Positions 1 through 64,000 of a DNA stretch of 64,000 nucleotides are shown piece by piece. How positions within the stretch are numbered: position 1 is the stretch's first letter; the number at the start of each line of letters is the position of its first letter. The position numbers and the translations under genes are program-made. Source of the stretch: a virus. The notes beneath the pieces are model-generated. The model was given only the letters and a program-made list of their open reading frames with translations, was not told the origin of the DNA and made no database searches. The stretch is taken from positions 1 to 64,000 of IMG/VR virus record IMGVR_UViG_3300042154_001567. One strand, 5' to 3'.

Positions 1-108
1 TGGCTCTTCCCATTCGGTAACAATACAATATCTACCAAAACAAGGTTCATCAAATCCTAATTCTTTTAAAGCTAATGCTTCTTGGTATGGCATAAATTCT
101 TTTTCCAT
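1..108 (-). CDS. Small conserved phage protein, N-terminal part only
   Basis: The reverse strand from 108 reads ATG followed by 36 open codons to the window edge. The visible protein starts MEKEFMPYQEALALKELGFD and continues with EPCFGRYC. The 'PYxxALxLKELGFDEPCF' pattern is a small hypothetical family I recall from many Bacteroidota phages; its function is unknown. The gene is truncated by the left edge of the window, so its length cannot be given. Its leader is A-rich with no Shine-Dalgarno site and is part of a sequence repeated ahead of the next gene upstream. Confidence 0.75.
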   Translation of the reverse strand, partial: MEKEFMPYQEALALKELGFDEPCFGRYCIVTEWEEP

Positions 109-130
109 TTTGTTTGTTGTTTAAAAGGTT

Positions 131-164
131 TTGTTAAATGTTTTTTTGGTGCTTGTTAAATATT
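131..164 (-). repeat. Leader repeat, copy A
   Basis: On the plus strand this reads TTGTTAAATGTTTTTTT, then GG/TGC, then TTGTTAAAT. It is nearly the same as 428-461. On the minus strand it forms the leader of the gene ending at the left edge and overlaps the stop codon of the 134-427 gene. Confidence 0.7.
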
Positions 165-427
165 TTAAATTTTTCAATATATTTCATACTAAAATAGTGC
201 ATTAAAACAGAACCAGTAACAGACCCTACTAAATAAGTAATTAAAATTGGTAAATTTTTAAAATTAGTTACTACTTGCTGAATTACAAGTAACCATACAC
301 CATTACTAATTAAACTTGAAATTGTATGGAATAAAAGACTATTACTATTTCTTGCTCTACTAACTAAAGTAAAACTTGCATTTTGTAGCATTGTTAATGC
401 AAACATTATTAATATTTCTTTTGTCAT
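134..427 (-). CDS. Small membrane protein (97 aa)
   Basis: The product has three or so hydrophobic segments (about residues 3-20, 35-50 and 58-78) with few charges between them and a basic C-terminus. The N-terminal part, ending LVSRARNSNSLLFH and then SNGVW, resembles a family of short phage inner-membrane proteins of unknown role that I recall from other tailed phages. A holin-like or superinfection-exclusion role is possible but nothing in the sequence decides it. It is flanked on both sides by near-identical A-rich leaders; its own last codons fall inside one copy. Confidence 0.7.
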   Translation of the reverse strand: MTKEILIMFALTMLQNASFTLVSRARNSNSLLFHTISSLISNGVWLLVIQQVVTNFKNLPILITYLVGSVTGSVLMHYFSMKYIEKFKIFNKHQKNI

Positions 428-461
428 TTGTTAAATGTTTTTTTTGTACTTGTTAAATGTT
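428..461 (-). repeat. Leader repeat, copy B
   Basis: Near-copy of 131-164, about 30 of 34 positions by eye. It directly precedes the ATG of the 134-427 gene on the minus strand. Each copy itself contains two CATTTAACAA units, so it looks like a duplicated translation leader. Confidence 0.7.
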
Positions 462-579
462 TTAGTAAAGTTTCATGCACTTTGTCCAGTTAATTCATTA
501 ATAAACAGGACATTAGAGCCCTTGTAATATCTATATCTATTGGATTGTGTTAATTCCACCTACTGGTATTTGTTAATTG

Positions 580-682
580 TAGTCAGGACAGGATTTGAAC
601 ATGTAAAAGGAGACCCGTATCTCTTTCTTTGTGCTCGCGGTTTTAAGTGTTAACCTTGCGTCTACCATTCCGCCACTTGACT
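580..682 (-). tRNA. tRNA-like element with long variable arm, anticodon not assignable
   Basis: The minus strand can form a 7-bp acceptor stem (AGTCAAG with CCTGACT, one mismatch). The D-arm, GGCGGAATGGTAGACGC, is typical of leucine tRNAs. The T-arm loop is TTCAAAT between partly paired strands. A long variable region contains a GAGA/TCTC stem. The anticodon arm is abnormal: GGTT pairs with AACC around a 9-base loop (AACACTTAA) instead of 7. At about 103 bases it is longer than a normal class II tRNA. CCA is not encoded. It may be a degenerate tRNA-Leu, a tRNA mimic, or a functional tRNA with an unusual loop. Confidence 0.5.
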
Positions 683-687
683 AGATT

Positions 688-849
688 TTAATAATTCCAG
701 TTAGTTTTATCTATTTTATGCCCATTAACTAAGCAATCAAATACATAATTCCATTTTTTAGTTTTAGTAATATAATCTATTAAAATTTGGCTAAAGCCTA
801 AAGATCTAGAGCCGTTTTTGGTTTTCATTACAATATCTAATACTTTCAT
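688..849 (-). CDS. Unrecognised 53-aa protein between two tRNA-like elements
   Basis: A short open frame of 53 codons starts at the ATG complementary to 847-849 and ends with TAA at 688-690. The protein begins MKVLDIVMKTKNGSRSLGF and ends TNWNY; it is basic and has no membrane segment. It is preceded by a run of A residues on the coding strand, the usual leader style here. The gene fits exactly between the two tRNA-like elements with only a few bases spare on one side. No family is recognised; it could be a chance frame. Confidence 0.5.
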   Translation of the reverse strand: MKVLDIVMKTKNGSRSLGFSQILIDYITKTKKWNYVFDCLVNGHKIDKTNWNY

Positions 850-888
850 TGTTTTTTTTTTAAATTGTGTGTAATTCTGTTTTTATTG

Positions 889-967
889 TAGTCAGGGCCG
901 GACTCGAACCGGATAAACAACCATTTTATTGGACTTGGGCACCATCCCGCATTACGCCCACCTGACT
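889..967 (-). tRNA. tRNA-like element, anticodon not assignable
   Basis: The minus strand has a perfect 7-bp acceptor stem (AGTCAGG with CCTGACT), a good T-arm (CCGG TTCGAGT CCGG) and a D-stem pairing GGCG with TGCC around a long 13-base loop. The anticodon arm does not fold in the standard way: the best pairing is AA-CCA with TGG-TT, with a two-base bulge and a six-base loop ATAAAA. No anticodon can be read with confidence. The acceptor ends match those of the 580-682 element almost base for base, so the two are probably related or recognised in the same way. Confidence 0.5.
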
Positions 968-1223
968 ATATAACACCCTATTCTATCCAACTACAGGTGT
1001 TAAGGCTGTCCCCATCACTGGGTTAGGAATAAACTTATTTAAATTAGATAGTCAATCTAAATAGAACCTTGTCCTATTAGCAGTTCCATATGAGGAATCA
1101 CCTCACTTCTCATCATATTGGACATACTATTTGGTAATGAGCCAAACCGTTTCATTAAATCATAATACAAATATAAAGTTTAATTATATTGTATCAATCA
1201 TTTTAAGTTTAAATTCTTTTAGT
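968..1223 (-). other. Non-coding stretch with several hairpins
   Basis: No credible gene lies here. Inverted repeats are visible: AACACC/GGTGTT at 972-1001, whose minus-strand loop reads TAGTTGGATAGA and so looks like a tRNA D-arm; TTAGAT/ATCTAA around AGTCA at 1044-1060; and a longer structure at 1070-1124 closed by TGTCC/GGACA, with an inner GAGG-TGATT-CCTC hairpin. These may be further structured RNAs next to the tRNA-like pair, or processing sites. Confidence 0.4.
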
Positions 1224-1493
1224 TTAATGTCTACTATCTGAAAAACCTAATTCAACAGCATCAGTAGGATTAGTTTCTATCCAAGTATGACAATTTCTGC
1301 ATACTGGTAACCAAGTGGTGGTATCTAACTGATACTTTCCTCTTCCTTTTTTGTGATGAACATCTGTTGCATGCAAAGAACACTTATGGATCTTTGCATG
1401 ACAAATTGGATGTTGTGTTAAATAAACTTTGCGTATTTTAGAATACTCAGAGTTAGTCTTTGATAACTTGACTGATACTTTTTTGATTGTCAT
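1224..1493 (-). CDS. HNH endonuclease, small (89 aa)
   Basis: The protein has the HNH (His-Me finger) layout: a first cysteine cluster (PICHAK, HKCSLH), the catalytic-region motif TDVHHKKGRG near residue 45, then WLPVCRNCHTWIE near residue 63. Two cysteine pairs (CHAKIHKC and CRNC) can bind the structural zinc of this family. Small phage HNH proteins act as nicking or packaging-associated nucleases or as homing enzymes; the position beside tRNA-like elements and away from the terminase would fit either. It overlaps the upstream minus-strand gene by 41 bases. Confidence 0.85.
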   Translation of the reverse strand: MTIKKVSVKLSKTNSEYSKIRKVYLTQHPICHAKIHKCSLHATDVHHKKGRGKYQLDTTTWLPVCRNCHTWIETNPTDAVELGFSDSRH

Positions 1494-2007
1494 TTGCTTT
1501 GAGTGTAAAAAAATTCTTTGGCAATAGGCCTTTAGACATAAATCTTAAGATTACATCTTCATAACTAATACCTAAATCTTTTAATGACAACGTGTTGTTG
1601 TAATCTTCCATTACTTCATCTTCTGGTACAGAAATGATATATTCTGCTGTTGGTCCATGAAATGTTGCACGAAAGAAGTCATTAACTCTTTTATTACAGA
1701 TAATTTGTTTCCAAGCATTTATCTCTCTTTGAGATCTTCTCCATACTTTAGATATTCTTCTTTTTTTATCCCAGTGTAGAGTTTCAATTTCTTCTTTGGT
1801 ATACACGTTAAGGCCGTGTAATACTCTTTTAAATAAGAAGTGTTGATAGGAATTCAACTTACTGTAACTTAAGTTATTAATGATTGATGCTGGATGTAAT
1901 TGGTATTCTTCCAATAATCCATAATACTGATACCGTGATTCACGGAGACTGATGAGTCTTACTGATTCATCTGTTTGGAGCTGAGTTAATTGTTCTTGAG
2001 ATAGCAT
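1453..2007 (-). CDS. Uncharacterised 184-aa protein
   Basis: The product is rich in charged and aromatic residues, has no signal peptide or membrane segment and no motif I can name. A basic, tryptophan-containing stretch around residues 79-105 (WDKKRRISKVWRRSQREINA) could contact nucleic acid. The gene ends 41 bases inside the HNH endonuclease gene, which suggests the two are translated together and may be functionally linked. It is separated from the next upstream gene by a hairpin with a T-run. Confidence 0.7.
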   Translation of the reverse strand: MLSQEQLTQLQTDESVRLISLRESRYQYYGLLEEYQLHPASIINNLSYSKLNSYQHFLFKRVLHGLNVYTKEEIETLHWDKKRRISKVWRRSQREINAWKQIICNKRVNDFFRATFHGPTAEYIISVPEDEVMEDYNNTLSLKDLGISYEDVILRFMSKGLLPKNFFTLKANDNQKSISQVIKD

Positions 2008-2048
2008 ACATGTTTTGTTATGAGGTTTTAAGTGTGTAACATAAAATA

Positions 2049-2100
2049 ATAAAAAGGCTATTAAGTTTTATTTAATTTCCTCTGATGGAAAACCTTTTAT
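2049..2100 (-). terminator. Probable rho-independent terminator
   Basis: On the minus strand AAAAGG and CCTTTTT bracket an inner TTTCC/GGAAA hairpin, followed by TATTATTTTAT. It lies just after the stop of the 2115-2696 gene. The stem is AT-rich, so this is a moderate call. Confidence 0.45.
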
Positions 2101-2114
2101 ATTATATTGGAAAA

Positions 2115-2696
2115 TTAAAGTTCAAAAGTATCTTCTTCTACAAGATCTAACTCTTCAACTTCACTAGATTCTACATCATCAAATGATGAAGCAGCTTCTT
2201 CTTTTACATTAATACCAAATGATTGTGCTGATGTAGCCACATCAACTTTAACTGATGTTTTCTTTAACATTGAACCACCACCATTAGCATCTTTGATATC
2301 TTGACCATTTGTATGAGCAATTAATACATCTTCTGCAGCTGAATCAGTTACATAAAATGTTTTCCTATAAATAGGTTGACCATCTTGACAACAAATAATA
2401 CCGGTATTACCTGCATATTTAAAATCTCTATCTGGATCTGTGCTACTGAATGGTTCAAATGATTCTCTTACTATAATTTTACCGGGTAATGATTTAGTAT
2501 TTTCAAGACCTAAGCTTTGTAAATCTTCTAAATTACCATGTAATAATGTACTTAATACGGATTTCTTAACCCAACCTGTGTTGCCAAAGGTTACTCTTTC
2601 TTGTTGTAATCTTACGTGACCAAATTCTGAATTGGTACTAGACTGACGGATAACATTTCCCATGTCATCAGCAATGATGTTTACTTTACTTTGCAT
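2115..2696 (-). CDS. Conserved phage protein with acidic tail, single-stranded-DNA-binding candidate
   Basis: The first ~130 residues are mixed and beta-like (VNIIADDMGNVI, GHVRLQQERVTF, PGKIIVRESFEPF, AGNTGIICCQDGQPIYRKTFYV). The last ~25 are strongly acidic and end EEDTFEL. An acidic C-terminal tail ending in a hydrophobic residue is a hallmark of single-stranded-DNA-binding proteins, which use it to recruit replication partners. I recall similar proteins of about this size in crAss-like and other Bacteroidota phages, where their role is not firmly known. The SSB role is inferred from the tail and from position among early-type genes. Confidence 0.6.
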   Translation of the reverse strand: MQSKVNIIADDMGNVIRQSSTNSEFGHVRLQQERVTFGNTGWVKKSVLSTLLHGNLEDLQSLGLENTKSLPGKIIVRESFEPFSSTDPDRDFKYAGNTGIICCQDGQPIYRKTFYVTDSAAEDVLIAHTNGQDIKDANGGGSMLKKTSVKVDVATSAQSFGINVKEEAASSFDDVESSEVEELDLVEEDTFEL

Positions 2697-2748
2697 TTTT
2701 TTTTTGGTTTTTGATTGTGAATAATAAATGATTTGATGTATCTATGAA

Positions 2749-3042
2749 TTAGATATCATCTGAGTGGAAATCTGAGTCTTCCATTTTATCATTATATTCT
2801 ATCTCATCCAATTCCGGTTCATGTTCTATGATTAATTCATCAAGAATTTCTTCTAATGTTTCATCATCAACATCTAATGGAATATGGACTGGTTTAGAAA
2901 ATGAATTATAAAATGGATCACCCACTTCTTTTGTATAACCTGCACTAAGACCGTTTAATTCTCTAACTTCATCATCAGACAAAGATAGATACTGCTCTAC
3001 TGAGCATTCAATTATACGTCCGTTTGGCAATTGTATTATCAT
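2749..3042 (-). CDS. Small acidic conserved protein (97 aa)
   Basis: It starts MIIQLPNGRIIECSVEQYLSLSDDEV, a pattern I recall in short proteins of Bacteroidota phages, and then becomes very acidic (DDETLEEILDELIIEHEPELDE). No catalytic motif is visible. Very acidic small proteins near replication genes can be regulators or DNA mimics, but that is speculation. The upstream gap holds a GTTAGCTATATA element on the coding strand (3147-3160), a possible promoter part. Confidence 0.7.
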   Translation of the reverse strand: MIIQLPNGRIIECSVEQYLSLSDDEVRELNGLSAGYTKEVGDPFYNSFSKPVHIPLDVDDETLEEILDELIIEHEPELDEIEYNDKMEDSDFHSDDI

Positions 3043-3146
3043 TTATTGTTTATTTACTAAAAGTAGACTAACAAATGTATAATAATAAAACTGTTATTTG
3101 GAGCATAATTATTCTTATTTGGTGTTAATACAAAATATAAAGAGCA

Positions 3147-3160
3147 TATATATAGCTAAC
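3147..3160 (-). promoter_or_regulatory. GTTAGCTATATATA element
   Basis: Minus-strand GTTAGCTATATATA upstream of the 2749-3042 gene. The same core GTTAGCTATATA recurs on the plus strand at 5812 and 19010, each time in an intergenic region. It is a promoter or protein-binding site candidate. Confidence 0.35.
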
Positions 3161-3162
3161 GT

Positions 3163-3414
3163 TTATTTAATTATTAGCTTTCTACCTACTCTTTTTATGT
3201 AATTACATGTTTTTAGTTCCTTAATCAATCTGTTTGTAGATGATTGACTTATATTTAAGTCATCTGATAGTGTGGAGATTGATGGCCAACATGTTCTTTC
3301 TTTGTTTGCATAACAAGCAAGCATTGAATACAAAGCTTTTGCTTGCACGGATAAATTTGGATCTGAAATTACTTCATATGCAACTATTCCAAATCTATTT
3401 GATTTCTTGGACAT
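3163..3414 (-). CDS. Winged-helix DNA-binding protein (replication-initiator N-terminal type)
   Basis: The 83 residues form one winged-helix domain: LSVQAKALYSMLACYAN (helix 1), ERTCWPSISTLSDDLNISQSSTNRLIKELK (helix-turn-helix) and a short wing. The order 'xFgivayevisDpnLs.qAKaLYsmLa.yan....cWPSistLa' is typical of plasmid and phage replication initiators or regulators with an N-terminal helix-turn-helix domain. Here only that domain is present, so a regulator or a split initiator is likely. The start overlaps the stop of the upstream gene by 20 bases. Confidence 0.75.
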   Translation of the reverse strand: MSKKSNRFGIVAYEVISDPNLSVQAKALYSMLACYANKERTCWPSISTLSDDLNISQSSTNRLIKELKTCNYIKRVGRKLIIK

Positions 3415-3610
3415 GATCTCTCATGATTAATAAGAGTGCTATGTTATGATCTGTTTCATTAGAAAGAGCTTCATTTAAAAAAGCATACTTGTCATTCATG
3501 TATTTACCAAAGTCTGGTATTTTAGCATTTGGTACAGAATCCGTTGATTTTTTTAAGCCTAACCAATTATCTGATTCTATTTTTAATAAGGGCATTGAAA
3601 TTTTTGACAT
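3395..3610 (-). CDS. Uncharacterised 71-aa protein coupled to the winged-helix gene
   Basis: A short soluble protein with no recognised domain. Its C-terminal part (YAFLNEALSNETDHNIALLLIMRDHVQEIK) looks helical. The gene overlaps the start of the downstream winged-helix gene by 20 bases and follows the 3613-4137 gene with a 2-base gap, so the three are probably one translation-coupled unit. Confidence 0.6.
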   Translation of the reverse strand: MSKISMPLLKIESDNWLGLKKSTDSVPNAKIPDFGKYMNDKYAFLNEALSNETDHNIALLLIMRDHVQEIK

Positions 3611-3612
3611 AA

Positions 3613-4137
3613 TTACATAAGTTCTAAGGTTAATTGATTTACGGTTGATTGTTCTATTGCTGATTTACTAAAGTAAGGGATATCTAACTTGTTTATTTTA
3701 ACTAATTCCAATGGAGTTGCATTCTTTTCAACAAGTTTTATTTGAAAATTTTCATCATGATAATAAAGATTTACTTTAAGTTCTCTATACATAGGATTGT
3801 AATCTGAAGATGACCAAGATGTATCACCAGTTACATAACCATAAACATTATCTTCATCATCAGATAAACCCATATCACGTAATATATCTGGCTCATATTG
3901 CTTTGACATATCATATCTTATGGGTTTCATCTTAAAATGATCATTAATAGCTAATGGTTCATAATAATCATCAGTTATAGTTAAATGAATAATTTGTTCT
4001 ACTGAATGTTTTGGTAGTTCTTTAAGTAGAATTTTACCAATTACATCTTTGTTTTCAGAGTTTGTAATACTCTCAGAGTTTATTAAGTTAAGAAATACTT
4101 TATTAAGTAGATCTTCTGATATGCTATATGTATCCAT
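3613..4137 (-). CDS. Uncharacterised 174-aa protein
   Basis: The product is acidic and soluble, with a helical N-terminal region (about residues 1-60), a tyrosine- and aspartate-rich middle (LSDDEDNVYGYVTGDTSWSS) and a beta-like end (YRELKVNLYYHDENFQIKLVEK). I recognise no family. It sits first in the cluster with the 71-aa and winged-helix genes, after a hairpin in the upstream gap. Confidence 0.65.
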   Translation of the reverse strand: MDTYSISEDLLNKVFLNLINSESITNSENKDVIGKILLKELPKHSVEQIIHLTITDDYYEPLAINDHFKMKPIRYDMSKQYEPDILRDMGLSDDEDNVYGYVTGDTSWSSSDYNPMYRELKVNLYYHDENFQIKLVEKNATPLELVKINKLDIPYFSKSAIEQSTVNQLTLELM

Positions 4138-4161
4138 AATTAATTTTTAGATGAATAAAGC

Positions 4162-4208
4162 GACCCAGCATACAAAACAAGGTATGAACAGAAAAAAGAT
4201 GCTGAGTC
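4162..4208 (-). other. Hairpin upstream of the 3613-4137 gene
   Basis: GACCCAGCAT (4162-4171) pairs with ATGCTGAGTC (4199-4208) with one mismatch around a 27-base loop. On the minus strand it is between the 4298-4669 and 3613-4137 genes, so it may be a terminator-like or RNA-processing site. Confidence 0.4.
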
Positions 4209-4297
4209 ACTATTATTCAATGGTTTTACAAGGCCTAACTACTAGTATAATAATATATAATATTACTGGTACTGTTAGTGTATCACCCGTGGTAGTT

Positions 4298-4669
4298 TTA
4301 AAATTTGTTTTCTTGTTTTAAATGATTGCCTTTTGGTTTTAATTTTGCAAATAATCCTTTGTAATTAAACTCAATACCAACACATCCTATTAGTAGTTGA
4401 ATAAGTCCTGCATCATCATGTGCTATAAAAACACCAAATGCCTTTACAATACTTATGTGAAATCTACTTGAGATTGTGGTTTTACTCATATGATGAGAGT
4501 AAAAGATGGCGTTGTATAATACAAACAACAAGGCAAGATGCCAAAGTATTATGTATAATACACTTAAATTGAATAGTTCTTTTATGTTATGTACATACAA
4601 GAATGCTGCTATTAATGGAATAGCAACAACAACTAAGAATTTGATTGTTTTTTTTATGATTTGTTTCAT
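4298..4669 (-). CDS. Membrane protein, two or three helices (123 aa)
   Basis: After a basic start (MKQIIKKTIK) there are two clear membrane helices (about residues 10-27 and 34-57), then a shorter hydrophobic stretch (about 88-102) and a lysine-rich C-terminus. No family is recognised. A role at the host inner membrane, for instance exclusion or takeover of a host process, is possible. It belongs to a run of small membrane-protein genes extending to 5461. Confidence 0.65.
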   Translation of the reverse strand: MKQIIKKTIKFLVVVAIPLIAAFLYVHNIKELFNLSVLYIILWHLALLFVLYNAIFYSHHMSKTTISSRFHISIVKAFGVFIAHDDAGLIQLLIGCVGIEFNYKGLFAKLKPKGNHLKQENKF

Positions 4670-4693
4670 GATTTTTAAGTGATTAAAGGTTAA

Positions 4694-4722
4694 ACCTACC
4701 GTAACCTTAGATTACGATAGGT
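4694..4722 (-). terminator. Intergenic hairpin after the 4728-5012 gene
   Basis: ACCTACCGTAA (4694-4704) pairs with TTACGATAGGT (4712-4722) with one mismatch and a 7-base loop. It follows the stop of the minus-strand gene at 4728. There is no long T-run, so it may be an attenuating or processing hairpin rather than a full terminator. Confidence 0.4.
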
Positions 4723-4727
4723 ATTAA

Positions 4728-5012
4728 TTAGTTAAAATTAGAGTAATACTCAATGTAGTCCTCAGTTTCATCATCATGATGGATTTCTACCAGATTATTA
4801 TCTTCTGCTAGTTCTCTTAAGTGTTCATCAGCAAGAATAGCATCTCTAATTTCTTCAATTGAGGCTGTTTCTACTTGATTACGATCTACTTTGAGATGCT
4901 TGTGACCAGTAAAGAAGTTAATTTCTTTTGAGTTCTCTTCTGTGTAAAGCATGATTCCAATTTGTGATTTGTACTGTGTGAATACTTCTGGTTTTAAAAT
5001 GATTGCGTTCAT
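4728..5012 (-). CDS. Uncharacterised acidic 94-aa protein
   Basis: A soluble, acidic protein beginning MNAIILKPEVFTQYKSQIG and ending in an acidic, aromatic tail (DDETEDYIEYYSNFN). No motif is recognised. It lies 1 base from the stop of the upstream small membrane-protein gene, so it is probably translated with it. Confidence 0.6.
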   Translation of the reverse strand: MNAIILKPEVFTQYKSQIGIMLYTEENSKEINFFTGHKHLKVDRNQVETASIEEIRDAILADEHLRELAEDNNLVEIHHDDETEDYIEYYSNFN

Positions 5013-5013
5013 A

Positions 5014-5259
5014 TTATTTTTGGTTAAGGGTTTGTTTGTCTGTTTCTTGATAAGGGTCTGGTAAATATAACTTATTTTGATACCAAATACAAAAAGGTTT
5101 ACCTAATGTATCAGTAACAACTCTACATGTATCTATTCTTACGATGTGATTGTATTCAGGTTGATTGACTACAATTCTATTGTATTGTGTTTTAACTATA
5201 CCAATTATGATATAGTTAAAGAACACAACAACAACAATAATTAATAATTTAGTCTTCAT
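5014..5259 (-). CDS. Small single-pass membrane protein (81 aa)
   Basis: One N-terminal membrane helix (LLIIVVVVFFNYIIIGIV, about residues 4-21) is followed by a polar part with two cysteines (CRVVTDTLGKPFC) that could form a disulfide outside the membrane. It might be a signal-anchored periplasmic protein. It overlaps the upstream gene by 11 bases. No family recognised. Confidence 0.6.
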   Translation of the reverse strand: MKTKLLIIVVVVFFNYIIIGIVKTQYNRIVVNQPEYNHIVRIDTCRVVTDTLGKPFCIWYQNKLYLPDPYQETDKQTLNQK

Positions 5260-5461
5260 ATTTATATGAGTTATCTAGATCTATACCAACTATAACTGCA
5301 GGTATCCATCCAAATATAAACATAAATAGAAGTGTGCCACCAGTAGTAGCAGCAGTTCTTAAGTCTTCTATATCTGTTAACAGATAAGCAAGATAGGCTA
5401 TTGAAAGCCATGTGATCAGGAATGTTACTATAATAGCAACCATGATAATTGTGTTTTTCAT
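5249..5461 (-). CDS. Small two-helix membrane protein (70 aa)
   Basis: Two membrane helices (about residues 5-26 and 41-60) flank a short acidic loop (DIEDLRTAATTGG). Size and topology are compatible with a small holin-like or accessory membrane protein, but it is far from the lysis genes at 8450-11125, so this is not claimed. Its start borders the long hairpin-rich non-coding region. Confidence 0.6.
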   Translation of the reverse strand: MKNTIIMVAIIVTFLITWLSIAYLAYLLTDIEDLRTAATTGGTLLFMFIFGWIPAVIVGIDLDNSYKYED

Positions 5462-5950
5462 ATTGTTTTTGTTTTAAAGGTTAAAAATAGCAGGAGTTAT
5501 TACCTAAACCCCTGCAAGAAAATTGGATTGTTTCAGGCCTTGCACCTTCTTGGGAGCATATAAACCTCCAGTCTTTGTTTCTACATCTGCTAAATGTATT
5601 TGGATGTTTCATAGTGAACATCTAAGCTGCATTGTTGCATCACCGCTTATGCTATGGTTCCTTGAATAAATCCAAGGCTTTGAGTTACATATTTAAATGT
5701 AGACTCAATATTTTAATAAGACTCCGGGTGATATGGCTCTTATCCTATAGAGAGAGAAGACAATAATATAAGAGAGGAAGAAGACTATGTCCAATTACTG
5801 CTGTAAGTATTGTTAGCTATATATATAATAAGAGTTCTAATGATTCTTACCTTTGTAATTAGAGTGTGGATTTGGTCCTATAAGATCACCCACTTAAACA
5901 TCAACACACAAATTAATACAAATTTCCCTGGAATAAATAGATTTAAGCAC
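5462..5950. other. Non-coding region with a row of small hairpins
   Basis: No supported gene in about 490 bases. Consecutive inverted repeats are visible: GCAGG/CCTGC (5490-5515), GGAG/CTCC (5553-5569), GATGTT/AACATC (5603-5622), CCTTG/CAAGG (5660-5677), TTGAGTTACAT with ATGTAGACTCAA (5680-5708, 11 bp with one bulge) and ATAAGA/TCTTAT (5716-5743). A GTTAGCTATATATA element is at 5812. This may be a structured RNA, a long leader for the minus-strand genes, or part of a replication origin. Confidence 0.45.
5812..5830 (+). promoter_or_regulatory. GTTAGCTATATATA element
   Basis: Plus-strand copy of the GTTAGCTATATA motif also found at 3147-3160 (minus) and 19010-19021 (plus). It is followed here by further AT-rich sequence. 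Promoter or binding-site candidate only. Confidence 0.3.
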
Positions 5951-6117
5951 AATTAGTAACCTTGGTGCAACAATTAGCTGGGGAGCAGACTGAGGCTGTG
6001 CGAAGCGCAGCAGCTGGAGAGCAGAAAGGTATGCGTAGTAGCTGTTAGGCAGAAGAATTAGTAACACTTGCAATAGTATGCGTAGTGCCCCTCTTGAAAA
6101 ACAGGATAATTAGTAAC
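5951..6117. repeat. Short direct repeats around a GC-rich hairpin, origin candidate
   Basis: AATTAGTAAC occurs three times (5951, 6056, 6108), GTATGCGTAGT twice (6029, 6076), and AGCTGGGGAGCAGA (5977) is repeated as AGCTGGAGAGCAGA (6012) on either side of a 7-bp hairpin GCTGTGC-GAA-GCGCAGC (5995-6011). A further AATTAGCTGGGGAGCA copy is at 6551. GC-rich stems are rare in this genome. Iterated short repeats with a stable hairpin next to the switch in gene direction are typical of replication origins, but no test is possible from sequence alone. Confidence 0.45.
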
Positions 6118-6124
6118 TTAATTA

Positions 6125-6154
6125 AAAGAGAGGAGCTGTTACACTCCTCTCTTT
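6125..6154 (-). terminator. Rho-independent terminator of the 6164-6493 gene
   Basis: AAAGAGAGGAG (6125-6135) pairs perfectly with CTCCTCTCTTT (6144-6154) around an 8-base loop. On the minus strand it is followed by TTTT, 9 bases after the stop codon of the gene. It isolates this gene from the hairpin region beyond. Confidence 0.85.
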
Positions 6155-6163
6155 GTTCTGATG

Positions 6164-6493
6164 TTACACAGCCTCAATCCACATTAGGGTTGTTAGCTCA
6201 CCAGTTTGAATATCAACCACAGGGTTGTTACTCAATTGAAATCCTGGCATCTCATCACCAGCATTTAATTTCTTTTGCAAGGCAGCAATAGTTGGATGAT
6301 TAGCCTTCATTACCTGATTTGTTTCAGGGTCAATAAGGCTTAATACACCAAATACTACACTACCTTGAGTACGTGTTCCCACGTTCATTCCAGCAAGTGT
6401 AGTTTGCTTGCTGGTAATAGGTTTGTCCGTAGCAATGATTGTGGCTGTGCCAGTTGTTTCATTGATACGTAATTTTCTGAAGAAAACGCTCAT
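6164..6493 (-). CDS. Uncharacterised 109-aa protein, single-gene unit beside the divergence point
   Basis: I place the start at the ATG complementary to 6491-6493 (MSVFFRKLRINETTGT), preceded by an AT-rich leader. A longer reading to 6598 would run through two hairpins and give an unlikely sequence. The protein looks all-beta with many threonines and glycines and ends TGELTTLMWIEAV. It could be an OB-fold or a small DNA-binding protein, but no motif proves it. It has its own structured leader and strong terminator, so it is a monocistronic unit and may be strongly expressed. Confidence 0.65.
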   Translation of the reverse strand: MSVFFRKLRINETTGTATIIATDKPITSKQTTLAGMNVGTRTQGSVVFGVLSLIDPETNQVMKANHPTIAALQKKLNAGDEMPGFQLSNNPVVDIQTGELTTLMWIEAV

Positions 6494-6600
6494 AATATTA
6501 TATTTTAATTGTTTTGGGTACCACAGACGCGGGGGTACCCTCACCGCAAAAATTAGCTGGGGAGCAATTTGGTAGTAGGTACCACCAATGCAATACACAT
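6494..6600 (-). promoter_or_regulatory. Structured 5' leader with two hairpins
   Basis: Two inverted repeats precede the gene on the minus strand: TTGGT/ACCAA (6569-6588) and GGGTACC/GGTACCC (6516-6540, perfect 7-bp arms). They are separated by a copy of AATTAGCTGGGGAGCA (6551-6566). Both hairpins contain GGTACC. This may be an RNA regulatory element or a protein-binding leader. Confidence 0.45.
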
Positions 6601-6698
6601 AACATTTAAAAAAACTATTATTTTTTTTGGGGACAAAAAATTTTTTTGAGTTACCGTGATAAGGTTGTGTAAAAATTATTTTACCTTTACAAAAGGAT

Positions 6699-6709
6699 TT
6701 TGTATATTA
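6699..6709 (+). promoter_or_regulatory. TTTGTATATTA promoter candidate for the plus-strand block
   Basis: TTTGTATATTA lies 33 bases before the ATG of the first plus-strand gene. The same 11-mer occurs before genes at 26344, 42992 and 57525. It resembles the AT-rich TTTG-containing promoter boxes of the Bacteroidota. Function is inferred from recurrence and placement. Confidence 0.45.
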
Positions 6710-6741
6710 ATGATATAAACACAACACAAATAAAATAACTA

Positions 6742-7719
6742 ATGAATAGTACGTTACAGGATATAATGGGAATGATTGCTAAGCGCAAGATAAAAGTTCC
6801 TACAGATAAAGACTACATAGTGGCTGCGGCATACACTGATACTCAAGAGGTGCTGAAGCCCCAACCAAAAATGGAAGCCAGTTTAATTAATATTGGTGCA
6901 CTAAAGAAATTTATTGGTACTGGAAATCAAGGTCCAACTGGAGCTACTGGCCCAACAGGTCCTCAAGGACCGCAAGGAGTTCAAGGTATACAAGGACAAA
7001 CTGGAGATCAAGGTCCTCAAGGATCTGCAGGTAACTCTGTAACTATACTTGGATCATATGCAAACTTAGCTGCATTTAATGCTGGAGCAGGAAGTTCACC
7101 TGGTGCTAATATAGGAGATGCATGGATACTTTTATCTGATGGTTCATTGATGAGCTGGAATGGTACAGTATGGTTTGACGCAGGAGATATAAAAGGACCT
7201 CAAGGTGAACAAGGACCGCAGGGTATTCAAGGAGTTCAGGGTATTCAAGGTATAAGTGGTACTTCTGGATTAGAAACTTATACAAGATATTCTCCAATTT
7301 TTCAAGCAACAGGAATGACTTTTACCGGAAGCGGGGCAACTTACCCTACGTATAATTCTTATTATATTAAATCAGGTTTGTTAGTTAGTTTTGTAATACA
7401 AATTGATTTTACAACAGTTACTAATTTTGGTACTGGTCAATATAAAGTCGCATTACCATTTGCTCCTGCTTTTGGATATAATCATTTTAATGGATGGATT
7501 TGGGCAGATCCTAATGTTGATCCAGACACAGGTACTGGACATACAATACTTAATGCAGACACTGCTGGTATTACAACTGTATTAGACTTACATTATTTAA
7601 AACAGTCTGGTGGAGCTAACTCTCCAATTAGAGAAGGATTATGGACACAAGCACTTCCTGTAACATTAACTTCAATTAGTAAAGCATATATTAACGGTAC
7701 TTATATTTGTACAACATAA
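6742..7719 (+). CDS. Collagen-like fibre/structural protein (325 aa)
   Basis: Two collagen-like Gly-X-Y blocks are visible (about residues 60-95, with GPTGATGPTGPQGPQG, and 151-173, with GPQGEQGPQGIQGVQG). Between them is a short globular insert with the pattern 'YANLAAFNAGAGSSPGANIGDAW', often seen in phage fibre proteins. The last ~150 residues form a beta-rich head (TYSPIF...YICTT). Such proteins are trimeric phage fibres, on the head or the tail. It opens the plus-strand block, away from the main tail genes, so a head-fibre role is plausible. Glutamine is the common Y residue, as in bacterial and phage collagens. Confidence 0.75.
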   Translation: MNSTLQDIMGMIAKRKIKVPTDKDYIVAAAYTDTQEVLKPQPKMEASLINIGALKKFIGTGNQGPTGATGPTGPQGPQGVQGIQGQTGDQGPQGSAGNSVTILGSYANLAAFNAGAGSSPGANIGDAWILLSDGSLMSWNGTVWFDAGDIKGPQGEQGPQGIQGVQGIQGISGTSGLETYTRYSPIFQATGMTFTGSGATYPTYNSYYIKSGLLVSFVIQIDFTTVTNFGTGQYKVALPFAPAFGYNHFNGWIWADPNVDPDTGTGHTILNADTAGITTVLDLHYLKQSGGANSPIREGLWTQALPVTLTSISKAYINGTYICTT

Positions 7720-7726
7720 ATAAAAC

Positions 7727-8011
7727 ATGGCTATCAAAAAAGATTCTAGGTTAGCAAGTGCCGGAGTTGCTGGTTATAATAAACCAAAACGTACTCCGTC
7801 ACATCCAACTAAGTCACACGTAGTTGTGGCCAAAGAAGGAGATAATGTAAAGACTATTAGATTTGGTCAACAAGGCGTAAGTGGTGCTGGGGCAAATCCT
7901 ACTACAGCAGCAGGTAAAGCTAGACAGAAATCATTCAAAGCTAGACACGCATCAAATATTAGTAAAGGTAAAATGAGCGCAGCATACTGGGCTGATAAAG
8001 TTAAATGGTAA
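7727..8011 (+). CDS. Small very basic phage protein (94 aa)
   Basis: The sequence pattern 'KDSRLASAGVAGYNKPKRTPSHPTKSHVVVAKEG' and the end 'KARHASNISKGKMSAAYWADKVKW' match a small family widespread in environmental phages and of unknown function. The protein is lysine/arginine-rich and likely binds nucleic acid. It is the first of three basic genes joined by TAATG stop-start overlaps, so the set is probably made in fixed proportion. Possible roles are virion DNA-associated proteins or minor structural proteins. Confidence 0.8.
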   Translation: MAIKKDSRLASAGVAGYNKPKRTPSHPTKSHVVVAKEGDNVKTIRFGQQGVSGAGANPTTAAGKARQKSFKARHASNISKGKMSAAYWADKVKW

Positions 8012-8196
8012 TGGCAAAGGCAAAAGCAAAATCTACAGTAAACGCAGCCGGTAACTATACTAAACCAGGTATGCGTAAGAATCTCTTCAATAAGATTAAA
8101 GCAGGGAGTAAAGGTGGTGATCCAGGTGAGTGGTCTGCTCGTAAAGCACAACTACTTGCTGTTCAATATAAAAAAGCAGGGGGAGGCTATAAGTAA
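8011..8196 (+). CDS. Small basic phage protein (61 aa)
   Basis: I take the ATG at 8011, which overlaps the preceding TAA as TAATG; an in-frame ATG six bases earlier is possible. The protein (MAKAKAKSTVNAAGNYTKPG, then RKNLFNKIKAGSKGGDPGEWSARK) is basic and has the 'KAGSKGGxPGEWSARKAQ' motif that I recall from small basic phage proteins beside the other two genes here. Function is unknown. Confidence 0.75.
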   Translation: MAKAKAKSTVNAAGNYTKPGMRKNLFNKIKAGSKGGDPGEWSARKAQLLAVQYKKAGGGYK

Positions 8197-8432
8197 TGGC
8201 ATTAGCTAAATCACAACAGTCCTTAAAGAAATGGGGTAATGAGAAGTGGAAGACCTCAGACGGAAAACCGTCTAAAGGTAAGAAAAGATATTTGCCTTCT
8301 GCAGCGTGGGATGCATTAAGTGCTTCTGAGAAAGCAGCTACTAATAAAGCCAAGGCAGCAGGTAATGCCAAAGGAAAACAATTCGTAAAGCAACCAAAAT
8401 CCGTAGCTAAGAAAGCTGCAAAATATAGATAA
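8196..8432 (+). CDS. Small basic protein resembling DUF5872 (78 aa)
   Basis: The motifs 'SQQSLKKWGNEKWKTSDGKPS', 'RYLPSAAWDALS' and 'GKQFVKQP' resemble the DUF5872 family of short basic proteins found in phages and large viruses. The product is rich in lysine, alanine and serine. It starts inside the preceding stop codon (TAATG). The role is unknown; association with packaged DNA is a reasonable inference from charge and linkage. Confidence 0.75.
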   Translation: MALAKSQQSLKKWGNEKWKTSDGKPSKGKKRYLPSAAWDALSASEKAATNKAKAAGNAKGKQFVKQPKSVAKKAAKYR

Positions 8433-8449
8433 CAAAAGGAGAAATAATA

Positions 8450-8737
8450 ATGGCAATACCTAAAAAAACAGAGATTAAAGTACCTTCGGCAATGCCAATA
8501 TCATTTGAGCAGTTTAGCAAGGATCCCGTAAAAGGATTATTGTTTATTGTTCTAGCCGCTATTGGTTATTTATATGTGGATGGTAAAATGAATTATACTA
8601 AGCAGATAGATAAATATAATACAGAAGTGATTATGTTAAATCAAAAGGTTGATAAGTTGACAGAGCATATTAGAAAAAGTGATTCAACGCTTGGCTATAT
8701 GATTTCAAAGGTTGAAATGTTACAAATATTAAAATGA
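8450..8737 (+). CDS. Single-pass membrane protein with coiled coil, lysis-cassette candidate
   Basis: A central membrane helix (about residues 29-46, LLFIVLAAIGYLYVDG) follows a polar N-terminus and is followed by a coiled-coil-like part (KQIDKYNTEVIMLNQKVDKLTEHI). This is the topology of an inner-membrane spanin or of a small holin-like protein. Its stop overlaps the next start (ATGA). An AGGAG Shine-Dalgarno-like box lies about 9 bases before the ATG, unusual in this genome. Role inferred from topology and from the exported proteins and amidase downstream. Confidence 0.6.
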   Translation: MAIPKKTEIKVPSAMPISFEQFSKDPVKGLLFIVLAAIGYLYVDGKMNYTKQIDKYNTEVIMLNQKVDKLTEHIRKSDSTLGYMISKVEMLQILK

Positions 8738-9060
8738 GAATAGCAATTATACTTATACTTTTGATGACTGTTGTGCTTGCACAACCACCAAAGATGGTAG
8801 ACCCTAAAGAAAAAGAGTTAGATGCCCTTATGGCAAAATCTCAAGATAGATTAAAAAAGATTACTATTCTTACAAAACAGATTGATAAGATGTCTTCAAG
8901 CAAGGTAAGTGGCATGAAAGAAAGTATAGAAACATTACAGGAAGAAAAAATACAATTAAAAAATGAATTACAAGAAACTAAAGCAGTTGTTGAGTTTAAC
9001 TCTACTGATAAATCTACCCCTTTTAACCTTGAGCCAATCATATCCGACTCAACGAATTGA
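8734..9060 (+). CDS. Exported coiled-coil protein, spanin candidate (108 aa)
   Basis: The N-terminus is a clear signal peptide (MRIAIILILLMTVVLAQ), followed by a long charged helix with heptad character (residues ~25-85) and a short proline-containing tail. No lipobox cysteine is seen. Its last ~98 bases also encode the start of the next gene in another frame, an arrangement typical of nested spanin pairs such as Rz/Rz1. A periplasmic spanin component is the best guess. Confidence 0.6.
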   Translation: MRIAIILILLMTVVLAQPPKMVDPKEKELDALMAKSQDRLKKITILTKQIDKMSSSKVSGMKESIETLQEEKIQLKNELQETKAVVEFNSTDKSTPFNLEPIISDSTN

Positions 9061-9409
9061 GGGTAAGGATACCGTTGTTGTAATGACAAAGAAACAAGCG
9101 GAGAATATCAATATTGTATTTAAAAATACTAAAACTCAGATTGATAAACTTAAGATAGAGATTGACTCTATTACTAAGATTAAGCCTACCTTAGTCAGAG
9201 ATACGTTATATAAGCGTGGTTCTATTCTAATCCCTAATGGGAACTATTTGCTTTATAACTTTAATGAGTCAGAGAATAGATATGAACTAGACCCTAACTC
9301 TGTTATAGCGGCTAAAGGCACAGATGATGAAGCTACTACTAAGAAAGATGTAATCATTACTACTATAGGATTTATTACCGTATTTAGTTTATTTTTTATA
9401 TTATTATAA
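8963..9409 (+). CDS. Signal-peptide protein with C-terminal membrane anchor, spanin candidate (148 aa)
   Basis: A signal peptide (KKLKQLLSLTLLINLPLLTLSQ) leads into a coiled-coil-like stretch ('DTVVVMTKKQAENINIVFKNTKTQIDKL'), a beta-like part and a C-terminal membrane helix (TTIGFITVFSLFFILL). The 'DSVVxMTKKQAexIN' motif recurs, as I recall, in small lysis-region proteins of Bacteroidota phages. The start at 8963 is favoured because it supplies the signal peptide, although it lies 98 bases inside the previous gene. Ends anchored at both termini fit a protein bridging envelope layers. Confidence 0.6.
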   Translation: MNYKKLKQLLSLTLLINLPLLTLSQSYPTQRIEGKDTVVVMTKKQAENINIVFKNTKTQIDKLKIEIDSITKIKPTLVRDTLYKRGSILIPNGNYLLYNFNESENRYELDPNSVIAAKGTDDEATTKKDVIITTIGFITVFSLFFILL

Positions 9410-9419
9410 TAGAATTAAC

Positions 9420-9524
9420 ATGAAGAAGACAGATAAGAAAAAAGTAATACCCAAAGGATATCATATGATGCCTGATGGAAAGATTATGAAGGATAGTGCC
9501 CATAAAAAAACTAAAAAGAAGTAA
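9420..9524 (+). CDS. 34-aa conserved mini-protein (MPDGKIMKDSAH motif)
   Basis: A short frame of 34 codons begins 10 bases after the preceding stop. The product is lysine-rich at both ends with the centre KGYHMMPDGKIMKDSAHKK. I recall the 'HxMPDGxxMxxSxH' pattern in very small proteins of many phages, usually near structural or lysis genes; function unknown. The size is below most gene-finding limits, but the motif makes it credible. Confidence 0.7.
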   Translation: MKKTDKKKVIPKGYHMMPDGKIMKDSAHKKTKKK

Positions 9525-9561
9525 TGTCAATCTTCCTATTAAAGGAATATCATGAGTGTAT

Positions 9562-9813
9562 ATGAAAGAAATTGATTTGATTAAACTTGGATTTGAACGT
9601 TTTGATGAAACACCTGAGTCAAGTGGCAGCCCACAACCTTGGTATTATTATACTAAGGATGTGGGTGAGGTGGGGTTTTTATCTTGTGATAGTGATTCAG
9701 ATCAAGCTAAAGCCGATAAATGGACCGTTGATGTTTTAGACGGAAAAATTGTTTTTACTAAAGCGTCAGAACTGAAAATCGTAATTGCTTTATTAGAAAA
9801 AAATAAAATATAA
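9562..9813 (+). CDS. Uncharacterised small phage protein (83 aa)
   Basis: I start it at the second methionine (MKEIDLIKLGFERFDETPES); a start six bases earlier is possible. The 'LGFxRxDE...YYYTKDVG...LSCDSD....W.V.+L+' layout occurs in short soluble phage proteins of unknown function. No catalytic residues are evident. It is the last gene before an AT-rich promoter candidate. Confidence 0.65.
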   Translation: MKEIDLIKLGFERFDETPESSGSPQPWYYYTKDVGEVGFLSCDSDSDQAKADKWTVDVLDGKIVFTKASELKIVIALLEKNKI

Positions 9814-9851
9814 AAAAAATCATTAAACTTTTTTTATTTAAACTATTATTA

Positions 9852-9859
9852 TATATTTG
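9852..9859 (+). promoter_or_regulatory. TATATTTG promoter box
   Basis: TATATTTG matches the Bacteroidota -7 consensus TAnnTTTG and lies 31 bases before the ATG at 9890. The expected upstream TTTG box is only weakly represented by T-rich sequence. Confidence 0.5.
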
Positions 9860-9889
9860 TAATATATTGTTTAACTTAAAAATAAAAAA

Positions 9890-10198
9890 ATGGCACAATC
9901 AACAACCAACAATCCTTTAGATGAGAAAGAACCTATCTTAACTAAAGAAGAATTAAACGCACGTAGAGAAGAAATTAGTGCATTCTACAAAGACAACATT
10001 CCACATTTAGAAGTACAAGCAGAGTATGAAATGCTTTTAGCTACTATTGAGAAATCAAGAGCTGAAAGATTACAGGCTCAAATGTATATGGCACAAGCCT
10101 ATGCTTCTCAAAAAGAAGGTGGACAAGTACCAGCTGATTCAGAAGAAGCAAGAGCTTTTAAAGAAGCAATGGAAAATGCTGCATCTCAAATTGACTAA
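9890..10198 (+). CDS. Uncharacterised helical 102-aa protein
   Basis: A highly charged, helix-forming protein (LTKEELNARREEISAFYKDN, then EYEMLLATIEKSRAERLQAQ). No membrane segment, no motif for an enzyme. It is preceded by a good promoter candidate and sits 3 bases from the amidase gene. In crAss-like phages similar small helical proteins occur here; I cannot name a role. Confidence 0.65.
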   Translation: MAQSTTNNPLDEKEPILTKEELNARREEISAFYKDNIPHLEVQAEYEMLLATIEKSRAERLQAQMYMAQAYASQKEGGQVPADSEEARAFKEAMENAASQID

Positions 10199-10201
10199 AC
10201 A

Positions 10202-11125
10202 ATGAAGATGTTAAAAAGTGGGGATTCTGGACCTGATGTTCAGACCCTCCAATCCAAACTCTTATTAAAGCAGGATGCTCAATTTGGACCTGCTACAGAA
10301 AAAGCTGTAATCAGATTTCAACTATCTAATAATCTGCCAGTTACAGGAATTGTAGACTCAGATATGTGGACATTGTTGTTTAACAAAGTACCTACAATTC
10401 AAGAAGCTATTGATGAAGATTCAGATATATCTGATCAAATATTCAAAACTAATTATAATCAAATAATTCATAAATATTATTTATCTCCAAAAGAATATAT
10501 TAAGGGACCAATTAAAAATGAATATATATTTTTACATCATACAGCAGGAAATAACAATCCTTTTGCTTGTGTTGATATGTGGAATAAAGATGATAGAGGA
10601 GCTATTGGAACTGAATTTGTTTTAGGTGGTAAAAATTGCCACAATGGTGATGCAAAATATGATGGTAGAATGGTTCAAGCTTTTCCAGCAGGAAACCAAG
10701 GTTGGCATTTAGGTTTAACTAAATCAGGCTGGATGAATAGACACTCTGTAGGTTTAGAAATTTGTTCAATGGGGCAACTTACTAAAGATTATAAAACCTA
10801 TGTAGGAACTGTTGCTCATCCAGATGAAGTAACAACATTAAAGGAAGCTTTCAAAGGCTTTTTATACTGGCATGCATATTCAGACAAACAAATTAAAGAA
10901 ACTGAAAAGTGGATTAAGTATGTTGCTGAAAGAGATAGTGTTGATGTAAGGTTGGGTTTAAAACAATTAATACAAAAGTACGGTGCAACTAAAGCATTTG
11001 AATATAATGAAGATGCAGCTAGTGGAAAAATTAAAGGATTATTAACACATACCAATGTAAGAAAGGATAAGTTTGATTGTTATCCTCATCCTGACTTAGT
11101 TGATATGATAATGAGTTTAAAATAA
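10202..11125 (+). CDS. Endolysin: N-acetylmuramoyl-L-alanine amidase with peptidoglycan-binding domain
   Basis: Residues 1-62 form a PG_binding_1 domain (SGDSGPDVQTLQSKL, FGPATEKAVIRFQ, TGIVDSDMW). From about residue 105 comes an Amidase_2-type domain: FLHHTAG (His 112/113), QGWHLG (His ~169), a conserved VGLEIC and, near the end, THTNVRKDKFDCYPHP, which would complete the zinc site. It cleaves the bond between muramic acid and the peptide stem. There is no signal peptide, so export by a holin-like protein is expected. The binding domain at the N-terminus and a catalytic C-terminus are unusual in order for Gram-negative phages, which usually have single-domain lysins. Confidence 0.9.
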   Translation: MKMLKSGDSGPDVQTLQSKLLLKQDAQFGPATEKAVIRFQLSNNLPVTGIVDSDMWTLLFNKVPTIQEAIDEDSDISDQIFKTNYNQIIHKYYLSPKEYIKGPIKNEYIFLHHTAGNNNPFACVDMWNKDDRGAIGTEFVLGGKNCHNGDAKYDGRMVQAFPAGNQGWHLGLTKSGWMNRHSVGLEICSMGQLTKDYKTYVGTVAHPDEVTTLKEAFKGFLYWHAYSDKQIKETEKWIKYVAERDSVDVRLGLKQLIQKYGATKAFEYNEDAASGKIKGLLTHTNVRKDKFDCYPHPDLVDMIMSLK

Positions 11126-11496
11126 TGGCTATAGTAAACAAAGTAGATTTAAAATTACAAGTAGATATTAATGAAACCATTAAGTATCAGATACTTACAT
11201 ATTGTTTTTTTGAAAATATTTTAATTAGTAATTCAGATCTTAAATGTTTAATGGAATTATCCAAGCAACCAAAAATTGAATTAACTAAATTTTGTATATT
11301 TTTGACTGAACATAAAATATTTAAAAGTCCACAATCAGCTAGAAATGCTTTAGCAAAAGCAGAAAAGAAAAAATTAATAGTTAAGAATGGTGTAAATAAA
11401 AAGACTATTTCAATTAACAAAATTATTAATGTTCAAATAGATGGTTTGGTATTGTTAGACTATAAGATATTAGGTCGTGAATCCCAAGAAGCATAA
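11125..11496 (+). CDS. Uncharacterised 123-aa protein, possible DNA-binding fold
   Basis: The protein is basic and helical. A region with SPQSARNALAKAEKKKLIVKNG followed by KKTISINK resembles a helix-turn-helix plus wing, so a DNA-binding role is possible. Its start shares bases with the amidase stop, and its own end overlaps the GTG start of the IHF-like gene by 20 bases, which ties it to that gene. Confidence 0.6.
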   Translation: MAIVNKVDLKLQVDINETIKYQILTYCFFENILISNSDLKCLMELSKQPKIELTKFCIFLTEHKIFKSPQSARNALAKAEKKKLIVKNGVNKKTISINKIINVQIDGLVLLDYKILGRESQEA

Positions 11497-11830
11497 GGAC
11501 TTTAAAGAGGGTATAGCTGATGAAGTTGGTGTACACCCGCGAGTAGTGGATGATTTTATATCTTTTTATTATAGTAAATTAAGAAAGAAATTATCTGCAC
11601 TTGAATATCCTAGGATAAATGTAGATGGATTGGGAACCTTTTATTTGAGAAAGACTAAATTAGAAAACTCAATTAAAAAGAATAAAAGCATGCTGGGTAA
11701 TTTAACTAAAAGAACATACAATGGTTATGCTCAAAGTGAAACTATACAAAGCAATATTGAACAAATGTGTAAAGCATTAGATCAAATGGAAGCTGATATA
11801 TTAACAAAAAAAGAATTTAAAGCCAAGTAA
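11477..11830 (+). CDS. IHF/HU-like DNA-architectural protein
   Basis: The start is a GTG at 11477; no suitable ATG is nearby. The N-terminal helical pair (FKEGIADEVGVHPRVVDDFISFYYSKLRKKLS) and the short beta part (PRINVDGLGTFYLRKTKL) match the HU/IHF fold, with the 'INVDGLGTFYLR' segment equivalent to 'v.l.GfGtF..r'. The long DNA-binding arm is replaced by a lysine-rich region (ENSIKKNKSM). IHF-like proteins of this kind are found among the structural genes of crAss-like phages. It may bend DNA for packaging or be packaged itself. Confidence 0.75.
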   Translation: MNPKKHKDFKEGIADEVGVHPRVVDDFISFYYSKLRKKLSALEYPRINVDGLGTFYLRKTKLENSIKKNKSMLGNLTKRTYNGYAQSETIQSNIEQMCKALDQMEADILTKKEFKAK

Positions 11831-11831
11831 T

Positions 11832-12149
11832 ATGGAAGGAAAATGGAAAAAATATTTAGCAGCATTTAAAAATGTTGACCAAATAGTAGAAGGAATTAAG
11901 AATAACATATTTAAAAAAGAACACATTGAAGCTGTAGCTACAGATAGATTTCAAGTATGCATTAAGTGTTCTTTATTTGATGCTTCTGGAGATAATTGTT
12001 TAGCTCCTGGTACACAACCATGTTGTTCAGATTGTGGATGCAGTCTAGCCTTTAAGGTGAGATCATTATCAACATCTTGTCCTAAAGGATTTTGGGATTC
12101 TTTAATGACTGAAGAATTGGAAGAAAAAATAAATAAACAAATAAAATAA
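11832..12149 (+). CDS. Zinc-ribbon-like protein (105 aa)
   Basis: A central cysteine-rich part has CIKCSLFDASGDNC, then PCCSDCGC and a later SCPKGFW. Two CxxC pairs and extra cysteines are enough for one or two zinc sites. Flanks are helical. A conserved phage family of this layout precedes the terminase in related phages as I recall; role unknown, possibly nucleic-acid binding during packaging. The stop overlaps the nuclease start as TAATG. Confidence 0.7.
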   Translation: MEGKWKKYLAAFKNVDQIVEGIKNNIFKKEHIEAVATDRFQVCIKCSLFDASGDNCLAPGTQPCCSDCGCSLAFKVRSLSTSCPKGFWDSLMTEELEEKINKQIK

Positions 12150-12961
12150 TGGCTATAATATTTAAAGAAGATGGACATACTTATGAAAGTATAGAGGAAG
12201 ATAACATTGAATGGTTAAGTGTTACATCTCTTGTAAGTAAGTTTAAACCTAAGTTTGATAAAGAAGGACAGGCTAAAAAATCTGCAAAGAATAAAAATTC
12301 TAAGTGGTATGGTATGACTGCAGAACAAATAATAGAAGCTTGGGATAATGAAACACAAAGAGCTGTTACTCTTGGTAACTTTTATCATAACCAAAGAGAA
12401 TCTGATATGCTTGATTTTAAAACTATTGAGCGTAATGGAATTGAAGTACCTATTATTAAACCACTTATAAATGATGAGGGTATAAAATTAGCACCAGAAC
12501 AAAAGTTATCTGATGGTGTATATCCAGAGCATTTAGTTTATTTAAAATCTGTAGGACTTTGTGGCCAAGCAGATGTTGTAGAAGTTGTAGATGGTTATAT
12601 TAATATCAATGATTACAAAACTAATAAAGAAATTAAAGAAAAAGGATATACTAATTGGGAGGGTATTACAAGTAAAATGTTTAAACCTATTAATCACTTA
12701 GATGATTGTAATTTAATGCATTATTCTTTACAACTCAGTATTTATGCGTATATTATTAAAAAGCATAACCCTTCTTTAAAGATTGGTAAACTTACAATTC
12801 AACATGTTAAGTTTAAACAGATAGGTGAAGACGCAAACGGATATCCAATAAATGAACACTATAATGGAGAACCCATTTTAGATGAAATCAAAATGTATGA
12901 AGTTCCTTATTTAAAGGATGAAGTTAATTCATTAATGATGTGGTTAAAAGATAATAAATAA
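12149..12961 (+). CDS. PD-(D/E)XK exonuclease, RecB/Cas4 family
   Basis: The family's motifs are in order: TLGNFYHN (His ~80), EHLVYLKSVGLCGQADVVE with Asp ~142, YININDYKTNKE with Asp ~155 and Lys ~157, and QLSIYAYIIKK. Length (270 aa) is normal for single-domain RecB-like exonucleases. I see no four-cysteine iron-sulfur cluster, so this is not a typical Cas4. It probably processes DNA ends for recombination or packaging. Its location directly between the IHF-like/zinc-ribbon genes and the terminase suggests a role in making packageable DNA. Confidence 0.85.
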   Translation: MAIIFKEDGHTYESIEEDNIEWLSVTSLVSKFKPKFDKEGQAKKSAKNKNSKWYGMTAEQIIEAWDNETQRAVTLGNFYHNQRESDMLDFKTIERNGIEVPIIKPLINDEGIKLAPEQKLSDGVYPEHLVYLKSVGLCGQADVVEVVDGYININDYKTNKEIKEKGYTNWEGITSKMFKPINHLDDCNLMHYSLQLSIYAYIIKKHNPSLKIGKLTIQHVKFKQIGEDANGYPINEHYNGEPILDEIKMYEVPYLKDEVNSLMMWLKDNK

Positions 12962-12965
12962 AACT

Positions 12966-13235
12966 ATGGCAAGTATAACAATTACACAAATACAACTAGA
13001 AATAGCAACACTTCCAAATAGTCCTGCACCACTAAATTTATATTGGAATTCATCTAGTGCATCACAAATAAGCATAGATCCTACAAAAATTATTGGAGTA
13101 GGTTATGTTTGGGATCCTACAGCAACAGTTTATATACCAGGTATAATACAAATATATTTATCAGGTCCTTTTAATATTTATAGTACAGCTTCTTATGAAT
13201 CAATAGTTGCTTATATGAATCCTACATTAACTTAA
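12966..13235 (+). CDS. Uncharacterised 89-aa protein
   Basis: A short, neutral, beta-like protein rich in Ser, Thr, Ile and Tyr (MASITITQIQLEIATLPNSP). No charged or catalytic cluster. The composition resembles small virion surface or adhesin-related proteins elsewhere in this genome rather than its enzyme neighbours. No family recognised. Confidence 0.6.
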   Translation: MASITITQIQLEIATLPNSPAPLNLYWNSSSASQISIDPTKIIGVGYVWDPTATVYIPGIIQIYLSGPFNIYSTASYESIVAYMNPTLT

Positions 13236-13237
13236 TT

Positions 13238-13756
13238 ATGTTAGTAAGACTATTTGACATCCAGAACAGTAAGGTAATTCCATCAGAACATTGCTATGCT
13301 TTACCTTTTTTAAATGCCATTATGGAAAATTATCCTGATAGTTATTTAAAAATCTATCAGTATATATTTTATATGAGTTGTCCTAATCCAGATATGAATC
13401 CGTTTTTTAATATACCAGAACATGAAAAAGAAGATATCATTATTGAAGAAGTTCAATTAGAAGATTCACCAGAAGATCCTAAAATAAGATATGCATTAGA
13501 CATGTGTTATAAGTTATATGAAACACCTACATTTAGAGCTTACAAAGGTATTAAATCAATGCTTGATAGATTGGCTAAATACATGGAAGTAACTGCTATT
13601 GAACATGGTAGAGATGGTAACATAAACTCTATGGTAAATGCAGCATCTAAATTTGAGCAGATTAGACAATCATATAAAGGGGCCTTTATTGATATGAAAC
13701 AAGAACAAGAAAGTTCTGTACGTGGTGGTGCAGGATTAGCATATGACCAAATATAA
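13238..13756 (+). CDS. Conserved protein just upstream of packaging genes, small-terminase candidate
   Basis: The protein is mainly helical, with a conserved-looking second half (RYALDMCYKLYETPTFRAYK, GIKSMLDRLAKYMEVTAIEHG, GNINSMVNAASKFEQIRQSYKG). The pattern of helices that could assemble into a ring and its position two genes before the large terminase make a small terminase subunit possible. No helix-turn-helix is evident. Role is inference only. Confidence 0.6.
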   Translation: MLVRLFDIQNSKVIPSEHCYALPFLNAIMENYPDSYLKIYQYIFYMSCPNPDMNPFFNIPEHEKEDIIIEEVQLEDSPEDPKIRYALDMCYKLYETPTFRAYKGIKSMLDRLAKYMEVTAIEHGRDGNINSMVNAASKFEQIRQSYKGAFIDMKQEQESSVRGGAGLAYDQI

Positions 13757-13777
13757 TAAACCATTAAAATCAAAAAT

Positions 13778-14056
13778 ATGACACAACAAGTAATACCAGT
13801 AGGTAAAAAATTATTAATTAAACAAAAAAAAGCTGAAACATTTTTTAAAAACACAAGTATTATTATACCTGATGCAGCTCAAAAATTTGAAAATAAAGGT
13901 ACTGTAGTAGCTGTGGGTGAGGGTATTACAGAAATCAAAATAGGTGATGAGGTTCAATATAGTGAGCATTGTTTACCAACGTCTATGATGCATGATAATG
14001 AAGAACATTTACTGATCCATGAAGGTGATGTATTTGCAAAATTCAAGTATGTATAA
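13778..14056 (+). CDS. GroES-like co-chaperonin (92 aa)
   Basis: The full GroES/Cpn10 layout is present: start 'VIPVGKKLLIKQKKAE', a short mobile-loop region ending in IIIPDAAQ, then 'NKGTVVAVGEGITEIKIGDEVQY' and the final 'EEHLLIHEGDVFAKFKYV'. Length matches the family. Phage co-chaperonins such as T4 gp31 replace host GroES so that host GroEL can fold the large capsid protein. Being next to the terminase and a few genes before the capsid gene fits this. The stop codon overlaps the start of the terminase gene by 8 bases. Confidence 0.9.
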   Translation: MTQQVIPVGKKLLIKQKKAETFFKNTSIIIPDAAQKFENKGTVVAVGEGITEIKIGDEVQYSEHCLPTSMMHDNEEHLLIHEGDVFAKFKYV

Positions 14057-16235
14057 ATCCATACCTACATATAAAAATAATTCTTGGACAACTACGGAAT
14101 TTGATACTAGGCAAGATTTTATAGACTATGTTTTAAGTATATTTAATGTTCCTGGGCATTATGAGTTTAATGAACTTTCTTTTAAGTTTAATGAACAAGC
14201 TCAAATATTTAATGAACAGGGGTTTTATTGTAATAAACCATTTAGGTCTAAAGATTTTACTGACTATTGGGAAGATCAAAAAATCAAATGTAGAGAGGGA
14301 GTTATTTATGATGATGGAGATAAAAGCTGGTATTTAACCAGAGACTACTATATGTGGTTAAACTTCTTACCTATCTTTGATAAGGAAGAAAAGAAGTATG
14401 GTTTTGCTAAAGTACGTGATGCTCAGTATCATATGGCTTTGTATGAACAACTTGCAGAACTACATTACAAACATTCAGCTATATTAAAGAAACGTCAGAT
14501 AGCATCTTCATATTTTCATATGGGTAAAATTATTAATACCTATTGGTTTGAGGAAGGTAGTATCTGTAAGATTGGTGCATCACTTAAAGATTTTATAAAT
14601 GACAAAGGTTCATGGAAATTTTTAGATGAATATAAAACCTTCTTAAATGAACATACTGCTTGGTATAGACCAAGTAATCCAGAAAAAGTTTTGTTATGGC
14701 AACAACAAATTGAAGTTAAAATTGGTAATAGAAAAACAGCAAGAGGATTAAAGTCAAAAATACAAGGAGGTTCATTTGAAAAAAATGCAACTACTGGAGT
14801 AGGTGGACCTTGTTCCTATTTCTTTCATGAGGAAGCCGGCATTGCTCCAAAGATGTCTGAAACATATGAGTACTTACGTCCTGCTATGTCTTCAGGTATG
14901 ATTACTACAGGTATGTTTATTGCTGCTGGTTCAGTGGGAGATTTAGAACAATGTAATCCTTTGAAAGAAATGATTACTAACCCAGTAGCAAATGACATAT
15001 ATGCTGTAGAAACTGACCTTATTGATGCAGATGGTACAATAGGTATGGCAGGATTATTTATTCCAGAACAATGGTCAATGCCTCCATACATTGATGACTA
15101 CGGAAACTCATTAGTAAAAGAAGCTGAAGTAGCAATCCATGAAGAAAGAGAAAGATGGAAGAATGAATTAAATGGTGAACAGTTTCAATTAAGGATATCT
15201 CAAAAACCTTTAAACATTGCAGAAGCTTTTGCATATAGAAAAGCATCTGTATTTCCACAAGGTATTCTTAGTAGACAACAAAAAAGAATTGAAGAAAAAG
15301 AATATCCTTATGAACTTATTGAATTAGATAGAGATGAGAAAGGTATATTTGCTAAAAGAACAAACAAACTTCCAATAAGCAGATTCCCTGTAGACAGGAA
15401 ACAAGTGGATAAGACGGGAAGTATTGTTGTTTGGGAACGTCCAGTCAAGAGTCCAGAGTTCGGGGCTTATTACGCCTCTATTGACCCTGTATCAGAAGGC
15501 AAGACAACTACATCAGATTCCTTGTGTAGTATTTTTGTTTATAAGAATGCAACAGAGGTTACAAGGACTATGATATCTGGAGATGTAGAACAATTTTTAG
15601 AGAAAGATAAAATTGTAGCATCTTGGTGTGGTAGATTTGATGATATTAATAAAACACATGAAAGATTAGAATTAATTATAGAATGGTATAATGCCTGGAC
15701 TATAGTTGAGAATAACATATCTTTGTTTATACAACATATGATTTCTAGAAAGAAACAAAGATATTTAGTACCTAAACAACAAATCTTATTTTTAAAAGAT
15801 CTTGGTTCAAACAATACTGTTTATCAAGAATATGGATGGAAAAATACAGGTACATTATTTAAAAGCCATTTGATATCATATGCAATTGAGTTTTTAAGAG
15901 AAGTTATAGATGAAGAAACTGATGTCAGTGGTGTTGTTACAAATCAAACATTAGGTGTTGAAAGAATACCTGATGGAATGTTAATAAAAGAAATGCTTGC
16001 ATATTATCCTGGACTTAACGTGGATAGATTAGTGGCATTTGGAGCTTTAATAGCTTTTGTAAAAATACAACAATCAAACAGGGGTTTTTCAAAAAGACGT
16101 GAATCAGAAGAAAAATCTTTGGTAAATTCAGAAAATTTGTATAAATTAAAGTATAGTCCGTTTAAAAATATTGGACGTAGAGGAAACAATACTGGAAATA
16201 CAATTAAAAGATCAGGCTTCAAAAATTATAAATAA
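14049..16235 (+). CDS. terL: Terminase large subunit (TerL)
   Basis: I choose the ATG at 14049, which overlaps the GroES-like gene by 8 bases; an ATG 30 bases earlier in frame is less likely. The 728-residue product has a packaging ATPase half: a degenerate Walker A region (KKRQIASSYFHMGK, ~146-159) and a Walker B-like SYFFHEEAG (~256-263). The nuclease half has YYASIDPVSEGKTTTSDS (Asp ~479) and IVENN, the usual metal-binding pattern of the RNase H-like nuclease. It pumps DNA into the prohead and cuts the concatemer. The Walker A lacks the normal GxxxxGKT, as in other crAss-like terminases. Confidence 0.92.
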   Translation: MYKSIPTYKNNSWTTTEFDTRQDFIDYVLSIFNVPGHYEFNELSFKFNEQAQIFNEQGFYCNKPFRSKDFTDYWEDQKIKCREGVIYDDGDKSWYLTRDYYMWLNFLPIFDKEEKKYGFAKVRDAQYHMALYEQLAELHYKHSAILKKRQIASSYFHMGKIINTYWFEEGSICKIGASLKDFINDKGSWKFLDEYKTFLNEHTAWYRPSNPEKVLLWQQQIEVKIGNRKTARGLKSKIQGGSFEKNATTGVGGPCSYFFHEEAGIAPKMSETYEYLRPAMSSGMITTGMFIAAGSVGDLEQCNPLKEMITNPVANDIYAVETDLIDADGTIGMAGLFIPEQWSMPPYIDDYGNSLVKEAEVAIHEERERWKNELNGEQFQLRISQKPLNIAEAFAYRKASVFPQGILSRQQKRIEEKEYPYELIELDRDEKGIFAKRTNKLPISRFPVDRKQVDKTGSIVVWERPVKSPEFGAYYASIDPVSEGKTTTSDSLCSIFVYKNATEVTRTMISGDVEQFLEKDKIVASWCGRFDDINKTHERLELIIEWYNAWTIVENNISLFIQHMISRKKQRYLVPKQQILFLKDLGSNNTVYQEYGWKNTGTLFKSHLISYAIEFLREVIDEETDVSGVVTNQTLGVERIPDGMLIKEMLAYYPGLNVDRLVAFGALIAFVKIQQSNRGFSKRRESEEKSLVNSENLYKLKYSPFKNIGRRGNNTGNTIKRSGFKNYK

Positions 16236-16256
16236 ATTAACTAAATTAAATTTAGA

Positions 16257-19004
16257 ATGAAAGTACTTAATGCAATGCAGTTAAAGGCTGGTGCAAAAAA
16301 AACTGAAGGACCTACCTTTTCTAGTTTAACGCAACCTATTCAATTTTTACCTTATTCTGAAAAAACAGATGATTGGGCCGCTTGGAATTTAGATTGGTTA
16401 GAACTCCAAGGTATTCAATTTTTAAAACTTAATGCCAGAAGACTTTTAAAAAATTACAAATTAGCCAAAGGAATCATAGATAAAACAGACTATATAGTTG
16501 AACCTGATAATGACTATAAAGATTTAATGGATGTTTTAACTAAAGAAAATGATTCAGCTTTAGAACTTAAATTTTATCCTATCATCCCAAATGTAATTAA
16601 TGTATTAAGTGGGGAGTTTTCTAAAAGATACAATAAAGTACAATTCAGAGCAGTTGATGATAGATCTTATAATGAAATGCTTGAGCAAAAGAGAATGCAA
16701 GTTGAAGAAGCTTTACTTGCAGATGCTGAAAGAAATTTAGTACAAAAGATGATTCAAATGGGTTTAGATCCATCATCTGATGAAGCTAAACAACAACTTG
16801 CTCCTGAAAATATTAAAACATTACCTGAAATTGAAGACTTTTTTAGTAAGTCATATAGAAGTTCTGTAGAAGAATGGGCAACCCATCAATTAAATGTTGA
16901 TGAAGAAAGATTCAAAATGCAAGAGCTTGAAGAAAGAGGCTTTAGGGATATGCTTATTGCTGATAGAGAGTTCTGGCATTTCCGTATGTTAGAAGATGAT
17001 TATGATATTGAATTATGGAATCCTGTTTTAACATTCTACCAAAAGTCTCCAGATCAAAGATATATTTCTGACTCAGCATATGTTGGTAAAGTAGATTTGA
17101 TGACAGTATCTGACGTTGTAGATAAATATGGATATTTAATGAGCCAAGAACAATTGGAATCATTACAAAGAATTTATCCAGCAAGATCAGCTCAGTATCA
17201 AGTTAATGGATATCAAAATGATGGTTCTTACTATGATGCAACAAGATCACACGCATGGAATACTAATTCACCAGGTTTAGCTTATAGACAATATACAAGT
17301 AATTACATGGCAGATCCTGCCAGAGGTGGTGATATATTAAATCAAATTTTAGGAGAGAGTGAAGACTTAGCTTATTTTGGTGATGGTAATTTAATGAGAG
17401 TTTCTACAATTTATTGGAAGACTCAAAGAAAAATTGGACATCTTACTAAGATAGAATTTGATGGTGAAGTAACTCAAGAGATAGTTGATGAAACATTTAA
17501 AGTAACAGAAAAACCTGTTTATGATACATCAATCTTCAAAAATAAAACAAAAGATACTTTACTACAAGGAGAACATCTTGATTGGATTTGGATTAATGAA
17601 ATCTGGGGTGGTGTAAAAGTAGGACCAAATGTACCTGCTATGTGGAAAAGTTCTACAAGTAGTGAAATTAATCCTATTTATTTAGGTATTAATAGAACTA
17701 AACCGGGAAGACTACCATTCCAATTTAAAGGAAATAATTCTTTATATGGTTGCAAGTTACCTGTAGAGGGTAGAGTATTCTCTGATAGAAATACAAGATC
17801 TACTTCTTTGGTAGATTTAATGAAAGCATACCAAGTTGGATACAATATGGTTAATAATCAGATTGCTGATATCTTAATTGATGAATTAGGTACAGTAATT
17901 ATGTTTGACCAGAATGCATTACCACGTCACTCAATGGGTGAAGATTGGGGTAAAAACAATTATGCCAAAGCATATGTAGCTATGAAGGATTTCCAAATGC
18001 TTCCTCTTGATACTTCAATTACTAATACAGAAAATGCAGTAAACTTCCAACACTACCAGACTCTAAACATGGAGCAAACTAGTAGATTGATGAGTAGAAT
18101 ACAATTAGCTAATTATTTTAAACAACAATGTTTTGATGCAATTGGTATTAACCCACAGAGATTGGGTGGTGCTGTATCAGCAGAAACAGCTACTGGAGTA
18201 ATGAATGCAATGCAACAATCATATGCTCAAACAGAAATTTATTTTGTACAGCATTCTGATCAGTTAATGCCAAGAGTACATCAAATGAGAACAGACTTAG
18301 CTCAGTTCTATTATAGTACCAATCCAAGTGTAAGATTAAGTTATATCTCTACGGAAGCAGATAAGGTAAACTTTACAATCAATGGTACAGATCTTTTATT
18401 AAGAGATTTCAATGTATTTGCTACAACTAAAACAAATCATAGAGCTATTCTTGAACAGTTAAAGCAAATGGCATTAACTAATAACACAACAGGTGCTAGT
18501 ATATATGAACTAGGTAATATTGTTAAAGCAGATTCTATTGGTGAAGTAACAGATATCTTAAAAGATTCTGAAGCAAGAATAACAGCTCAGAGACAAGAAG
18601 AAATGCAACAACAACGTCAAATGCAAGAACAACAGTTACAAGCACAGGCGCAGGAAGCTCAAATGAAAACACAGATGCTACAAGTAGAAGCTGAAAAGGA
18701 TAGACAGAATGATATTACTATTGCTGAAATTAGAGCTGCTGGGTATGGTGCCGGTGTAGATATAAATAAAAATGAGGTAAATGATTACCAAGATGCATTA
18801 AAGGATATTCAACAAACAACTCAATATAGAGAACAAATGAATATGAAACGTGAGGAGATGGTAAGTAAGTCATCTACAGAAGCACAGAAACTTCAAGTTG
18901 AAAGAGAAAGAATTGCAGCACAAACACAAATAGCAAAAACACAGTTAGATATAGCCATACAGAATAAAAACAAGTATGATACTAAAAAACCAAAAGATAA
19001 ATAG
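16257..19004 (+). CDS. Portal protein (915 aa)
   Basis: It directly follows the terminase and is of portal size for crAss-like phages. Recognisable parts include NVLSGEFSKRYNKVQFRA, 'SPDQRYISDSAYVGKVDLMTV' and the C-terminal half with 'LGGAVSAETATGVMNAMQQSYAQTEIYF'. The end is a glutamine-rich coiled coil (from ~residue 770, EEMQQQRQMQEQQLQ) of the kind that forms the portal barrel or crown. Twelve copies should form the DNA channel at one capsid vertex. Identification rests on position plus family resemblance. Confidence 0.88.
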   Translation: MKVLNAMQLKAGAKKTEGPTFSSLTQPIQFLPYSEKTDDWAAWNLDWLELQGIQFLKLNARRLLKNYKLAKGIIDKTDYIVEPDNDYKDLMDVLTKENDSALELKFYPIIPNVINVLSGEFSKRYNKVQFRAVDDRSYNEMLEQKRMQVEEALLADAERNLVQKMIQMGLDPSSDEAKQQLAPENIKTLPEIEDFFSKSYRSSVEEWATHQLNVDEERFKMQELEERGFRDMLIADREFWHFRMLEDDYDIELWNPVLTFYQKSPDQRYISDSAYVGKVDLMTVSDVVDKYGYLMSQEQLESLQRIYPARSAQYQVNGYQNDGSYYDATRSHAWNTNSPGLAYRQYTSNYMADPARGGDILNQILGESEDLAYFGDGNLMRVSTIYWKTQRKIGHLTKIEFDGEVTQEIVDETFKVTEKPVYDTSIFKNKTKDTLLQGEHLDWIWINEIWGGVKVGPNVPAMWKSSTSSEINPIYLGINRTKPGRLPFQFKGNNSLYGCKLPVEGRVFSDRNTRSTSLVDLMKAYQVGYNMVNNQIADILIDELGTVIMFDQNALPRHSMGEDWGKNNYAKAYVAMKDFQMLPLDTSITNTENAVNFQHYQTLNMEQTSRLMSRIQLANYFKQQCFDAIGINPQRLGGAVSAETATGVMNAMQQSYAQTEIYFVQHSDQLMPRVHQMRTDLAQFYYSTNPSVRLSYISTEADKVNFTINGTDLLLRDFNVFATTKTNHRAILEQLKQMALTNNTTGASIYELGNIVKADSIGEVTDILKDSEARITAQRQEEMQQQRQMQEQQLQAQAQEAQMKTQMLQVEAEKDRQNDITIAEIRAAGYGAGVDINKNEVNDYQDALKDIQQTTQYREQMNMKREEMVSKSSTEAQKLQVERERIAAQTQIAKTQLDIAIQNKNKYDTKKPKDK

Positions 19005-19077
19005 TTTGCGTTAGCTATATACTGCAAAAAACTTTGCAATATTATCAAATATAATAAGTTTAGCATGATGCAAACTA
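19002..19077. other. Nested inverted repeat between portal and scaffold genes
   Basis: TAGTTTGC (19002-19009) pairs with GCAAACTA (19070-19077). Inside is a perfect hairpin TGCAAA-AAAC-TTTGCA (19023-19038) and a GTTAGCTATATA motif (19010-19021). No T-run follows the stems, so it is not a simple terminator. It may be an RNA-processing or regulatory structure. Confidence 0.45.
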
Positions 19078-19133
19078 ATTAAAGATTTACTATATTATAT
19101 ATATAAAGTATTAATTATTAAACCAACAATAAG

Positions 19134-20432
19134 ATGAGTACCAAAAACAACGCAATGAGTAGTAATGTAGAGACTTTAGATATTGATTTAGATACAATAT
19201 TCAATGCAGCACCCAGCGGTGATGACATGACTTTGCCATCTGGAAAAGATACTAAAGCTACAAATAACATTTTTTCAGGAATAAATAAAAAAGCAGATTT
19301 TTCATTTGCTGATCCAGATGCAGATGATGCAGATAATTTAACTGATAAAGGTAAAACTCCAACATCAAGTGCAGATCTTCTTGCAGATGATGAAGATGAG
19401 ACTACACCTAAACCAACTAAAGAAGACGGTAAAAGCATTCTTGAAAGTTTAGGTGATGAAGATGATGAAGAAAAAAAAGAAACTAGAGGTAGAAAATCTA
19501 TTTCTGGAATTTCAGATGTCTTCTCAAAAATGATTAAAGAAGATAAATTAGTACCTTTTGATGATGAAAAATCTTTTGATGAATATACAGCAAAGGATTG
19601 GGAAGAATTAATTGAAGCTAATTTGGAAGAAAAAGCTAATCAAGTAAGACGTGAAACACCTAAACAGTTTTTTGCTAGCTTACCTGAAGAGTTACAAATT
19701 GCAGCAAGATACGTGGCAGATGGTGGTACTGACTTAAAAGGTTTGTTTTCTACTTTAGGTCAAGTAGAAGAAACTAAGGATTTAGATATTAAATCTGAAA
19801 GAGATCAAGAGATTATTATTAAAGAGTATTTAAATGCTACTGGTTATGGTACTTCTGATGAGATTGCTGAAGAAATTGAAATTTGGAAAGATTTAGGAAA
19901 ACTTGAACAACAAGCTGCTAAGTTTAAACCAAAGTTGGATAAGATGGCAGAACAAATTGTTATCAAGAAAGTGCAAGAGCAACAACTAAAACAAAAACAA
20001 CAAGAACAAGCATCTAAAGCTTATATGCAAAATGTATATGATACTTTAAAAGATGGCAACTTGGGAGACATTAAAGTTGATAGAAAAACTCAAGCAATGT
20101 TGTATAATGGTTTAGTTCAACCAAGTTATCCTTCAGTAAGTGGAAGGAATACAAATCTATTAGGACATCTATTAGAGAAGTATCAATTTGTAGAACCAAA
20201 TTATAAATTAATATCAGAAGCATTATGGTTATTGCAAGATCCAGAAGGATATAAAGCAAAGATCATGGATAAAGGAGCTCAACAAAGTATTGAGCAAACA
20301 GTAAGAAAACTAAAAACAGAACAGGGTAACCATAGTTCAAGTTCTCTTGGGATTCAAGATAAAGATGAAGAAACAAGAAAACAACCAACTAAAAAATTAC
20401 CTAGAACCAATAACATTTTCAAAAGGATTTAA
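19134..20432 (+). CDS. Scaffold-like protein between portal and major capsid
   Basis: The 432-residue product is strongly acidic in the first third (FADPDADDADNLTDKGKT, EDGKSILESLGDEDDEEKKE), helical with a lysine/glutamine-rich coiled coil (~residues 260-300, QIVIKKVQEQQLKQKQQEQA) and has a basic C-terminus (RKQPTKKLPRTNNIFKRI). An acidic helical body with a basic tail that docks on the capsid protein is the typical design of phage scaffolding proteins, and the position just before the capsid gene is the usual one. No protease motif is seen. Function is inferred. Confidence 0.7.
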   Translation: MSTKNNAMSSNVETLDIDLDTIFNAAPSGDDMTLPSGKDTKATNNIFSGINKKADFSFADPDADDADNLTDKGKTPTSSADLLADDEDETTPKPTKEDGKSILESLGDEDDEEKKETRGRKSISGISDVFSKMIKEDKLVPFDDEKSFDEYTAKDWEELIEANLEEKANQVRRETPKQFFASLPEELQIAARYVADGGTDLKGLFSTLGQVEETKDLDIKSERDQEIIIKEYLNATGYGTSDEIAEEIEIWKDLGKLEQQAAKFKPKLDKMAEQIVIKKVQEQQLKQKQQEQASKAYMQNVYDTLKDGNLGDIKVDRKTQAMLYNGLVQPSYPSVSGRNTNLLGHLLEKYQFVEPNYKLISEALWLLQDPEGYKAKIMDKGAQQSIEQTVRKLKTEQGNHSSSSLGIQDKDEETRKQPTKKLPRTNNIFKRI

Positions 20433-20477
20433 CAATCAAAAATATAAATAATTAATAACTAAAAACAATTTAAAATT

Positions 20478-22094
20478 ATGGCAACTCCAGTATTAAATAA
20501 TGGGATTTTCCTAAGAGACACTAGCTACAAAGCAAGTTCTCATGTAGATTCTTATCACTTGACTCAGATGCTTGGTTCAGCAGAACCAATGGATATGGGA
20601 CCAATTGATTTATGGGCAATGACTCAAAAAGTTGAAATGCCTCTTTATCAAATGGCTTCATTTGGTGGAAAGAACACTATCATGGTGGACAATGCTCGTG
20701 GTGAGTACAAATGGCAAACTCCTATTGCGCAAGATCTTCCATACATTGTGGCAGACATTGAACCAGCTAACGCTTCTAAAGGTGTAGATGGTACAACATT
20801 CAAAATTAAAATTTCTAAAAGAACATTTGGACATGGTGATATTATCACTTATGACAAGTACAATGGTTTAGAACTTTACATCACAGCTGATGATATCATC
20901 CCTGCTGGTGACGGTTTTATCTATACTGTTCAATTAGTAAACAACAACAACGTAGCTAGCTTAGATAATAAGTATTTAGCTAAAGGTACTAAATTCTTCA
21001 GAAAAGGTTCTGCAAGAGGTGAGTACGGAGAAAGATTTTCTGACATTGAAACAGGTTCTGGTTTCCGTGAATTCTACAACTTTGTAGGAGGAGCTGAAGC
21101 ACACGTACATTATTCTATTTCTAGCCGTGCTGATCTTATGATCAAAGGTGGTTTGAATGCAGATGGTACTGTACCTGTAACTGAAATCTGGAGAAACTTT
21201 GGTGCTAACAATGATCCTGCTGTACCTAGTATTGAAGGATTAATTGCTAACATGGGTAAAGCTGGTGCAAGAGAAGCATTTGAAAATGGTTCATTGACTA
21301 GAACATTTATCACTAACATGGAAGCTGCGCATTTATCAAAAATTGCTTCTGACATTGAAACTTACTTAATGTGGGGTAAAGGTGGTAGAATCAAACAAGA
21401 TGGTCCAGATGATATTAGATTATCTGTGGGATTATGGGCACAGTTGGATAACTCATTCAAAAGAGTTTACAACAAGTCTTCTTTCACACTTGATATGTTT
21501 AAATCTGAATTGTATAACTTCTACCAAGGTAAAGTTGAGTTCAAAGGTCCAGATCCACAAAGATCACTTGTTGTTCAAACAGGTATTGGTGGTATGCAAT
21601 TGATCAACAAAGCTATTGCTGATGAAGTATATGGTTCTGGTTTAGTACAAAATGCTAGTGATATTGGAGCTGTTAAAGGTTCTGGAATGGATCTAGATTA
21701 TGGATTTGCTTACACTTCATTTACTATTCCTTTCTTAGCTAACGTTAAGTTTGTATTGAACCCAGCGTTTGATAACTTGAATACTAATGATATTGAGAAT
21801 CCATTAATTGATGGTCGTCCATTAAGTTCTTATAGCTTTATTATCTTTGACGTAACAGATGAAGGAAATGATAACATCCATTTATTGAAATTATCTTGGG
21901 ATAATCAATTGAAATGGTTCTACCAAAATGGAACTATGGATTATATGGGAAGAACTCAAGGTTTTGCATCTACAGGTAACTTTAATGGATACCGTGTAAT
22001 GATGTCACAAACTATGCCTGCTATCTGGGTTAAAGATCCAACTAAAGTCTTAAAAATTGTAATGAGAAACCCAATTACTGGTGGATCATTCTAA
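20478..22094 (+). CDS. Major capsid protein (538 aa)
   Basis: It is placed after portal and scaffold and is the size of crAss-like HK97-fold capsid proteins. Recognisable stretches are 'HVDSYHLTQMLGSAEPMDMG', 'RGEYKWQTPIAQDLPYIVADI' and the C-terminal 'QTMPAIWVKDPTKVLKIVMRNPIT'. Codon use is unlike most neighbours, with many AAC, TTC, ATC, GAC and CGT codons, as expected for a very highly expressed gene. A strong terminator follows 17 bases after the stop. The GroES-like protein encoded upstream probably helps fold it. Confidence 0.9.
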   Translation: MATPVLNNGIFLRDTSYKASSHVDSYHLTQMLGSAEPMDMGPIDLWAMTQKVEMPLYQMASFGGKNTIMVDNARGEYKWQTPIAQDLPYIVADIEPANASKGVDGTTFKIKISKRTFGHGDIITYDKYNGLELYITADDIIPAGDGFIYTVQLVNNNNVASLDNKYLAKGTKFFRKGSARGEYGERFSDIETGSGFREFYNFVGGAEAHVHYSISSRADLMIKGGLNADGTVPVTEIWRNFGANNDPAVPSIEGLIANMGKAGAREAFENGSLTRTFITNMEAAHLSKIASDIETYLMWGKGGRIKQDGPDDIRLSVGLWAQLDNSFKRVYNKSSFTLDMFKSELYNFYQGKVEFKGPDPQRSLVVQTGIGGMQLINKAIADEVYGSGLVQNASDIGAVKGSGMDLDYGFAYTSFTIPFLANVKFVLNPAFDNLNTNDIENPLIDGRPLSSYSFIIFDVTDEGNDNIHLLKLSWDNQLKWFYQNGTMDYMGRTQGFASTGNFNGYRVMMSQTMPAIWVKDPTKVLKIVMRNPITGGSF

Positions 22095-22111
22095 TAATCA
22101 ATAATTAAAAC

Positions 22112-22140
22112 GGGAGGGGTTAACGCTCCTCCCTTTTTTT
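22112..22140 (+). terminator. Rho-independent terminator after the capsid gene
   Basis: GGGAGG (22112-22117) pairs with CCTCCC (22128-22133), followed by seven T residues. It would limit read-through from the highly expressed capsid gene. Confidence 0.9.
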
Positions 22141-22160
22141 AATCTTTAAAAAAAAATAAA

Positions 22161-22361
22161 ATGGCACTAGATATAAAAAAAGCAAATAAAACATATGAGT
22201 TTTCAAACTTAAATGTTTCTGAGATTATTGCTTCAAAAGCTGTAGGTAAAGATATATTGGTTAGAAATTATGTAGATAATGCTGCAGCAAAAGCAGTAGG
22301 ATTAGTTAATGGAGATTTGTATCACACAGATGGAGTATTAAAAATTGTTTACGCGGCTTAA
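22161..22361 (+). CDS. Small head protein candidate (66 aa)
   Basis: The C-terminal half, 'AAAKAVGLVNGDLYHTDGVLKIVY', is the 'AaxaGLxxGDlYrTdGxLkiVy' motif that recurs in many phage structural proteins. The product is short and beta-like. Position right after the capsid gene and its terminator suggests a decoration or cementing protein. Not proven. Confidence 0.7.
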   Translation: MALDIKKANKTYEFSNLNVSEIIASKAVGKDILVRNYVDNAAAKAVGLVNGDLYHTDGVLKIVYAA

Positions 22362-22421
22362 GTCAAATAAACTGGAGTAAGAATAAAAAACTTACTTTAG
22401 AAATATTAATAATAATAATTT

Positions 22422-22437
22422 GTACATAATTATGTAC
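22422..22437. promoter_or_regulatory. Perfect 16-bp palindrome
   Basis: GTACATAATTATGTAC is a perfect inverted repeat ending 8 bases before the ATG at 22446. A related site (TGTAC-5 nt-GTACA) is at 24702-24716. Operator-like; could also act as a small RNA hairpin over the translation start. Confidence 0.45.
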
Positions 22438-22445
22438 TTTTGACT

Positions 22446-23501
22446 ATGAAAAAACAATTATTAAATTTTAAAGAAAACCAAATTATGAATGATTACACAA
22501 TTGTAGAAAAGTATCAGCAAACAAAAAATCAAACTATTGCTATACGTCCCTATTTTAACTCTTCTAAAGAGAACATGGGTTTAGAGCATTATGGATTAGC
22601 TTTGCATGATGGAGTATTTCATGAAGAAACATTAGCTTGTTTAGAAATGAATGGAGTTAAACGTTATGTTACAGGATTAAATGAATTTGCTCCTGATGTA
22701 AAAATGTTACCTCCAAAAGAAAAAGAAGCTAAAGTAAAAGAAATTAGAACTATTGTTGCTCAATTAGAAGCAGAATTAGCAGCTAATGTTGTTGCTATTG
22801 ATGACAAAGATTTTTGGAATAAGCTTACAGTAATGAAGCCTGATAATTCAAAATTTTGGGATAAGATTAGTTTAAGATGTGGTAATGATCCTGTTTTTTT
22901 AGATCCACAAAAAGATCCTTATGACTTAATTAAATTACATGCTATTCACGCAGGAGGTTTTTCTATTGTAGCAAAATCATTAAGAGAAGCAAGAGAATCA
23001 GGTAATCCACCTAAATTCTATCTTGATACAATGGAAGAAACATTAAGTACTAGAACAGAACTTAGTAAATTAAAAAATAAAGCATTAGTTGAACTACAAA
23101 AAATGTATGATTCAAATGCTTCAAAATTAATGTATGTTGCTAAAATCTGTGATGCTGATAGTGTACAGTATGTAAAAAATACACCTAATGATATTCTTTA
23201 TGAAAACATGGATGAATACATTCATGGAAATGGAGCTGAATCTTCTAAGAAAAGAGCTGCTTCACAATTCTTAGAAATATCTGGGTTATCAATGGAAGAA
23301 TTAAAAATAAGAGCTTTAATTAAAGACTCTTTATATTATAGATTTATTACTACTAAAGCTGGAGGTTGGATTGAACCAATTGATAGTGGAATAAGATTAG
23401 GTAAATCACCATCTGAATGTTTGGAATTTTTAAAGAATCCAGAGAATGAAGAAACATTGATGGCATTACTTAATAAAGTAGAGCCATACTGGAACTCTTA
23501 A
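22446..23501 (+). CDS. Conserved structural-region protein (351 aa)
   Basis: I use the ATG at 22446; a TTG six bases earlier is possible. The protein is mostly helical and soluble, with motifs 'GLEHYGLALHDGVFHEETLACLE' and 'DNSKFWDKISLRCGNDPVFLDPQKDPYDLIKLHAI'. I recall related proteins in the same place downstream of the capsid gene in crAss-like phages, where they are counted as virion proteins. Exact role unknown. Confidence 0.7.
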   Translation: MKKQLLNFKENQIMNDYTIVEKYQQTKNQTIAIRPYFNSSKENMGLEHYGLALHDGVFHEETLACLEMNGVKRYVTGLNEFAPDVKMLPPKEKEAKVKEIRTIVAQLEAELAANVVAIDDKDFWNKLTVMKPDNSKFWDKISLRCGNDPVFLDPQKDPYDLIKLHAIHAGGFSIVAKSLREARESGNPPKFYLDTMEETLSTRTELSKLKNKALVELQKMYDSNASKLMYVAKICDADSVQYVKNTPNDILYENMDEYIHGNGAESSKKRAASQFLEISGLSMEELKIRALIKDSLYYRFITTKAGGWIEPIDSGIRLGKSPSECLEFLKNPENEETLMALLNKVEPYWNS

Positions 23502-23511
23502 AAGATAAAAA

Positions 23512-24219
23512 ATGGATAATAATACGCTCTTAATTAAATTAAAGCAAAGACTAAATAAACTAGATAGCCAGGACTATGATAATATAGAATGTTGGCAATT
23601 TGTTGAAGCGTTTAATAAAGTACAGATAGACTGGTGCAGAAGAAATTTGCACGGAGGTAATATGTACAAAGAGGGTGATGAATTATCTAAAAGAAGAATT
23701 GATGATTTACAACCCCTGTTAAGAGAGTTATCTTTAACAGGAGTTGTAACTGATCAGTATTTTGAAACAGATAACTTTCCAGTAAGTACTTATTTAGAAT
23801 ACAAAAGAGTAAGCACTGATGCTACAAGTGAATGTTGTCCTGATCCTAGATCAATGACTGTATATTTAGCTGAAGAAGCTAATGTTTCTGTATTATTAAG
23901 AGATCCGTTGAAAGATCCAAACTTTGAGTGGGGTGAAACATTTTGTACAATGTTAGGAAACAAGATCAGAATCTATAGAAAACCAGATTTTAATATTGTA
24001 AATCCTGTATTGACTTATTATCAAAAACCTATCTATATACAAATACTAGGGTGTGTTGATCCGTACACAGGTGTAGTTAGTACAACTAATATACCTTGTC
24101 AGTTTAAAGATGACGTTGTTGAGGTATTATTAGATGATACGGCTTCACTTATTGCAGGAGATATAGAGAACATTTATCAACAACAAAGGGGCCAAGGTTC
24201 TGCTGAAAGAAATAATTAA
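23512..24219 (+). CDS. Head-completion/ring protein candidate (235 aa)
   Basis: The N-terminal half is helical ('LNKLDSQDYDNIECWQFVEAFNKVQIDWCRR') and the C-terminal half is beta-rich with tyrosine and proline ('IRIYRKPDFNIVNPVLTYYQKPIYIQ'). It ends with acidic/helical 'DDVVEVLLDDTASLIAGDIEN', as seen in head-tail connector ring proteins of crAss-like phages. Two later genes (47813, 48490) have a similar composition. Connector or ring component is the likely role. Confidence 0.65.
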   Translation: MDNNTLLIKLKQRLNKLDSQDYDNIECWQFVEAFNKVQIDWCRRNLHGGNMYKEGDELSKRRIDDLQPLLRELSLTGVVTDQYFETDNFPVSTYLEYKRVSTDATSECCPDPRSMTVYLAEEANVSVLLRDPLKDPNFEWGETFCTMLGNKIRIYRKPDFNIVNPVLTYYQKPIYIQILGCVDPYTGVVSTTNIPCQFKDDVVEVLLDDTASLIAGDIENIYQQQRGQGSAERNN

Positions 24220-24221
24220 TT

Positions 24222-24668
24222 ATGAGAGCATTAAAAACTACTAACACTGAAGAAAAAAGTGAAAAAACTTTAAAAAGACCCAATGCTGAATTAGGTCAAG
24301 AAACAGCTCAAGTGGTTACAGCTTTAATGAATGCAGCTACTAGTTTGCATAAATTACATTTACAACTTACTGGAGTTGGTTCATATGCACAACACATAGC
24401 TTTAAATGAGTTATATGATACAATGCATGGGCATGCGGATACATTAGCTGAAGGATTTCAAGGAGCATCAGAAACATTGTTAAAATATGAAAATGATGCA
24501 CCTATAGTATTAAATAGTGTGAAAGAGGCTATTGTATATTTAAGAGAATTAACTGAAGAAGTAGTAGAATTACAATCAATTATGCCTTACTCAGAGATTG
24601 TAAATAATCTAGATCTTGTAAAAGATTCAATTAACTCAACAAAATATAAATTAATTTTCTTATCATAA
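24222..24668 (+). CDS. Dps/ferritin-like protein (148 aa)
   Basis: The central part 'SLHKLHLQLTGVGSYAQHIALNELYDTMHGHADTLAEGFQG' follows the Dps signature: a first-helix histidine near the LTG turn, then HIALNELYD..HaDxLAE with acidic and histidine residues at the places used for iron binding. I recall this as a phage family resembling DUF5856. The fold is a four-helix bundle. In a phage it could be a virion or DNA-protection protein; iron binding is not established. Confidence 0.7.
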   Translation: MRALKTTNTEEKSEKTLKRPNAELGQETAQVVTALMNAATSLHKLHLQLTGVGSYAQHIALNELYDTMHGHADTLAEGFQGASETLLKYENDAPIVLNSVKEAIVYLRELTEEVVELQSIMPYSEIVNNLDLVKDSINSTKYKLIFLS

Positions 24669-24701
24669 TTAGAAATTAAAAACTTTTGCTTATATTATAC
24701 A

Positions 24702-24716
24702 TGTACACGTAGTACA
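24702..24716. promoter_or_regulatory. Inverted repeat TGTAC-N5-GTACA
   Basis: TGTAC-ACGTA-GTACA lies in the leader of the 24753 gene, with AT-rich promoter-like sequence on both sides (TTTTGCTTATATTATAC before it). Related to the 22422 palindrome. Operator or RNA hairpin candidate. Confidence 0.4.
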
Positions 24717-24752
24717 AATTTATATATTTATTAACAATAAAAAACAAAAATT

Positions 24753-26216
24753 ATGGCTTATTTCAATCATGCGTTTTACAAAACGTTTGTTGCAACTTCT
24801 ACTCAGGCTTCTGCCGGAACTGCAACCTCAGCATTAACTGCTGGACAGCTTGGTTTAGTTACTGATTCAACATGGCAAACAATTGCTATTTCTGGAGGTA
24901 CTTTACCCGCTAATTCATTGGCTTATCTTGTACAAGGTAGCTATTACACTAAAGATACTATTGGAAACAATCCAGGTAACGGTGGTTACAAGGAATCTGT
25001 TAAATCAAAAGGTATCAATCCTAAATTTATTTCAAGAGTATGGGTTACCAATTGTTTATTGGCTCAACAATCTACTGCTTCTTTGTCATTAGCATCTAAT
25101 TGTGCTCCTTGTGGAAAAACTCAATTCATGAGAATGGATGTTAAGGGTTCTCCAACATTGCGTTTCTTAAATCACAATGCTTATTCTATTGGTGATAGTG
25201 CAAACATTTGCTGTATTGATGGACAAGAATTTTTAGATCCAGCATTAGTTTCTGCTACTATGGCTCAAATGGTTCTTGCTAATCCTTTAATTAAACCATT
25301 TGTTGCTGAAGGTGACGTTGATGGTGTATTGACTGCTACATTAGTTGGTGGTTCTGGATATTCTGTTACTTCTGGTGTTGCTACTACTGGTGGTTCTGGA
25401 TCAGGATTTAAAGTTAATATTTTAACTGTATCTTCTGGTGCTATTGCTACTTATAGTGTTGCTGCACGTGGTGCTGGATATGTAGTAGGTGATGTATTAA
25501 CAGTTGCTGGTGGAACTGGTGGAACTTTAACAGTTACAGCTCTTACTGCTGGTGGTGTTGTAGTTACTGCAACTACTGGTACTGTAAGTGTACAATCTGT
25601 ATATACTATTGCTCAAACTTTAGGTACAGCTGGTTCTGGAAACTATGTTCCTTCAACTGATCCTAATGGTACAACTAAAATTAGTGCTACAGTTAATTTT
25701 GTAGGAGCTTATGTTGATACTAAATTTGGTAACTGTTCATTTGATACTAGAGATCATTTTAACGCTGAACCTGTAGTTATCATTGCTTCTATTCTTGATG
25801 AAACTGGAAATCCATGTAATGATTGTGGTGTTGCTACAAGCACTCCTGGTCAAATGCAACAAACTCAAGGTGAAAACGTAGTTAGAGATTTAATCTTATC
25901 TGAATCATACAGACAATCTCCTTTCAATCAAGGAAATGTTGATAGTGCGAGAATCAGAGAAATTGAAATGTCTGATGAGCTTTTAGCTGCTGTTGATAGA
26001 TCTGCTATTTACAAAGCATACTATATTCAACATACTGTTCCAAGATTTAACAACCCAAGTGGTGTGTTTGATAATGATCAATATGTTTACCAAATATATG
26101 TAAAATGCTCTGATACAACCGCTAACACAAATGTATTAGCTTTAGTTAACAAAGTAGTTGCTTTAGCAAATACTGCTGGTAATAACATTGCATTAGAAAC
26201 TAATTCTTACTGGTAA
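24753..26216 (+). CDS. Conserved structural protein with glycine-rich insertion (487 aa)
   Basis: The outer parts (residues 1-185 and ~290-487) look like one conserved virion protein: start 'MAYFNHAFYKTFVATSTQAS', end 'YIQHTVPRFNNPSGVFDNDQYVYQIYV'. In between (~residues 200-280) is a glycine/valine-rich beta domain with 'GGSGYSVTSGVATTGGSGSG' and 'GAGYVVGDVLTVAGGTGG', typical of exposed adhesin modules. Codon use is again of the highly expressed type. It has its own leader and strong terminator. It may be an auxiliary capsid or tail protein displayed on the virion. Confidence 0.7.
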   Translation: MAYFNHAFYKTFVATSTQASAGTATSALTAGQLGLVTDSTWQTIAISGGTLPANSLAYLVQGSYYTKDTIGNNPGNGGYKESVKSKGINPKFISRVWVTNCLLAQQSTASLSLASNCAPCGKTQFMRMDVKGSPTLRFLNHNAYSIGDSANICCIDGQEFLDPALVSATMAQMVLANPLIKPFVAEGDVDGVLTATLVGGSGYSVTSGVATTGGSGSGFKVNILTVSSGAIATYSVAARGAGYVVGDVLTVAGGTGGTLTVTALTAGGVVVTATTGTVSVQSVYTIAQTLGTAGSGNYVPSTDPNGTTKISATVNFVGAYVDTKFGNCSFDTRDHFNAEPVVIIASILDETGNPCNDCGVATSTPGQMQQTQGENVVRDLILSESYRQSPFNQGNVDSARIREIEMSDELLAAVDRSAIYKAYYIQHTVPRFNNPSGVFDNDQYVYQIYVKCSDTTANTNVLALVNKVVALANTAGNNIALETNSYW

Positions 26217-26251
26217 TCAATATACCTTAGAAAGATTATTCTATTAAAATT

Positions 26252-26288
26252 AGAGTAGGGGGTAAAAACTCCTACTCTTTTTTTTTTC
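26252..26288 (+). terminator. Rho-independent terminator
   Basis: AGAGTAGG (26252-26259) pairs with CCTACTCT (26271-26278), followed by a run of ten T residues. It ends the 24753 transcript. Confidence 0.9.
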
Positions 26289-26302
26289 TTTGTTCTATTT
26301 TT

Positions 26303-26313
26303 TTTGTATATTA
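26303..26313 (+). promoter_or_regulatory. TTTGTATATTA promoter candidate
   Basis: The 11-mer TTTGTATATTA lies 31 bases before the ATG of the 26344 gene and directly after the terminator. Same motif as at 6699, 42931 and 57495. Confidence 0.5.
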
Positions 26314-26343
26314 TATATATAGTGTATAAAAACAAATATAAAA

Positions 26344-26916
26344 ATGGCTGACAAACATATATTAAGCTTAGAAATACCAACGGTATCTAACTGCAATCTT
26401 TTATGTATTAAAGATACTAGTCAGTATTCTTCAGAATTAGCTGTTGATTGTGAAGAATTATTAATAACACTTCCTGGATTTACAGTACCTATGTTACTAA
26501 AAGTAACAAAAGAATTTGATATGTGTTTAACTGCATGTACACTTGCAATACAAAAAGTTAATTGTGGTACTGTACAACAAGAAATTCCTGATGGTATTTA
26601 TGTTATTAGATATAGTGTTTCTCCAAATTTAAAAGTTTATGTTGAATACAATCACTTAAGAGTAAGCAGATTAATGACAAAATACTATGAAGTATTATGT
26701 GATATAGATGTTCAAGCATGTCAACCTCAATCATCTAAACAAGATTTATTAAATGAAATGGGTTACATTAAAATTATGATTGATGCTGCTGTAGCTAATG
26801 TTGAATATTCTCAATCTCCAGCTCAAGGTATGCAATTGTATAATTATGCAAAAGATAGATTAAATAAAGTAATTTGTCCATCAGGAAATTGTGGTGGACG
26901 TACATACCTATACTAA
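26344..26916 (+). CDS. Conserved Bacteroidota-phage structural-region protein (190 aa)
   Basis: The protein carries motifs I recall from a conserved family in crAss-like and related phages: 'LSLEIPTVSNCNLLCIKDTS', 'LPGFTVPMLLKVTKEF', 'IPDGIYVIRYSVSPNLKVYVEYNHLR' and a C-terminal 'GYIKIMIDAAVANVEY...GMQLYNYAKDRLNKVICP'. It is cysteine-containing, with no signal peptide. Role in the virion is not known; its gene starts a new transcription unit of tail/adhesion genes. Confidence 0.72.
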   Translation: MADKHILSLEIPTVSNCNLLCIKDTSQYSSELAVDCEELLITLPGFTVPMLLKVTKEFDMCLTACTLAIQKVNCGTVQQEIPDGIYVIRYSVSPNLKVYVEYNHLRVSRLMTKYYEVLCDIDVQACQPQSSKQDLLNEMGYIKIMIDAAVANVEYSQSPAQGMQLYNYAKDRLNKVICPSGNCGGRTYLY

Positions 26917-26958
26917 TAGTGTATTATAAATATTTAAATAAACCAAAAATAAATTATT

Positions 26959-27177
26959 ATGGATTGTGCAAATTGTAATAAAACGTTTACTTGTGGTTGT
27001 CAAAAAGCATTTGATGATCAAGGAATAGCCATATGTAAAACATGTGTTAATGAATGGTCTAATAAAAAATTAAGTAATCAAGCACCTTCAAAAGAATTGC
27101 CAGTAAAAGAATTGTCAACAAGAGATTTAAATTTAGAATTAGCCACTCAACAAATTAGAGATCTGAGAAATAAATAA
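26959..27177 (+). CDS. Small zinc-finger protein (72 aa)
   Basis: Four or five cysteines are spaced as CANCNKTFTCGCQ and ICKTC, forming a likely zinc ribbon in the first 35 residues. The rest is a charged helical tail with a repeated KEL motif (SKELPVKELSTRDLNLEL). A protein of this layout next to the previous family occurs in related phages. Role unknown. Confidence 0.65.
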   Translation: MDCANCNKTFTCGCQKAFDDQGIAICKTCVNEWSNKKLSNQAPSKELPVKELSTRDLNLELATQQIRDLRNK

Positions 27178-27179
27178 AT

Positions 27180-27680
27180 ATGGAGCAGGCACTTATTAAA
27201 AGAATTAAGATAGAGCAAACTTTTGCAGTACAGGCATATACAAATTTTAAAGAAATTAAATTTGGTATAGAACCTTGTTGTTTTATTGATTTTGAAAAGG
27301 CTACTTTAAATAAGTATTTATGTGATTGGCAAAATAGTGCTTCTAATAAAATAGTTATTGACAGTGGAGAAATGGGTATTTTTATTGAACCATTAGCAAT
27401 AATTAATTCAGAAGCAAGTATGTCTTGCCCAGTTGTACCAACTAATGTTTGTACAATAATAGATCTTGAAAATATTTTATGTAATGTTGGAACTTATATA
27501 CATTCACAAGATGCGCCATTATTGGTTTGGGTTATAAATCATAATTTAGGAAGTTTTCCATCAGTAACAGTAGTTGATAATTTAAACCATGTTGTAGTTG
27601 GTGATATAGTTTACAATAGTTCACATACATTAACAATAACATTTAGTTCTGCTTTTGCTGGATATGCATATTTAAATTAA
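27180..27680 (+). CDS. Tail-associated protein with fibre C-terminal motif (166 aa)
   Basis: The last 60 residues, 'LVWVINHNLGSFPSVTVVDNLNHVVVGDIVYNSSHTLTITFS' and ending AGYAYLN, are a beta-sandwich motif common at the C-terminus of phage tail fibres and baseplate proteins. The first 100 residues are less clear. It probably belongs to the tail tip or fibre attachment. It lies 30 bases before the large fibre gene, whose C-terminus has the same kind of ending. Confidence 0.7.
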   Translation: MEQALIKRIKIEQTFAVQAYTNFKEIKFGIEPCCFIDFEKATLNKYLCDWQNSASNKIVIDSGEMGIFIEPLAIINSEASMSCPVVPTNVCTIIDLENILCNVGTYIHSQDAPLLVWVINHNLGSFPSVTVVDNLNHVVVGDIVYNSSHTLTITFSSAFAGYAYLN

Positions 27681-27709
27681 ATAGAATTTAAAAGAAAAAC
27701 AAAAAAAAC

Positions 27710-29959
27710 ATGGCAATTATATATTTAAGTAGTATTAACCTAAATCAGAATGAATTGCAATATGCAGTTATTCAAAATTTAAGTACTGTACCCTCAACAT
27801 CCACGGAAGGACAAATTTATTATGACACAGTAACAGATAAGTTACAGTTAAAAACAGCTGCGGGTTGGGTTCCAATTCAATCAGGACAAGAACTTAATAC
27901 AACTTACACGTTAGCTACAGCTCCAACAGGAACTGCAATTAGATTAACGGGTAGTGATTCTACTACCAATGATGTTACTTTAACTGGTGCTGGTACTACT
28001 ACTATTACAAGAACAAGTGGTACACAGTTAACAATTACAACAGCTGATCAGTTTGTTGGTACAGTAACTTCAGTAGCTGCCGGTACAGGTATATCTGTTA
28101 CTGGAACTGCTACTATAACTCCTACAGTTAATATTCTTTATGCTGGTGCATCAAATGCTATTTTAGCTGCTACTACTGCTGTTCCATTAGGTGAAGATAC
28201 ATTATGGTTTAGTGATGCTACAGATAGTACAATTAAAAAAAGTTTACTTTCATTATTTCCTGGATTTGGAAAAGATGGTACAGTTACAGAAGTAACAGGT
28301 GTTAACTCTACATTTATTTCAACTGCAGTTGCTAATGGAACATCAACACCTGCTATTACAGTTAGTTTAAGTGCAACAGGTTCACCAAGCGCATCTACTT
28401 ATTTAAGAGGTGATAATACATGGGCATCTCTTCCCAGTCCTTATACATGGTCTATAGGTGCTACTACTGGACTTTCTCAAGTTGTTGGAAGTGGTGCATT
28501 AGTAAAAATTTTAGCGGGTTCTGGTATAACAAGTACGGTAGCACCGAATGGTGGTGATCCAACTGTAACTATTGTAAATACAGGGGTTCTTGCACTTACT
28601 GCTGGTACTAATATAAGTATAACAGGTACACAAGCAAACTTAACTATTAATGCAACTGACCAATACCAAGGTACAGTTACATCTATTACATTAGCTGCTG
28701 GATCAGGAACCGGTACTGCAATTACTTCAAGTGGTACATTTACATTTACGGGAGGTACTGGTATTACAACTTCAGTATCAGGAACTACTGTAACAATTAA
28801 TGCTATAAATTTAGGTACTGTAACAAGTGTTGCTACTGGTTCTGGTTTAACTGGTGGTACTATTACTTCTACTGGTACTATTTCTGTTCAATATACTGGA
28901 GCAAGTAACATTGTAAATTCAGCACCTACTCAAGTAGTTGCATTGGGTGGTGATTCAATTTTAATTAATGATTTTTCAACAGGTAATGCGGCTAAAGCAT
29001 TAATTTCAAGTATATCATTAAGTCAATTAGGTTTACCTACTGCAGACTTAAGCATTGGTGGTTATAAATTAGAAAATGTTGCTAATCCAACTGTTGCTCA
29101 AGATGCTGCTACTAAAAACTATGTAGATACTACATTAGCTGGTTCTGGTGCTTTAATTTATCAAGGCGGTTATAATGCTTTAACAAATACACCTAACTTA
29201 GATACACCTCCTACAGGTACTATTAATAGAGGATTTACATATACTGTTACAGTAGATGGTTTATTTTTTACTGAACAAGTAAGAGTTGGTGATTTACTTA
29301 TTGCAAATATTAATACTCCAACTGTATTAGCAGATTGGACGAGAGTTCAAAATAATATTGATTTAGCTACTACAACTACTGTGGGTATTGCTAGCTTTGC
29401 TGCTGCAAGTTTTGCAGTAAGTGGTGCTGGTGAGGTTACTATTAAAAATGGTGGTGTTATTTTAGGTACACAAACTACTGGTTCTTATAACCCTACTGTT
29501 GGTACAACAGCAAGTGTTGATATTGGAAATAACACTACATCTGGTATTGAGGTATTTAATACTGTTTCATTAACAAATGGTGTAATTACAGCATATACTA
29601 CTGAGTATATCCAATCATCAAGTACAACTAATCCTGGTGTAATTTTAATTGCAACAGATGTTGAAGCAACTGCTGGTTCAGTTACTACTAAGGCAGTTAC
29701 TCCAGCACAATTAATTTCTAATGCAACTACAGTAGCTAATACTGCTATAACAAGTAGAGAGTTTAAAATAACTATTGCTGCATCAGGACCTGTAACGCAT
29801 AATATGAATTCATATGATGTTATGGTACAATTATATGATTCAGTTACAATGGAAACTGTATATGCTGATGTAGTTAGAACAAGTTCAAATACTGTTACTG
29901 TTACATTTGGAGCAGTTTTAGTTAACCCTATTAAAGTGTTAATTATTAAAATAGGGTAA
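27710..29959 (+). CDS. Tail fibre protein (749 aa)
   Basis: An N-terminal anchor of the type 'YLSSINLNQNELQYAVIQNLST...GQIYYDTVTDKLQLKTAAGW' is followed by low-charge, Thr/Gly/Ser-rich repeats ('GTVTSVAAGTGISVTGT', 'GTVTSITLAAGSG', 'GTVTSVATGSGLTGG'), as in many phage fibres. A region near residues 460-490 (ADLSIGGYKLENVANPTVAQ) is also a common fibre motif. The last 70 residues form a beta domain ('ITIAASGPVTHNMNSYDVMVQLYD'). It is probably a receptor-binding fibre or its shaft. Confidence 0.8.
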   Translation: MAIIYLSSINLNQNELQYAVIQNLSTVPSTSTEGQIYYDTVTDKLQLKTAAGWVPIQSGQELNTTYTLATAPTGTAIRLTGSDSTTNDVTLTGAGTTTITRTSGTQLTITTADQFVGTVTSVAAGTGISVTGTATITPTVNILYAGASNAILAATTAVPLGEDTLWFSDATDSTIKKSLLSLFPGFGKDGTVTEVTGVNSTFISTAVANGTSTPAITVSLSATGSPSASTYLRGDNTWASLPSPYTWSIGATTGLSQVVGSGALVKILAGSGITSTVAPNGGDPTVTIVNTGVLALTAGTNISITGTQANLTINATDQYQGTVTSITLAAGSGTGTAITSSGTFTFTGGTGITTSVSGTTVTINAINLGTVTSVATGSGLTGGTITSTGTISVQYTGASNIVNSAPTQVVALGGDSILINDFSTGNAAKALISSISLSQLGLPTADLSIGGYKLENVANPTVAQDAATKNYVDTTLAGSGALIYQGGYNALTNTPNLDTPPTGTINRGFTYTVTVDGLFFTEQVRVGDLLIANINTPTVLADWTRVQNNIDLATTTTVGIASFAAASFAVSGAGEVTIKNGGVILGTQTTGSYNPTVGTTASVDIGNNTTSGIEVFNTVSLTNGVITAYTTEYIQSSSTTNPGVILIATDVEATAGSVTTKAVTPAQLISNATTVANTAITSREFKITIAASGPVTHNMNSYDVMVQLYDSVTMETVYADVVRTSSNTVTVTFGAVLVNPIKVLIIKIG

Positions 29960-29975
29960 TTAATAAAATTTATAT

Positions 29976-30015
29976 GAAGGGGGATTTCATAAATTCATGT
30001 TTTCCCCCTTTTTTA
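29976..30015 (+). terminator. Rho-independent terminator
   Basis: AAGGGGGA (29977-29984) pairs with TCCCCCTT (30003-30010), followed by T residues. It separates the 27710 fibre from the giant repeat fibres. Confidence 0.85.
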
Positions 30016-30062
30016 TAAATAAAAAATTGTACTTTCGGTGCAGATATTAAATAAAATTATAG

Positions 30063-33000
30063 ATGGCAATAAAATTTTTAACCAGTCAAAATATACAAGC
30101 AGGTACATTAACTGTATCAACTATAGCCAACTTAACTACAGCATCAAATACTTTTTTAGTTTCAGATGGTGGTTTAGTTAAATATAGAACTGCTGCAGAA
30201 GTGCTTTCTGATATTGGAGCAGGCACAGGTTCAGTAACATCTATTACAATAACTCCAGGTACAGGAATAAGCGGTGGAGGAACAATTACATCATCAGGTA
30301 CACTTACTATTACAAATACAGACTTGGGTTCTTCTCAAGCTATATTTAAAAATATTGCTGTTGCAGGCGAAAGTACTATAGTTGCTGATTCTAATAATGA
30401 TACATTAACTTTTATTAATGGATCTAATATTGCTATTACTACTAATGCAACAACTGATACAATAACCATATCTGCATCTGATACTAACAATTATCCAACT
30501 AGTTTAGCTTGGGATACAGCAACAGGTATTTTAACTTTAGGTAGAAATGGTTTATCTTCTTTAACTGTAGATTTAGATAATAGATATGCAGAATTAGGAA
30601 CTCAAGTTACAAATAAACTTACTAAGTGGAATGGTTCAAATGTTATTACTGAATCTATTATTTATGATAATGGTACGAATGTAGGAATAGGGACTACGAC
30701 ACCAACAGTCGCATTACAAGTTAATGGATCTGGATCAGCAAATAATTATCGAGGAGTAATAAGAATAATTAATAATTCAGCAGAACAATGGAGTGGATTA
30801 TCATTACCAGATAATGCATCTAGTGATGCTAATTCTTCAAATTATTATTTTATAGGTAGAGGTAATTCACTTGCAAATAGAGAACTTAGTTTTCATATTC
30901 CTACAGCTGCTAATTATGGTTCAGGGGATCAACCATTATTTCGATTTGCTTCAACTGGAGCTGATAATTTAATGACTATACAGGCAGTCACAGGAAATAC
31001 ATATATAAAAGGTAATGTAGGAATTGGGACAACTAGTCCAATAGACGTTTTACACGTTGTTGGTGGCATATCAAGTACATCACTTTCTAATACATTAAAT
31101 GGTAGTATTGGTTCAATACAAATGGGTTATGATGGAACTAATGGTGTAATTAGAACTTGGAATTCATCTCCTATAATAATTGCTGCTTACAATTACCAAG
31201 CATTTGAAACAACAGGTGCTGAAAGAATGCGTATTGCTACTTCAGGTAATGTCCTAATCGGAACTACTTCAGGTTCTTTCCCACTTACCGTAGTTGGTAA
31301 AATAGGTGCTAATATATTTGGAGATAGTTATTTAGAATTCCCATCAAATGGACATGCAATCTTAAAAGCAAACAACGATGTCTTTGTAGGTTATTCACAA
31401 AACTTTGTTGTTAAACAAAATGGATATGTAGGTGTCGGAACAACAAACCCTTTATATAGATTAGAATCAACTACTACAGCGTTGTTTGGTACAACTGCTT
31501 ATGGTGTTCTTAATATAGCAGGGGATAATCCTGCATACATAAAAATTAAAACAAACATTCCTTTTTCTTATGGTGCTCAAGGATACACAGTAAATATTAA
31601 AGGTTTCCAATATGGAAGTGCTCAAACATTAGATTTACAAGTATGTTGGCATCAATATGCTGATGCATTTACTAGTCCAACAATTACGTCTAAAGGATCA
31701 TTTGCTCCTGTAGTTAGGTTAGCTAGAGAGAATGGATTAGTAGTAATCGTACTTACTTGGGGTCAATATTGGCCGAAATTATATGTAGAGTCTGTTCATA
31801 ATTATATTAATGACGGATATGCAAATGGTTGGACGTGGGTTGATGAAAATGTTACAGGTGATAAAACGGTTACCTTATCTTACAAGAATGACTTCGGTGA
31901 TGGCTTTGTAAAGACAGCAGCAGGATTAGTTGGTATAGGGACAAGTAATCCTACAAAAAAACTTGATGTTATTGGTCAAGCAGCAATAGGATCTGGTGCT
32001 CAAGCAATTGTTGGAACAGATGGAACTTATGCTGGATATTCTACTATAGGATTTGGTGGTACAACAAATGGATACAATAGAGTATTTGGAAACAATGGAA
32101 CGGGTGATGGTTTATTTTTAGCAGCAGCAACAAGTCAAGGTATTTCTTTTTGGACAAATGGTGCTAATAATAGAATGTATATTACTTCAAGTGGTAATGT
32201 TTTAATAAATACAACTACAGACTCAGGCTATAAGTTAGATGTTAATGGTACTGCAAGGGTGAGTGGTCAAGTTGTATCAGATACTAAATTTTTTGTTGCT
32301 GGCACTCCTAATGTTAATAGTGGAGATTTAATAAGTGTAAGAGATTTAAGTGCAACTGGTTCTAATACTACTTTTGGTGGTGTGTTTTTTAATTCAAGTC
32401 CCGGTAATGATTACTCAATAGGTAAACTAACTGAAAATAGTGTTGGATTTTTACAAATTAGAAATGGTAATAATGGTGCAGAATTATTAAGAATTGGTTC
32501 AACAGGTGTAACTACCATTACAAACCTTGCAGGCACAGGTAGCAGAATGGTCGTGGCTGATGCGTCAGGTGTTTTATCTACTCAAGCTATTCCTACAGGA
32601 ACTGTTACAGGTACGGGTACAACAAATTACATTTCAAAATGGACTAGTGGGAGTGCTTTAGCGAATAGTTCTATTGTAGATGATGGAGCGGGGAATGTCT
32701 ATGTATATAGTAGATTATTTCAATCAAATGGAACTAACCAAATGATATTTGGTCAATGGGATGGAGTAAATAATAGAATTGAAGGCTCAAGTGGATTACC
32801 TATGTATATGGTAACTTATGGGTCTGCATTAAAATTTGGAGTTAGTGGAGATGAAAAAGCACAAATTAACTCTTCAGGTAATTTACTTATAGGAACTACA
32901 ACTGACGCAGGGTATAAACTTGATGTTAATGGAAGTATCAAATCACAAGGTATACTATTTGAAAAATCTCCATATGAAACAAGGAGTATTGGATTAGATA

Positions 33001-35486
33001 CATATGGTTGGTATTTTTATAATAATACAGACAGCCGTTATGATATGCTTATTGATGCATCAGGTAATGTTGGTATTGGTACAACAAGTCCGGGGGCTAA
33101 ACTTGAAGTAAATGGTAATATAAAATTAAGTGGTGCTGCTGGTGCTACCTCAACTCCAAGTTATATTTGGTTAGGTAATGACTATAGTAACGGTGTAACT
33201 AGAGATAAATTAAAAATATATTTATATAATTCAGGTGTAGAACAATATGGTTTTACTGTAGGTTCAATTGGTGATGTACAATATCACTCAAATGCATTTC
33301 ATGATTTTTATACTAATAACTCACTTTCTTTAAGAATTAACAGTAGTGGTAATGTAGGAATAGGAACGACTATACCTAATGGTAAGTTAAATGTTGTAGA
33401 TACTTTAAATAATGGTACTTATGGTGCTGTTAATATCACAAATAATGTGGCGAATGTTTCTTATGGACATGGTCTTATTATTAATGTACCTAATTTTGCT
33501 GTGGGATGGGGAGGTAATACAAACTACTCATTGGCAAAATTTATGGATGCGGGAGGGGATGCAGCGTGGATAGGAGGTGCACAATCATATTTTAGAGGTA
33601 ATGTAGGAATAGGAACAACTACTCCTGCAACTAAATTAGAAGTAGTCGGTGGATACATTAGTACTAAAGATGATGCTACTTATGGTGGTGCTTTTATGGA
33701 AGGTGCTAATGGGATTGCTTATTTTGGTTCATTAGGTAATGATGTTATTTCATTATATAGTGGTGGGGCAATTAAACTACAAATTAAATCTAACGGAAAT
33801 ACTTTAATCGGCACTACTACAGATTCAGGATATAAATTTTATGTAAATGGAAATGTATCTTTTGAATCAGGAAAAATATACACCGTAAATAATGCTAATG
33901 GAAATTCATTAGATATATATAATCATGCAGGTACAGGAGCTAATGCTTGGAGGCATATTTATGGTGGGTCTGGGACTGGGTATGGTGTTGGAGTAGGAGG
34001 ATATGGCATATATTACAATGGGAATTCAGGCTATAATCAAATAAACTTTCCAAATGGGGATGTTTATTTTGGGTATAACGTAGGTATTGGAACTAATAGT
34101 CCTATAGCAAAATTGACTGTTAATGAACTTCCGGTTGCAGAATTAGGGTCTACATCTTATGGGTCAGCAGTTATTCATGGAACAAATTATAATTTAAGCA
34201 ATACTCAAAGAGGAATTGTTGATATAAATTACATAGATGTTGCAGCTCAAGATAATGGTTCAACCTTGACATTTACTAATAACGCTGGTATGTTTGGGTA
34301 TGGATATTCTTATGTTGGAGTTGGACTAAAAGCTGGTAAAGAAAACTCTACTAATCAAAATCAAGCTACATATTTTGCAATTTCAACAAATAGTAATAGT
34401 GGATTTGCTGAAAGATTTAGAATATCTTCAACAGGTGCAGCAACCTTTTCTTCTTCGGTAACTACGGGTGGGGATATTATTGTTAATAATAGTACAAATC
34501 CATATTCAAGTACAAATCGTGGAGCTATATTTTTAAATGGAGTTACTAATTCGCTTTATGGATTTGGAGTTGGAGGTGTGGCTAAAGGGTATTTGTATCA
34601 TGAAGGTACTAATATGTATTTTGAAAATACGGTTAGTGGTGGATTTTTTAATATAGTTCAAGTTGGTGCGGGTTATATCGGGTTTCAAACAAATGGTTCT
34701 GAAAAAATGCGACTTAATTCAAGTGGTCAATTACTTTTAGGGACAAGCACAAGTAGTTCGTACTTGTTAGATGTAAATGGAGATACAAGAGTTACAGGAA
34801 CTTTATTAGCAGTATCAGCAGGTGGACAACCTGCAATGCAATTAAGTGGTAATAACCCTGATTATGCTCAATTAAAATTAATTAATACAAATGGTTATAA
34901 TTATGCTATAATATCAGGAATAACATCTCTTACAAATGCAGGATTTAGTATTAGAAATATAACATTAGGAACTGATATATTAACTCTTGCAGCAGCGGGT
35001 GCAGCAACATTCTCATCTTCAGTTACCGCTACCAACTTCATAGTACCCGGTGGAACATCAGCACAATTCTTAAAAGCAGATGGCTCATTAGATTCAAATG
35101 TATACCTTACATCAACAAGTAGCACATTCAGTTATACTTCAAGTGTAACTTTATCTCCTACATGGCAGAATACAGGCGTGAGTAGTACTAACTTAGGAAC
35201 AGGGACTTACCTTGTAAATTGTTTTGTTAATGATCACGCTGTAGGTGGGGAACAATATAGTTGCACCTATGCAGGGATTATGTATTTTTATGCAGGTGGA
35301 ACAAACGGATCAGATGCAAACGAGATTGTATTACACCATTCAGGTCATGCTGATCAGGGAAGATATCTTTATTTAAGAACATTAAATACTTATAATACGG
35401 ATGGTAAAACATACTTACAGATAAGCGGAAACGGAACAAATTCAGGAGCATCAAACTACCAATTTACATTTAAAAAATTATTATAA
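30063..35486 (+). CDS. Giant repeat fibre protein 1 (1807 aa)
   Basis: The N-terminus (MAIKFLTSQNIQAGTLTVST, then GGLVKYRTAAEVLSDIGAG) is a fibre anchor. The body has eight or so GNVGIGTTxP units, interleaved with GNVLIGTTTDSGYKLDVNG-type units and GAATFSSSVT units. These repeats form long beta-rich shafts of receptor-binding fibres in Bacteroidota phages and prophages. The C-terminal ~120 residues differ (TWQNTGVSSTNLGTGTYLVN...) and may bind the receptor. The usual S74 intramolecular chaperone is not visible. GC content looks higher than in the core genes. The repeats link it to the next gene. Confidence 0.85.
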   Translation: MAIKFLTSQNIQAGTLTVSTIANLTTASNTFLVSDGGLVKYRTAAEVLSDIGAGTGSVTSITITPGTGISGGGTITSSGTLTITNTDLGSSQAIFKNIAVAGESTIVADSNNDTLTFINGSNIAITTNATTDTITISASDTNNYPTSLAWDTATGILTLGRNGLSSLTVDLDNRYAELGTQVTNKLTKWNGSNVITESIIYDNGTNVGIGTTTPTVALQVNGSGSANNYRGVIRIINNSAEQWSGLSLPDNASSDANSSNYYFIGRGNSLANRELSFHIPTAANYGSGDQPLFRFASTGADNLMTIQAVTGNTYIKGNVGIGTTSPIDVLHVVGGISSTSLSNTLNGSIGSIQMGYDGTNGVIRTWNSSPIIIAAYNYQAFETTGAERMRIATSGNVLIGTTSGSFPLTVVGKIGANIFGDSYLEFPSNGHAILKANNDVFVGYSQNFVVKQNGYVGVGTTNPLYRLESTTTALFGTTAYGVLNIAGDNPAYIKIKTNIPFSYGAQGYTVNIKGFQYGSAQTLDLQVCWHQYADAFTSPTITSKGSFAPVVRLARENGLVVIVLTWGQYWPKLYVESVHNYINDGYANGWTWVDENVTGDKTVTLSYKNDFGDGFVKTAAGLVGIGTSNPTKKLDVIGQAAIGSGAQAIVGTDGTYAGYSTIGFGGTTNGYNRVFGNNGTGDGLFLAAATSQGISFWTNGANNRMYITSSGNVLINTTTDSGYKLDVNGTARVSGQVVSDTKFFVAGTPNVNSGDLISVRDLSATGSNTTFGGVFFNSSPGNDYSIGKLTENSVGFLQIRNGNNGAELLRIGSTGVTTITNLAGTGSRMVVADASGVLSTQAIPTGTVTGTGTTNYISKWTSGSALANSSIVDDGAGNVYVYSRLFQSNGTNQMIFGQWDGVNNRIEGSSGLPMYMVTYGSALKFGVSGDEKAQINSSGNLLIGTTTDAGYKLDVNGSIKSQGILFEKSPYETRSIGLDTYGWYFYNNTDSRYDMLIDASGNVGIGTTSPGAKLEVNGNIKLSGAAGATSTPSYIWLGNDYSNGVTRDKLKIYLYNSGVEQYGFTVGSIGDVQYHSNAFHDFYTNNSLSLRINSSGNVGIGTTIPNGKLNVVDTLNNGTYGAVNITNNVANVSYGHGLIINVPNFAVGWGGNTNYSLAKFMDAGGDAAWIGGAQSYFRGNVGIGTTTPATKLEVVGGYISTKDDATYGGAFMEGANGIAYFGSLGNDVISLYSGGAIKLQIKSNGNTLIGTTTDSGYKFYVNGNVSFESGKIYTVNNANGNSLDIYNHAGTGANAWRHIYGGSGTGYGVGVGGYGIYYNGNSGYNQINFPNGDVYFGYNVGIGTNSPIAKLTVNELPVAELGSTSYGSAVIHGTNYNLSNTQRGIVDINYIDVAAQDNGSTLTFTNNAGMFGYGYSYVGVGLKAGKENSTNQNQATYFAISTNSNSGFAERFRISSTGAATFSSSVTTGGDIIVNNSTNPYSSTNRGAIFLNGVTNSLYGFGVGGVAKGYLYHEGTNMYFENTVSGGFFNIVQVGAGYIGFQTNGSEKMRLNSSGQLLLGTSTSSSYLLDVNGDTRVTGTLLAVSAGGQPAMQLSGNNPDYAQLKLINTNGYNYAIISGITSLTNAGFSIRNITLGTDILTLAAAGAATFSSSVTATNFIVPGGTSAQFLKADGSLDSNVYLTSTSSTFSYTSSVTLSPTWQNTGVSSTNLGTGTYLVNCFVNDHAVGGEQYSCTYAGIMYFYAGGTNGSDANEIVLHHSGHADQGRYLYLRTLNTYNTDGKTYLQISGNGTNSGASNYQFTFKKLL

Positions 35487-35487
35487 T

Positions 35488-38400
35488 ATGTCAGTAAAAA
35501 TATCAAGCCTAAATACAGCTTCAACAATTTCTTCAGGGGATGACATTAACATTGCTGGAAACAACCCACTATATTTTAGTGATTGGGGTGGCGGATGGTT
35601 TATGCAGGATTCAGCTTGGATAAGGTCATATAACTCAAAGTCGTTATGGATTGGTGCAGGGGTTATTGGTGGGGATGGTGGTTTGACAATTGGATATGGT
35701 GGTACAAGTTATGGTACAAATAATGCTATTATAGCAGGGTTAGTAGGTATTGGAACGACAAGTCCTAGTGCTAAATTACATATTGGAGAAAGTGGAGCTG
35801 CTGCTCAATTATGGCTTCAAAGAACTGACGGTTATAACCCTATTAAATTAATTGGAGGAACATTGTCTGATGGGAATGGGTTTAAAATAACAATGAACAC
35901 TACTGATGCTTTTGCTATCACCTCCACAGGCAACGTAGGAATAGGAACGACTAGTCCTTTGGCTAAGCTAGATGTAGAAACATCAGCTGCCGGATATGCT
36001 GCTATAATAAAAAATACTAGTGCAGGAGGGGATTATCTTAAAATGATAGGCGACTCAGGTAATACGGTTTTTGAGTTTGGTTCAGGAGGTACAGGTGGAG
36101 AAGGATTTGTTAATATATATTCAGACGCAGTCCAAAAAATACTTTTTGATGCAAACGGTGCTTCTTACTTTAATGCAGGTAATGTTGGTATAGGGACAAC
36201 AAGTCCAAACTCAAATTTAACTGTTAGTGGAACAACAAGTTTATTTAATGGAGCTTCAACTGCGGGGGCTGTTGAAGCTGGACACTCAGAAATAATAACA
36301 ACTGGATTTAATATAGATGCGGGTGCTTCTCTTGATATTAGCAATATTAATGTTACATTAAATAAATGGAAAGTTATAATTAAAGGAGGATTTGCAAATA
36401 ATTATGAAGGAGCAGGTTTAATTTCATCATCTTTAGAAATTGAAGTAGATAGTAATTCTCCAACAATAGATATAGGTTCAACAGATTTAACTTTTTCTAG
36501 AAATAGTAGTACAGGTAAGTTACAAGTAACAAATACTAATAGCTCTGGGTTTAGAGTTGGTTTTGTTGGAACAATACAAATAATAAATTATCCAATATCT
36601 ATACTTCCTACTACTTCAAAAATTATCCTTGGTAAAGTTGGTATAGGTACAACTACTCCTGCAACTAAATTACAAGTAGTTGGCGGGTATATTAGCACTA
36701 AAGATAACGCTGCTTATGGTGGTGCTTTTATGGAAGGTGATAATGGTGTTGTTCATTTTGGTTCGTTAGGTACTGATAATGTAAGTTTATACTCAAGTGG
36801 TACTCGTTTATTTATAAATGGAACAACAGGGAATATTGGAATTGGAACAACAAATCCTAGTGCTAAATTACAAACAGTATCCTCAGGTTTAGGAGATGGA
36901 GGAGGTATTAGAATTACTAACACCGGAGCAGGAGGAGATGATTATAGAATATGGCCTACAGCAACAGTAAATGGTGAAGGTGCTGGTAAACTTATATTCT
37001 CTAATAATGGAGGAAATGTATTAACATTAACAAGTGGAGGAAATGTAGGTATTGGGACTACTAGTCCTAGTGCACCACTTACTGTAGCGGGCACAACTGA
37101 TTTAGCTTGGGCAGCATCAACATCTAAATTACAAATATCAAGAAATTCAACAGTTGCAAGGCTTCAAAACTACGAAAACGGATCCGCCTCTACTAACCTA
37201 GCACTCCAGTGGGAAGGCGGTAACGTAGGTATTGGTACTACTAGTCCAAACAGAACATTAAGTGTAAATGGTATTATAGGAGTTGCTTCGGGAACTGCTA
37301 ATACACAACAATTAGTATTTAATATAGATAGCGGAGCAAGTTATATTACATCTTCTTATTTTGGTTCATCTTCATATGTACCTATGTATTTTGAAACAGG
37401 GGGTGCAGTTAGATTAGCAATTCAAACTAATGGTAATATTGGAATCGGCACAACCACAGATGCAGGCTACAAGTTAGACGTAAATGGTAGTGGTAGGTTT
37501 AGTTCAATTTTAACAATTTCTACTGCTATTAGTATAAACCCAGCGGACTATGTTAACAATGTTGTAATTGGAAATGTTGGTGATAGTGCTTGGAGAGCAA
37601 AAGGAATTGGTGGAAGTGCAGCGGCTAATCATAATTGGACTATTGCTCACAATGGATCAAATTTATATTTTGGAATATCTAATGGGGTTACAGCAAGTCT
37701 GGTAAGTTGGTTAGTAGTTTCTCCTAGTGGTGCAGTAGAATTCAATTCTCTTGCAGGCACAGGTAGCAGGATGGTAGTGGCGGATGCATCAGGTGTTTTA
37801 TCAACCCAAACAATTCCCACAGGAACTGTTACAGGAACAGGAACAACTAATTATTTACCAAAGTTTACAGGAGCAAGTGCTTTAGGGGATTCTCAAATAT
37901 TTGATAATGGTAGTGGTGTAACAATTAATGGAACAACAGTAGGAGAGAAATTTAATGTTAATGGTTATATTGGATTGCAAAACGCAGGTGTTCAAAAATG
38001 GCACTTTGGAGCAAATGCAAGTAATGCTTTAGTATTCTCAAGGAGTGGTGTTGCTGATAGAATGGTATTAGATTCTGATGGTAATGTAGGAATAGGAACT
38101 ACTACTCCAAATAGAAAATTAACTATTGAAGGGACTTCTAATGCTTATATGTCTTTTAATGCAACTTCAAATAGAAATACTACAATAGGAAGTGATGGAG
38201 TTGGTAATTTTGTTGTATTTGATGATACTTTTGGAGATTATAGAATGGCTATATTTTCAGATGGAAATCTTGCTATAAATAGAAGCACCAACGCAGGCTA
38301 CAAGTTAGATGTAAATGGTACTGCAAGAGTACAAGGTCAATTATCGGTTAATCATTCTTTAAGTAGTAATTATGGTGCTGTTATTTATAACACATCAGCA

Positions 38401-39846
38401 ACAGGCGAAGGTTTAGTAGTAAGAGGTGGTTCAACTGCTTCACATACTTCTTTTGCAGTTCAACCTTATGATGGTTCAGTTGCTTTATTTAGTGTTGTAG
38501 CTTCAGGTGCAGCAACTTTTTCTTCTTCGGTAACGGCTACAAACTTTATAGGAGCAGGTACAGGATTAACAGGGACAGCATCTAGTTTAAGTATTGGGGG
38601 TAACGCTACTACTGCAACAAACATATCTAATACAGGTACTGTAACTCTTGCAACTGCAACTGAAGCAAATAGTATTTATATTACACAACCTTCATATACA
38701 ACTGACACTCCTGTAAAATTATTAAACTTTGCTTGGTATAGTGATGTATGGCAAATGGGTAATATTAGAAGTGGGGGTGTTGCTTCAAATGGATTTGGAA
38801 TATATTTATCTGGTTCTGAAAAAATACGCATTGCTACTTCAGGTAATTTACTAATTGGCACAACAACAGATTCAGGCTACAAATTAGATGTAAATGGTAG
38901 TGGTAGGTTTACTAATAGTGTTTATTCAGAAAGTGTAAACGCTTATGTTTTAAACCAAACAGGCAATATAACTGATACTAAAATATGGTCAATTCAAAAC
39001 TTGCCTTCAAGCGGACAATTAAGAATAAGAGCATTAAATGATAATCTTACAAGTGGTATAAACGCTATTGTAATTTCAAGAACAGATATATCAAGCGTAT
39101 CACTTGATTTTAATGGTGCAGCAACTTTTTCTTCTTCGGTAACTGCAGTAGGTGCATTATTTACTTCATCTACAGAAACAAGAGGTAATATAAGAACAAC
39201 ATTTACAAGCGATAATTCATATTATAGTTTATTTAGTAATGATGGAGCTTTAAATTTAGATACTTATGGAGTAGGTGGTTTTATGAACTTTAAAATATTA
39301 GGTTCAACTAAATTTACAATAGCTAATTCAGGTGCAGCAACATTTTCAAATAGTTTAACTACTACAAATGGATATATTTCTGCAAATTATAATGCAGGAG
39401 ATGTAATAATTTGGGGTGGTATAGCCCCTTACGCAAATGTATATGGAGCATTATCTTGGGATGTTGATAAAGCGATTGTTAAAGGAAGAGGTGGTTATGC
39501 ATTAGGACTATATGTAGATAATAATGTTTCTAAGGGGATTACTATTGCTACTTCAGGTGCAGCAACTTTTTCTTCTTCGGTAACGGCAGGTTCATTTATA
39601 AAATCAGGTGGTACAGCCGCTCAATTTTTAAAGGCGGATGGTAGTATTGATTCAAATACCTATGCAACAACATCGGCATTAGCTGCTTACTTATCATTAT
39701 CAGGTGGCACAATTACAGGCGATTTAACGGTAAATAACAAGGTTTATGTAGGAACACATGGTTGCTACTTTGAAGAGGTTTTAATAGGCTCTACATACGA
39801 ATTAAGGGTAGTAGATTCAGCAGGTAACATGACGGTATTATCATAA
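35488..39846 (+). CDS. Giant repeat fibre protein 2, paralogue of protein 1 (1452 aa)
   Basis: Same design as the preceding gene, starting one base after its stop. It has about nine GNVGIGTTxP units, three GYKLDVNG units and several GAATFSSSVTA units. Blocks such as LAGTGSRMVVADASGVLS and 'TKLQVVGGYISTKD' recur in both proteins at matching places, so the pair arose by duplication or exchanges segments. The C-terminus (LSGGTITGDLTVNNKVYVG, then YELRVVDSAGNMTVLS) is unrelated to that of protein 1 and has no S74 motif. It is probably an alternative or partner fibre with a different receptor specificity. Confidence 0.85.
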   Translation: MSVKISSLNTASTISSGDDINIAGNNPLYFSDWGGGWFMQDSAWIRSYNSKSLWIGAGVIGGDGGLTIGYGGTSYGTNNAIIAGLVGIGTTSPSAKLHIGESGAAAQLWLQRTDGYNPIKLIGGTLSDGNGFKITMNTTDAFAITSTGNVGIGTTSPLAKLDVETSAAGYAAIIKNTSAGGDYLKMIGDSGNTVFEFGSGGTGGEGFVNIYSDAVQKILFDANGASYFNAGNVGIGTTSPNSNLTVSGTTSLFNGASTAGAVEAGHSEIITTGFNIDAGASLDISNINVTLNKWKVIIKGGFANNYEGAGLISSSLEIEVDSNSPTIDIGSTDLTFSRNSSTGKLQVTNTNSSGFRVGFVGTIQIINYPISILPTTSKIILGKVGIGTTTPATKLQVVGGYISTKDNAAYGGAFMEGDNGVVHFGSLGTDNVSLYSSGTRLFINGTTGNIGIGTTNPSAKLQTVSSGLGDGGGIRITNTGAGGDDYRIWPTATVNGEGAGKLIFSNNGGNVLTLTSGGNVGIGTTSPSAPLTVAGTTDLAWAASTSKLQISRNSTVARLQNYENGSASTNLALQWEGGNVGIGTTSPNRTLSVNGIIGVASGTANTQQLVFNIDSGASYITSSYFGSSSYVPMYFETGGAVRLAIQTNGNIGIGTTTDAGYKLDVNGSGRFSSILTISTAISINPADYVNNVVIGNVGDSAWRAKGIGGSAAANHNWTIAHNGSNLYFGISNGVTASLVSWLVVSPSGAVEFNSLAGTGSRMVVADASGVLSTQTIPTGTVTGTGTTNYLPKFTGASALGDSQIFDNGSGVTINGTTVGEKFNVNGYIGLQNAGVQKWHFGANASNALVFSRSGVADRMVLDSDGNVGIGTTTPNRKLTIEGTSNAYMSFNATSNRNTTIGSDGVGNFVVFDDTFGDYRMAIFSDGNLAINRSTNAGYKLDVNGTARVQGQLSVNHSLSSNYGAVIYNTSATGEGLVVRGGSTASHTSFAVQPYDGSVALFSVVASGAATFSSSVTATNFIGAGTGLTGTASSLSIGGNATTATNISNTGTVTLATATEANSIYITQPSYTTDTPVKLLNFAWYSDVWQMGNIRSGGVASNGFGIYLSGSEKIRIATSGNLLIGTTTDSGYKLDVNGSGRFTNSVYSESVNAYVLNQTGNITDTKIWSIQNLPSSGQLRIRALNDNLTSGINAIVISRTDISSVSLDFNGAATFSSSVTAVGALFTSSTETRGNIRTTFTSDNSYYSLFSNDGALNLDTYGVGGFMNFKILGSTKFTIANSGAATFSNSLTTTNGYISANYNAGDVIIWGGIAPYANVYGALSWDVDKAIVKGRGGYALGLYVDNNVSKGITIATSGAATFSSSVTAGSFIKSGGTAAQFLKADGSIDSNTYATTSALAAYLSLSGGTITGDLTVNNKVYVGTHGCYFEEVLIGSTYELRVVDSAGNMTVLS

Positions 39847-40328
39847 TGGGATTATCAACGACATATAAATTAAATACCGAAAGGCAGACTTGGGAGGACA
39901 ATAATGTCACCGAAGATGCTGACCATAATGTAGGCACATTTTTTGTATCAAAATATAATAATCAATCAGGGCAATACCCAATGACTACCTTTAAGATAAT
40001 TGTTGCCTATAAGGACACAGCTAATAGCATTGTTGATGCGGAGTTATATGTAGTGGTTATAGATTTAAATACAACTATAGAGTTTTTACCTGAAGGGGAT
40101 ACTGTACAAAACTTTTTCCCTTTAACCGCACCTACAGATTGGACAAAATATGGGCATTTGATAGCTACACATATTTCTAATGTAGAAGATTTTTTCTCTA
40201 TTACATTGTCTTATAATACTACTACTGGAGAAGGGCACCTTTATGATGTTATTGTACATACGCCAAGATTAATAAGTGGTACAGCAACAATGATTGCAGA
40301 TGTTTATACTTATACATTGATACAATAA
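39846..40328 (+). CDS. Fibre-module accessory protein (160 aa)
   Basis: A soluble, beta-like protein with many aromatic and threonine residues, starting inside the stop of the giant fibre (TAATG). 'FFVSKYNNQSGQYPMTTFKIIVAYKD' and 'HLYDVIVHTPRLISGTATMI' suggest a compact beta sandwich. No homologue is recognised. Linkage makes it a fibre tip, trimerisation or assembly partner. Confidence 0.6.
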   Translation: MGLSTTYKLNTERQTWEDNNVTEDADHNVGTFFVSKYNNQSGQYPMTTFKIIVAYKDTANSIVDAELYVVVIDLNTTIEFLPEGDTVQNFFPLTAPTDWTKYGHLIATHISNVEDFFSITLSYNTTTGEGHLYDVIVHTPRLISGTATMIADVYTYTLIQ

Positions 40329-40684
40329 TGGCTACAAAATTAATAAGATACGATGGGGTTAATGACCCACAACAGAATATAGTGACAATAGATTTATCAG
40401 CTATTACAAGTTCGAATTGTTTTACGATAGATATACTATATTCATGTAGAAATTTAACTAATTCAACTATGGAGGAAGCTGGATTATATAGATATATTAA
40501 TACCTATGCTAAATACGGATCAAGTAGTTATGCTGTTTTAGATGAGCGTTTAATTTTAGAGTTTTATTTGGGTACACTCCAATATAATATGACATCTAAT
40601 ATTTCGGGTAATACTTTATATTTAGATTTATCAAGCACCAACACAGATTCAACTGTTTTATTTGACTGTAAATTAGAATATTAA
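40328..40684 (+). CDS. Fibre-module accessory protein (118 aa)
   Basis: Starts inside the preceding stop codon (TAATG). The product is beta-like and ends TVLFDCKLEY. Its ending resembles that of the next protein (TICIIDYKINFY), so the two may be related small domains. No known family. Confidence 0.6.
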   Translation: MATKLIRYDGVNDPQQNIVTIDLSAITSSNCFTIDILYSCRNLTNSTMEEAGLYRYINTYAKYGSSSYAVLDERLILEFYLGTLQYNMTSNISGNTLYLDLSSTNTDSTVLFDCKLEY

Positions 40685-41070
40685 TGTATACCTACAGAAA
40701 GAAAATACAATTATCTCATTCAGCTACAGCAAGTGGCTTTAGCGATATTAATGTATTAAGTTTATCAGGATTTGGCACAAATAAAATAGCAGATGTTGAG
40801 GTAAAGGTAACTGCATATGATGTAGCTAACGCAAAATCTTCTATAGTATATTATAGAAATGTTGAAGTTATAGACTCAGCTGCTGCCCCCTCGTACTATA
40901 ATTCTAATGATTCTTCATTTTTTTATAGGGAGGATACTTCAACAGCCGCCTATGTTTATGATGTTGCATACAACCAAACTACTTCAAATATTGTTATTAG
41001 GGCTTCTAATCCAACCGCTACTACCTTAAATACTATTTGTATAATAGACTATAAAATCAATTTTTATTAA
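40684..41070 (+). CDS. Fibre-module accessory protein (128 aa)
   Basis: Third of the three TAATG-coupled small genes after the giant fibres. The sequence 'GFGTNKIADVEVKVTAYDVANAKSSIVYYRNVEVID' is beta-like, acidic to neutral, with tyrosines typical of surface-exposed viral proteins. Tyrosine- and threonine-rich proteins of this kind may cap the fibre. Function unknown. Confidence 0.6.
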   Translation: MYTYRKKIQLSHSATASGFSDINVLSLSGFGTNKIADVEVKVTAYDVANAKSSIVYYRNVEVIDSAAAPSYYNSNDSSFFYREDTSTAAYVYDVAYNQTTSNIVIRASNPTATTLNTICIIDYKINFY

Positions 41071-41077
41071 AAAAAAT

Positions 41078-41128
41078 ACTTATATTTGCTTAAATTAGAA
41101 AAATAAATACTTACCTTTACTTAAATTA
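41078..41128 (+). promoter_or_regulatory. Promoter box TATATTTG with tandem repeat
   Basis: TATATTTG (41081-41088) matches TAnnTTTG and lies inside ACTTATATTTGCTTAAATTA (41078-41097). A near copy, ACTTACCTTTACTTAAATTA (41109-41128), follows 31 bases later, 17 of 20 identical. Only the first retains the TAnnTTTG box. The ATG of the next gene is at 41136. Confidence 0.5.
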
Positions 41129-41135
41129 AAAAAAA

Positions 41136-41414
41136 ATGGAAACAACACCTATGACAAATGGCTTAAAGCCTATCGAACCAGTAGTAGTACCCACATTAGG
41201 AACAGCTACTCAATTGTATGTACAAGCTAATAGCTTCTCAGCTTCAGCTGTAAATTGTACTTTATACTATTACTTAGCTGATGCTAATGGTATGCAATTA
41301 TTACAAGGAAATGTGCAAATGACTGACGAGCAATTCGCAACATGGGGTACTGATAACTCAGTATTGTATGAAATTGTTGCTGATGAAAAAGGCTTAGTTC
41401 TTATTGAAGAATAA
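41136..41414 (+). CDS. Uncharacterised small virion-region protein (92 aa)
   Basis: The product has a short polar start and a beta-rich body (TQLYVQANSFSASAVNCTLYYYLAD...GNVQMTDEQFATWGTDNSVLYEIV). This pattern occurs in small proteins beside Bacteroidota phage fibre genes. I see no enzymatic motif. It has its own promoter candidate, so it may be needed in larger amounts than the fibres. Confidence 0.65.
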   Translation: METTPMTNGLKPIEPVVVPTLGTATQLYVQANSFSASAVNCTLYYYLADANGMQLLQGNVQMTDEQFATWGTDNSVLYEIVADEKGLVLIEE

Positions 41415-41431
41415 TTTAAATTTAAATCTAT

Positions 41432-41890
41432 ATGAATCAAAAGAAAAAAGCTACACTAAAGCTATCTCAAATCATGTCTTTAGAGGCAGAGATAGGCGGT
41501 TTACAAAACCAACAAACAGGTGAATCAATTTTAAAAGGCTTATTAAGTCATAAAATGCCAATGATTGCCAAGTTTAAATTAAAAATGTTACTTAACTCTT
41601 TGTCAACTATTAAGAAGGCAAATGATGAGTTAAGGGAAGAGTTGATTAAAGAGTATGGTACGGAAGGTGAGAACGGTTCTATTTCAATCCCCATGTATGT
41701 AGATGCAGAGGCAGAAGTAAAAGAGTTTAACCCTAAGTACGTTGAGTTCGCTAACAAAATGGAAGAGCTATTAGCTAAAGAAATTGAGTTTGAATTTGAA
41801 GAAATTTCTATGGAAGAGTTGAAAGACCTAGATACTGAGGAGTCATATCCTGCGTTCATGGACTTGCTTATCTTAGTAATGGAAAAGTAA
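41432..41890 (+). CDS. Uncharacterised helical protein (152 aa)
   Basis: A helical, highly charged protein with repeated leucines in the first part (LSQIMSLEAEIGGLQNQQTG) and an acidic second half (MEELLAKEIEFEFEEISMEELKDLD). No motif is named. Its composition suits an assembly chaperone or a small scaffold. A strong terminator follows. Confidence 0.6.
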   Translation: MNQKKKATLKLSQIMSLEAEIGGLQNQQTGESILKGLLSHKMPMIAKFKLKMLLNSLSTIKKANDELREELIKEYGTEGENGSISIPMYVDAEAEVKEFNPKYVEFANKMEELLAKEIEFEFEEISMEELKDLDTEESYPAFMDLLILVMEK

Positions 41891-41911
41891 TAGCACATTC
41901 TCTACCCAAAT

Positions 41912-41944
41912 TAAGCCACGCAGAAATGTGTGGCTTTTTTTATT
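41912..41944 (+). terminator. Rho-independent terminator
   Basis: AGCCAC (41914-41919) pairs with GTGGCT (41930-41935), with a flanking purine/pyrimidine match, and a run of seven T residues follows. Confidence 0.88.
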
Positions 41945-41951
41945 ATATTTG
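41944..41951 (+). promoter_or_regulatory. TATATTTG promoter box
   Basis: TATATTTG matches TAnnTTTG, immediately after the terminator and 67 bases before the next ATG. It is followed by TAATATTA, as in other boxes here. Confidence 0.5.
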
Positions 41952-42017
41952 TAATATTAAATAATGACTATATAGAATTAAAGAAGGTAAATTTTAATTT
42001 AAATAAAAAATAAAGTT

Positions 42018-42536
42018 ATGAAAAAACCAATTGCTAAAATGTCTATTGCAAAAAAAGAGGTGGTCAAGAAGGTGGTCAAGGGGGTGGTCAAGCAAATTCC
42101 AATTGAAAAACCTATAATTAAAAAACCAATTAAAGCAAAACCAAATGCTAAAACTCTTAGTAAAGAAGTTAAGGTTATTACTAAAATTATTAAACCTTCA
42201 TTTAAAAAACCAATTGTACCAGAAATTATTTATAGTTGGGATTTAGAAAATATTGAAATTAACAACTCAACTAATGTTATTGTTCAAATAACCTATGAAT
42301 TTATTGGTACTTTAAATGATCAAAAATATGCATTAGCAGGAACGATTACTTTGCCAAAAGATGTAAATCCTAATAGTAAAGTAGAAACAGGTGATTATAG
42401 AAATTTATTAAAAGAGGAAATTATAGATTATATTATAAACAATGTATCAGAAAGACATATTGAAACAATGAAAGGTTTGATTATTCAAAATTTCAATGGA
42501 AGTAAAATAATTGATAAAACTTTTTGGAAATCCTAA
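42018..42536 (+). CDS. Lysine-rich N-terminal protein (172 aa)
   Basis: The first ~65 residues are very basic, with VVKKVVKGVVK encoded by a 12-base tandem repeat and several 'KPIIKKPIKAKP' type units; the rest is a beta/alpha domain (YSWDLENIEINNSTNVIVQITYEF). A basic disordered tail on a compact domain suggests nucleic-acid or membrane binding. No family recognised. The gene ends inside the promoter region of the next gene. Confidence 0.6.
   Translation: MKKPIAKMSIAKKEVVKKVVKGVVKQIPIEKPIIKKPIKAKPNAKTLSKEVKVITKIIKPSFKKPIVPEIIYSWDLENIEINNSTNVIVQITYEFIGTLNDQKYALAGTITLPKDVNPNSKVETGDYRNLLKEEIIDYIINNVSERHIETMKGLIIQNFNGSKIIDKTFWKS
42059..42092 (+). repeat. 12-bp tandem repeat, three copies
   Basis: GGTGGTCAAG recurs with a 12-base period at 42059, 42071 and 42083. 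It is in frame and encodes repeated VVK units. Likely formed by slippage; copy number may vary between strains. Confidence 0.8.
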
Positions 42537-42552
42537 ATAAATTATATATTTG
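42523..42552 (+). promoter_or_regulatory. TTTG-N18-TATATTTG promoter
   Basis: TTTG (42523-42526) and TATATTTG (42545-42552) are separated by 18 bases and match the Bacteroidota -33/-7 consensus TTTG...TAnnTTTG almost perfectly. It is the best promoter match in the window and lies 26 bases before the ATG at 42578, overlapping the end of the previous gene. Confidence 0.65.
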
Positions 42553-42577
42553 TAAACAATTTAATAAACCAATAAAA

Positions 42578-42862
42578 ATGGCAAAGACAAAGTTACCACA
42601 AGAAAAAACTGTTGAAGTTAAGAAACTTACAACAGAAGAATTAGAAAATCTAGTTAATGTTCAACAAAAGATTAATAACATTACTTTAAATTTAGGTAAT
42701 GCTGAATTGGCTAAACAAACAATGTTTGTTGAATATTCTAAAATTAAGGCTGAATGGGATGCTGTTGCAAAAACATTACAAGACAAATACGGTGATGTTA
42801 ATGTTAACCTATCTGATGGTACAATTGCACCAATAGATCCCTCTGCTAACCCATTAGGGTAA
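42578..42862 (+). CDS. Uncharacterised small protein (94 aa)
   Basis: The start at 42578 (MAKTKLPQEKTVEVKKL) has an A-rich leader; an in-frame ATG at 42524 lies inside the promoter and is rejected. The protein is helical and charged, with a possible coiled coil (TTEELENLVNVQQKINNITLNLGN). No family recognised, but the strong upstream promoter marks it as a separately expressed gene. Confidence 0.65.
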   Translation: MAKTKLPQEKTVEVKKLTTEELENLVNVQQKINNITLNLGNAELAKQTMFVEYSKIKAEWDAVAKTLQDKYGDVNVNLSDGTIAPIDPSANPLG

Positions 42863-42914
42863 ATTCTTTATTCATAAGTATTTTATAAAAAATTTTATAA
42901 CTGAACTTTTCTTG

Positions 42915-42941
42915 TTTGGTTATAAAATTTTTTGTATATTA
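42915..42941 (+). promoter_or_regulatory. TTTG plus TTTGTATATTA promoter candidate
   Basis: TTTG at 42915-42918 and TTTGTATATTA at 42931-42941, 51 bases before the ATG at 42992. The downstream 11-mer is the recurring late-type motif of this genome. Confidence 0.5.
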
Positions 42942-42991
42942 TAATTGTATAGAGCACAATAAACTATCACATTATAGTAAATAAAATATTT

Positions 42992-45250
42992 ATGATACCA
43001 ACAAATTCAAGTAATACAACAAATGGATGTGATAGTATCTCATCTAATTGTGTCATTTGGCAAGGTCCAGATATTAGTTGTATAAACCTTTGTAATGGAG
43101 ATACAATAAGTGATGTAACAGCCAAATTAGCTACATTAGTATGTTCTTTAATTGAAGATGGGGTTGCTGCTAATCCAAACTTAACAGGTTTAGACTTATC
43201 ATGTCTTAATATTCCTGGTACAACGCCTACTACATTAGTTCCTGTTTTACAACAAATGGTTAATGCAATATGTGAGACAAATACACCAGCAGGACCTACT
43301 TCAATATATATTCAAGCAAACCTTCCTATGATGACTTTGCCTGCATGTTTAATCTATGATGATGCATCAGGTAATCCTGTAACACAATTACGTTTAGATA
43401 ACTTTACTGTTTTATTAGCAAACAAAATTTGTGATATACTTTCATCTATAGTACTTATTAATTCAACTTTAAGCAATTATAATACTAGATTATTAACATT
43501 AGAAGCATGTGTATTACCATGCTCAGGTGCTGTAGCAGAAACGCAAGTAGTTCCAACATGTATAATTAATGTTGGTCAATTAACAAATGTATCTGTTTTA
43601 TTACTTGCTTTAGAAGTAAGATATTGTGCATTAGAGACAGCAGTGGGTTTACCTGCTGCAATTAATGCTGCTATTAGTCAGGCTTGTATATTATCAACTA
43701 CAAGTACATTAGCTAATTCAGCTGTATCATATGGTTCAAAAACGGGTTGGAATAATACCCCTATTAATTTAGCACAAACAGTTCAAAACATGTGGATTGT
43801 ATTGTGTGATATGTATGAATCTGTTTCAAGTATCAAAACTAACTGTTGTCCTTCAGGTTGTGATAGTGTATCTTTTGGATATAATGTAATAAATGTATTA
43901 AGTGGTGAAGGTACAATAGCAGGTCTTAATTTTAATTTTCAAAATACAACAGGTAATGGATCTGTTATTCCAGTAGGATTTAATGATTGTGCGGGTAGTA
44001 CAGTTATAACTATTAGAGACATTAATAATGTTACTATTACTAGTACAGTAAGTGTTACAGCTTTACAAAATTCTGCATCAGGAGTTACTATTTCAGTACC
44101 GGGTTTAAATACTTATGGAGCATTAACTACAAGTGTGGCATTCTGTGTTACAAATGGTGGTGATACATGTAGTGATACAATAGTAAAATCAGTTACAGGA
44201 GTTATTCCTTGTCCATTACCAGTTATGAGTGCAATTACAACAACAGGAGCTACTGTTACATTTACAAATATGTTAGGTTCAACAGCAACCTATATTATAG
44301 ATATTCTTAATGCTTCAACAAATCTTGTTGTAAGTACATATACACAAAATAGTCCAGGTCCTACAGTAACACGTGCATTTACGGGGTTAGTTGCAGGAAC
44401 ACAATATAAAACAAGAATAACAGTTCAAATTGGTGGTCAAACACAAGTTTGTACTAATACAGTAACATTTACAACTACAAGTGCAGCTGTTCCATGTAGT
44501 AATGGATTAGATGTAGTGTTTGTAGTAGATTATACAGGAAGTATGAGTGAGGTTATTACCGAAATTAAAACAGGTATACCATCTACTATAAGTGTAATAC
44601 AGTCAGCATCTGGAAGTAATGATTATAGATTAGGTTTAGTTTTAGCTGATGAAGGAAATGATAATACACCAACTTATGCTACATCAACAGATTATCTTGC
44701 ATTACCAAGTAACCAAAGAGTTATAAACACAGGTGTTGGTAGTAAATGGCAGTATATTACTGCGGTAGAAAAAATGGCTACAAATAATAGTACATCATTT
44801 ACAACTCAATTAAATAAAGTTTATAATGGTACAAATGGTGTTGGTGGTCCTCCACCTACATATTGGCCAATAGGTGAGGGTGGTGGTGCACCAGAGCCAG
44901 TAGATATGGCTATTGGTTTTGTTGTAGAATCAAATGCATTTGCCGGTTCATTTAGATCAGGTGTTGCTAAATATGTAATAATTTATACAGATCAGTATCC
45001 TAGTGGAGATGATGATATTTTCAATGCTACAGATATAACAAGATTAGCTTCATTAGCACAAACTTGTTTAACTCAAGGTATTAAGTGTTTTGTATTAGGA
45101 GGCGGTGTATCATTACCATATACACCACCAGGTGGAACAGTAACATATCCTTGGCAAAATTTTGCTGTAGCTACAGGTGGTTATTATAATACATCTTATA
45201 CAACAGCAGCTGTAAATGCATTGATTACTAATGGTTGTGCTTTAAGTTAA
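42992..45250 (+). CDS. Adhesin-like virion protein with FN3 and von Willebrand A domains (752 aa)
   Basis: Residues 1-400 are cysteine-rich and low in charge (repeated 'xNLTGLDLSCLNIPG'-type segments). About 405-500 is a fibronectin type III domain (TTTGATVTFTNMLGSTATYI...GLVAGTQYKTRITVQI). From ~505 comes a von Willebrand A domain: DVVFVVDYTGSMS carries the metal-ion-dependent adhesion site (Asp ~513, Thr, Ser) and YTDQYPSG (~Asp 667) is the second acidic contact. Such domains bind ligands through a metal. In a phage this suggests a surface adhesin for host glycans or proteins. It is not the usual BACON/Ig set seen in crAss-like phages. Confidence 0.85.
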   Translation: MIPTNSSNTTNGCDSISSNCVIWQGPDISCINLCNGDTISDVTAKLATLVCSLIEDGVAANPNLTGLDLSCLNIPGTTPTTLVPVLQQMVNAICETNTPAGPTSIYIQANLPMMTLPACLIYDDASGNPVTQLRLDNFTVLLANKICDILSSIVLINSTLSNYNTRLLTLEACVLPCSGAVAETQVVPTCIINVGQLTNVSVLLLALEVRYCALETAVGLPAAINAAISQACILSTTSTLANSAVSYGSKTGWNNTPINLAQTVQNMWIVLCDMYESVSSIKTNCCPSGCDSVSFGYNVINVLSGEGTIAGLNFNFQNTTGNGSVIPVGFNDCAGSTVITIRDINNVTITSTVSVTALQNSASGVTISVPGLNTYGALTTSVAFCVTNGGDTCSDTIVKSVTGVIPCPLPVMSAITTTGATVTFTNMLGSTATYIIDILNASTNLVVSTYTQNSPGPTVTRAFTGLVAGTQYKTRITVQIGGQTQVCTNTVTFTTTSAAVPCSNGLDVVFVVDYTGSMSEVITEIKTGIPSTISVIQSASGSNDYRLGLVLADEGNDNTPTYATSTDYLALPSNQRVINTGVGSKWQYITAVEKMATNNSTSFTTQLNKVYNGTNGVGGPPPTYWPIGEGGGAPEPVDMAIGFVVESNAFAGSFRSGVAKYVIIYTDQYPSGDDDIFNATDITRLASLAQTCLTQGIKCFVLGGGVSLPYTPPGGTVTYPWQNFAVATGGYYNTSYTTAAVNALITNGCALS

Positions 45251-45268
45251 TTTAAATAAAATATAAAG

Positions 45269-45829
45269 ATGGCATGTAATTGTTCAAAATGTAGTAGTAA
45301 TTGTGGTTGTGCTGATACAGCATTAACAAGTCCATGTACATATACTGACTGTAGTGTTGGTAGTGAAAGATGTGATGATATACAATGTGCAGAATGTGTT
45401 AGTTATTGTGGAACCTCTTTTCAAATAGGTTCTGCAGGGTCATTATTACAAATAGCTAAAGGTGAAAGACTTGATTCTATTATTCAAAAATTTGCTATGA
45501 TAGTATCTAATGGTTTAGGAGCATGTACATCTAATGATTTACCACATGATCCATTCAATGTATATGCGGGTGTTATTACAAGTAACAGTGTATCAGTATT
45601 ATGGAATGGTACTTGGAGTGGAAGCACTGGAGTAAACATTTATTATAATACTCAGATAGCTCCTACTACGTGGGTTTTAGCTAATCCTGTACCAATTGTG
45701 CCAACCATATTTAACTTTACAATAACAAACCTTTTGTCTACTACAGCATATAAAGTAAAAGTGGTAAATGTGGGTAACTCATCATCATGTAAACCAATTG
45801 AAATACTATTTTCTACACTAGCAGTATAA
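45269..45829 (+). CDS. Cysteine-rich protein with FN3 domain (186 aa)
   Basis: The first ~70 residues contain many cysteines (ACNCSKCSSNCGCADT, CTYTDCSVGSERCDDIQCAEC), suggesting a disulfide or metal-bound knot. The last ~90 are one FN3 domain (PFNVYAGVITSNSVSVLWNG...TAYKVKVVNVGNS). It follows the vWA protein by 19 bases and likely acts with it on the virion surface. A strong terminator follows. Confidence 0.75.
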   Translation: MACNCSKCSSNCGCADTALTSPCTYTDCSVGSERCDDIQCAECVSYCGTSFQIGSAGSLLQIAKGERLDSIIQKFAMIVSNGLGACTSNDLPHDPFNVYAGVITSNSVSVLWNGTWSGSTGVNIYYNTQIAPTTWVLANPVPIVPTIFNFTITNLLSTTAYKVKVVNVGNSSSCKPIEILFSTLAV

Positions 45830-45883
45830 CATTAAAAAACAACAATAGTGGCGGTTTGTTGGTTTTCTGTCACAGGCGTTGCA

Positions 45884-45916
45884 AGAGGCTGGGGAAACCC
45901 AGTCTCTTTTTTTTTA
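45884..45916 (+). terminator. Rho-independent terminator with GAAA loop
   Basis: AGAGGCTGGG (45884-45893) pairs with CCCAGTCTCT (45898-45907), one wobble pair, GAAA tetraloop, followed by nine T residues. Confidence 0.92.
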
Positions 45917-45976
45917 AATTAATCTTTAATATTAAAAAAAAAATTTACATTTACACAATTAATTTAAAAATGTTCT

Positions 45977-47182
45977 ATGAGTTATTTAAAAAATAAAATA
46001 CTTGAGTCATTAAAATGGAAAAAATCACCAGCTTATTGTGCTTCAAAACTAGGAATATCAGAAGAAGAATACATTAAAATTAAAGATCAGATTCTGAGTA
46101 AATTTAAAAAAGTATATAAAAAACAAGATTCTAAAATAAGTGAGTCTGTAGATTTAGAAAAGGGTGAATCAACAATTTCAGGTTCTTTTGCATATGAACC
46201 AAAATCAGCAGAAGAGATAATTAAACTTTTAAAAATTGATACAAAAGTTTGGAAGTTATCACAATATTGGAATAAACAAATGGGAGACCATTGGAGAGTT
46301 TCAGCTTTAATAACTAAAATTAAAGAAAATACAAAAGAAGATTTATTAATAAATTTATTAAACAATTGGAAACCAAAGGTTTATAAAATAGATACTATAA
46401 AAAAACCCTATGACTCTAATAAAGCAGATGTATGCGGGGTAATATCTTTACAGGATATTCATTTTGGAAAACAAGGAAATGAAACCATTGATAAAGATTT
46501 TGAAAATACAATAAAAAACTTATTAAACAAAGGTACTGCATCACATAATATTAAAGTATTGTACTTTGTGGTTGGTGGTGACTTAATCAATATGGATACC
46601 TTTAATGGTTCAACAACAAGTGGAACACCTCTTGATAACTGTATGTCTGCAACGGATGCTTATATGCAGGCTTTTGATGCAATGCATTGGGCTATAAATT
46701 ATATAAAACAATATTGTGAAGAACTTGTAGTGGTATATGTTCCGGGTAATCATGATAGATTATCCTCTCATCATTTGGTGCATGCCCTATCTAAATCTAT
46801 TTATAATGATGGAGATATAGAATGGGATATAAAGTATGAAGAAAGAAAAGTGCATGTATGGCATAATAATTTTAATGCATTTGAGCATGGTGATAAATCA
46901 AGTAAAAACAATCCTTTAATATATGCATCAGAATACCCAAAAGAGTGGGGTAGCACAACGAATAGGACTCTATATAAGGGTCACATCCATACTGACAGAA
47001 AAGTAGAATACATGACATCTAATGAGACGGCAGGATTTATAGAGAAGACACTTCCTAGTTTAGGTAAAACAGACTATTATCACTATAGCAATAAATATAC
47101 TGGCAATAGAAGATCAGGTAAATTAGAATTACAAGATCCAATTCTAGGCATCATATGTGAATTAACTCATCAATCAGTATAA
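45977..47182 (+). CDS. Calcineurin-like metallophosphoesterase (401 aa)
   Basis: The five metal-binding motifs are in order: DIHFG (Asp ~160), GGDLIN (~199), GNHD (~257), HGD (~303) and GHIH (~336). An N-terminal ~140-residue helical extension is extra, with a lysine-rich part that might bind nucleic acid. The family splits phosphodiesters and includes nucleases such as SbcD/Mre11 and phage enzymes; the exact substrate is not predictable. In related phages a similar enzyme sits among tail genes, and it could process DNA or nucleotides during infection. Confidence 0.88.
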   Translation: MSYLKNKILESLKWKKSPAYCASKLGISEEEYIKIKDQILSKFKKVYKKQDSKISESVDLEKGESTISGSFAYEPKSAEEIIKLLKIDTKVWKLSQYWNKQMGDHWRVSALITKIKENTKEDLLINLLNNWKPKVYKIDTIKKPYDSNKADVCGVISLQDIHFGKQGNETIDKDFENTIKNLLNKGTASHNIKVLYFVVGGDLINMDTFNGSTTSGTPLDNCMSATDAYMQAFDAMHWAINYIKQYCEELVVVYVPGNHDRLSSHHLVHALSKSIYNDGDIEWDIKYEERKVHVWHNNFNAFEHGDKSSKNNPLIYASEYPKEWGSTTNRTLYKGHIHTDRKVEYMTSNETAGFIEKTLPSLGKTDYYHYSNKYTGNRRSGKLELQDPILGIICELTHQSV

Positions 47183-47186
47183 AGAA

Positions 47187-47220
47187 GCAACTTAAATTTC
47201 ATTAAGTGGTCTTTTTTTTG
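47187..47220 (+). terminator. Weak rho-independent terminator
   Basis: ACTTAA (47190-47195) pairs with TTAAGT (47202-47207), followed by GGTC and a run of eight T residues. The stem is AT-rich; the T-run is good. Confidence 0.5.
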
Positions 47221-47240
47221 TAAATTATAAATATAAGTGT

Positions 47241-47807
47241 ATGATAAACAATTTTAGAAAACCAGATTTAAAGGCACCAAGATATAGAGAAAAAAGATTA
47301 GGTTTATTAAATGAAGAAACCATAAAGGAATTTAAAGAAAAAAACCCTTTATATTATAGTATAGATAACAATAAGTTAAAGAAAATAATAAAGCTTTATA
47401 ATACAAACTTATGGGAAGCAGTAATTAAAAATAGAGATGGTGTAGAGTTACCTGACTCATTAGGATATTTGTTTATTGGCACATGTCCTTCTTCTAAAAC
47501 GGTAAATACAAACTATGCACTATCTCAACAATACGGTAAAGTTTTGCAAAACAAAAATTGGGAAACTGATGGTAACTTGGGTAAAATATTTTATACTAAC
47601 TGGTCAACAAAATATAGATTTAAAAATAGAGAGTTATGGAGATTTGTAGCTTGTAGAGAATTTAAAAGATCAGTAGCTAAAACATATCCAGAAAGCTGGA
47701 CTAAATATGTTGTAATGAAAAACAAATATAGAGTGGCTCATTTATATGATATGAATACAGAAGAAACCAAAAAAGAATTAGAGTTTTATAATGAATTTGA
47801 AACATAA
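47241..47807 (+). CDS. Uncharacterised basic protein (188 aa)
   Basis: The protein is basic, soluble, with clustered aromatic residues (YTNWSTKYRFKNRELWRFVACREFKRS). Segments 'LGYLFIGTCPSSKTVNTNY' and 'NPLYYSIDNNKLKKIIKLYNTNLWEAV' look conserved and resemble a crAss-like phage family of unknown role near the ring-protein genes. A nucleic-acid-binding role is possible from charge. Preceded by a TTTGTAAATTA element directly after the terminator-like T-run. Confidence 0.6.
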   Translation: MINNFRKPDLKAPRYREKRLGLLNEETIKEFKEKNPLYYSIDNNKLKKIIKLYNTNLWEAVIKNRDGVELPDSLGYLFIGTCPSSKTVNTNYALSQQYGKVLQNKNWETDGNLGKIFYTNWSTKYRFKNRELWRFVACREFKRSVAKTYPESWTKYVVMKNKYRVAHLYDMNTEETKKELEFYNEFET

Positions 47808-47812
47808 ACATA

Positions 47813-48490
47813 ATGTCACAGATAATAATAGGAGAAGCAGTATCAAGAATAAGAGGACAGGTTAAAGCTGAAGTCCAAGATTCTTTTGTTACAGATAGAT
47901 ATATTTACAGTTTAATAGAAAAGTTTTCTCAGGTTTTAATGAGGAGACAAGATTCATTAAACAAATTAATGAAATTTAACTCTGTGTGGAAAGCTCTTCC
48001 ATATGTTGAATTAATTGATGTAGATAAAGTAGAAGCAGGTTGTTCTGGAATAACTAGCGGATGTACAATAAAACGTACAAAATTAAGATTACCTTCTATG
48101 ATTGAAGGTTATTGGGGTCCACTCATTCGTACTGTAACCTCAATAGATAGTTCACAAGAACTTCAAGCAACATATCCTGGGGTATATACATCCATGACAA
48201 AAACAACATCTTTTAAATATAATAGAACAAAATATTTCTGGTGGTTAGATGGATATATTTATTCACCTAATATTGAATGGGATGCTATTAGAGTTGAAGG
48301 TGTGTTTAATGATGATGTTACAAACTGGAATTGTGATACAAAAGATGATTGTATTCCTAGATATAAACAACCAATCTATGTACCTGAAGCAATGTTTGCT
48401 GAGATAGAATCTCAAATCATAAATGTTATGATGAATACAATGAAGGTACCAAGTGAAGATTCTGATAATAAACAAAATATAAATAGATAA
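47813..48490 (+). CDS. Ring/tail-connector protein candidate (225 aa)
   Basis: A helical start ('GEAVSRIRGQVKAEVQDSFVTDRYIYSLIEKFSQVLMRRQD') leads into a beta domain ('YIYSPNIEWDAIRVEGVFNDD') and a helical end (PEAMFAEIESQIINVMMNTM). This is the layout of head-to-tail ring proteins in crAss-like phages, and it is followed directly by a second similar gene (TAATG) and the giant tail gene. Probably a connector ring subunit. Confidence 0.7.
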   Translation: MSQIIIGEAVSRIRGQVKAEVQDSFVTDRYIYSLIEKFSQVLMRRQDSLNKLMKFNSVWKALPYVELIDVDKVEAGCSGITSGCTIKRTKLRLPSMIEGYWGPLIRTVTSIDSSQELQATYPGVYTSMTKTTSFKYNRTKYFWWLDGYIYSPNIEWDAIRVEGVFNDDVTNWNCDTKDDCIPRYKQPIYVPEAMFAEIESQIINVMMNTMKVPSEDSDNKQNINR

Positions 48491-49434
48491 TGGGAGTATC
48501 ACATAAATATAGAACATTCAGTCAATTATATGAAGATGTTGCAGTTGACTTTGCATCTTATTCATTAGAAGGATTGATTGAACCACAACAGTTAATTAAA
48601 GTTGCTACTAGAATTAATTATGAACTTGGTTTAAAAATACATAGAACTAAGGAAACTATAATTGATGTAGAACATGGTAGAGCTCAATTACCTAGAGATT
48701 TTGCATATATCAATTATGCATTTCTTTGTGGTGAGTATCATATCAATGCATCAATGCCTTCAGGTACACACGTTGAAACTTTTAATGATGTACCATATGT
48801 ACCAGCACCGGGTGAAGTTGCTTCATGTAGTACAGGAACAGGATGTGCTGATGTATGTGTAGTTCAAACATGTGAAGATAAAAATAGTTATCAATTAGTT
48901 CAAAGAATTTCTCCAAATCAATATAGAACTTATAGTACTTGGACTCAATTAAAAATTCAAGATATAAATCAGAAAAGTTGTTTTTGTCCTGATTTGGCAG
49001 CACAAGCTCCAGACATTGCTCAAATAGTTGATGGTTTTTTACTTACTAATTTTAATAGTGGTAGAGTTTATATAAGTTATCAAGGAGCAATGGAATCACC
49101 TGATGGAGATTTATTAGTTCTAGATCAACCTCTTTGTAATGAATATTATGAATATGCATTAAAGCAAAGAATATTAGAAAATATGATTTGGCAAGGAGAA
49201 CAAGTATCTCCTCAATTGCAATTAGTTGAAGCACGTTTAAGACCTGCAAGAAATAATGCATTATCATTTGTTAATACACCAGATTTTGCAGAAATGCAAA
49301 AAGTCTTTGTAATGAATAGAAGAGCTCAATACCATAATTATTATAATATGTTTATGAGTTATGCTCCTTATAATCCAAGACTTCATAGAGGAATTAATAC
49401 ATCAAGTAGTATTAATAATCCTACACACCAATAA
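48490..49434 (+). CDS. Second ring/tail protein candidate (314 aa)
   Basis: Starts inside the stop of the previous gene. 'TFSQLYEDVAVDFASYSLEGLIEPQQLIKVATRINYELGLKIHRTKETIIDVEHGRAQLPRDFAYINYAFLC' is typical of ring proteins of the tail base in crAss-like phages, where a helical arm and a beta core stack in rings. The last ~60 residues are a long helix with an arginine/tyrosine-rich tail. A cysteine cluster in the middle is likely structural. Confidence 0.72.
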   Translation: MGVSHKYRTFSQLYEDVAVDFASYSLEGLIEPQQLIKVATRINYELGLKIHRTKETIIDVEHGRAQLPRDFAYINYAFLCGEYHINASMPSGTHVETFNDVPYVPAPGEVASCSTGTGCADVCVVQTCEDKNSYQLVQRISPNQYRTYSTWTQLKIQDINQKSCFCPDLAAQAPDIAQIVDGFLLTNFNSGRVYISYQGAMESPDGDLLVLDQPLCNEYYEYALKQRILENMIWQGEQVSPQLQLVEARLRPARNNALSFVNTPDFAEMQKVFVMNRRAQYHNYYNMFMSYAPYNPRLHRGINTSSSINNPTHQ

Positions 49435-49449
49435 AAGAATTAAATTATT

Positions 49450-52400
49450 ATGGCACAACAAAATGAAAATCCTGGGACATCCTCTGTAAATACTAATTCA
49501 TTCATTAAAGGAATGAATAAAGATATCACGCAGGCAATGGAACCAAAAGAAAGTTGGTGGCATGCACGTAATGCAATGAATAATTCTACTGATGGAGATC
49601 TTGGTGTAATAGGTAATGAACCATCAAATTTACAATGTGGTGTTATACCTTATACAATTATTGGTGCTATACATAGATATGGTGATCAATGGATTGTATA
49701 TTCTACTGATGATATAAATTCTGAAATTGGAAGATTTGATGATAGTGAATGTAAGTATGAAGTTATTGTAAATGATCCTTGTTTAAATTTTAATAGAAAA
49801 CATTTAATAATTGGTGCAGCAAAAGAGAATTTTGATTGTACTTGGCAAGTATATTGGGATGATGGAAACAATCCTTCACGTTCATTAAACATTGATAAAG
49901 TTCCTTGGATTCAAACTGTGTCTTCTGCACCTGGTGATTCTTGTATTACTTTTGCTGATACAACGTCTTTAAATTGTGAGAAAATAAGATTAGCTCCTTT
50001 AGTAGATACACCTTGTGTTACTTTAAGTAAATCAATAGATGGTGGTATGTTACAGAATGGTGCATATCAAGCATTTATTGCTTATACAGAAAATGAACAA
50101 AAAGTAACTGATTATATTGGTGTTTCTAATATTCAAACATTATGGTCACATTCTGGTACAGCTGGTTCATTAAATGTTAAATTAAGTAATTTAGATAAAG
50201 ATTATGATTACTATGAGTTAGTATTACTTGTTAGAAATCAAGGTCAGATATATGCTAAACGCATAGGTCTTTATAGTACACAACAACAAGATATTAATAT
50301 TGATTATATTGATGATACATTAGTTGCTGTAAGTTTAAAAACAATACCTCAAAGAAGTCCTGCTTATGAAAAATCAAATGCAATGTATGTTGTAAATGAT
50401 TGGTTAATTAGACAAGGACCCGTAAGTCAATTTGATTTTAACTATCAACCAATAGCAAATGATATTAAAGTTAATTGGGTAGCAAATCAAATAAATGCTA
50501 GTTATTATCATTTAAGTGGTAATAAGATGGGATTCTTAAGAGATGAACAATATGCATTCTTTATTAGGTGGATTTATAACACAGGAGAAAGATCTTCTTC
50601 TTATCATATTCCAGGAAGAGCACCAAGGCCATTTACAACCCCTTCAGGAACATATCTTGAAACAGATACTATATACGGCAATAATGTGTTAGATGCTGCT
50701 GGAGATCCTTTATATAAGGTTTATAATACAGGAACAATTACAGCACAAAATTTAACTGAAGTTCAACCAGATGGTTCATTAGTTATTGCTAGAGGTGAAA
50801 TGGGATATTGGGAATCAACCGAAAGATATCCTGCTAATAGACCAGATATTTGGGGTGATCTTTGCGGTAAACCTATTAGACATCATAAGTTTCCTACTGA
50901 AGAAGTAGGAGGTGCAAATTCACCATTACATATAAGTACAACAGCTGGAGATTTAATTAATATCTTGGGTGTTGAATTTACAAATATTGGAAGACCAAAA
51001 AATAATGACGGAACATATATATCAAATGTAGTTGGTTATGAAATATTAAGAGGATCTAGAGCAGGTGCAAAATCTATTTTAGCAAAAGGGTTATTTAGAA
51101 ATATGCGTAAGTATACTATACCTAATGCAGAAAATCTAATAGGTAATTCTGTTCAAGGTTTATATCCTAATTATCCATACAATGATTTAAGACCGGATGT
51201 TTACTTTCATGATGGTGCTGCAAATTCTATCAATAGAACAGAAGGTTGTGATAACTATACTGAATCAATACGTGATTTTAAACCATTAGGTTCAGCACCT
51301 GCTATAGCCGGTGATCCATCTGGATATTCAAAAACAGTATTTAGTTTTTCTTCACCAGATTTAATGTTTACTAAACCTTTTTTAAATGCTTATGAAACAA
51401 GATTATATGGTGAAGTAAGTGGTAATTCAAGTGGTTATTTTAAAGCATCTGAGGATCATCCACAATTTAAATTATTAAGAAATGGTGCTGCAATAATAGC
51501 TTCTGTTATTGGTGTTGGTTATGCTATGCATAAAGTATTAGGAACAAGAAGTACAACAGTGGAAGGTGCTAGAGGAAATTTTGATTCATCAAGTTTTCTT
51601 ATGGCAGGTCTTTCAAGTGGATTTGGTCCAAACCCTCTTGTACTTGTTCCATATATAGTTGCAGGAATGGGAGCAGTTGGAGCACAATCAGCTGCTGCAG
51701 TAGTTATAGATGTATTACTTGGAGACGCTGCAGGATTAGCAGATCTTTATCTTACTGGTGGAACAGCAACATATTCAAAAGATATGCTTAATGCAGGAGC
51801 CGCTATTGCTGCTGGTGCTTTTCCTGGTGTAACAGGTGGTACTATAACTAAAACACAAGTTAATGATTCATCAGAATCATCATTACCTACAATTGTAAAG
51901 CTGTTTGTAGCTTCAACTATGGCTAAAACTAATATAGCAATTGGTGGAAATGAAATATTAGAATTAATTTATAACTTAATTAATAAATCTGATTTTGCAT
52001 TTAAATATAATTCTTATGGATTTTTTAATTCATATCAAAAAATTAATACAGGATTATTTAGAATTAAAAATACAGATTCAAATTATTTAGGTCAATCTTT
52101 TCAATCATTTGATAGTGGGAAGTATAAAATTAATAATTTATTTAGACCATCTACTGTAGCTGTTTCATTAAGTAATCCTGTAACGGAACCAAGTATAATT
52201 GATACATCAAGATTTACAATTGGGGGTTCTGTTAGTACTACTGGTAGTGTTAATGTTACAGATGGAAATATAACTAATCCATCAGTTAAACAAAAAACGC
52301 CTATATCAGCTTATTATGGTGCTCTTAAATTTAATTTTGATAATCAGTATGGTCAATTAGATGGCATTAAGCAAGTTCAAATGAGAGGTTGTGTAGAATA

Positions 52401-54891
52401 TTTAGATCCTACTAAACCTGATGCTTTTAAATATTCTAGTTCAGCTATATTTAGTGGTGATATATTTATTACTAGATATACTGAAAAAGTTATTATGCCT
52501 ATATTTGCTCAATATTTATTAGGACAACCTGATGAATTTACATATGATTATTCTCAACACGTTAATATACCATATCCAAGATTTTGGTTAAATTCTCAAA
52601 AATTTGATATGAGTACTTTAGCTGAGGAAATTGCTTCTCTTGGTTTTGCAAGTTCTGGTGAATTGGATAATGTTTTTCCTAATGATTTGTTTTATTTAGA
52701 TAGAGGATCAGATAGTTGTGCTAGTGGTTTAAGTGCAATCTTTGGTGGTAGTGGTGATCCTAATCCTAAGTTTGCTATGAGATATGCTTATATGTATACT
52801 CACGTTAATGGCATATTAGATTTCTTTGTAGAGTCTGAAGTTAACTTAGCTAATAGAGATTGGGAAGATAGAACAGAAGCAAGAATATATGATGTATATG
52901 GATATAATGATATAGATGAATTATTTCATGCACAAATAGAAAAGAAAGATAACTTCTATAAATATGATGAATCACTAAGTCCATCTAAATTTGTAACGCA
53001 GCTGGGTAGTTTTGGTGAAATTCAACCAAGATACTATGATCCATATACTGCAGAAAATTGTTATGTTAGTTATCCAAAAAGATTAATCTATTCATTACAA
53101 GCACAAAAGGAATCTAAGAAAGATTTTTGGAGAGTATTCTTACCATTCAATTATCAAGACTTTAAAAATAAAGTGAGTGTAATTAAACCTATTAATAAAA
53201 ATGGTGCTATTATATTCTTTCCTTTTTTATCTCCGCAAATGTTTCAAGGAGTAGATACTTTGAGAACATCTTTAGATACTAAACTTACTATTGGTGATGG
53301 TGGATTATTTAGTCAACCATTCCAAAATATTGTTAATGCAGATTTATCAAATGAGTATGGTTCATGTGAAAGTTTAAGAAGTGTTATGAATACACCTGTA
53401 GGTTTGTTTTTTATATCTCAAGCTCAAGGTAAAATATTTCACTTTACTGGACAAACATTAGATCCAATATCTAATGCAGGAATGAAATGGTGGTTTAATA
53501 AATACTTACCATCTCAACTTGTTAAACAATATCCTCAATTAGAAGCTTCACCATTGTCAGATAATCCTGTAGTTGGTGTTGGTTGTCAAACAATCTATGA
53601 TCCTAATGATGATATAGTTTACTTTATGAAAAAAGACTATAGAGTTAAAGCTACATATATTGCTGATGTTACATATACAGAAAATAGAGGATTTGCTTTA
53701 TTAGGAAACCCTATTACATTAGGTGATCCAATTTATTTTGATGATTGTTCTTGGACTGTAAGTTATGATCCTAAAGCTAAAGCTTGGATATCATTTCATG
53801 ATTGGCATCCAGAATTTGCATTACCTAGTATTAATCATTTCTTTACTACTAAGACTATGACTACTACTATTCCACAATGTCCTCCAGGTTATACATATAA
53901 TGCTGCTAATGGACTATGTGAACAATCAATCAATATTAGTGAGCGTGCTATTATTACAATAGAAGAAGTTAATTCTGTTATTAGTGGCGGATTTCCTAAT
54001 CCTTTTATTTGTAATTGTCCTCCGGGTTATACAAAAGTATTTTATAATTCTACAACCAATGTTTATACTTCACCAACTGGTATATGTAATAATATTAAAC
54101 CACCTATCTGTAGAAAAGTTACTTGTGCGTGTCCTATATCTCCTGTAGGTACAACAACTACAACAACAGGAAATTGTGATGATGTTTATTTAGTTGGAAA
54201 TCCAACATATGTAAATCCAAATCCAAGGATTTGTAATTATTTTAAATATGAATCTACACCAGCTAATTTTAAAGTTGGTTCATTTTGGAGACATAATTCA
54301 AGGTGTGATAGTTTTGCTAATTTTTATGGTACTAATTATCCATGGGAAGTAGAATTAGTTTCTAATACAGGACAAATGGTTAATACTGTTAGAAGTATGG
54401 AATACCAATTAGAAACTTATGTATATAAAGGAGACATGGGATTTGCTTGTAATGATGATAGATGGGAAGATTTAAACTTTAACTTTGACCAATCAATTAT
54501 TTATAATAATGAGCAGGTATCTGGTTTATTACAATTAACTCCAACACCATATAATAATCCTGTATTAGAATTGAGTTATCCTATTATTAATACAAATAGT
54601 ATAAATATACTATGTTCTAAAGTAGAACAGAAATATAGATTCAATCAGTTCTATGATATCACTAAAGATAGAGGAGAATTTACAAATGCTGAACAGGCAA
54701 TATGGGATACTCAACCAAATGGATATATTAAAGTTTTAAATACTATAAACTTAAATTATAATAAACCTCCATTACAACATAAGAAGTTTAGACATTACTA
54801 TACTAATGTTATTTTGAGAAGAGTTAAATCAGAAAATAGAAAGATGTTATTAAGATTGAATAACACTAAATTACTTTTATCAATGAGATAA
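49450..54891 (+). CDS. Giant tail protein, muzzle/tail-tube candidate (1813 aa)
   Basis: The N-terminus 'NSFIKGMNKDITQAMEPKESWWHARNAMNNSTDGDLG' is characteristic of the very large tail proteins of crAss-like phages, which form the tail barrel or muzzle. The body is beta-rich. A hydrophobic, alanine/glycine-rich stretch (about residues 675-800, with AIIASVIGVGYAMHKVL and GMGAVGAQSAAAVVIDVLLG) could be a membrane-active segment. Near the end are two cysteine-rich repeats (PPGYTYNAANGLCE and PPGYTKVFYN...CNNI). It probably forms part of the path for DNA ejection. Confidence 0.75.
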   Translation: MAQQNENPGTSSVNTNSFIKGMNKDITQAMEPKESWWHARNAMNNSTDGDLGVIGNEPSNLQCGVIPYTIIGAIHRYGDQWIVYSTDDINSEIGRFDDSECKYEVIVNDPCLNFNRKHLIIGAAKENFDCTWQVYWDDGNNPSRSLNIDKVPWIQTVSSAPGDSCITFADTTSLNCEKIRLAPLVDTPCVTLSKSIDGGMLQNGAYQAFIAYTENEQKVTDYIGVSNIQTLWSHSGTAGSLNVKLSNLDKDYDYYELVLLVRNQGQIYAKRIGLYSTQQQDINIDYIDDTLVAVSLKTIPQRSPAYEKSNAMYVVNDWLIRQGPVSQFDFNYQPIANDIKVNWVANQINASYYHLSGNKMGFLRDEQYAFFIRWIYNTGERSSSYHIPGRAPRPFTTPSGTYLETDTIYGNNVLDAAGDPLYKVYNTGTITAQNLTEVQPDGSLVIARGEMGYWESTERYPANRPDIWGDLCGKPIRHHKFPTEEVGGANSPLHISTTAGDLINILGVEFTNIGRPKNNDGTYISNVVGYEILRGSRAGAKSILAKGLFRNMRKYTIPNAENLIGNSVQGLYPNYPYNDLRPDVYFHDGAANSINRTEGCDNYTESIRDFKPLGSAPAIAGDPSGYSKTVFSFSSPDLMFTKPFLNAYETRLYGEVSGNSSGYFKASEDHPQFKLLRNGAAIIASVIGVGYAMHKVLGTRSTTVEGARGNFDSSSFLMAGLSSGFGPNPLVLVPYIVAGMGAVGAQSAAAVVIDVLLGDAAGLADLYLTGGTATYSKDMLNAGAAIAAGAFPGVTGGTITKTQVNDSSESSLPTIVKLFVASTMAKTNIAIGGNEILELIYNLINKSDFAFKYNSYGFFNSYQKINTGLFRIKNTDSNYLGQSFQSFDSGKYKINNLFRPSTVAVSLSNPVTEPSIIDTSRFTIGGSVSTTGSVNVTDGNITNPSVKQKTPISAYYGALKFNFDNQYGQLDGIKQVQMRGCVEYLDPTKPDAFKYSSSAIFSGDIFITRYTEKVIMPIFAQYLLGQPDEFTYDYSQHVNIPYPRFWLNSQKFDMSTLAEEIASLGFASSGELDNVFPNDLFYLDRGSDSCASGLSAIFGGSGDPNPKFAMRYAYMYTHVNGILDFFVESEVNLANRDWEDRTEARIYDVYGYNDIDELFHAQIEKKDNFYKYDESLSPSKFVTQLGSFGEIQPRYYDPYTAENCYVSYPKRLIYSLQAQKESKKDFWRVFLPFNYQDFKNKVSVIKPINKNGAIIFFPFLSPQMFQGVDTLRTSLDTKLTIGDGGLFSQPFQNIVNADLSNEYGSCESLRSVMNTPVGLFFISQAQGKIFHFTGQTLDPISNAGMKWWFNKYLPSQLVKQYPQLEASPLSDNPVVGVGCQTIYDPNDDIVYFMKKDYRVKATYIADVTYTENRGFALLGNPITLGDPIYFDDCSWTVSYDPKAKAWISFHDWHPEFALPSINHFFTTKTMTTTIPQCPPGYTYNAANGLCEQSINISERAIITIEEVNSVISGGFPNPFICNCPPGYTKVFYNSTTNVYTSPTGICNNIKPPICRKVTCACPISPVGTTTTTTGNCDDVYLVGNPTYVNPNPRICNYFKYESTPANFKVGSFWRHNSRCDSFANFYGTNYPWEVELVSNTGQMVNTVRSMEYQLETYVYKGDMGFACNDDRWEDLNFNFDQSIIYNNEQVSGLLQLTPTPYNNPVLELSYPIINTNSINILCSKVEQKYRFNQFYDITKDRGEFTNAEQAIWDTQPNGYIKVLNTINLNYNKPPLQHKKFRHYYTNVILRRVKSENRKMLLRLNNTKLLLSMR

Positions 54892-57464
54892 TGGAGAAAA
54901 AAATACAACATAAAGAAAGTAGAGGATTACCCGGTGGTCCAAATGAGATGTTTACTTATACCACAGGTATATTTTCTACAGAAGGATTTAGGATGGATAG
55001 TCCAGATGTTAATAACTATGAAAACATTATACCATCTGGATCTATTACTATGAAAGAAAAAGATGGTAGCCCTTTAAGAAAGGGACCAATCTATGGTGTA
55101 GATAATCTAGGTAATGAACAGTTAATGTATCCAGGATATGATTATGAATTTCCCGGTACACAAGTAAAAGAAACATTGCTAGCTAAAATGGGTGGTGGCT
55201 TATTAGATAAAACTATTAAGTGTTCTAGTTGTGGTTGGGAATGGAAAGCTGCTGATGGTGGTTCAGATATTATGGATTGTCACAAGTGTGGTGGGGAAGG
55301 TATGGTAAAAGCACAAAAAGGAGGAAGAGTTTCTATTCCTGTAACTGATCGTAATGATCCAAGACTTAAAAACTACAGTGATAGTTTGAGTGTTTTTAAT
55401 ACAGGTACTAACTTGAAAAATAAACTTATGAATTTTCATAATAGTTTGCCAAATGGATTAGAAAAAGAGAAAGAAGTTTTTGGTGATGATAATTATGAAA
55501 AAGGAGTAAAATATAATATTGCGTTAGTTGAAGGTAAGGATAACAAAGATAAATATAGAAAGTTAAGAGGTGACTATGTTAAGTATATAAATGAACATTT
55601 TGGCACTAGGACATCACCCATGATAGATTATACTAGACAAGTAGGTACATATTCTCCTAATGCAGGTGGTTCATCAGAATGGGTTTATAATTTTAAAAAA
55701 CCTGAACAACCTTATTATCTTGAAAGATCAAACATGGATACAATTCCATCAAGAGGTATTTCAAATATTGATGCAAATGATAATCTTTCTTTAAAACCTA
55801 TGTCAGTTGATAGCAATCAATACGTTCCTGATAACAAAGTTTATGTTATGAGAAATCCAAATGGTACTGAATCTATTATAGATAACGTTGAAGCACATTC
55901 AATGATTAAAAGAGGAGTTCCTGGTATATATAGCAGAAAGGTTGATAATATAAAAAGAGAAAATATTAGTAATCCTTATGATGAAAGTATTGCTCAAAAT
56001 TATCAAACAGGAGGTTCTACAGGTGAAGAAGATTTAATGACTGAATATGGCAAAAGAATTGTAAAAAAGGTTGCTCAGTATGGTGATAAACTAAGACCTG
56101 CATCTTTTTCAAACAAAGCAGCTGATATGGCTGAAGCAAAAGGATTTGGATTTGGTGAAGATAATCAAGGACCATTAGATGCTGTAAGACATGCAAGTGC
56201 TGCAGCAAGTGTTGCATCTAATTTACCTGTACCATCATTTATGAATAATATTTTGTCAGGATCTGAACAAGCAATAAGAGAATATGGATCAAGAGCATTA
56301 GGTGCTTTATATGAAGTAGCAAACTATAATTCTGAAGGTAGAGATATGGATTTTTATAATAATAAGATTGGTGCACAAATAGGTTCTATACCAGGACTTA
56401 CAGATGAGCAACGTTTAAAGCTTATCAATAATGCACTACTTAATAAGCAACTACAAATAGATAATAACAAACGTATCAAACCTAAGCAAGAAGGTGGAGA
56501 ACAAGAAGATACTCCATGGACAGCATATTTAAATCCAGCAAACTGGGGTACATCTAGATATGATGATGCGGGTACATTTAAAAAAGCATTTAGAGCAGCA
56601 CGTATAGAAGGAGACTCTGATTTCTTATATAAAGGTAATAGGTATTCAACAGAATTAAAACCTGCTGCTCCTCCTTTAAAAGGAATAACACCAGAACTTT
56701 TAATAAGACAAGCATATAGAGAATCTACATTTAACCCCAATGCTGTTTCACCTGCTGGATTTAAAGGTATAGGTCAAATTGGAAAGGCTGTAATAAAAGA
56801 TTATAAAAAAGCTAATAATATTACAGGTGAAATAGATCCTTTTAATATAAAGCAAAACTCTGATGTCCAAAAATATACAATGAATGAATTGTATAATTCA
56901 AGTTTTATTGATAAACCGGGACAATCAGAAGAAGTAAGGCTTGCTAAAACTTTAGCTTCTTATAATTTAGGTAGGACTAAAGTTTCTGATTTATTAAATG
57001 ATTTAAAAGAAGAGGGTGTTGATATATATAATAGTTTAGATTGGATTAATAAATTACCTTCAGAATCAAGAAAATATATTAATGATATATTATTACAAAA
57101 AAATACTACTTTTAACAGTGATTTTTCTAAAGCATTAAGTGATAAAAAGAATATACCAATAAAACGTTTATATGGTTTTAGAGATGGTGGTGAATCAAAA
57201 CCAGGTCCATTAATGAAGGCATATAACAGACTTCCAATGGAAAAGAAAATGGGAGGTGCTATTGTCAATAAAAAACAATTTGGTGGCCAATTAAATTCTG
57301 GTAACATTACCATGTATAAAGATTATATAAAAGGTAATATTGAAAATGAAACAGAAGCAGTAAAAAACTATGATAAGTTAAATAGAATTTATTATAGTAA
57401 AGCAAAAGAACTAGGAATGAGTGCAGCAAATTACATAATGACGCATGTTGCAGACAACTCTTAA
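54891..57464 (+). CDS. Internal virion protein with zinc ribbon and lytic transglycosylase domain (857 aa)
   Basis: Starts inside the stop of the giant tail gene (TAATG). A zinc ribbon, CSSCGWEWKA with later CHKCGG, is at ~111-130. Near 430 is 'GPLDAVRHASAAASVASNLP', a D-A-x-R-H motif seen in phage lysin-like domains. From ~595 comes a lysozyme-like transglycosylase domain: RQAYRESTFNPNAVSPAGFK (catalytic Glu ~610), GIGQIG and later LASYNLGR. It should cut peptidoglycan locally so that DNA can enter, as in internal ejection proteins. Several xxGG motifs divide its parts. Confidence 0.82.
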   Translation: MEKKIQHKESRGLPGGPNEMFTYTTGIFSTEGFRMDSPDVNNYENIIPSGSITMKEKDGSPLRKGPIYGVDNLGNEQLMYPGYDYEFPGTQVKETLLAKMGGGLLDKTIKCSSCGWEWKAADGGSDIMDCHKCGGEGMVKAQKGGRVSIPVTDRNDPRLKNYSDSLSVFNTGTNLKNKLMNFHNSLPNGLEKEKEVFGDDNYEKGVKYNIALVEGKDNKDKYRKLRGDYVKYINEHFGTRTSPMIDYTRQVGTYSPNAGGSSEWVYNFKKPEQPYYLERSNMDTIPSRGISNIDANDNLSLKPMSVDSNQYVPDNKVYVMRNPNGTESIIDNVEAHSMIKRGVPGIYSRKVDNIKRENISNPYDESIAQNYQTGGSTGEEDLMTEYGKRIVKKVAQYGDKLRPASFSNKAADMAEAKGFGFGEDNQGPLDAVRHASAAASVASNLPVPSFMNNILSGSEQAIREYGSRALGALYEVANYNSEGRDMDFYNNKIGAQIGSIPGLTDEQRLKLINNALLNKQLQIDNNKRIKPKQEGGEQEDTPWTAYLNPANWGTSRYDDAGTFKKAFRAARIEGDSDFLYKGNRYSTELKPAAPPLKGITPELLIRQAYRESTFNPNAVSPAGFKGIGQIGKAVIKDYKKANNITGEIDPFNIKQNSDVQKYTMNELYNSSFIDKPGQSEEVRLAKTLASYNLGRTKVSDLLNDLKEEGVDIYNSLDWINKLPSESRKYINDILLQKNTTFNSDFSKALSDKKNIPIKRLYGFRDGGESKPGPLMKAYNRLPMEKKMGGAIVNKKQFGGQLNSGNITMYKDYIKGNIENETEAVKNYDKLNRIYYSKAKELGMSAANYIMTHVADNS

Positions 57465-57494
57465 ACCTTAAAAATTAGTAAATCTATTGATTTA

Positions 57495-57505
57495 TTTGTA
57501 TATTA
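57495..57505 (+). promoter_or_regulatory. TTTGTATATTA promoter candidate
   Basis: The 11-mer lies 20 bases before the GTG start of the next gene, the shortest spacing among the four exact copies. No terminator is visible before it, so it would add to read-through. Confidence 0.4.
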
Positions 57506-57524
57506 ATAATATAATATAAGTACC

Positions 57525-59237
57525 GTGAAAGTAAACAAAATAAGTTTAAAGCAAGAAGGAGGACAAGCTACTGAACAAGTTGGGGCACAACCACAACAAT
57601 CAGTAGATCCTGCTATACAACAAATTTCAGATTTTATTTCTCAAGCAATTAACCAAGGACAAAATGCTGCAGAAGTTGTTATGTCTTTAGTTCAGCAACA
57701 AGTTGATCAACAAACTATTGGTCAAGCTTTAATGATGAATGGTTTTGAAGAAGATGATATTATGTCTTTGTTTGAACAAATGAGTCAAGGTCAACAACCA
57801 GAAGAACAAGTTGGTGGTGAACCTGATCCTGCTAATTTAAATCAAACTCCGGAACAATTAACTCAAGATGAAAGAATGCATGCTGATGATATGTCTGCAA
57901 AAGAAACTGAAGAAGCGGGATTATCTTTAGGTAAATCTGGTATAGAAATTAAACCTGAAAATGAAGGTAAGTTTACTAGATGGGCTCAAGCACGCGGTAT
58001 GTCTGTACAAGAAGCTGCAAGTAAAGTTATGGCAAATACAGATGAGTATCCGCCAGCTGTAGTTAAGATGGCAAACTTTGCTAAGAATGCTGCCGGATGG
58101 AATAAAGAATATGGTGGTGAAAATTATCAAATGGGTGGTGTTCCTCAAGGTAAAGTAGCAGCAGTCAATAATGTATCTGTAGGTAATAAAGATATGAATT
58201 GGCAAAGGGCTCCATTATATATTAATCCAATGGAATTTGAATATACAAATGATAACTTTAGTTTAGGTAAAGCTGCTGCTGTTGCTTATGGTGGTTATAA
58301 AGAATTTTTAAGTGGTGCTGATGAAAATAAAGATGGTATTAAAGATGGTTTCTTTAGAGATGGTTCTAAAAAATCTGCAATAAGGGATGCATCTAAAGGT
58401 AATTACTATAATTATAAAATTACTCAGGATGCTAATGATATAAATAAACAAAATTCAATGATACCTACTGGAGATAATGGTCAACCCGCTCCTAGTATGT
58501 TTAATACAAAACCAGCAACATCAATGATGAATGCAATTCCTTCTGCTTCAACTAATATTCCACAAAAATCATTTAAACAATGGTATAGTTCAGGGGATGC
58601 TATTAGAAATCAAGGTAAAAGTTCTGATCAACTTAAGTCTGAATATGATGCTTATCTTAATAATGGATACATGTATGGTGGAGATATAATGCAATTTGGT
58701 GGTCAACTAATGTCCAAAGATGAATGGATGAGTGAAAATGGAAGGGGTATGATTGGACAAGAGTTAATAGATGAAAATGATTATCAAACTTATGTATCTA
58801 CAATGGAACCCATTCCTGCATCTCAAACAACAAGTATACCAGCATTTCAACCAATAAAAGTAGAAAGAACAAATAATTTTGAAGGTGGTCTTAATAGATT
58901 TATAGATAGTCCGGGTGTACAAGGCTATGGAAAATTGTCTAACTTTGCAGTAAAAGGTGCGGATGTTATTAATGATTATTTTAGAGATAAAAATATTAAT
59001 CAAGCAAGAGAAGATAACTTTAATAAATTGGGTGCTGATTTTCAATACTCTACTGCAGAAGATCCTTTTAATAAAAGAGGACTATTTGATATTAATACAG
59101 GAACTGCAGGAAGTGAAGGAGATAGAACAACTGGTTTATATATGAGCAAATACGGTGGTGAAAAGAATACTGTAAATGTTGATTCAAATTTATTAGCAAA
59201 ATTAATTGCAGCGGGAGCTGACATTGAAATATTATAA
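57525..59237 (+). CDS. Internal (cargo) virion protein, glutamine-rich (570 aa)
   Basis: The GTG at 57525 is chosen because no in-frame ATG gives the leader 'KVNKISLKQEGGQATEQVG'. The first ~100 residues are rich in glutamine (QQSVDPAIQQISDFISQAIN); 'FTRWAQARGMSVQEAASKVMAN' follows. Recurrent motifs YGG/QMGG/QFGG appear in the middle and end. The layout resembles the large cargo proteins in crAss-like phages that are packed and ejected with DNA. No enzyme domain is visible. Function is inferred from context. Confidence 0.68.
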   Translation: MKVNKISLKQEGGQATEQVGAQPQQSVDPAIQQISDFISQAINQGQNAAEVVMSLVQQQVDQQTIGQALMMNGFEEDDIMSLFEQMSQGQQPEEQVGGEPDPANLNQTPEQLTQDERMHADDMSAKETEEAGLSLGKSGIEIKPENEGKFTRWAQARGMSVQEAASKVMANTDEYPPAVVKMANFAKNAAGWNKEYGGENYQMGGVPQGKVAAVNNVSVGNKDMNWQRAPLYINPMEFEYTNDNFSLGKAAAVAYGGYKEFLSGADENKDGIKDGFFRDGSKKSAIRDASKGNYYNYKITQDANDINKQNSMIPTGDNGQPAPSMFNTKPATSMMNAIPSASTNIPQKSFKQWYSSGDAIRNQGKSSDQLKSEYDAYLNNGYMYGGDIMQFGGQLMSKDEWMSENGRGMIGQELIDENDYQTYVSTMEPIPASQTTSIPAFQPIKVERTNNFEGGLNRFIDSPGVQGYGKLSNFAVKGADVINDYFRDKNINQAREDNFNKLGADFQYSTAEDPFNKRGLFDINTGTAGSEGDRTTGLYMSKYGGEKNTVNVDSNLLAKLIAAGADIEIL

Positions 59238-59239
59238 CT

Positions 59240-61591
59240 ATGGCAAAAATTAAAATAAATAGTTTACCTGCAGGCTTTAAATTAGTTAATGGTAAAGTAG
59301 AAGAAGATCAAATGATGAGAGAAGGTGGTTATGTAACTGGTGATCAAGCTGGTTATGGATTAGTTACTTTACCACAGGAGTATTATAATAATGCTAATAT
59401 AAATACCACAAGAGATGAATCTGTTAGATACAGTTTATCTAGCGTACCTAGAGACAAAGCAAATATTGAAGCTGAGGGTGGTGAAACGGTATTAACTGAT
59501 TTAAACAATGACAATCAATTTGGTCTGTATAATATAACAGGACCAAGACACTCTAAAGGTGGTGTGCCAATGTTTTTACCAGAACAATCTTTTATCTATT
59601 CTGATACAGATAAGATGAGATTTAATCAAGAAGAGCTTACTGAGTATGGTATAGAGACTAAATTAAAAATGACTCCTGCTCAAGTATCTAAAAGATATGA
59701 TCTTAATAAGTACTATGGTACTATGAAAGATCAATTTGCTGATGAGATAACAGCGCGTAGTTCTGAGATTATGTTAAAGAAAAACATGATGGGTTTGTCT
59801 AAGTTAGCATTTGGTCAAGAACTTAAAAAGAAATTTGATGATGGTGTACCTTTAGCGGCTCATCCATACTTAGTTTCTATTGGAGAAGATCCAATTGAGT
59901 TTACTGCTAAGGTGGAAAACATTACTAAGAAGCAAGCTCAGATGAAAGCCTTTGCTGCTTTGCCTCCTGATCAACAACAACAATTAATATTGTTACAAGA
60001 AATGATGGCACAGATGGATCAACAACAACCTCAGCAAGAACAGTCTTTTGAAGATCCTTCAATGCAAGAACAACAATTAGCTATGGCTGATGAAGATGTT
60101 ATGGATAATGAGGAAATGGCAAGATATGGTAAAGAAATAGGAATGTATCAAGATGGTAAAGAAACTCCTAAATTTAAAGCAGATAAAGAAGCTCAATTAA
60201 GAAAAGAAAAAATTTCAAGTCAAAATCAAAAAGGACAAGGTTCTGTATCTATTTATGGTGAAGATCTTATGGGTCAAGAAAAAGCAATGAATGAAAGTCC
60301 TATTGGTTTATATAAATATGGTAGATTATCACAAGGTAATAGACCTGAATTTCAAAATAGAATTGGAAATGCATATGGTTCTGCAGATATTGCTTTACCA
60401 GAATCAAAAGCTGATTTTTATGATAGATGGGGAGATGTTGTAGCAACAATACCAGGATTTGATTATGATAATCCAGATGCTCCTCAGTGGGGACAGTTTC
60501 AAAGAAAAGCTGAAGATACTAGAAAAAAAGAACACATTGCTGCATTTGGTAATCTTGATAATTATATACCTTACTTTAAAGAAAAAGGTGATAAAGGTTA
60601 TGTTAAGGGTGAAGGATTTGATAGTAAATTAGGATTACGTACATACAATACACCACGTTTTAAACTAGGTGATATACAACCTAGTAATGCTACAATTAAT
60701 AGTAATGTTCCACCAGTATCAAAAACTCCTTTAGAAGTTCCACCAGTTAACGAATATATGCCACCTCAACCAGAATGGTGGAGACAAGATGTTAATAATC
60801 TAAATGCATTAAGTTTAATTGATGATAATTTATATTTACCATGGGCACCAGATGCTGCACCAGCTAAAGTAGATTATGTATTAGATGATTGGAGAGGTAA
60901 TGCTAATGCAAATTTAGCAGCTGCAAATACTATGGCTCAAGCATTAGGTGCTGTCGGTGGACCACAAGCTGTTGCTGCTTCAAATATTCAAGGTACGGCT
61001 ATGGATAACATTGCTCAAGGTATTAATAATGTCAATACCAATAATGTGCGTATAATGAATCAAGTAGCTCCAATGCAATCACAATTGAATATGCAAGTTG
61101 ATGCTATCAATCAAGCTAGAAATATGAAAGTTTATGATGATACTCAAAAGACTTTGCAATCTAGTGATAACTTTCAAAATTGGAAGATTGGTAAAGAGAA
61201 TGAATTATTTAATGCTGCACTTACTAATAGAGCTAATACAGCTAATTTAAATTCAATATATGATAATTATTCAATTGATCCTACAACTGGAGGTATTATT
61301 GGATTTAAAGGTGCTAAAGCTCTTCAAAAAGTAGGTAAACAACCTGATTTAATTAAAAACTTTTATGATCAAGTTGTTGATTATGAAAGACAAACGGGTA
61401 AACCAATGCCAGATGCTCTTATTAATAAATTATTTCCAGGACAAACAGCAATTGATCCTGATATAACTAATGCACAATTAGAGGCACAAAGAAGAGGTGC
61501 TCCAATAGGTTATCCACAGACTCAGAGTAAATCAGGAAAAGAAATAAAAAGAATGGTGGTGCCATTCTATACAGGAAAGATGGGAGCATAA
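59240..61591 (+). CDS. Internal (cargo) virion protein (783 aa)
   Basis: Lies two bases after the preceding gene. The N-terminal part has 'MMREGGYVTGDQAGYGLVTL', 'NIEAEGGETVLTD' and 'GPRHSKGGVPMFLPEQSFIYSD', a block I recall in the cargo proteins of crAss-like phages. The middle holds a glutamine-rich helix (ALPPDQQQQLILLQEMMAQM). The last third is Asn/Ala/Gln-rich and helical ('LAAANTMAQALGAVGG...'). Its hydrophobic-polar pattern suits a protein that is unfolded or flexible for ejection. No catalytic site is seen. Confidence 0.68.
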   Translation: MAKIKINSLPAGFKLVNGKVEEDQMMREGGYVTGDQAGYGLVTLPQEYYNNANINTTRDESVRYSLSSVPRDKANIEAEGGETVLTDLNNDNQFGLYNITGPRHSKGGVPMFLPEQSFIYSDTDKMRFNQEELTEYGIETKLKMTPAQVSKRYDLNKYYGTMKDQFADEITARSSEIMLKKNMMGLSKLAFGQELKKKFDDGVPLAAHPYLVSIGEDPIEFTAKVENITKKQAQMKAFAALPPDQQQQLILLQEMMAQMDQQQPQQEQSFEDPSMQEQQLAMADEDVMDNEEMARYGKEIGMYQDGKETPKFKADKEAQLRKEKISSQNQKGQGSVSIYGEDLMGQEKAMNESPIGLYKYGRLSQGNRPEFQNRIGNAYGSADIALPESKADFYDRWGDVVATIPGFDYDNPDAPQWGQFQRKAEDTRKKEHIAAFGNLDNYIPYFKEKGDKGYVKGEGFDSKLGLRTYNTPRFKLGDIQPSNATINSNVPPVSKTPLEVPPVNEYMPPQPEWWRQDVNNLNALSLIDDNLYLPWAPDAAPAKVDYVLDDWRGNANANLAAANTMAQALGAVGGPQAVAASNIQGTAMDNIAQGINNVNTNNVRIMNQVAPMQSQLNMQVDAINQARNMKVYDDTQKTLQSSDNFQNWKIGKENELFNAALTNRANTANLNSIYDNYSIDPTTGGIIGFKGAKALQKVGKQPDLIKNFYDQVVDYERQTGKPMPDALINKLFPGQTAIDPDITNAQLEAQRRGAPIGYPQTQSKSGKEIKRMVVPFYTGKMGA

Positions 61592-61650
61592 ACTTTAAAA
61601 GTTTTATGATTTATCTTGTTAAACTTAATAAATTTTAGTAATTTACAATT

Positions 61651-64000
61651 ATGGCAACATACGTACCAGGAGCAGAAACATATTTACCCGACATTAAACC
61701 ATTTACACCAGACTATAAATTTTTGTCTGCTGTACTTGATGTCAGAACAGATAAGTATAATACTAATTGGAAGGCAACTAATGATCTTTACAATAAAGTT
61801 GTCTATGCAGATTTGTCTAGAACAGATACCAAAGAACAAAGAGACCAATATATAAATCAATTAGCTCCATCTTTAGAGAAGATCTCAGGGATGGATTTAT
61901 CATTGGCACAAAATGCAGATTCTGCTAAGTCAGTGTTCGCTCCATTTTTTGAAGATGATTTAATAGTTAGTGATATAATGCATACTTCTAACTATAGAAA
62001 AGAAATGGATTATGCAAATAGACTTATTGATTCTCCTGATCAAAAGCAAAGAGAAAAATATTCTCAAGATGGAGTAAAAGGTTTACAATATCATATGGAG
62101 GATTTTATTAACTCTTCTCCTGATAAAGCAATTAAAATGGGATTACCTAAGTTTGTTGAAGATGCTGATTTATTTGAATTAGCACAAGAAACATTAGGTG
62201 CAATGAAACCTCCTTTAAAAGTAAAGGTAGATCATTATGGTATGAATCCCAATGGTACAGTAAATACTGATTGGATTATTACAGAACAGAATGGTAATTT
62301 AGTTACTGGTCCTGCATTACAATATATTCAAAAAGCTTTATTAGATGATCCAAGAGTTGTTAGACATTATCAAAATCAAGCTTTTGTAAGAGGTAGAGAT
62401 TTTGCTGCAGAAGGTATGGCTAATGGAATATTTGCAACTAAAGAAGAAGGTCAAGCTGCTTGGGCATCTGAAACTATTAATAGAATTAATCAACAAAATG
62501 AATATTATTTAAAGAAAGATATAAAAGCTTTAGCTAATGCTCAAGATGTAAATGTTAGATGGGATAACTATAAAATAAGTAATGGTGTTGTTCCGGGTTC
62601 AGATGATGAAAAAGCAATGCTTGCAGAACGTTCATCTTATGAAGCTACTAAAGCAGCTTTAGATGCAAAGTTTAATATTCAAAAAACAGCTAATGCACCC
62701 GTTAAAGATTTTGAAGGAACATTAAATAAAGCTTATAATCTTTTAATGCAAAATAATATAGCTAAAGATATGCAAGCTGCTGCTCAAGCTTATGGTGCTA
62801 GAGATATGGAGTATACTATGAAAGTTAATGAGTATGCTAAACAACAAAAGCAGTTTCAATTTGATATGGCTAAAGTTACACAACAACATTTAAATGCAAT
62901 TGAGTTAGCTAATATTAAAGGTTCAATTGATTTTGAATTGGCAAAAGCAAAAGGTGAACTTGTATCTCAAAATCCTTTATTAAATACATTATTAGGTGGT
63001 GAAGCTTCTATTGGCGATGCTAGAAATACAGAATTTAAAGTAGGTCCAGATGGATTGCCTGATCCAAATACAGAAATGTATACTAAATTAATTATTGATT
63101 ATGATAAACCAAGAAACGAAGCTAGAGATAAACAACTTAATGTTTTAACTAATGTATTAACATTTTTAAATCCTGCAGGAGATATAGATAATTCTGGTAA
63201 ACCTACACAAAAGTATACAGTAAAAGTGGAAGGTAAAGATTTTATAGGAACAATTGATCAAATAAAAAATAAACTTGGTACAAAAGACGAAAAGGGTAAT
63301 TATATATATGCATCTGATATAGATAATTTGTATCAACAACAATCTAAAATATTAGATGATCCAAAACAAATGGCTAAGTATCCAGGTAAAGGTAAGACCA
63401 AAACTTATGATGATTTGTATAAACAAATATATTCTGATAAAGGTCTTAATACAACAATTGAAGTACTTGATAAAACATTTCAAACTGTATCTAATAAATA
63501 TAAAAATACTCATGATAAAGCTATAGAATTAGTTAAAGGTGAAGATGCTAACGTTAAATCTTTAATGGAAAATGCAGGTATGCCGGGAATATATAAAACA
63601 CTTCCTAGTGGTGTACAACGTGAATTAACTAAACCTGAATATATTAATAATGTAATATCACTTATTAATCAAGGAAAAGTTAAAAATATAGATTTAATTG
63701 GATGGGATACTGGTACTAGTAATAGCAAGTATATGCATACTGTTAAAAAAGGTACAGGTCAATATTATACTGTTAGAGATGGTCAAGGTGGTACTGAACA
63801 AAGAGAACGTATGACAACAGTTACCGAATTAGATAAAGCTGCTATTGAAGCTGAAGCTGGTTTAGTATATGATAAAATTAAAGCAAAAACTAATAGTGCT
63901 TTAACAGGACATCTTGGTGATAAATTTGAAACAGGAACATTTAAAGGTACTTTGTATGGAAGAACTGGTGCTTCTGATATGACTATATCACCAGTTTATA
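61651..64000 (+). CDS. Giant internal virion protein, N-terminal part (runs off window)
   Basis: The ATG at 61651 (MATYVPGAETYLPDIKPFTP) opens a frame with no stop for at least 783 codons to the right edge. The product is helical, rich in Asn, Gln, Ala and Lys (AQAYGARDMEYTMKVNEYAK, KQFQFDMAKVTQQHLNAI), with no signal peptide. Following two cargo-type genes and with the same composition, it is probably the next ejected internal protein. A 59-base gap with AT-rich sequence precedes it; no terminator is seen. Confidence 0.75.
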   Translation, partial: MATYVPGAETYLPDIKPFTPDYKFLSAVLDVRTDKYNTNWKATNDLYNKVVYADLSRTDTKEQRDQYINQLAPSLEKISGMDLSLAQNADSAKSVFAPFFEDDLIVSDIMHTSNYRKEMDYANRLIDSPDQKQREKYSQDGVKGLQYHMEDFINSSPDKAIKMGLPKFVEDADLFELAQETLGAMKPPLKVKVDHYGMNPNGTVNTDWIITEQNGNLVTGPALQYIQKALLDDPRVVRHYQNQAFVRGRDFAAEGMANGIFATKEEGQAAWASETINRINQQNEYYLKKDIKALANAQDVNVRWDNYKISNGVVPGSDDEKAMLAERSSYEATKAALDAKFNIQKTANAPVKDFEGTLNKAYNLLMQNNIAKDMQAAAQAYGARDMEYTMKVNEYAKQQKQFQFDMAKVTQQHLNAIELANIKGSIDFELAKAKGELVSQNPLLNTLLGGEASIGDARNTEFKVGPDGLPDPNTEMYTKLIIDYDKPRNEARDKQLNVLTNVLTFLNPAGDIDNSGKPTQKYTVKVEGKDFIGTIDQIKNKLGTKDEKGNYIYASDIDNLYQQQSKILDDPKQMAKYPGKGKTKTYDDLYKQIYSDKGLNTTIEVLDKTFQTVSNKYKNTHDKAIELVKGEDANVKSLMENAGMPGIYKTLPSGVQRELTKPEYINNVISLINQGKVKNIDLIGWDTGTSNSKYMHTVKKGTGQYYTVRDGQGGTEQRERMTTVTELDKAAIEAEAGLVYDKIKAKTNSALTGHLGDKFETGTFKGTLYGRTGASDMTISPVY

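What the first reader, a model, noticed from the sequence alone, without database searches (positions are those of the whole stretch)
580..967. Two tRNA-like elements with matching acceptor ends and non-standard anticodon arms
Both elements (580-682 and 889-967, minus strand) have good acceptor and T-arms but neither forms a normal 5-bp/7-base anticodon arm. The first has a 9-base loop and a long variable arm, the second a bulged stem with a 6-base loop. Their acceptor stems are almost the same (AGTCAAG and AGTCAGG). They may be decaying tRNAs, but shared ends with unusual loops could also mean a tRNA mimic or decoy, or tRNAs built to resist host anticodon nucleases.
Basis: partly seen in the sequence, partly recalled or inferred. 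Interest (0 to 1): 0.6.

Follow-up and report, generated by a model that had tools for sequence, protein, structure and literature searches.

The report
Phage tRNA-shaped RNAs without anticodon arms
Two small genes in this bacterial virus look like transfer RNAs at both ends but have no usable decoding arm; one belongs to a conserved family of virus RNAs that matches nothing in the Rfam catalogue, so it looks like a real non-decoding tRNA look-alike and not a dying tRNA.

Summary
The window lies in a crAss-like phage contig. No tool calls a tRNA here: ARAGORN finds none, E1 (580-682) scores 24.6 bits against Rfam tRNA (cutoff 29), and E2 (889-967) does not score.

E2 is not decaying. It belongs to a family found in about 57 places in phage contigs. 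A 79/79 identical copy lies in 245- and 311-kb phage contigs. The family shares one non-cloverleaf fold: 97.9% of cells paired, 8 pairs with compensatory changes, 0/500 shuffles as good. It keeps the acceptor stem, T-arm and GG elbow. The would-be anticodon loop varies from 4 to 46 nt, so decoding is very unlikely.

E1 has the same ends but a unique middle and one mismatch in each terminal stem. It is a one-off, perhaps degenerating, member of a larger class of phage elements with AGTCAGG..CCTGACTA ends and hypervariable middles. That class is almost absent from bacterial genomes (9 hits in 84,980).

Directly upstream, 968-1155 encodes a second conserved RNA (18 covarying pairs, no Rfam match). 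In related phages it usually starts right at a tRNA(-like) 3' end.

Best reading: tRNA-shaped non-decoding RNAs whose ends are processed like tRNA ends. Processing and function are inferred.

The parts
889..967 (-). E2: tRNA-like RNA of the E2 family (79 nt). Acceptor 961-967/890-896; P2 956-957/917-918; H1 (D-arm-like, nGGT loop) 946-948/937-939; H2 (bulged, variable apical loop) 930-935/919-923; T-arm 909-912/898-901; discriminator A at 889
   Evidence: Alignment A1 of 30 family members, pair counts, covariance search scoring 101.3 bits (the window E2 is one of the model's own sequences), identical copies in L331 and L356
580..682 (-). E1: tRNA-like element (103 nt), Leu-type D-arm, 4-bp/9-nt arm, long variable arm; member of the class with AGTCAGG/CCTGACT-type ends; unique middle; possibly degenerating
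   Evidence: Rfam tRNA 24.6 bits, below cutoff; shares 5' and 3' halves with elements in L082, L085, L087 and L089, and the 5' half and T-arm with L084; no relative of the middle found
968..1155 (-). Companion structured RNA (about 190 nt) immediately upstream of E2; family in at least 63 phage contig stretches
   Evidence: Pattern scan, alignment A5, 18 of 26 pairs with compensatory changes, 94.7% cells paired, 0/500 shuffles; no Rfam match
1168..1197 (-). Promoter-like sequence of Bacteroidota type (TTG-N19-TATATTTG), conserved in position upstream of tRNA-Arg in relatives L005 and L010
   Evidence: sequence comparison. The motif alone is at chance frequency in the contig, 11 seen against 8.6 expected
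688..849 (-). Small ORF (53 aa) between E2 and E1, unknown function
   Evidence: Direct translation
1224..1493 (-). HNH endonuclease ORF upstream of the RNA genes, candidate mobility factor
   Evidence: PHROG match 5.4e-09; no Pfam match at E 0.01

Best explanation
E2 is a functional, non-decoding tRNA-like RNA. It folds at its ends and elbow like a tRNA (7-bp acceptor, T-arm, D-arm-like hairpin with the conserved GG, discriminator A, encoded C74), but its core is a different conserved fold in which the would-be anticodon loop is unconstrained. E1 belongs to the wider class with the same ends and a hypervariable middle, and may be degenerating. Both probably come from one minus-strand transcript: promoter-like site, 190-nt companion RNA, E2, small ORF, E1. 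The most likely mechanism is that the tRNA-shaped ends are recognised by the host's tRNA maturation enzymes (RNase P at the 5' end, tRNA 3' processing and CCA addition at the 3' end). This cuts the transcript at the element borders, so the tRNA-like RNA and its neighbour RNA end up as separate stable RNAs. Shown: conserved structure, lack of a conserved decoding loop, near-restriction to phages, order and orientation. Inferred: transcription, processing, CCA addition. The final role of the mature RNAs (for example engaging a factor that binds the tRNA body) is open.
For: The E2 fold is supported by covariation: acceptor 4 compensatory pairs, core helices 4 more; the T-stem is invariant and so says nothing either way. 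A standard D-stem fails. The apical loop ranges over 4-46 nt with no conserved anticodon. GG in the H1 loop and the T-loop motif occur in 41/41 members, but both were part of the search patterns that gathered them. In the wider class, 89 of 95 non-canonical elements keep 7/7 acceptor pairs; in the 27 with a different 3' acceptor strand, pairing is 93% against 63% after shuffling. Only 2 of 93 (copies of one element) carry a 5-bp/7-nt/U33 arm near the expected place. Middles are more structured than random DNA of the same loci, mean z -0.87 vs -0.17, p 1.2e-5. The companion RNA starts directly at a tRNA(-like) 3' end in 30 of 42 distinct cases, at near-constant spacing, and a tRNA-like start follows in 21 of 42. 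Neighbouring ORFs are mostly in the same orientation.
Against: No transcript or processing data. Of 52 other E2 loci with enough flank, only two (L331, L356) have the companion RNA upstream, so that link holds for the class and not for E2 as such. E1 has one mismatch in each terminal stem and no relatives of its middle. The E2 T-stem is only 4 bp and the 30 sequences are closely related (mean column identity 82%). The processing model does not explain why the E2 core is so conserved. The window's first 1.15 kb may have a different history from the rest of the contig (see report).
Confidence: 0.6

Rival explanations
1. Decoy or competitor: the RNAs imitate the tRNA body to occupy a host tRNA-binding enzyme or a tRNA-targeting defence effector, or a synthetase such as LeuRS, without being usable in translation.
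For: Body and elbow kept while decoding is lost; Leu-type D-arm and A73 in the E1 class; high diversity of middles, 162 clusters among 192, would suit an arms race; phage tRNAs are reported to counter tRNA-cutting defences (PMC10264068, PMC11555353).
Against: No anticodon loop is conserved for an anticodon nuclease to bind. No defence target or effector was identified. Most middles are singletons.
Confidence: 0.25
2. Decaying tRNA genes: both elements are remnants of ordinary tRNAs.
For: E1 has A6.C67 and U52.C62 mismatches and a single-copy middle. Its CTTAAAA stretch recalls a tRNA-Leu(UAA) loop.
Against: E2 is conserved with compensatory changes in many phages. The class keeps acceptor pairing, which decay would lose. 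The syntenic tRNAs of relatives have other acceptors.
Confidence: 0.1
3. Split, intron-bearing or frameshifting tRNAs: the middle is removed or the enlarged loop reads unusual codons.
For: Conserved ends with a variable insert superficially resemble intron-bearing tRNAs; E1 has an enlarged loop.
Against: E2 family fold is incompatible with a cloverleaf and its inner helices covary. Loop length 4-46 nt. Middles are far shorter than group I introns. No Rfam intron match.
Confidence: 0.03

Closest known systems
Bacteriophage T4 stable RNAs C and D (species 1 and 2 RNA)
   Same: Phage-encoded stable RNAs inside a tRNA cluster, next to a homing endonuclease gene (segB). RNA C ends in a T-arm, CCGGGTTCGAATCCCGG. 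Their function is unknown as far as I am aware (own knowledge).
   Different: The E2 model has no hit at rnaC or rnaD; its weak T4 hits are ordinary tRNAs. RNA C is 139 nt, and its acceptor-like pairing lies inside the RNA and could be chance. No family relationship was shown.
Canonical tRNA / Rfam RF00005
   Same: Acceptor stem, T-arm, GG elbow, discriminator A, encoded C74.
   Different: No standard D-stem (E2), no 5-bp/7-nt anticodon arm, below the Rfam cutoff.
Naturally occurring non-canonical tRNAs (tRNA-Sec, allo-tRNA, tRNA-Pyl; review PMC7609411)
   Same: Altered arm lengths around a tRNA body.
   Different: Those still decode with an anticodon. The review's text does not contain the word 'phage'.
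Nuclease-insensitive phage tRNAs (PMC10264068)
   Same: Phage tRNA genes with changed anticodon loops.
   Different: Those are ordinary tRNAs with loop mutations that are held to stay usable in translation.
tmRNA, murine gammaherpesvirus tRNA-like RNAs, MALAT1 mascRNA (from own knowledge)
   Same: tRNA-shaped domains used for end processing or stability of RNA other than an ordinary tRNA.
   Different: Different hosts, sizes and cores; no sequence relation tested here apart from Rfam tmRNA, which E2 does not match beyond the T-arm (7 bits).

Membership tests
tRNA (RF00005) | Covariance score at or above gathering cutoff (29 bits) | tested here: not met
   E1 24.6 bits, E2 no hit
tRNA (RF00005) | 7-bp acceptor stem and T-arm with TTCRANT loop | tested here: met
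   E2 7/7 acceptor pairs and 4-bp T-stem; E1 6/7 and 4/5
tRNA (RF00005) | Standard D-stem 10-13/22-25 | tested here: not met
   E2 family 31.7% of cells paired; E1 differs: it has a 3-bp Leu-type D-arm
tRNA (RF00005) | Anticodon arm of 5 bp with 7-nt loop and U33 | tested here: not met
   E1 4 bp/9 nt; E2 apical loops 4-46 nt across the family
tRNA (RF00005) | Mature CCA end and aminoacylation | not testable with these tools
   C74 encoded, CCA not encoded; needs biochemistry
E2 family of phage tRNA-like RNAs (defined here) | Match to covariance model R1 and the compensated core helices | tested here: met
   Window E2 101.3 bits, but it is one of the 30 model sequences; identical copies in L331/L356
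Class with AGTCAGG/CCTGACT ends (defined here) | Shared acceptor and T-arm with non-canonical middle | tested here: met
   E1 and E2; E1 with one acceptor mismatch
T4 RNA C/D | Sequence or structural homology to E2 | tested here: not met
   No R1 match at rnaC/rnaD
Nuclease-insensitive phage tRNA | Functional decoding tRNA with altered loop | tested here: not met
   No decoding arm

The most novel reading that the evidence does not exclude
Phages carry a large unrecognised class of tRNA-ended non-coding RNAs with exchangeable central domains, cotranscribed with a companion structured RNA, in which the tRNA body is a reusable platform for processing and stability and the centre holds the function.
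Probability: 0.5. Interest if true: 0.85.

Novelty: new variant of a known kind. Interest (0 to 1): 0.72.

Why it matters
tRNA genes in phages are usually counted with programs that expect a cloverleaf, so non-canonical ones are dropped or misnamed. A conserved non-decoding tRNA-like family shared between a crAss-like and very large phages points to a role of tRNA shape in infection other than decoding. It also makes a testable question of stable phage RNAs such as those of T4. The companion RNA is a second structured RNA family without an Rfam match.

Tried and rejected
Decay of the clade's own tRNA-Leu(UAA): acceptor and D-arm differ. Standard cloverleaf for E2: fails. RNAalifold's own best structure for E2 has compensatory support almost only in the acceptor; the structure I drew also explains the core changes. 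A search for relatives of the E1 middle found nothing. A search for a second contig with the junction at about 1155 found nothing, but near relatives may be excluded. Isolated phage records gave no match to E2 or to two tested companion-RNA members. Among the neighbour ORFs scanned (56 of 136), homing endonucleases are the commonest class; the lists shown hold no tRNA-processing enzyme, one QueC apart. Literature searches found no description of this class; the library lacks most subscription papers. Single-sequence folding of E1 and E2 is not informative (z -0.62 and -1.57).

Full report
Setting. The window is part of a 75.8-kb virus record. Its terminase and portal proteins match PHROGs 6681 and 6547; from own knowledge these, with the gene layout, are those of crAss-like phages. 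E1 and E2 are the only T-arm-bearing tRNA-like elements seen in the contig.

Observation. ARAGORN finds no tRNA. Rfam at gathering score finds nothing, and permissively only E1 at 24.6 bits.

E2 is a conserved RNA. Close protein-level relatives of this phage carry a tRNA-Arg/Leu/Met cluster in the same place, with different acceptors. A pattern for the E2 core found 43 stretches in phage contigs, and 57 places in all fetched loci match the E2 signature. Thirty sequences were aligned. The proposed structure has an acceptor, a 2-bp helix P2, hairpin H1 with an nGGT loop, a bulged helix H2, and a T-arm. 97.9% of cells pair, 8 pairs show changes on both sides (17 cells), 0 of 500 shuffles do as well, and slid versions pair in under 50% of cells. 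Four of these eight pairs lie outside the acceptor. The apical loop of H2, where an anticodon would be, is 4 to 46 nt long, so a decoding role is very unlikely. The structure was drawn from these sequences, which favours it on cells paired, less so on compensatory changes.

Spread. L331 (245-kb contig) and L356 (311-kb contig) hold an E2 identical over 79/79 nt, inside a 268-nt stretch of 94.8% identity. These two are probably one phage lineage. ARAGORN finds no tRNA in either locus.

The wider class. Of 169 elements with both ends, ARAGORN, many with odd anticodons. This set is biased by the pattern. A search of the fetched loci anchored on the Leu-type D-arm instead gave 93 canonical and 95 non-canonical distinct elements; this ratio reflects how the loci were gathered and is not a natural frequency. 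89 of the 95 keep 7/7 acceptor pairs, and elements with another 3' acceptor strand pair 93% against 63% after shuffling. Only one element (two copies) has a normal arm at a nearby offset. Middles are more structured than random DNA of the same loci and very diverse. The same kind of element, with exact AGTCAGG/CCTGACTA ends, gave only 9 stretches in 84,980 bacterial and archaeal species genomes, all in metagenome-assembled or uncultured bins.

E1. It has the class's 5' half (TGGCGGAATGGTAGACGCAAGG, shared with several phages) and 3' half, but no relative of its middle. It may be young, unique or degenerating. In L331 the DNA that follows E2 resembles the DNA that follows E1 in the window, so the E1 unit may have been inserted or lost between the matching 3' ends.

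Companion RNA. Directly upstream of E2, 968-1155 encodes a second RNA. A pattern scan found 63 stretches. On 29 sequences RNAalifold proposes 26 pairs, 18 with compensatory changes; counts give 94.7% paired cells, 109 compensatory cells and 0/500 shuffles. No Rfam family matches. In 30 of 42 distinct cases it begins immediately after a tRNA or tRNA-like 3' end, and in 21 of 42 a tRNA-like start follows. E2 itself has it upstream only in the window, L331 and L356.

How it works. The features kept across the class (acceptor, elbow, T-arm, discriminator, C74) are those that RNase P, 3' processing enzymes and CCA-adding enzyme read, by established knowledge. The anticodon domain, which they do not read, is free or replaced. 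Together with the border position next to the companion RNA, this favours tRNA-like processing as the shared mechanism. What the matured E2 does, and why its core is conserved, is unknown; binding to a tRNA-body-recognising factor is the leading guess.

Caveat. Window 1-1150 resembles L331/L356, while 1154-1250 resembles crAss-like relatives L005/L010. The junction lies at the start of the companion RNA, where relatives have their tRNA-Arg and the same promoter-like sequence, which suggests natural recombination. A chimeric assembly at the contig end is not excluded; it would not change what E2 is.

Noticed in passing
window 968-1155 (-); A5 members L331, L356, L377-L434, L081: A second conserved structured RNA family of about 190-220 nt with no Rfam match, usually abutting a tRNA(-like) 3' end.
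   Followed up: partly
L299:836-992, L106:587-742, L137:5302-5469, L159:12256-12431: Another recurrent tRNA-ended element of about 156-176 nt with a conserved core (CACCCACTCGTC..GGGTTGACCACAAAGCCGGC in several).
   Followed up: no
L091:9713-9833 and L179:740-860: Long E2-like elements of 121 nt that differ by compensatory changes (GTGA/TCAC versus GAGA/TCTC) in the H1 hairpin.
   Followed up: partly
L322:1032-1174, L105:3829-3970, L110:3478-3616: Further tRNA-ended elements of about 140 nt with similar middles (L322 and L105).
   Followed up: no
L106:1088-1533: A tmRNA gene (Rfam 59.1 bits, cutoff 47) inside a phage contig that also carries non-canonical tRNA-like elements.
   Followed up: no
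L400:1141-1226 and L429:43-128: Hits to tRNA-Sec just above the cutoff (48 vs 47 bits) in phage contigs that carry the companion RNA.
   Followed up: no
window about 1150-1160: Homology switches from large-phage-like (L331/L356) to crAss-like relatives (L005/L010) at the start of the companion RNA: recombination or assembly join.
   Followed up: partly
T4 NC_000866 70908-71046 (L375:1409-1547): T4 RNA C ends in a T-arm and an acceptor-like strand that can pair with ACGGAACG inside the RNA, suggesting a tRNA-like 3' domain; chance is not excluded.
   Followed up: partly
loci L087, L110, L103, L331, L117, L322, L378 and others: Homing endonucleases (GIY-YIG, HNH) are the commonest protein families among scanned neighbours of the tRNA-like elements; an HNH ORF lies at window 1224-1493.
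   Followed up: partly
window 688-849 (-): A 53-aa ORF of unknown function between E2 and E1, not seen downstream of E2 in L331.
   Followed up: no
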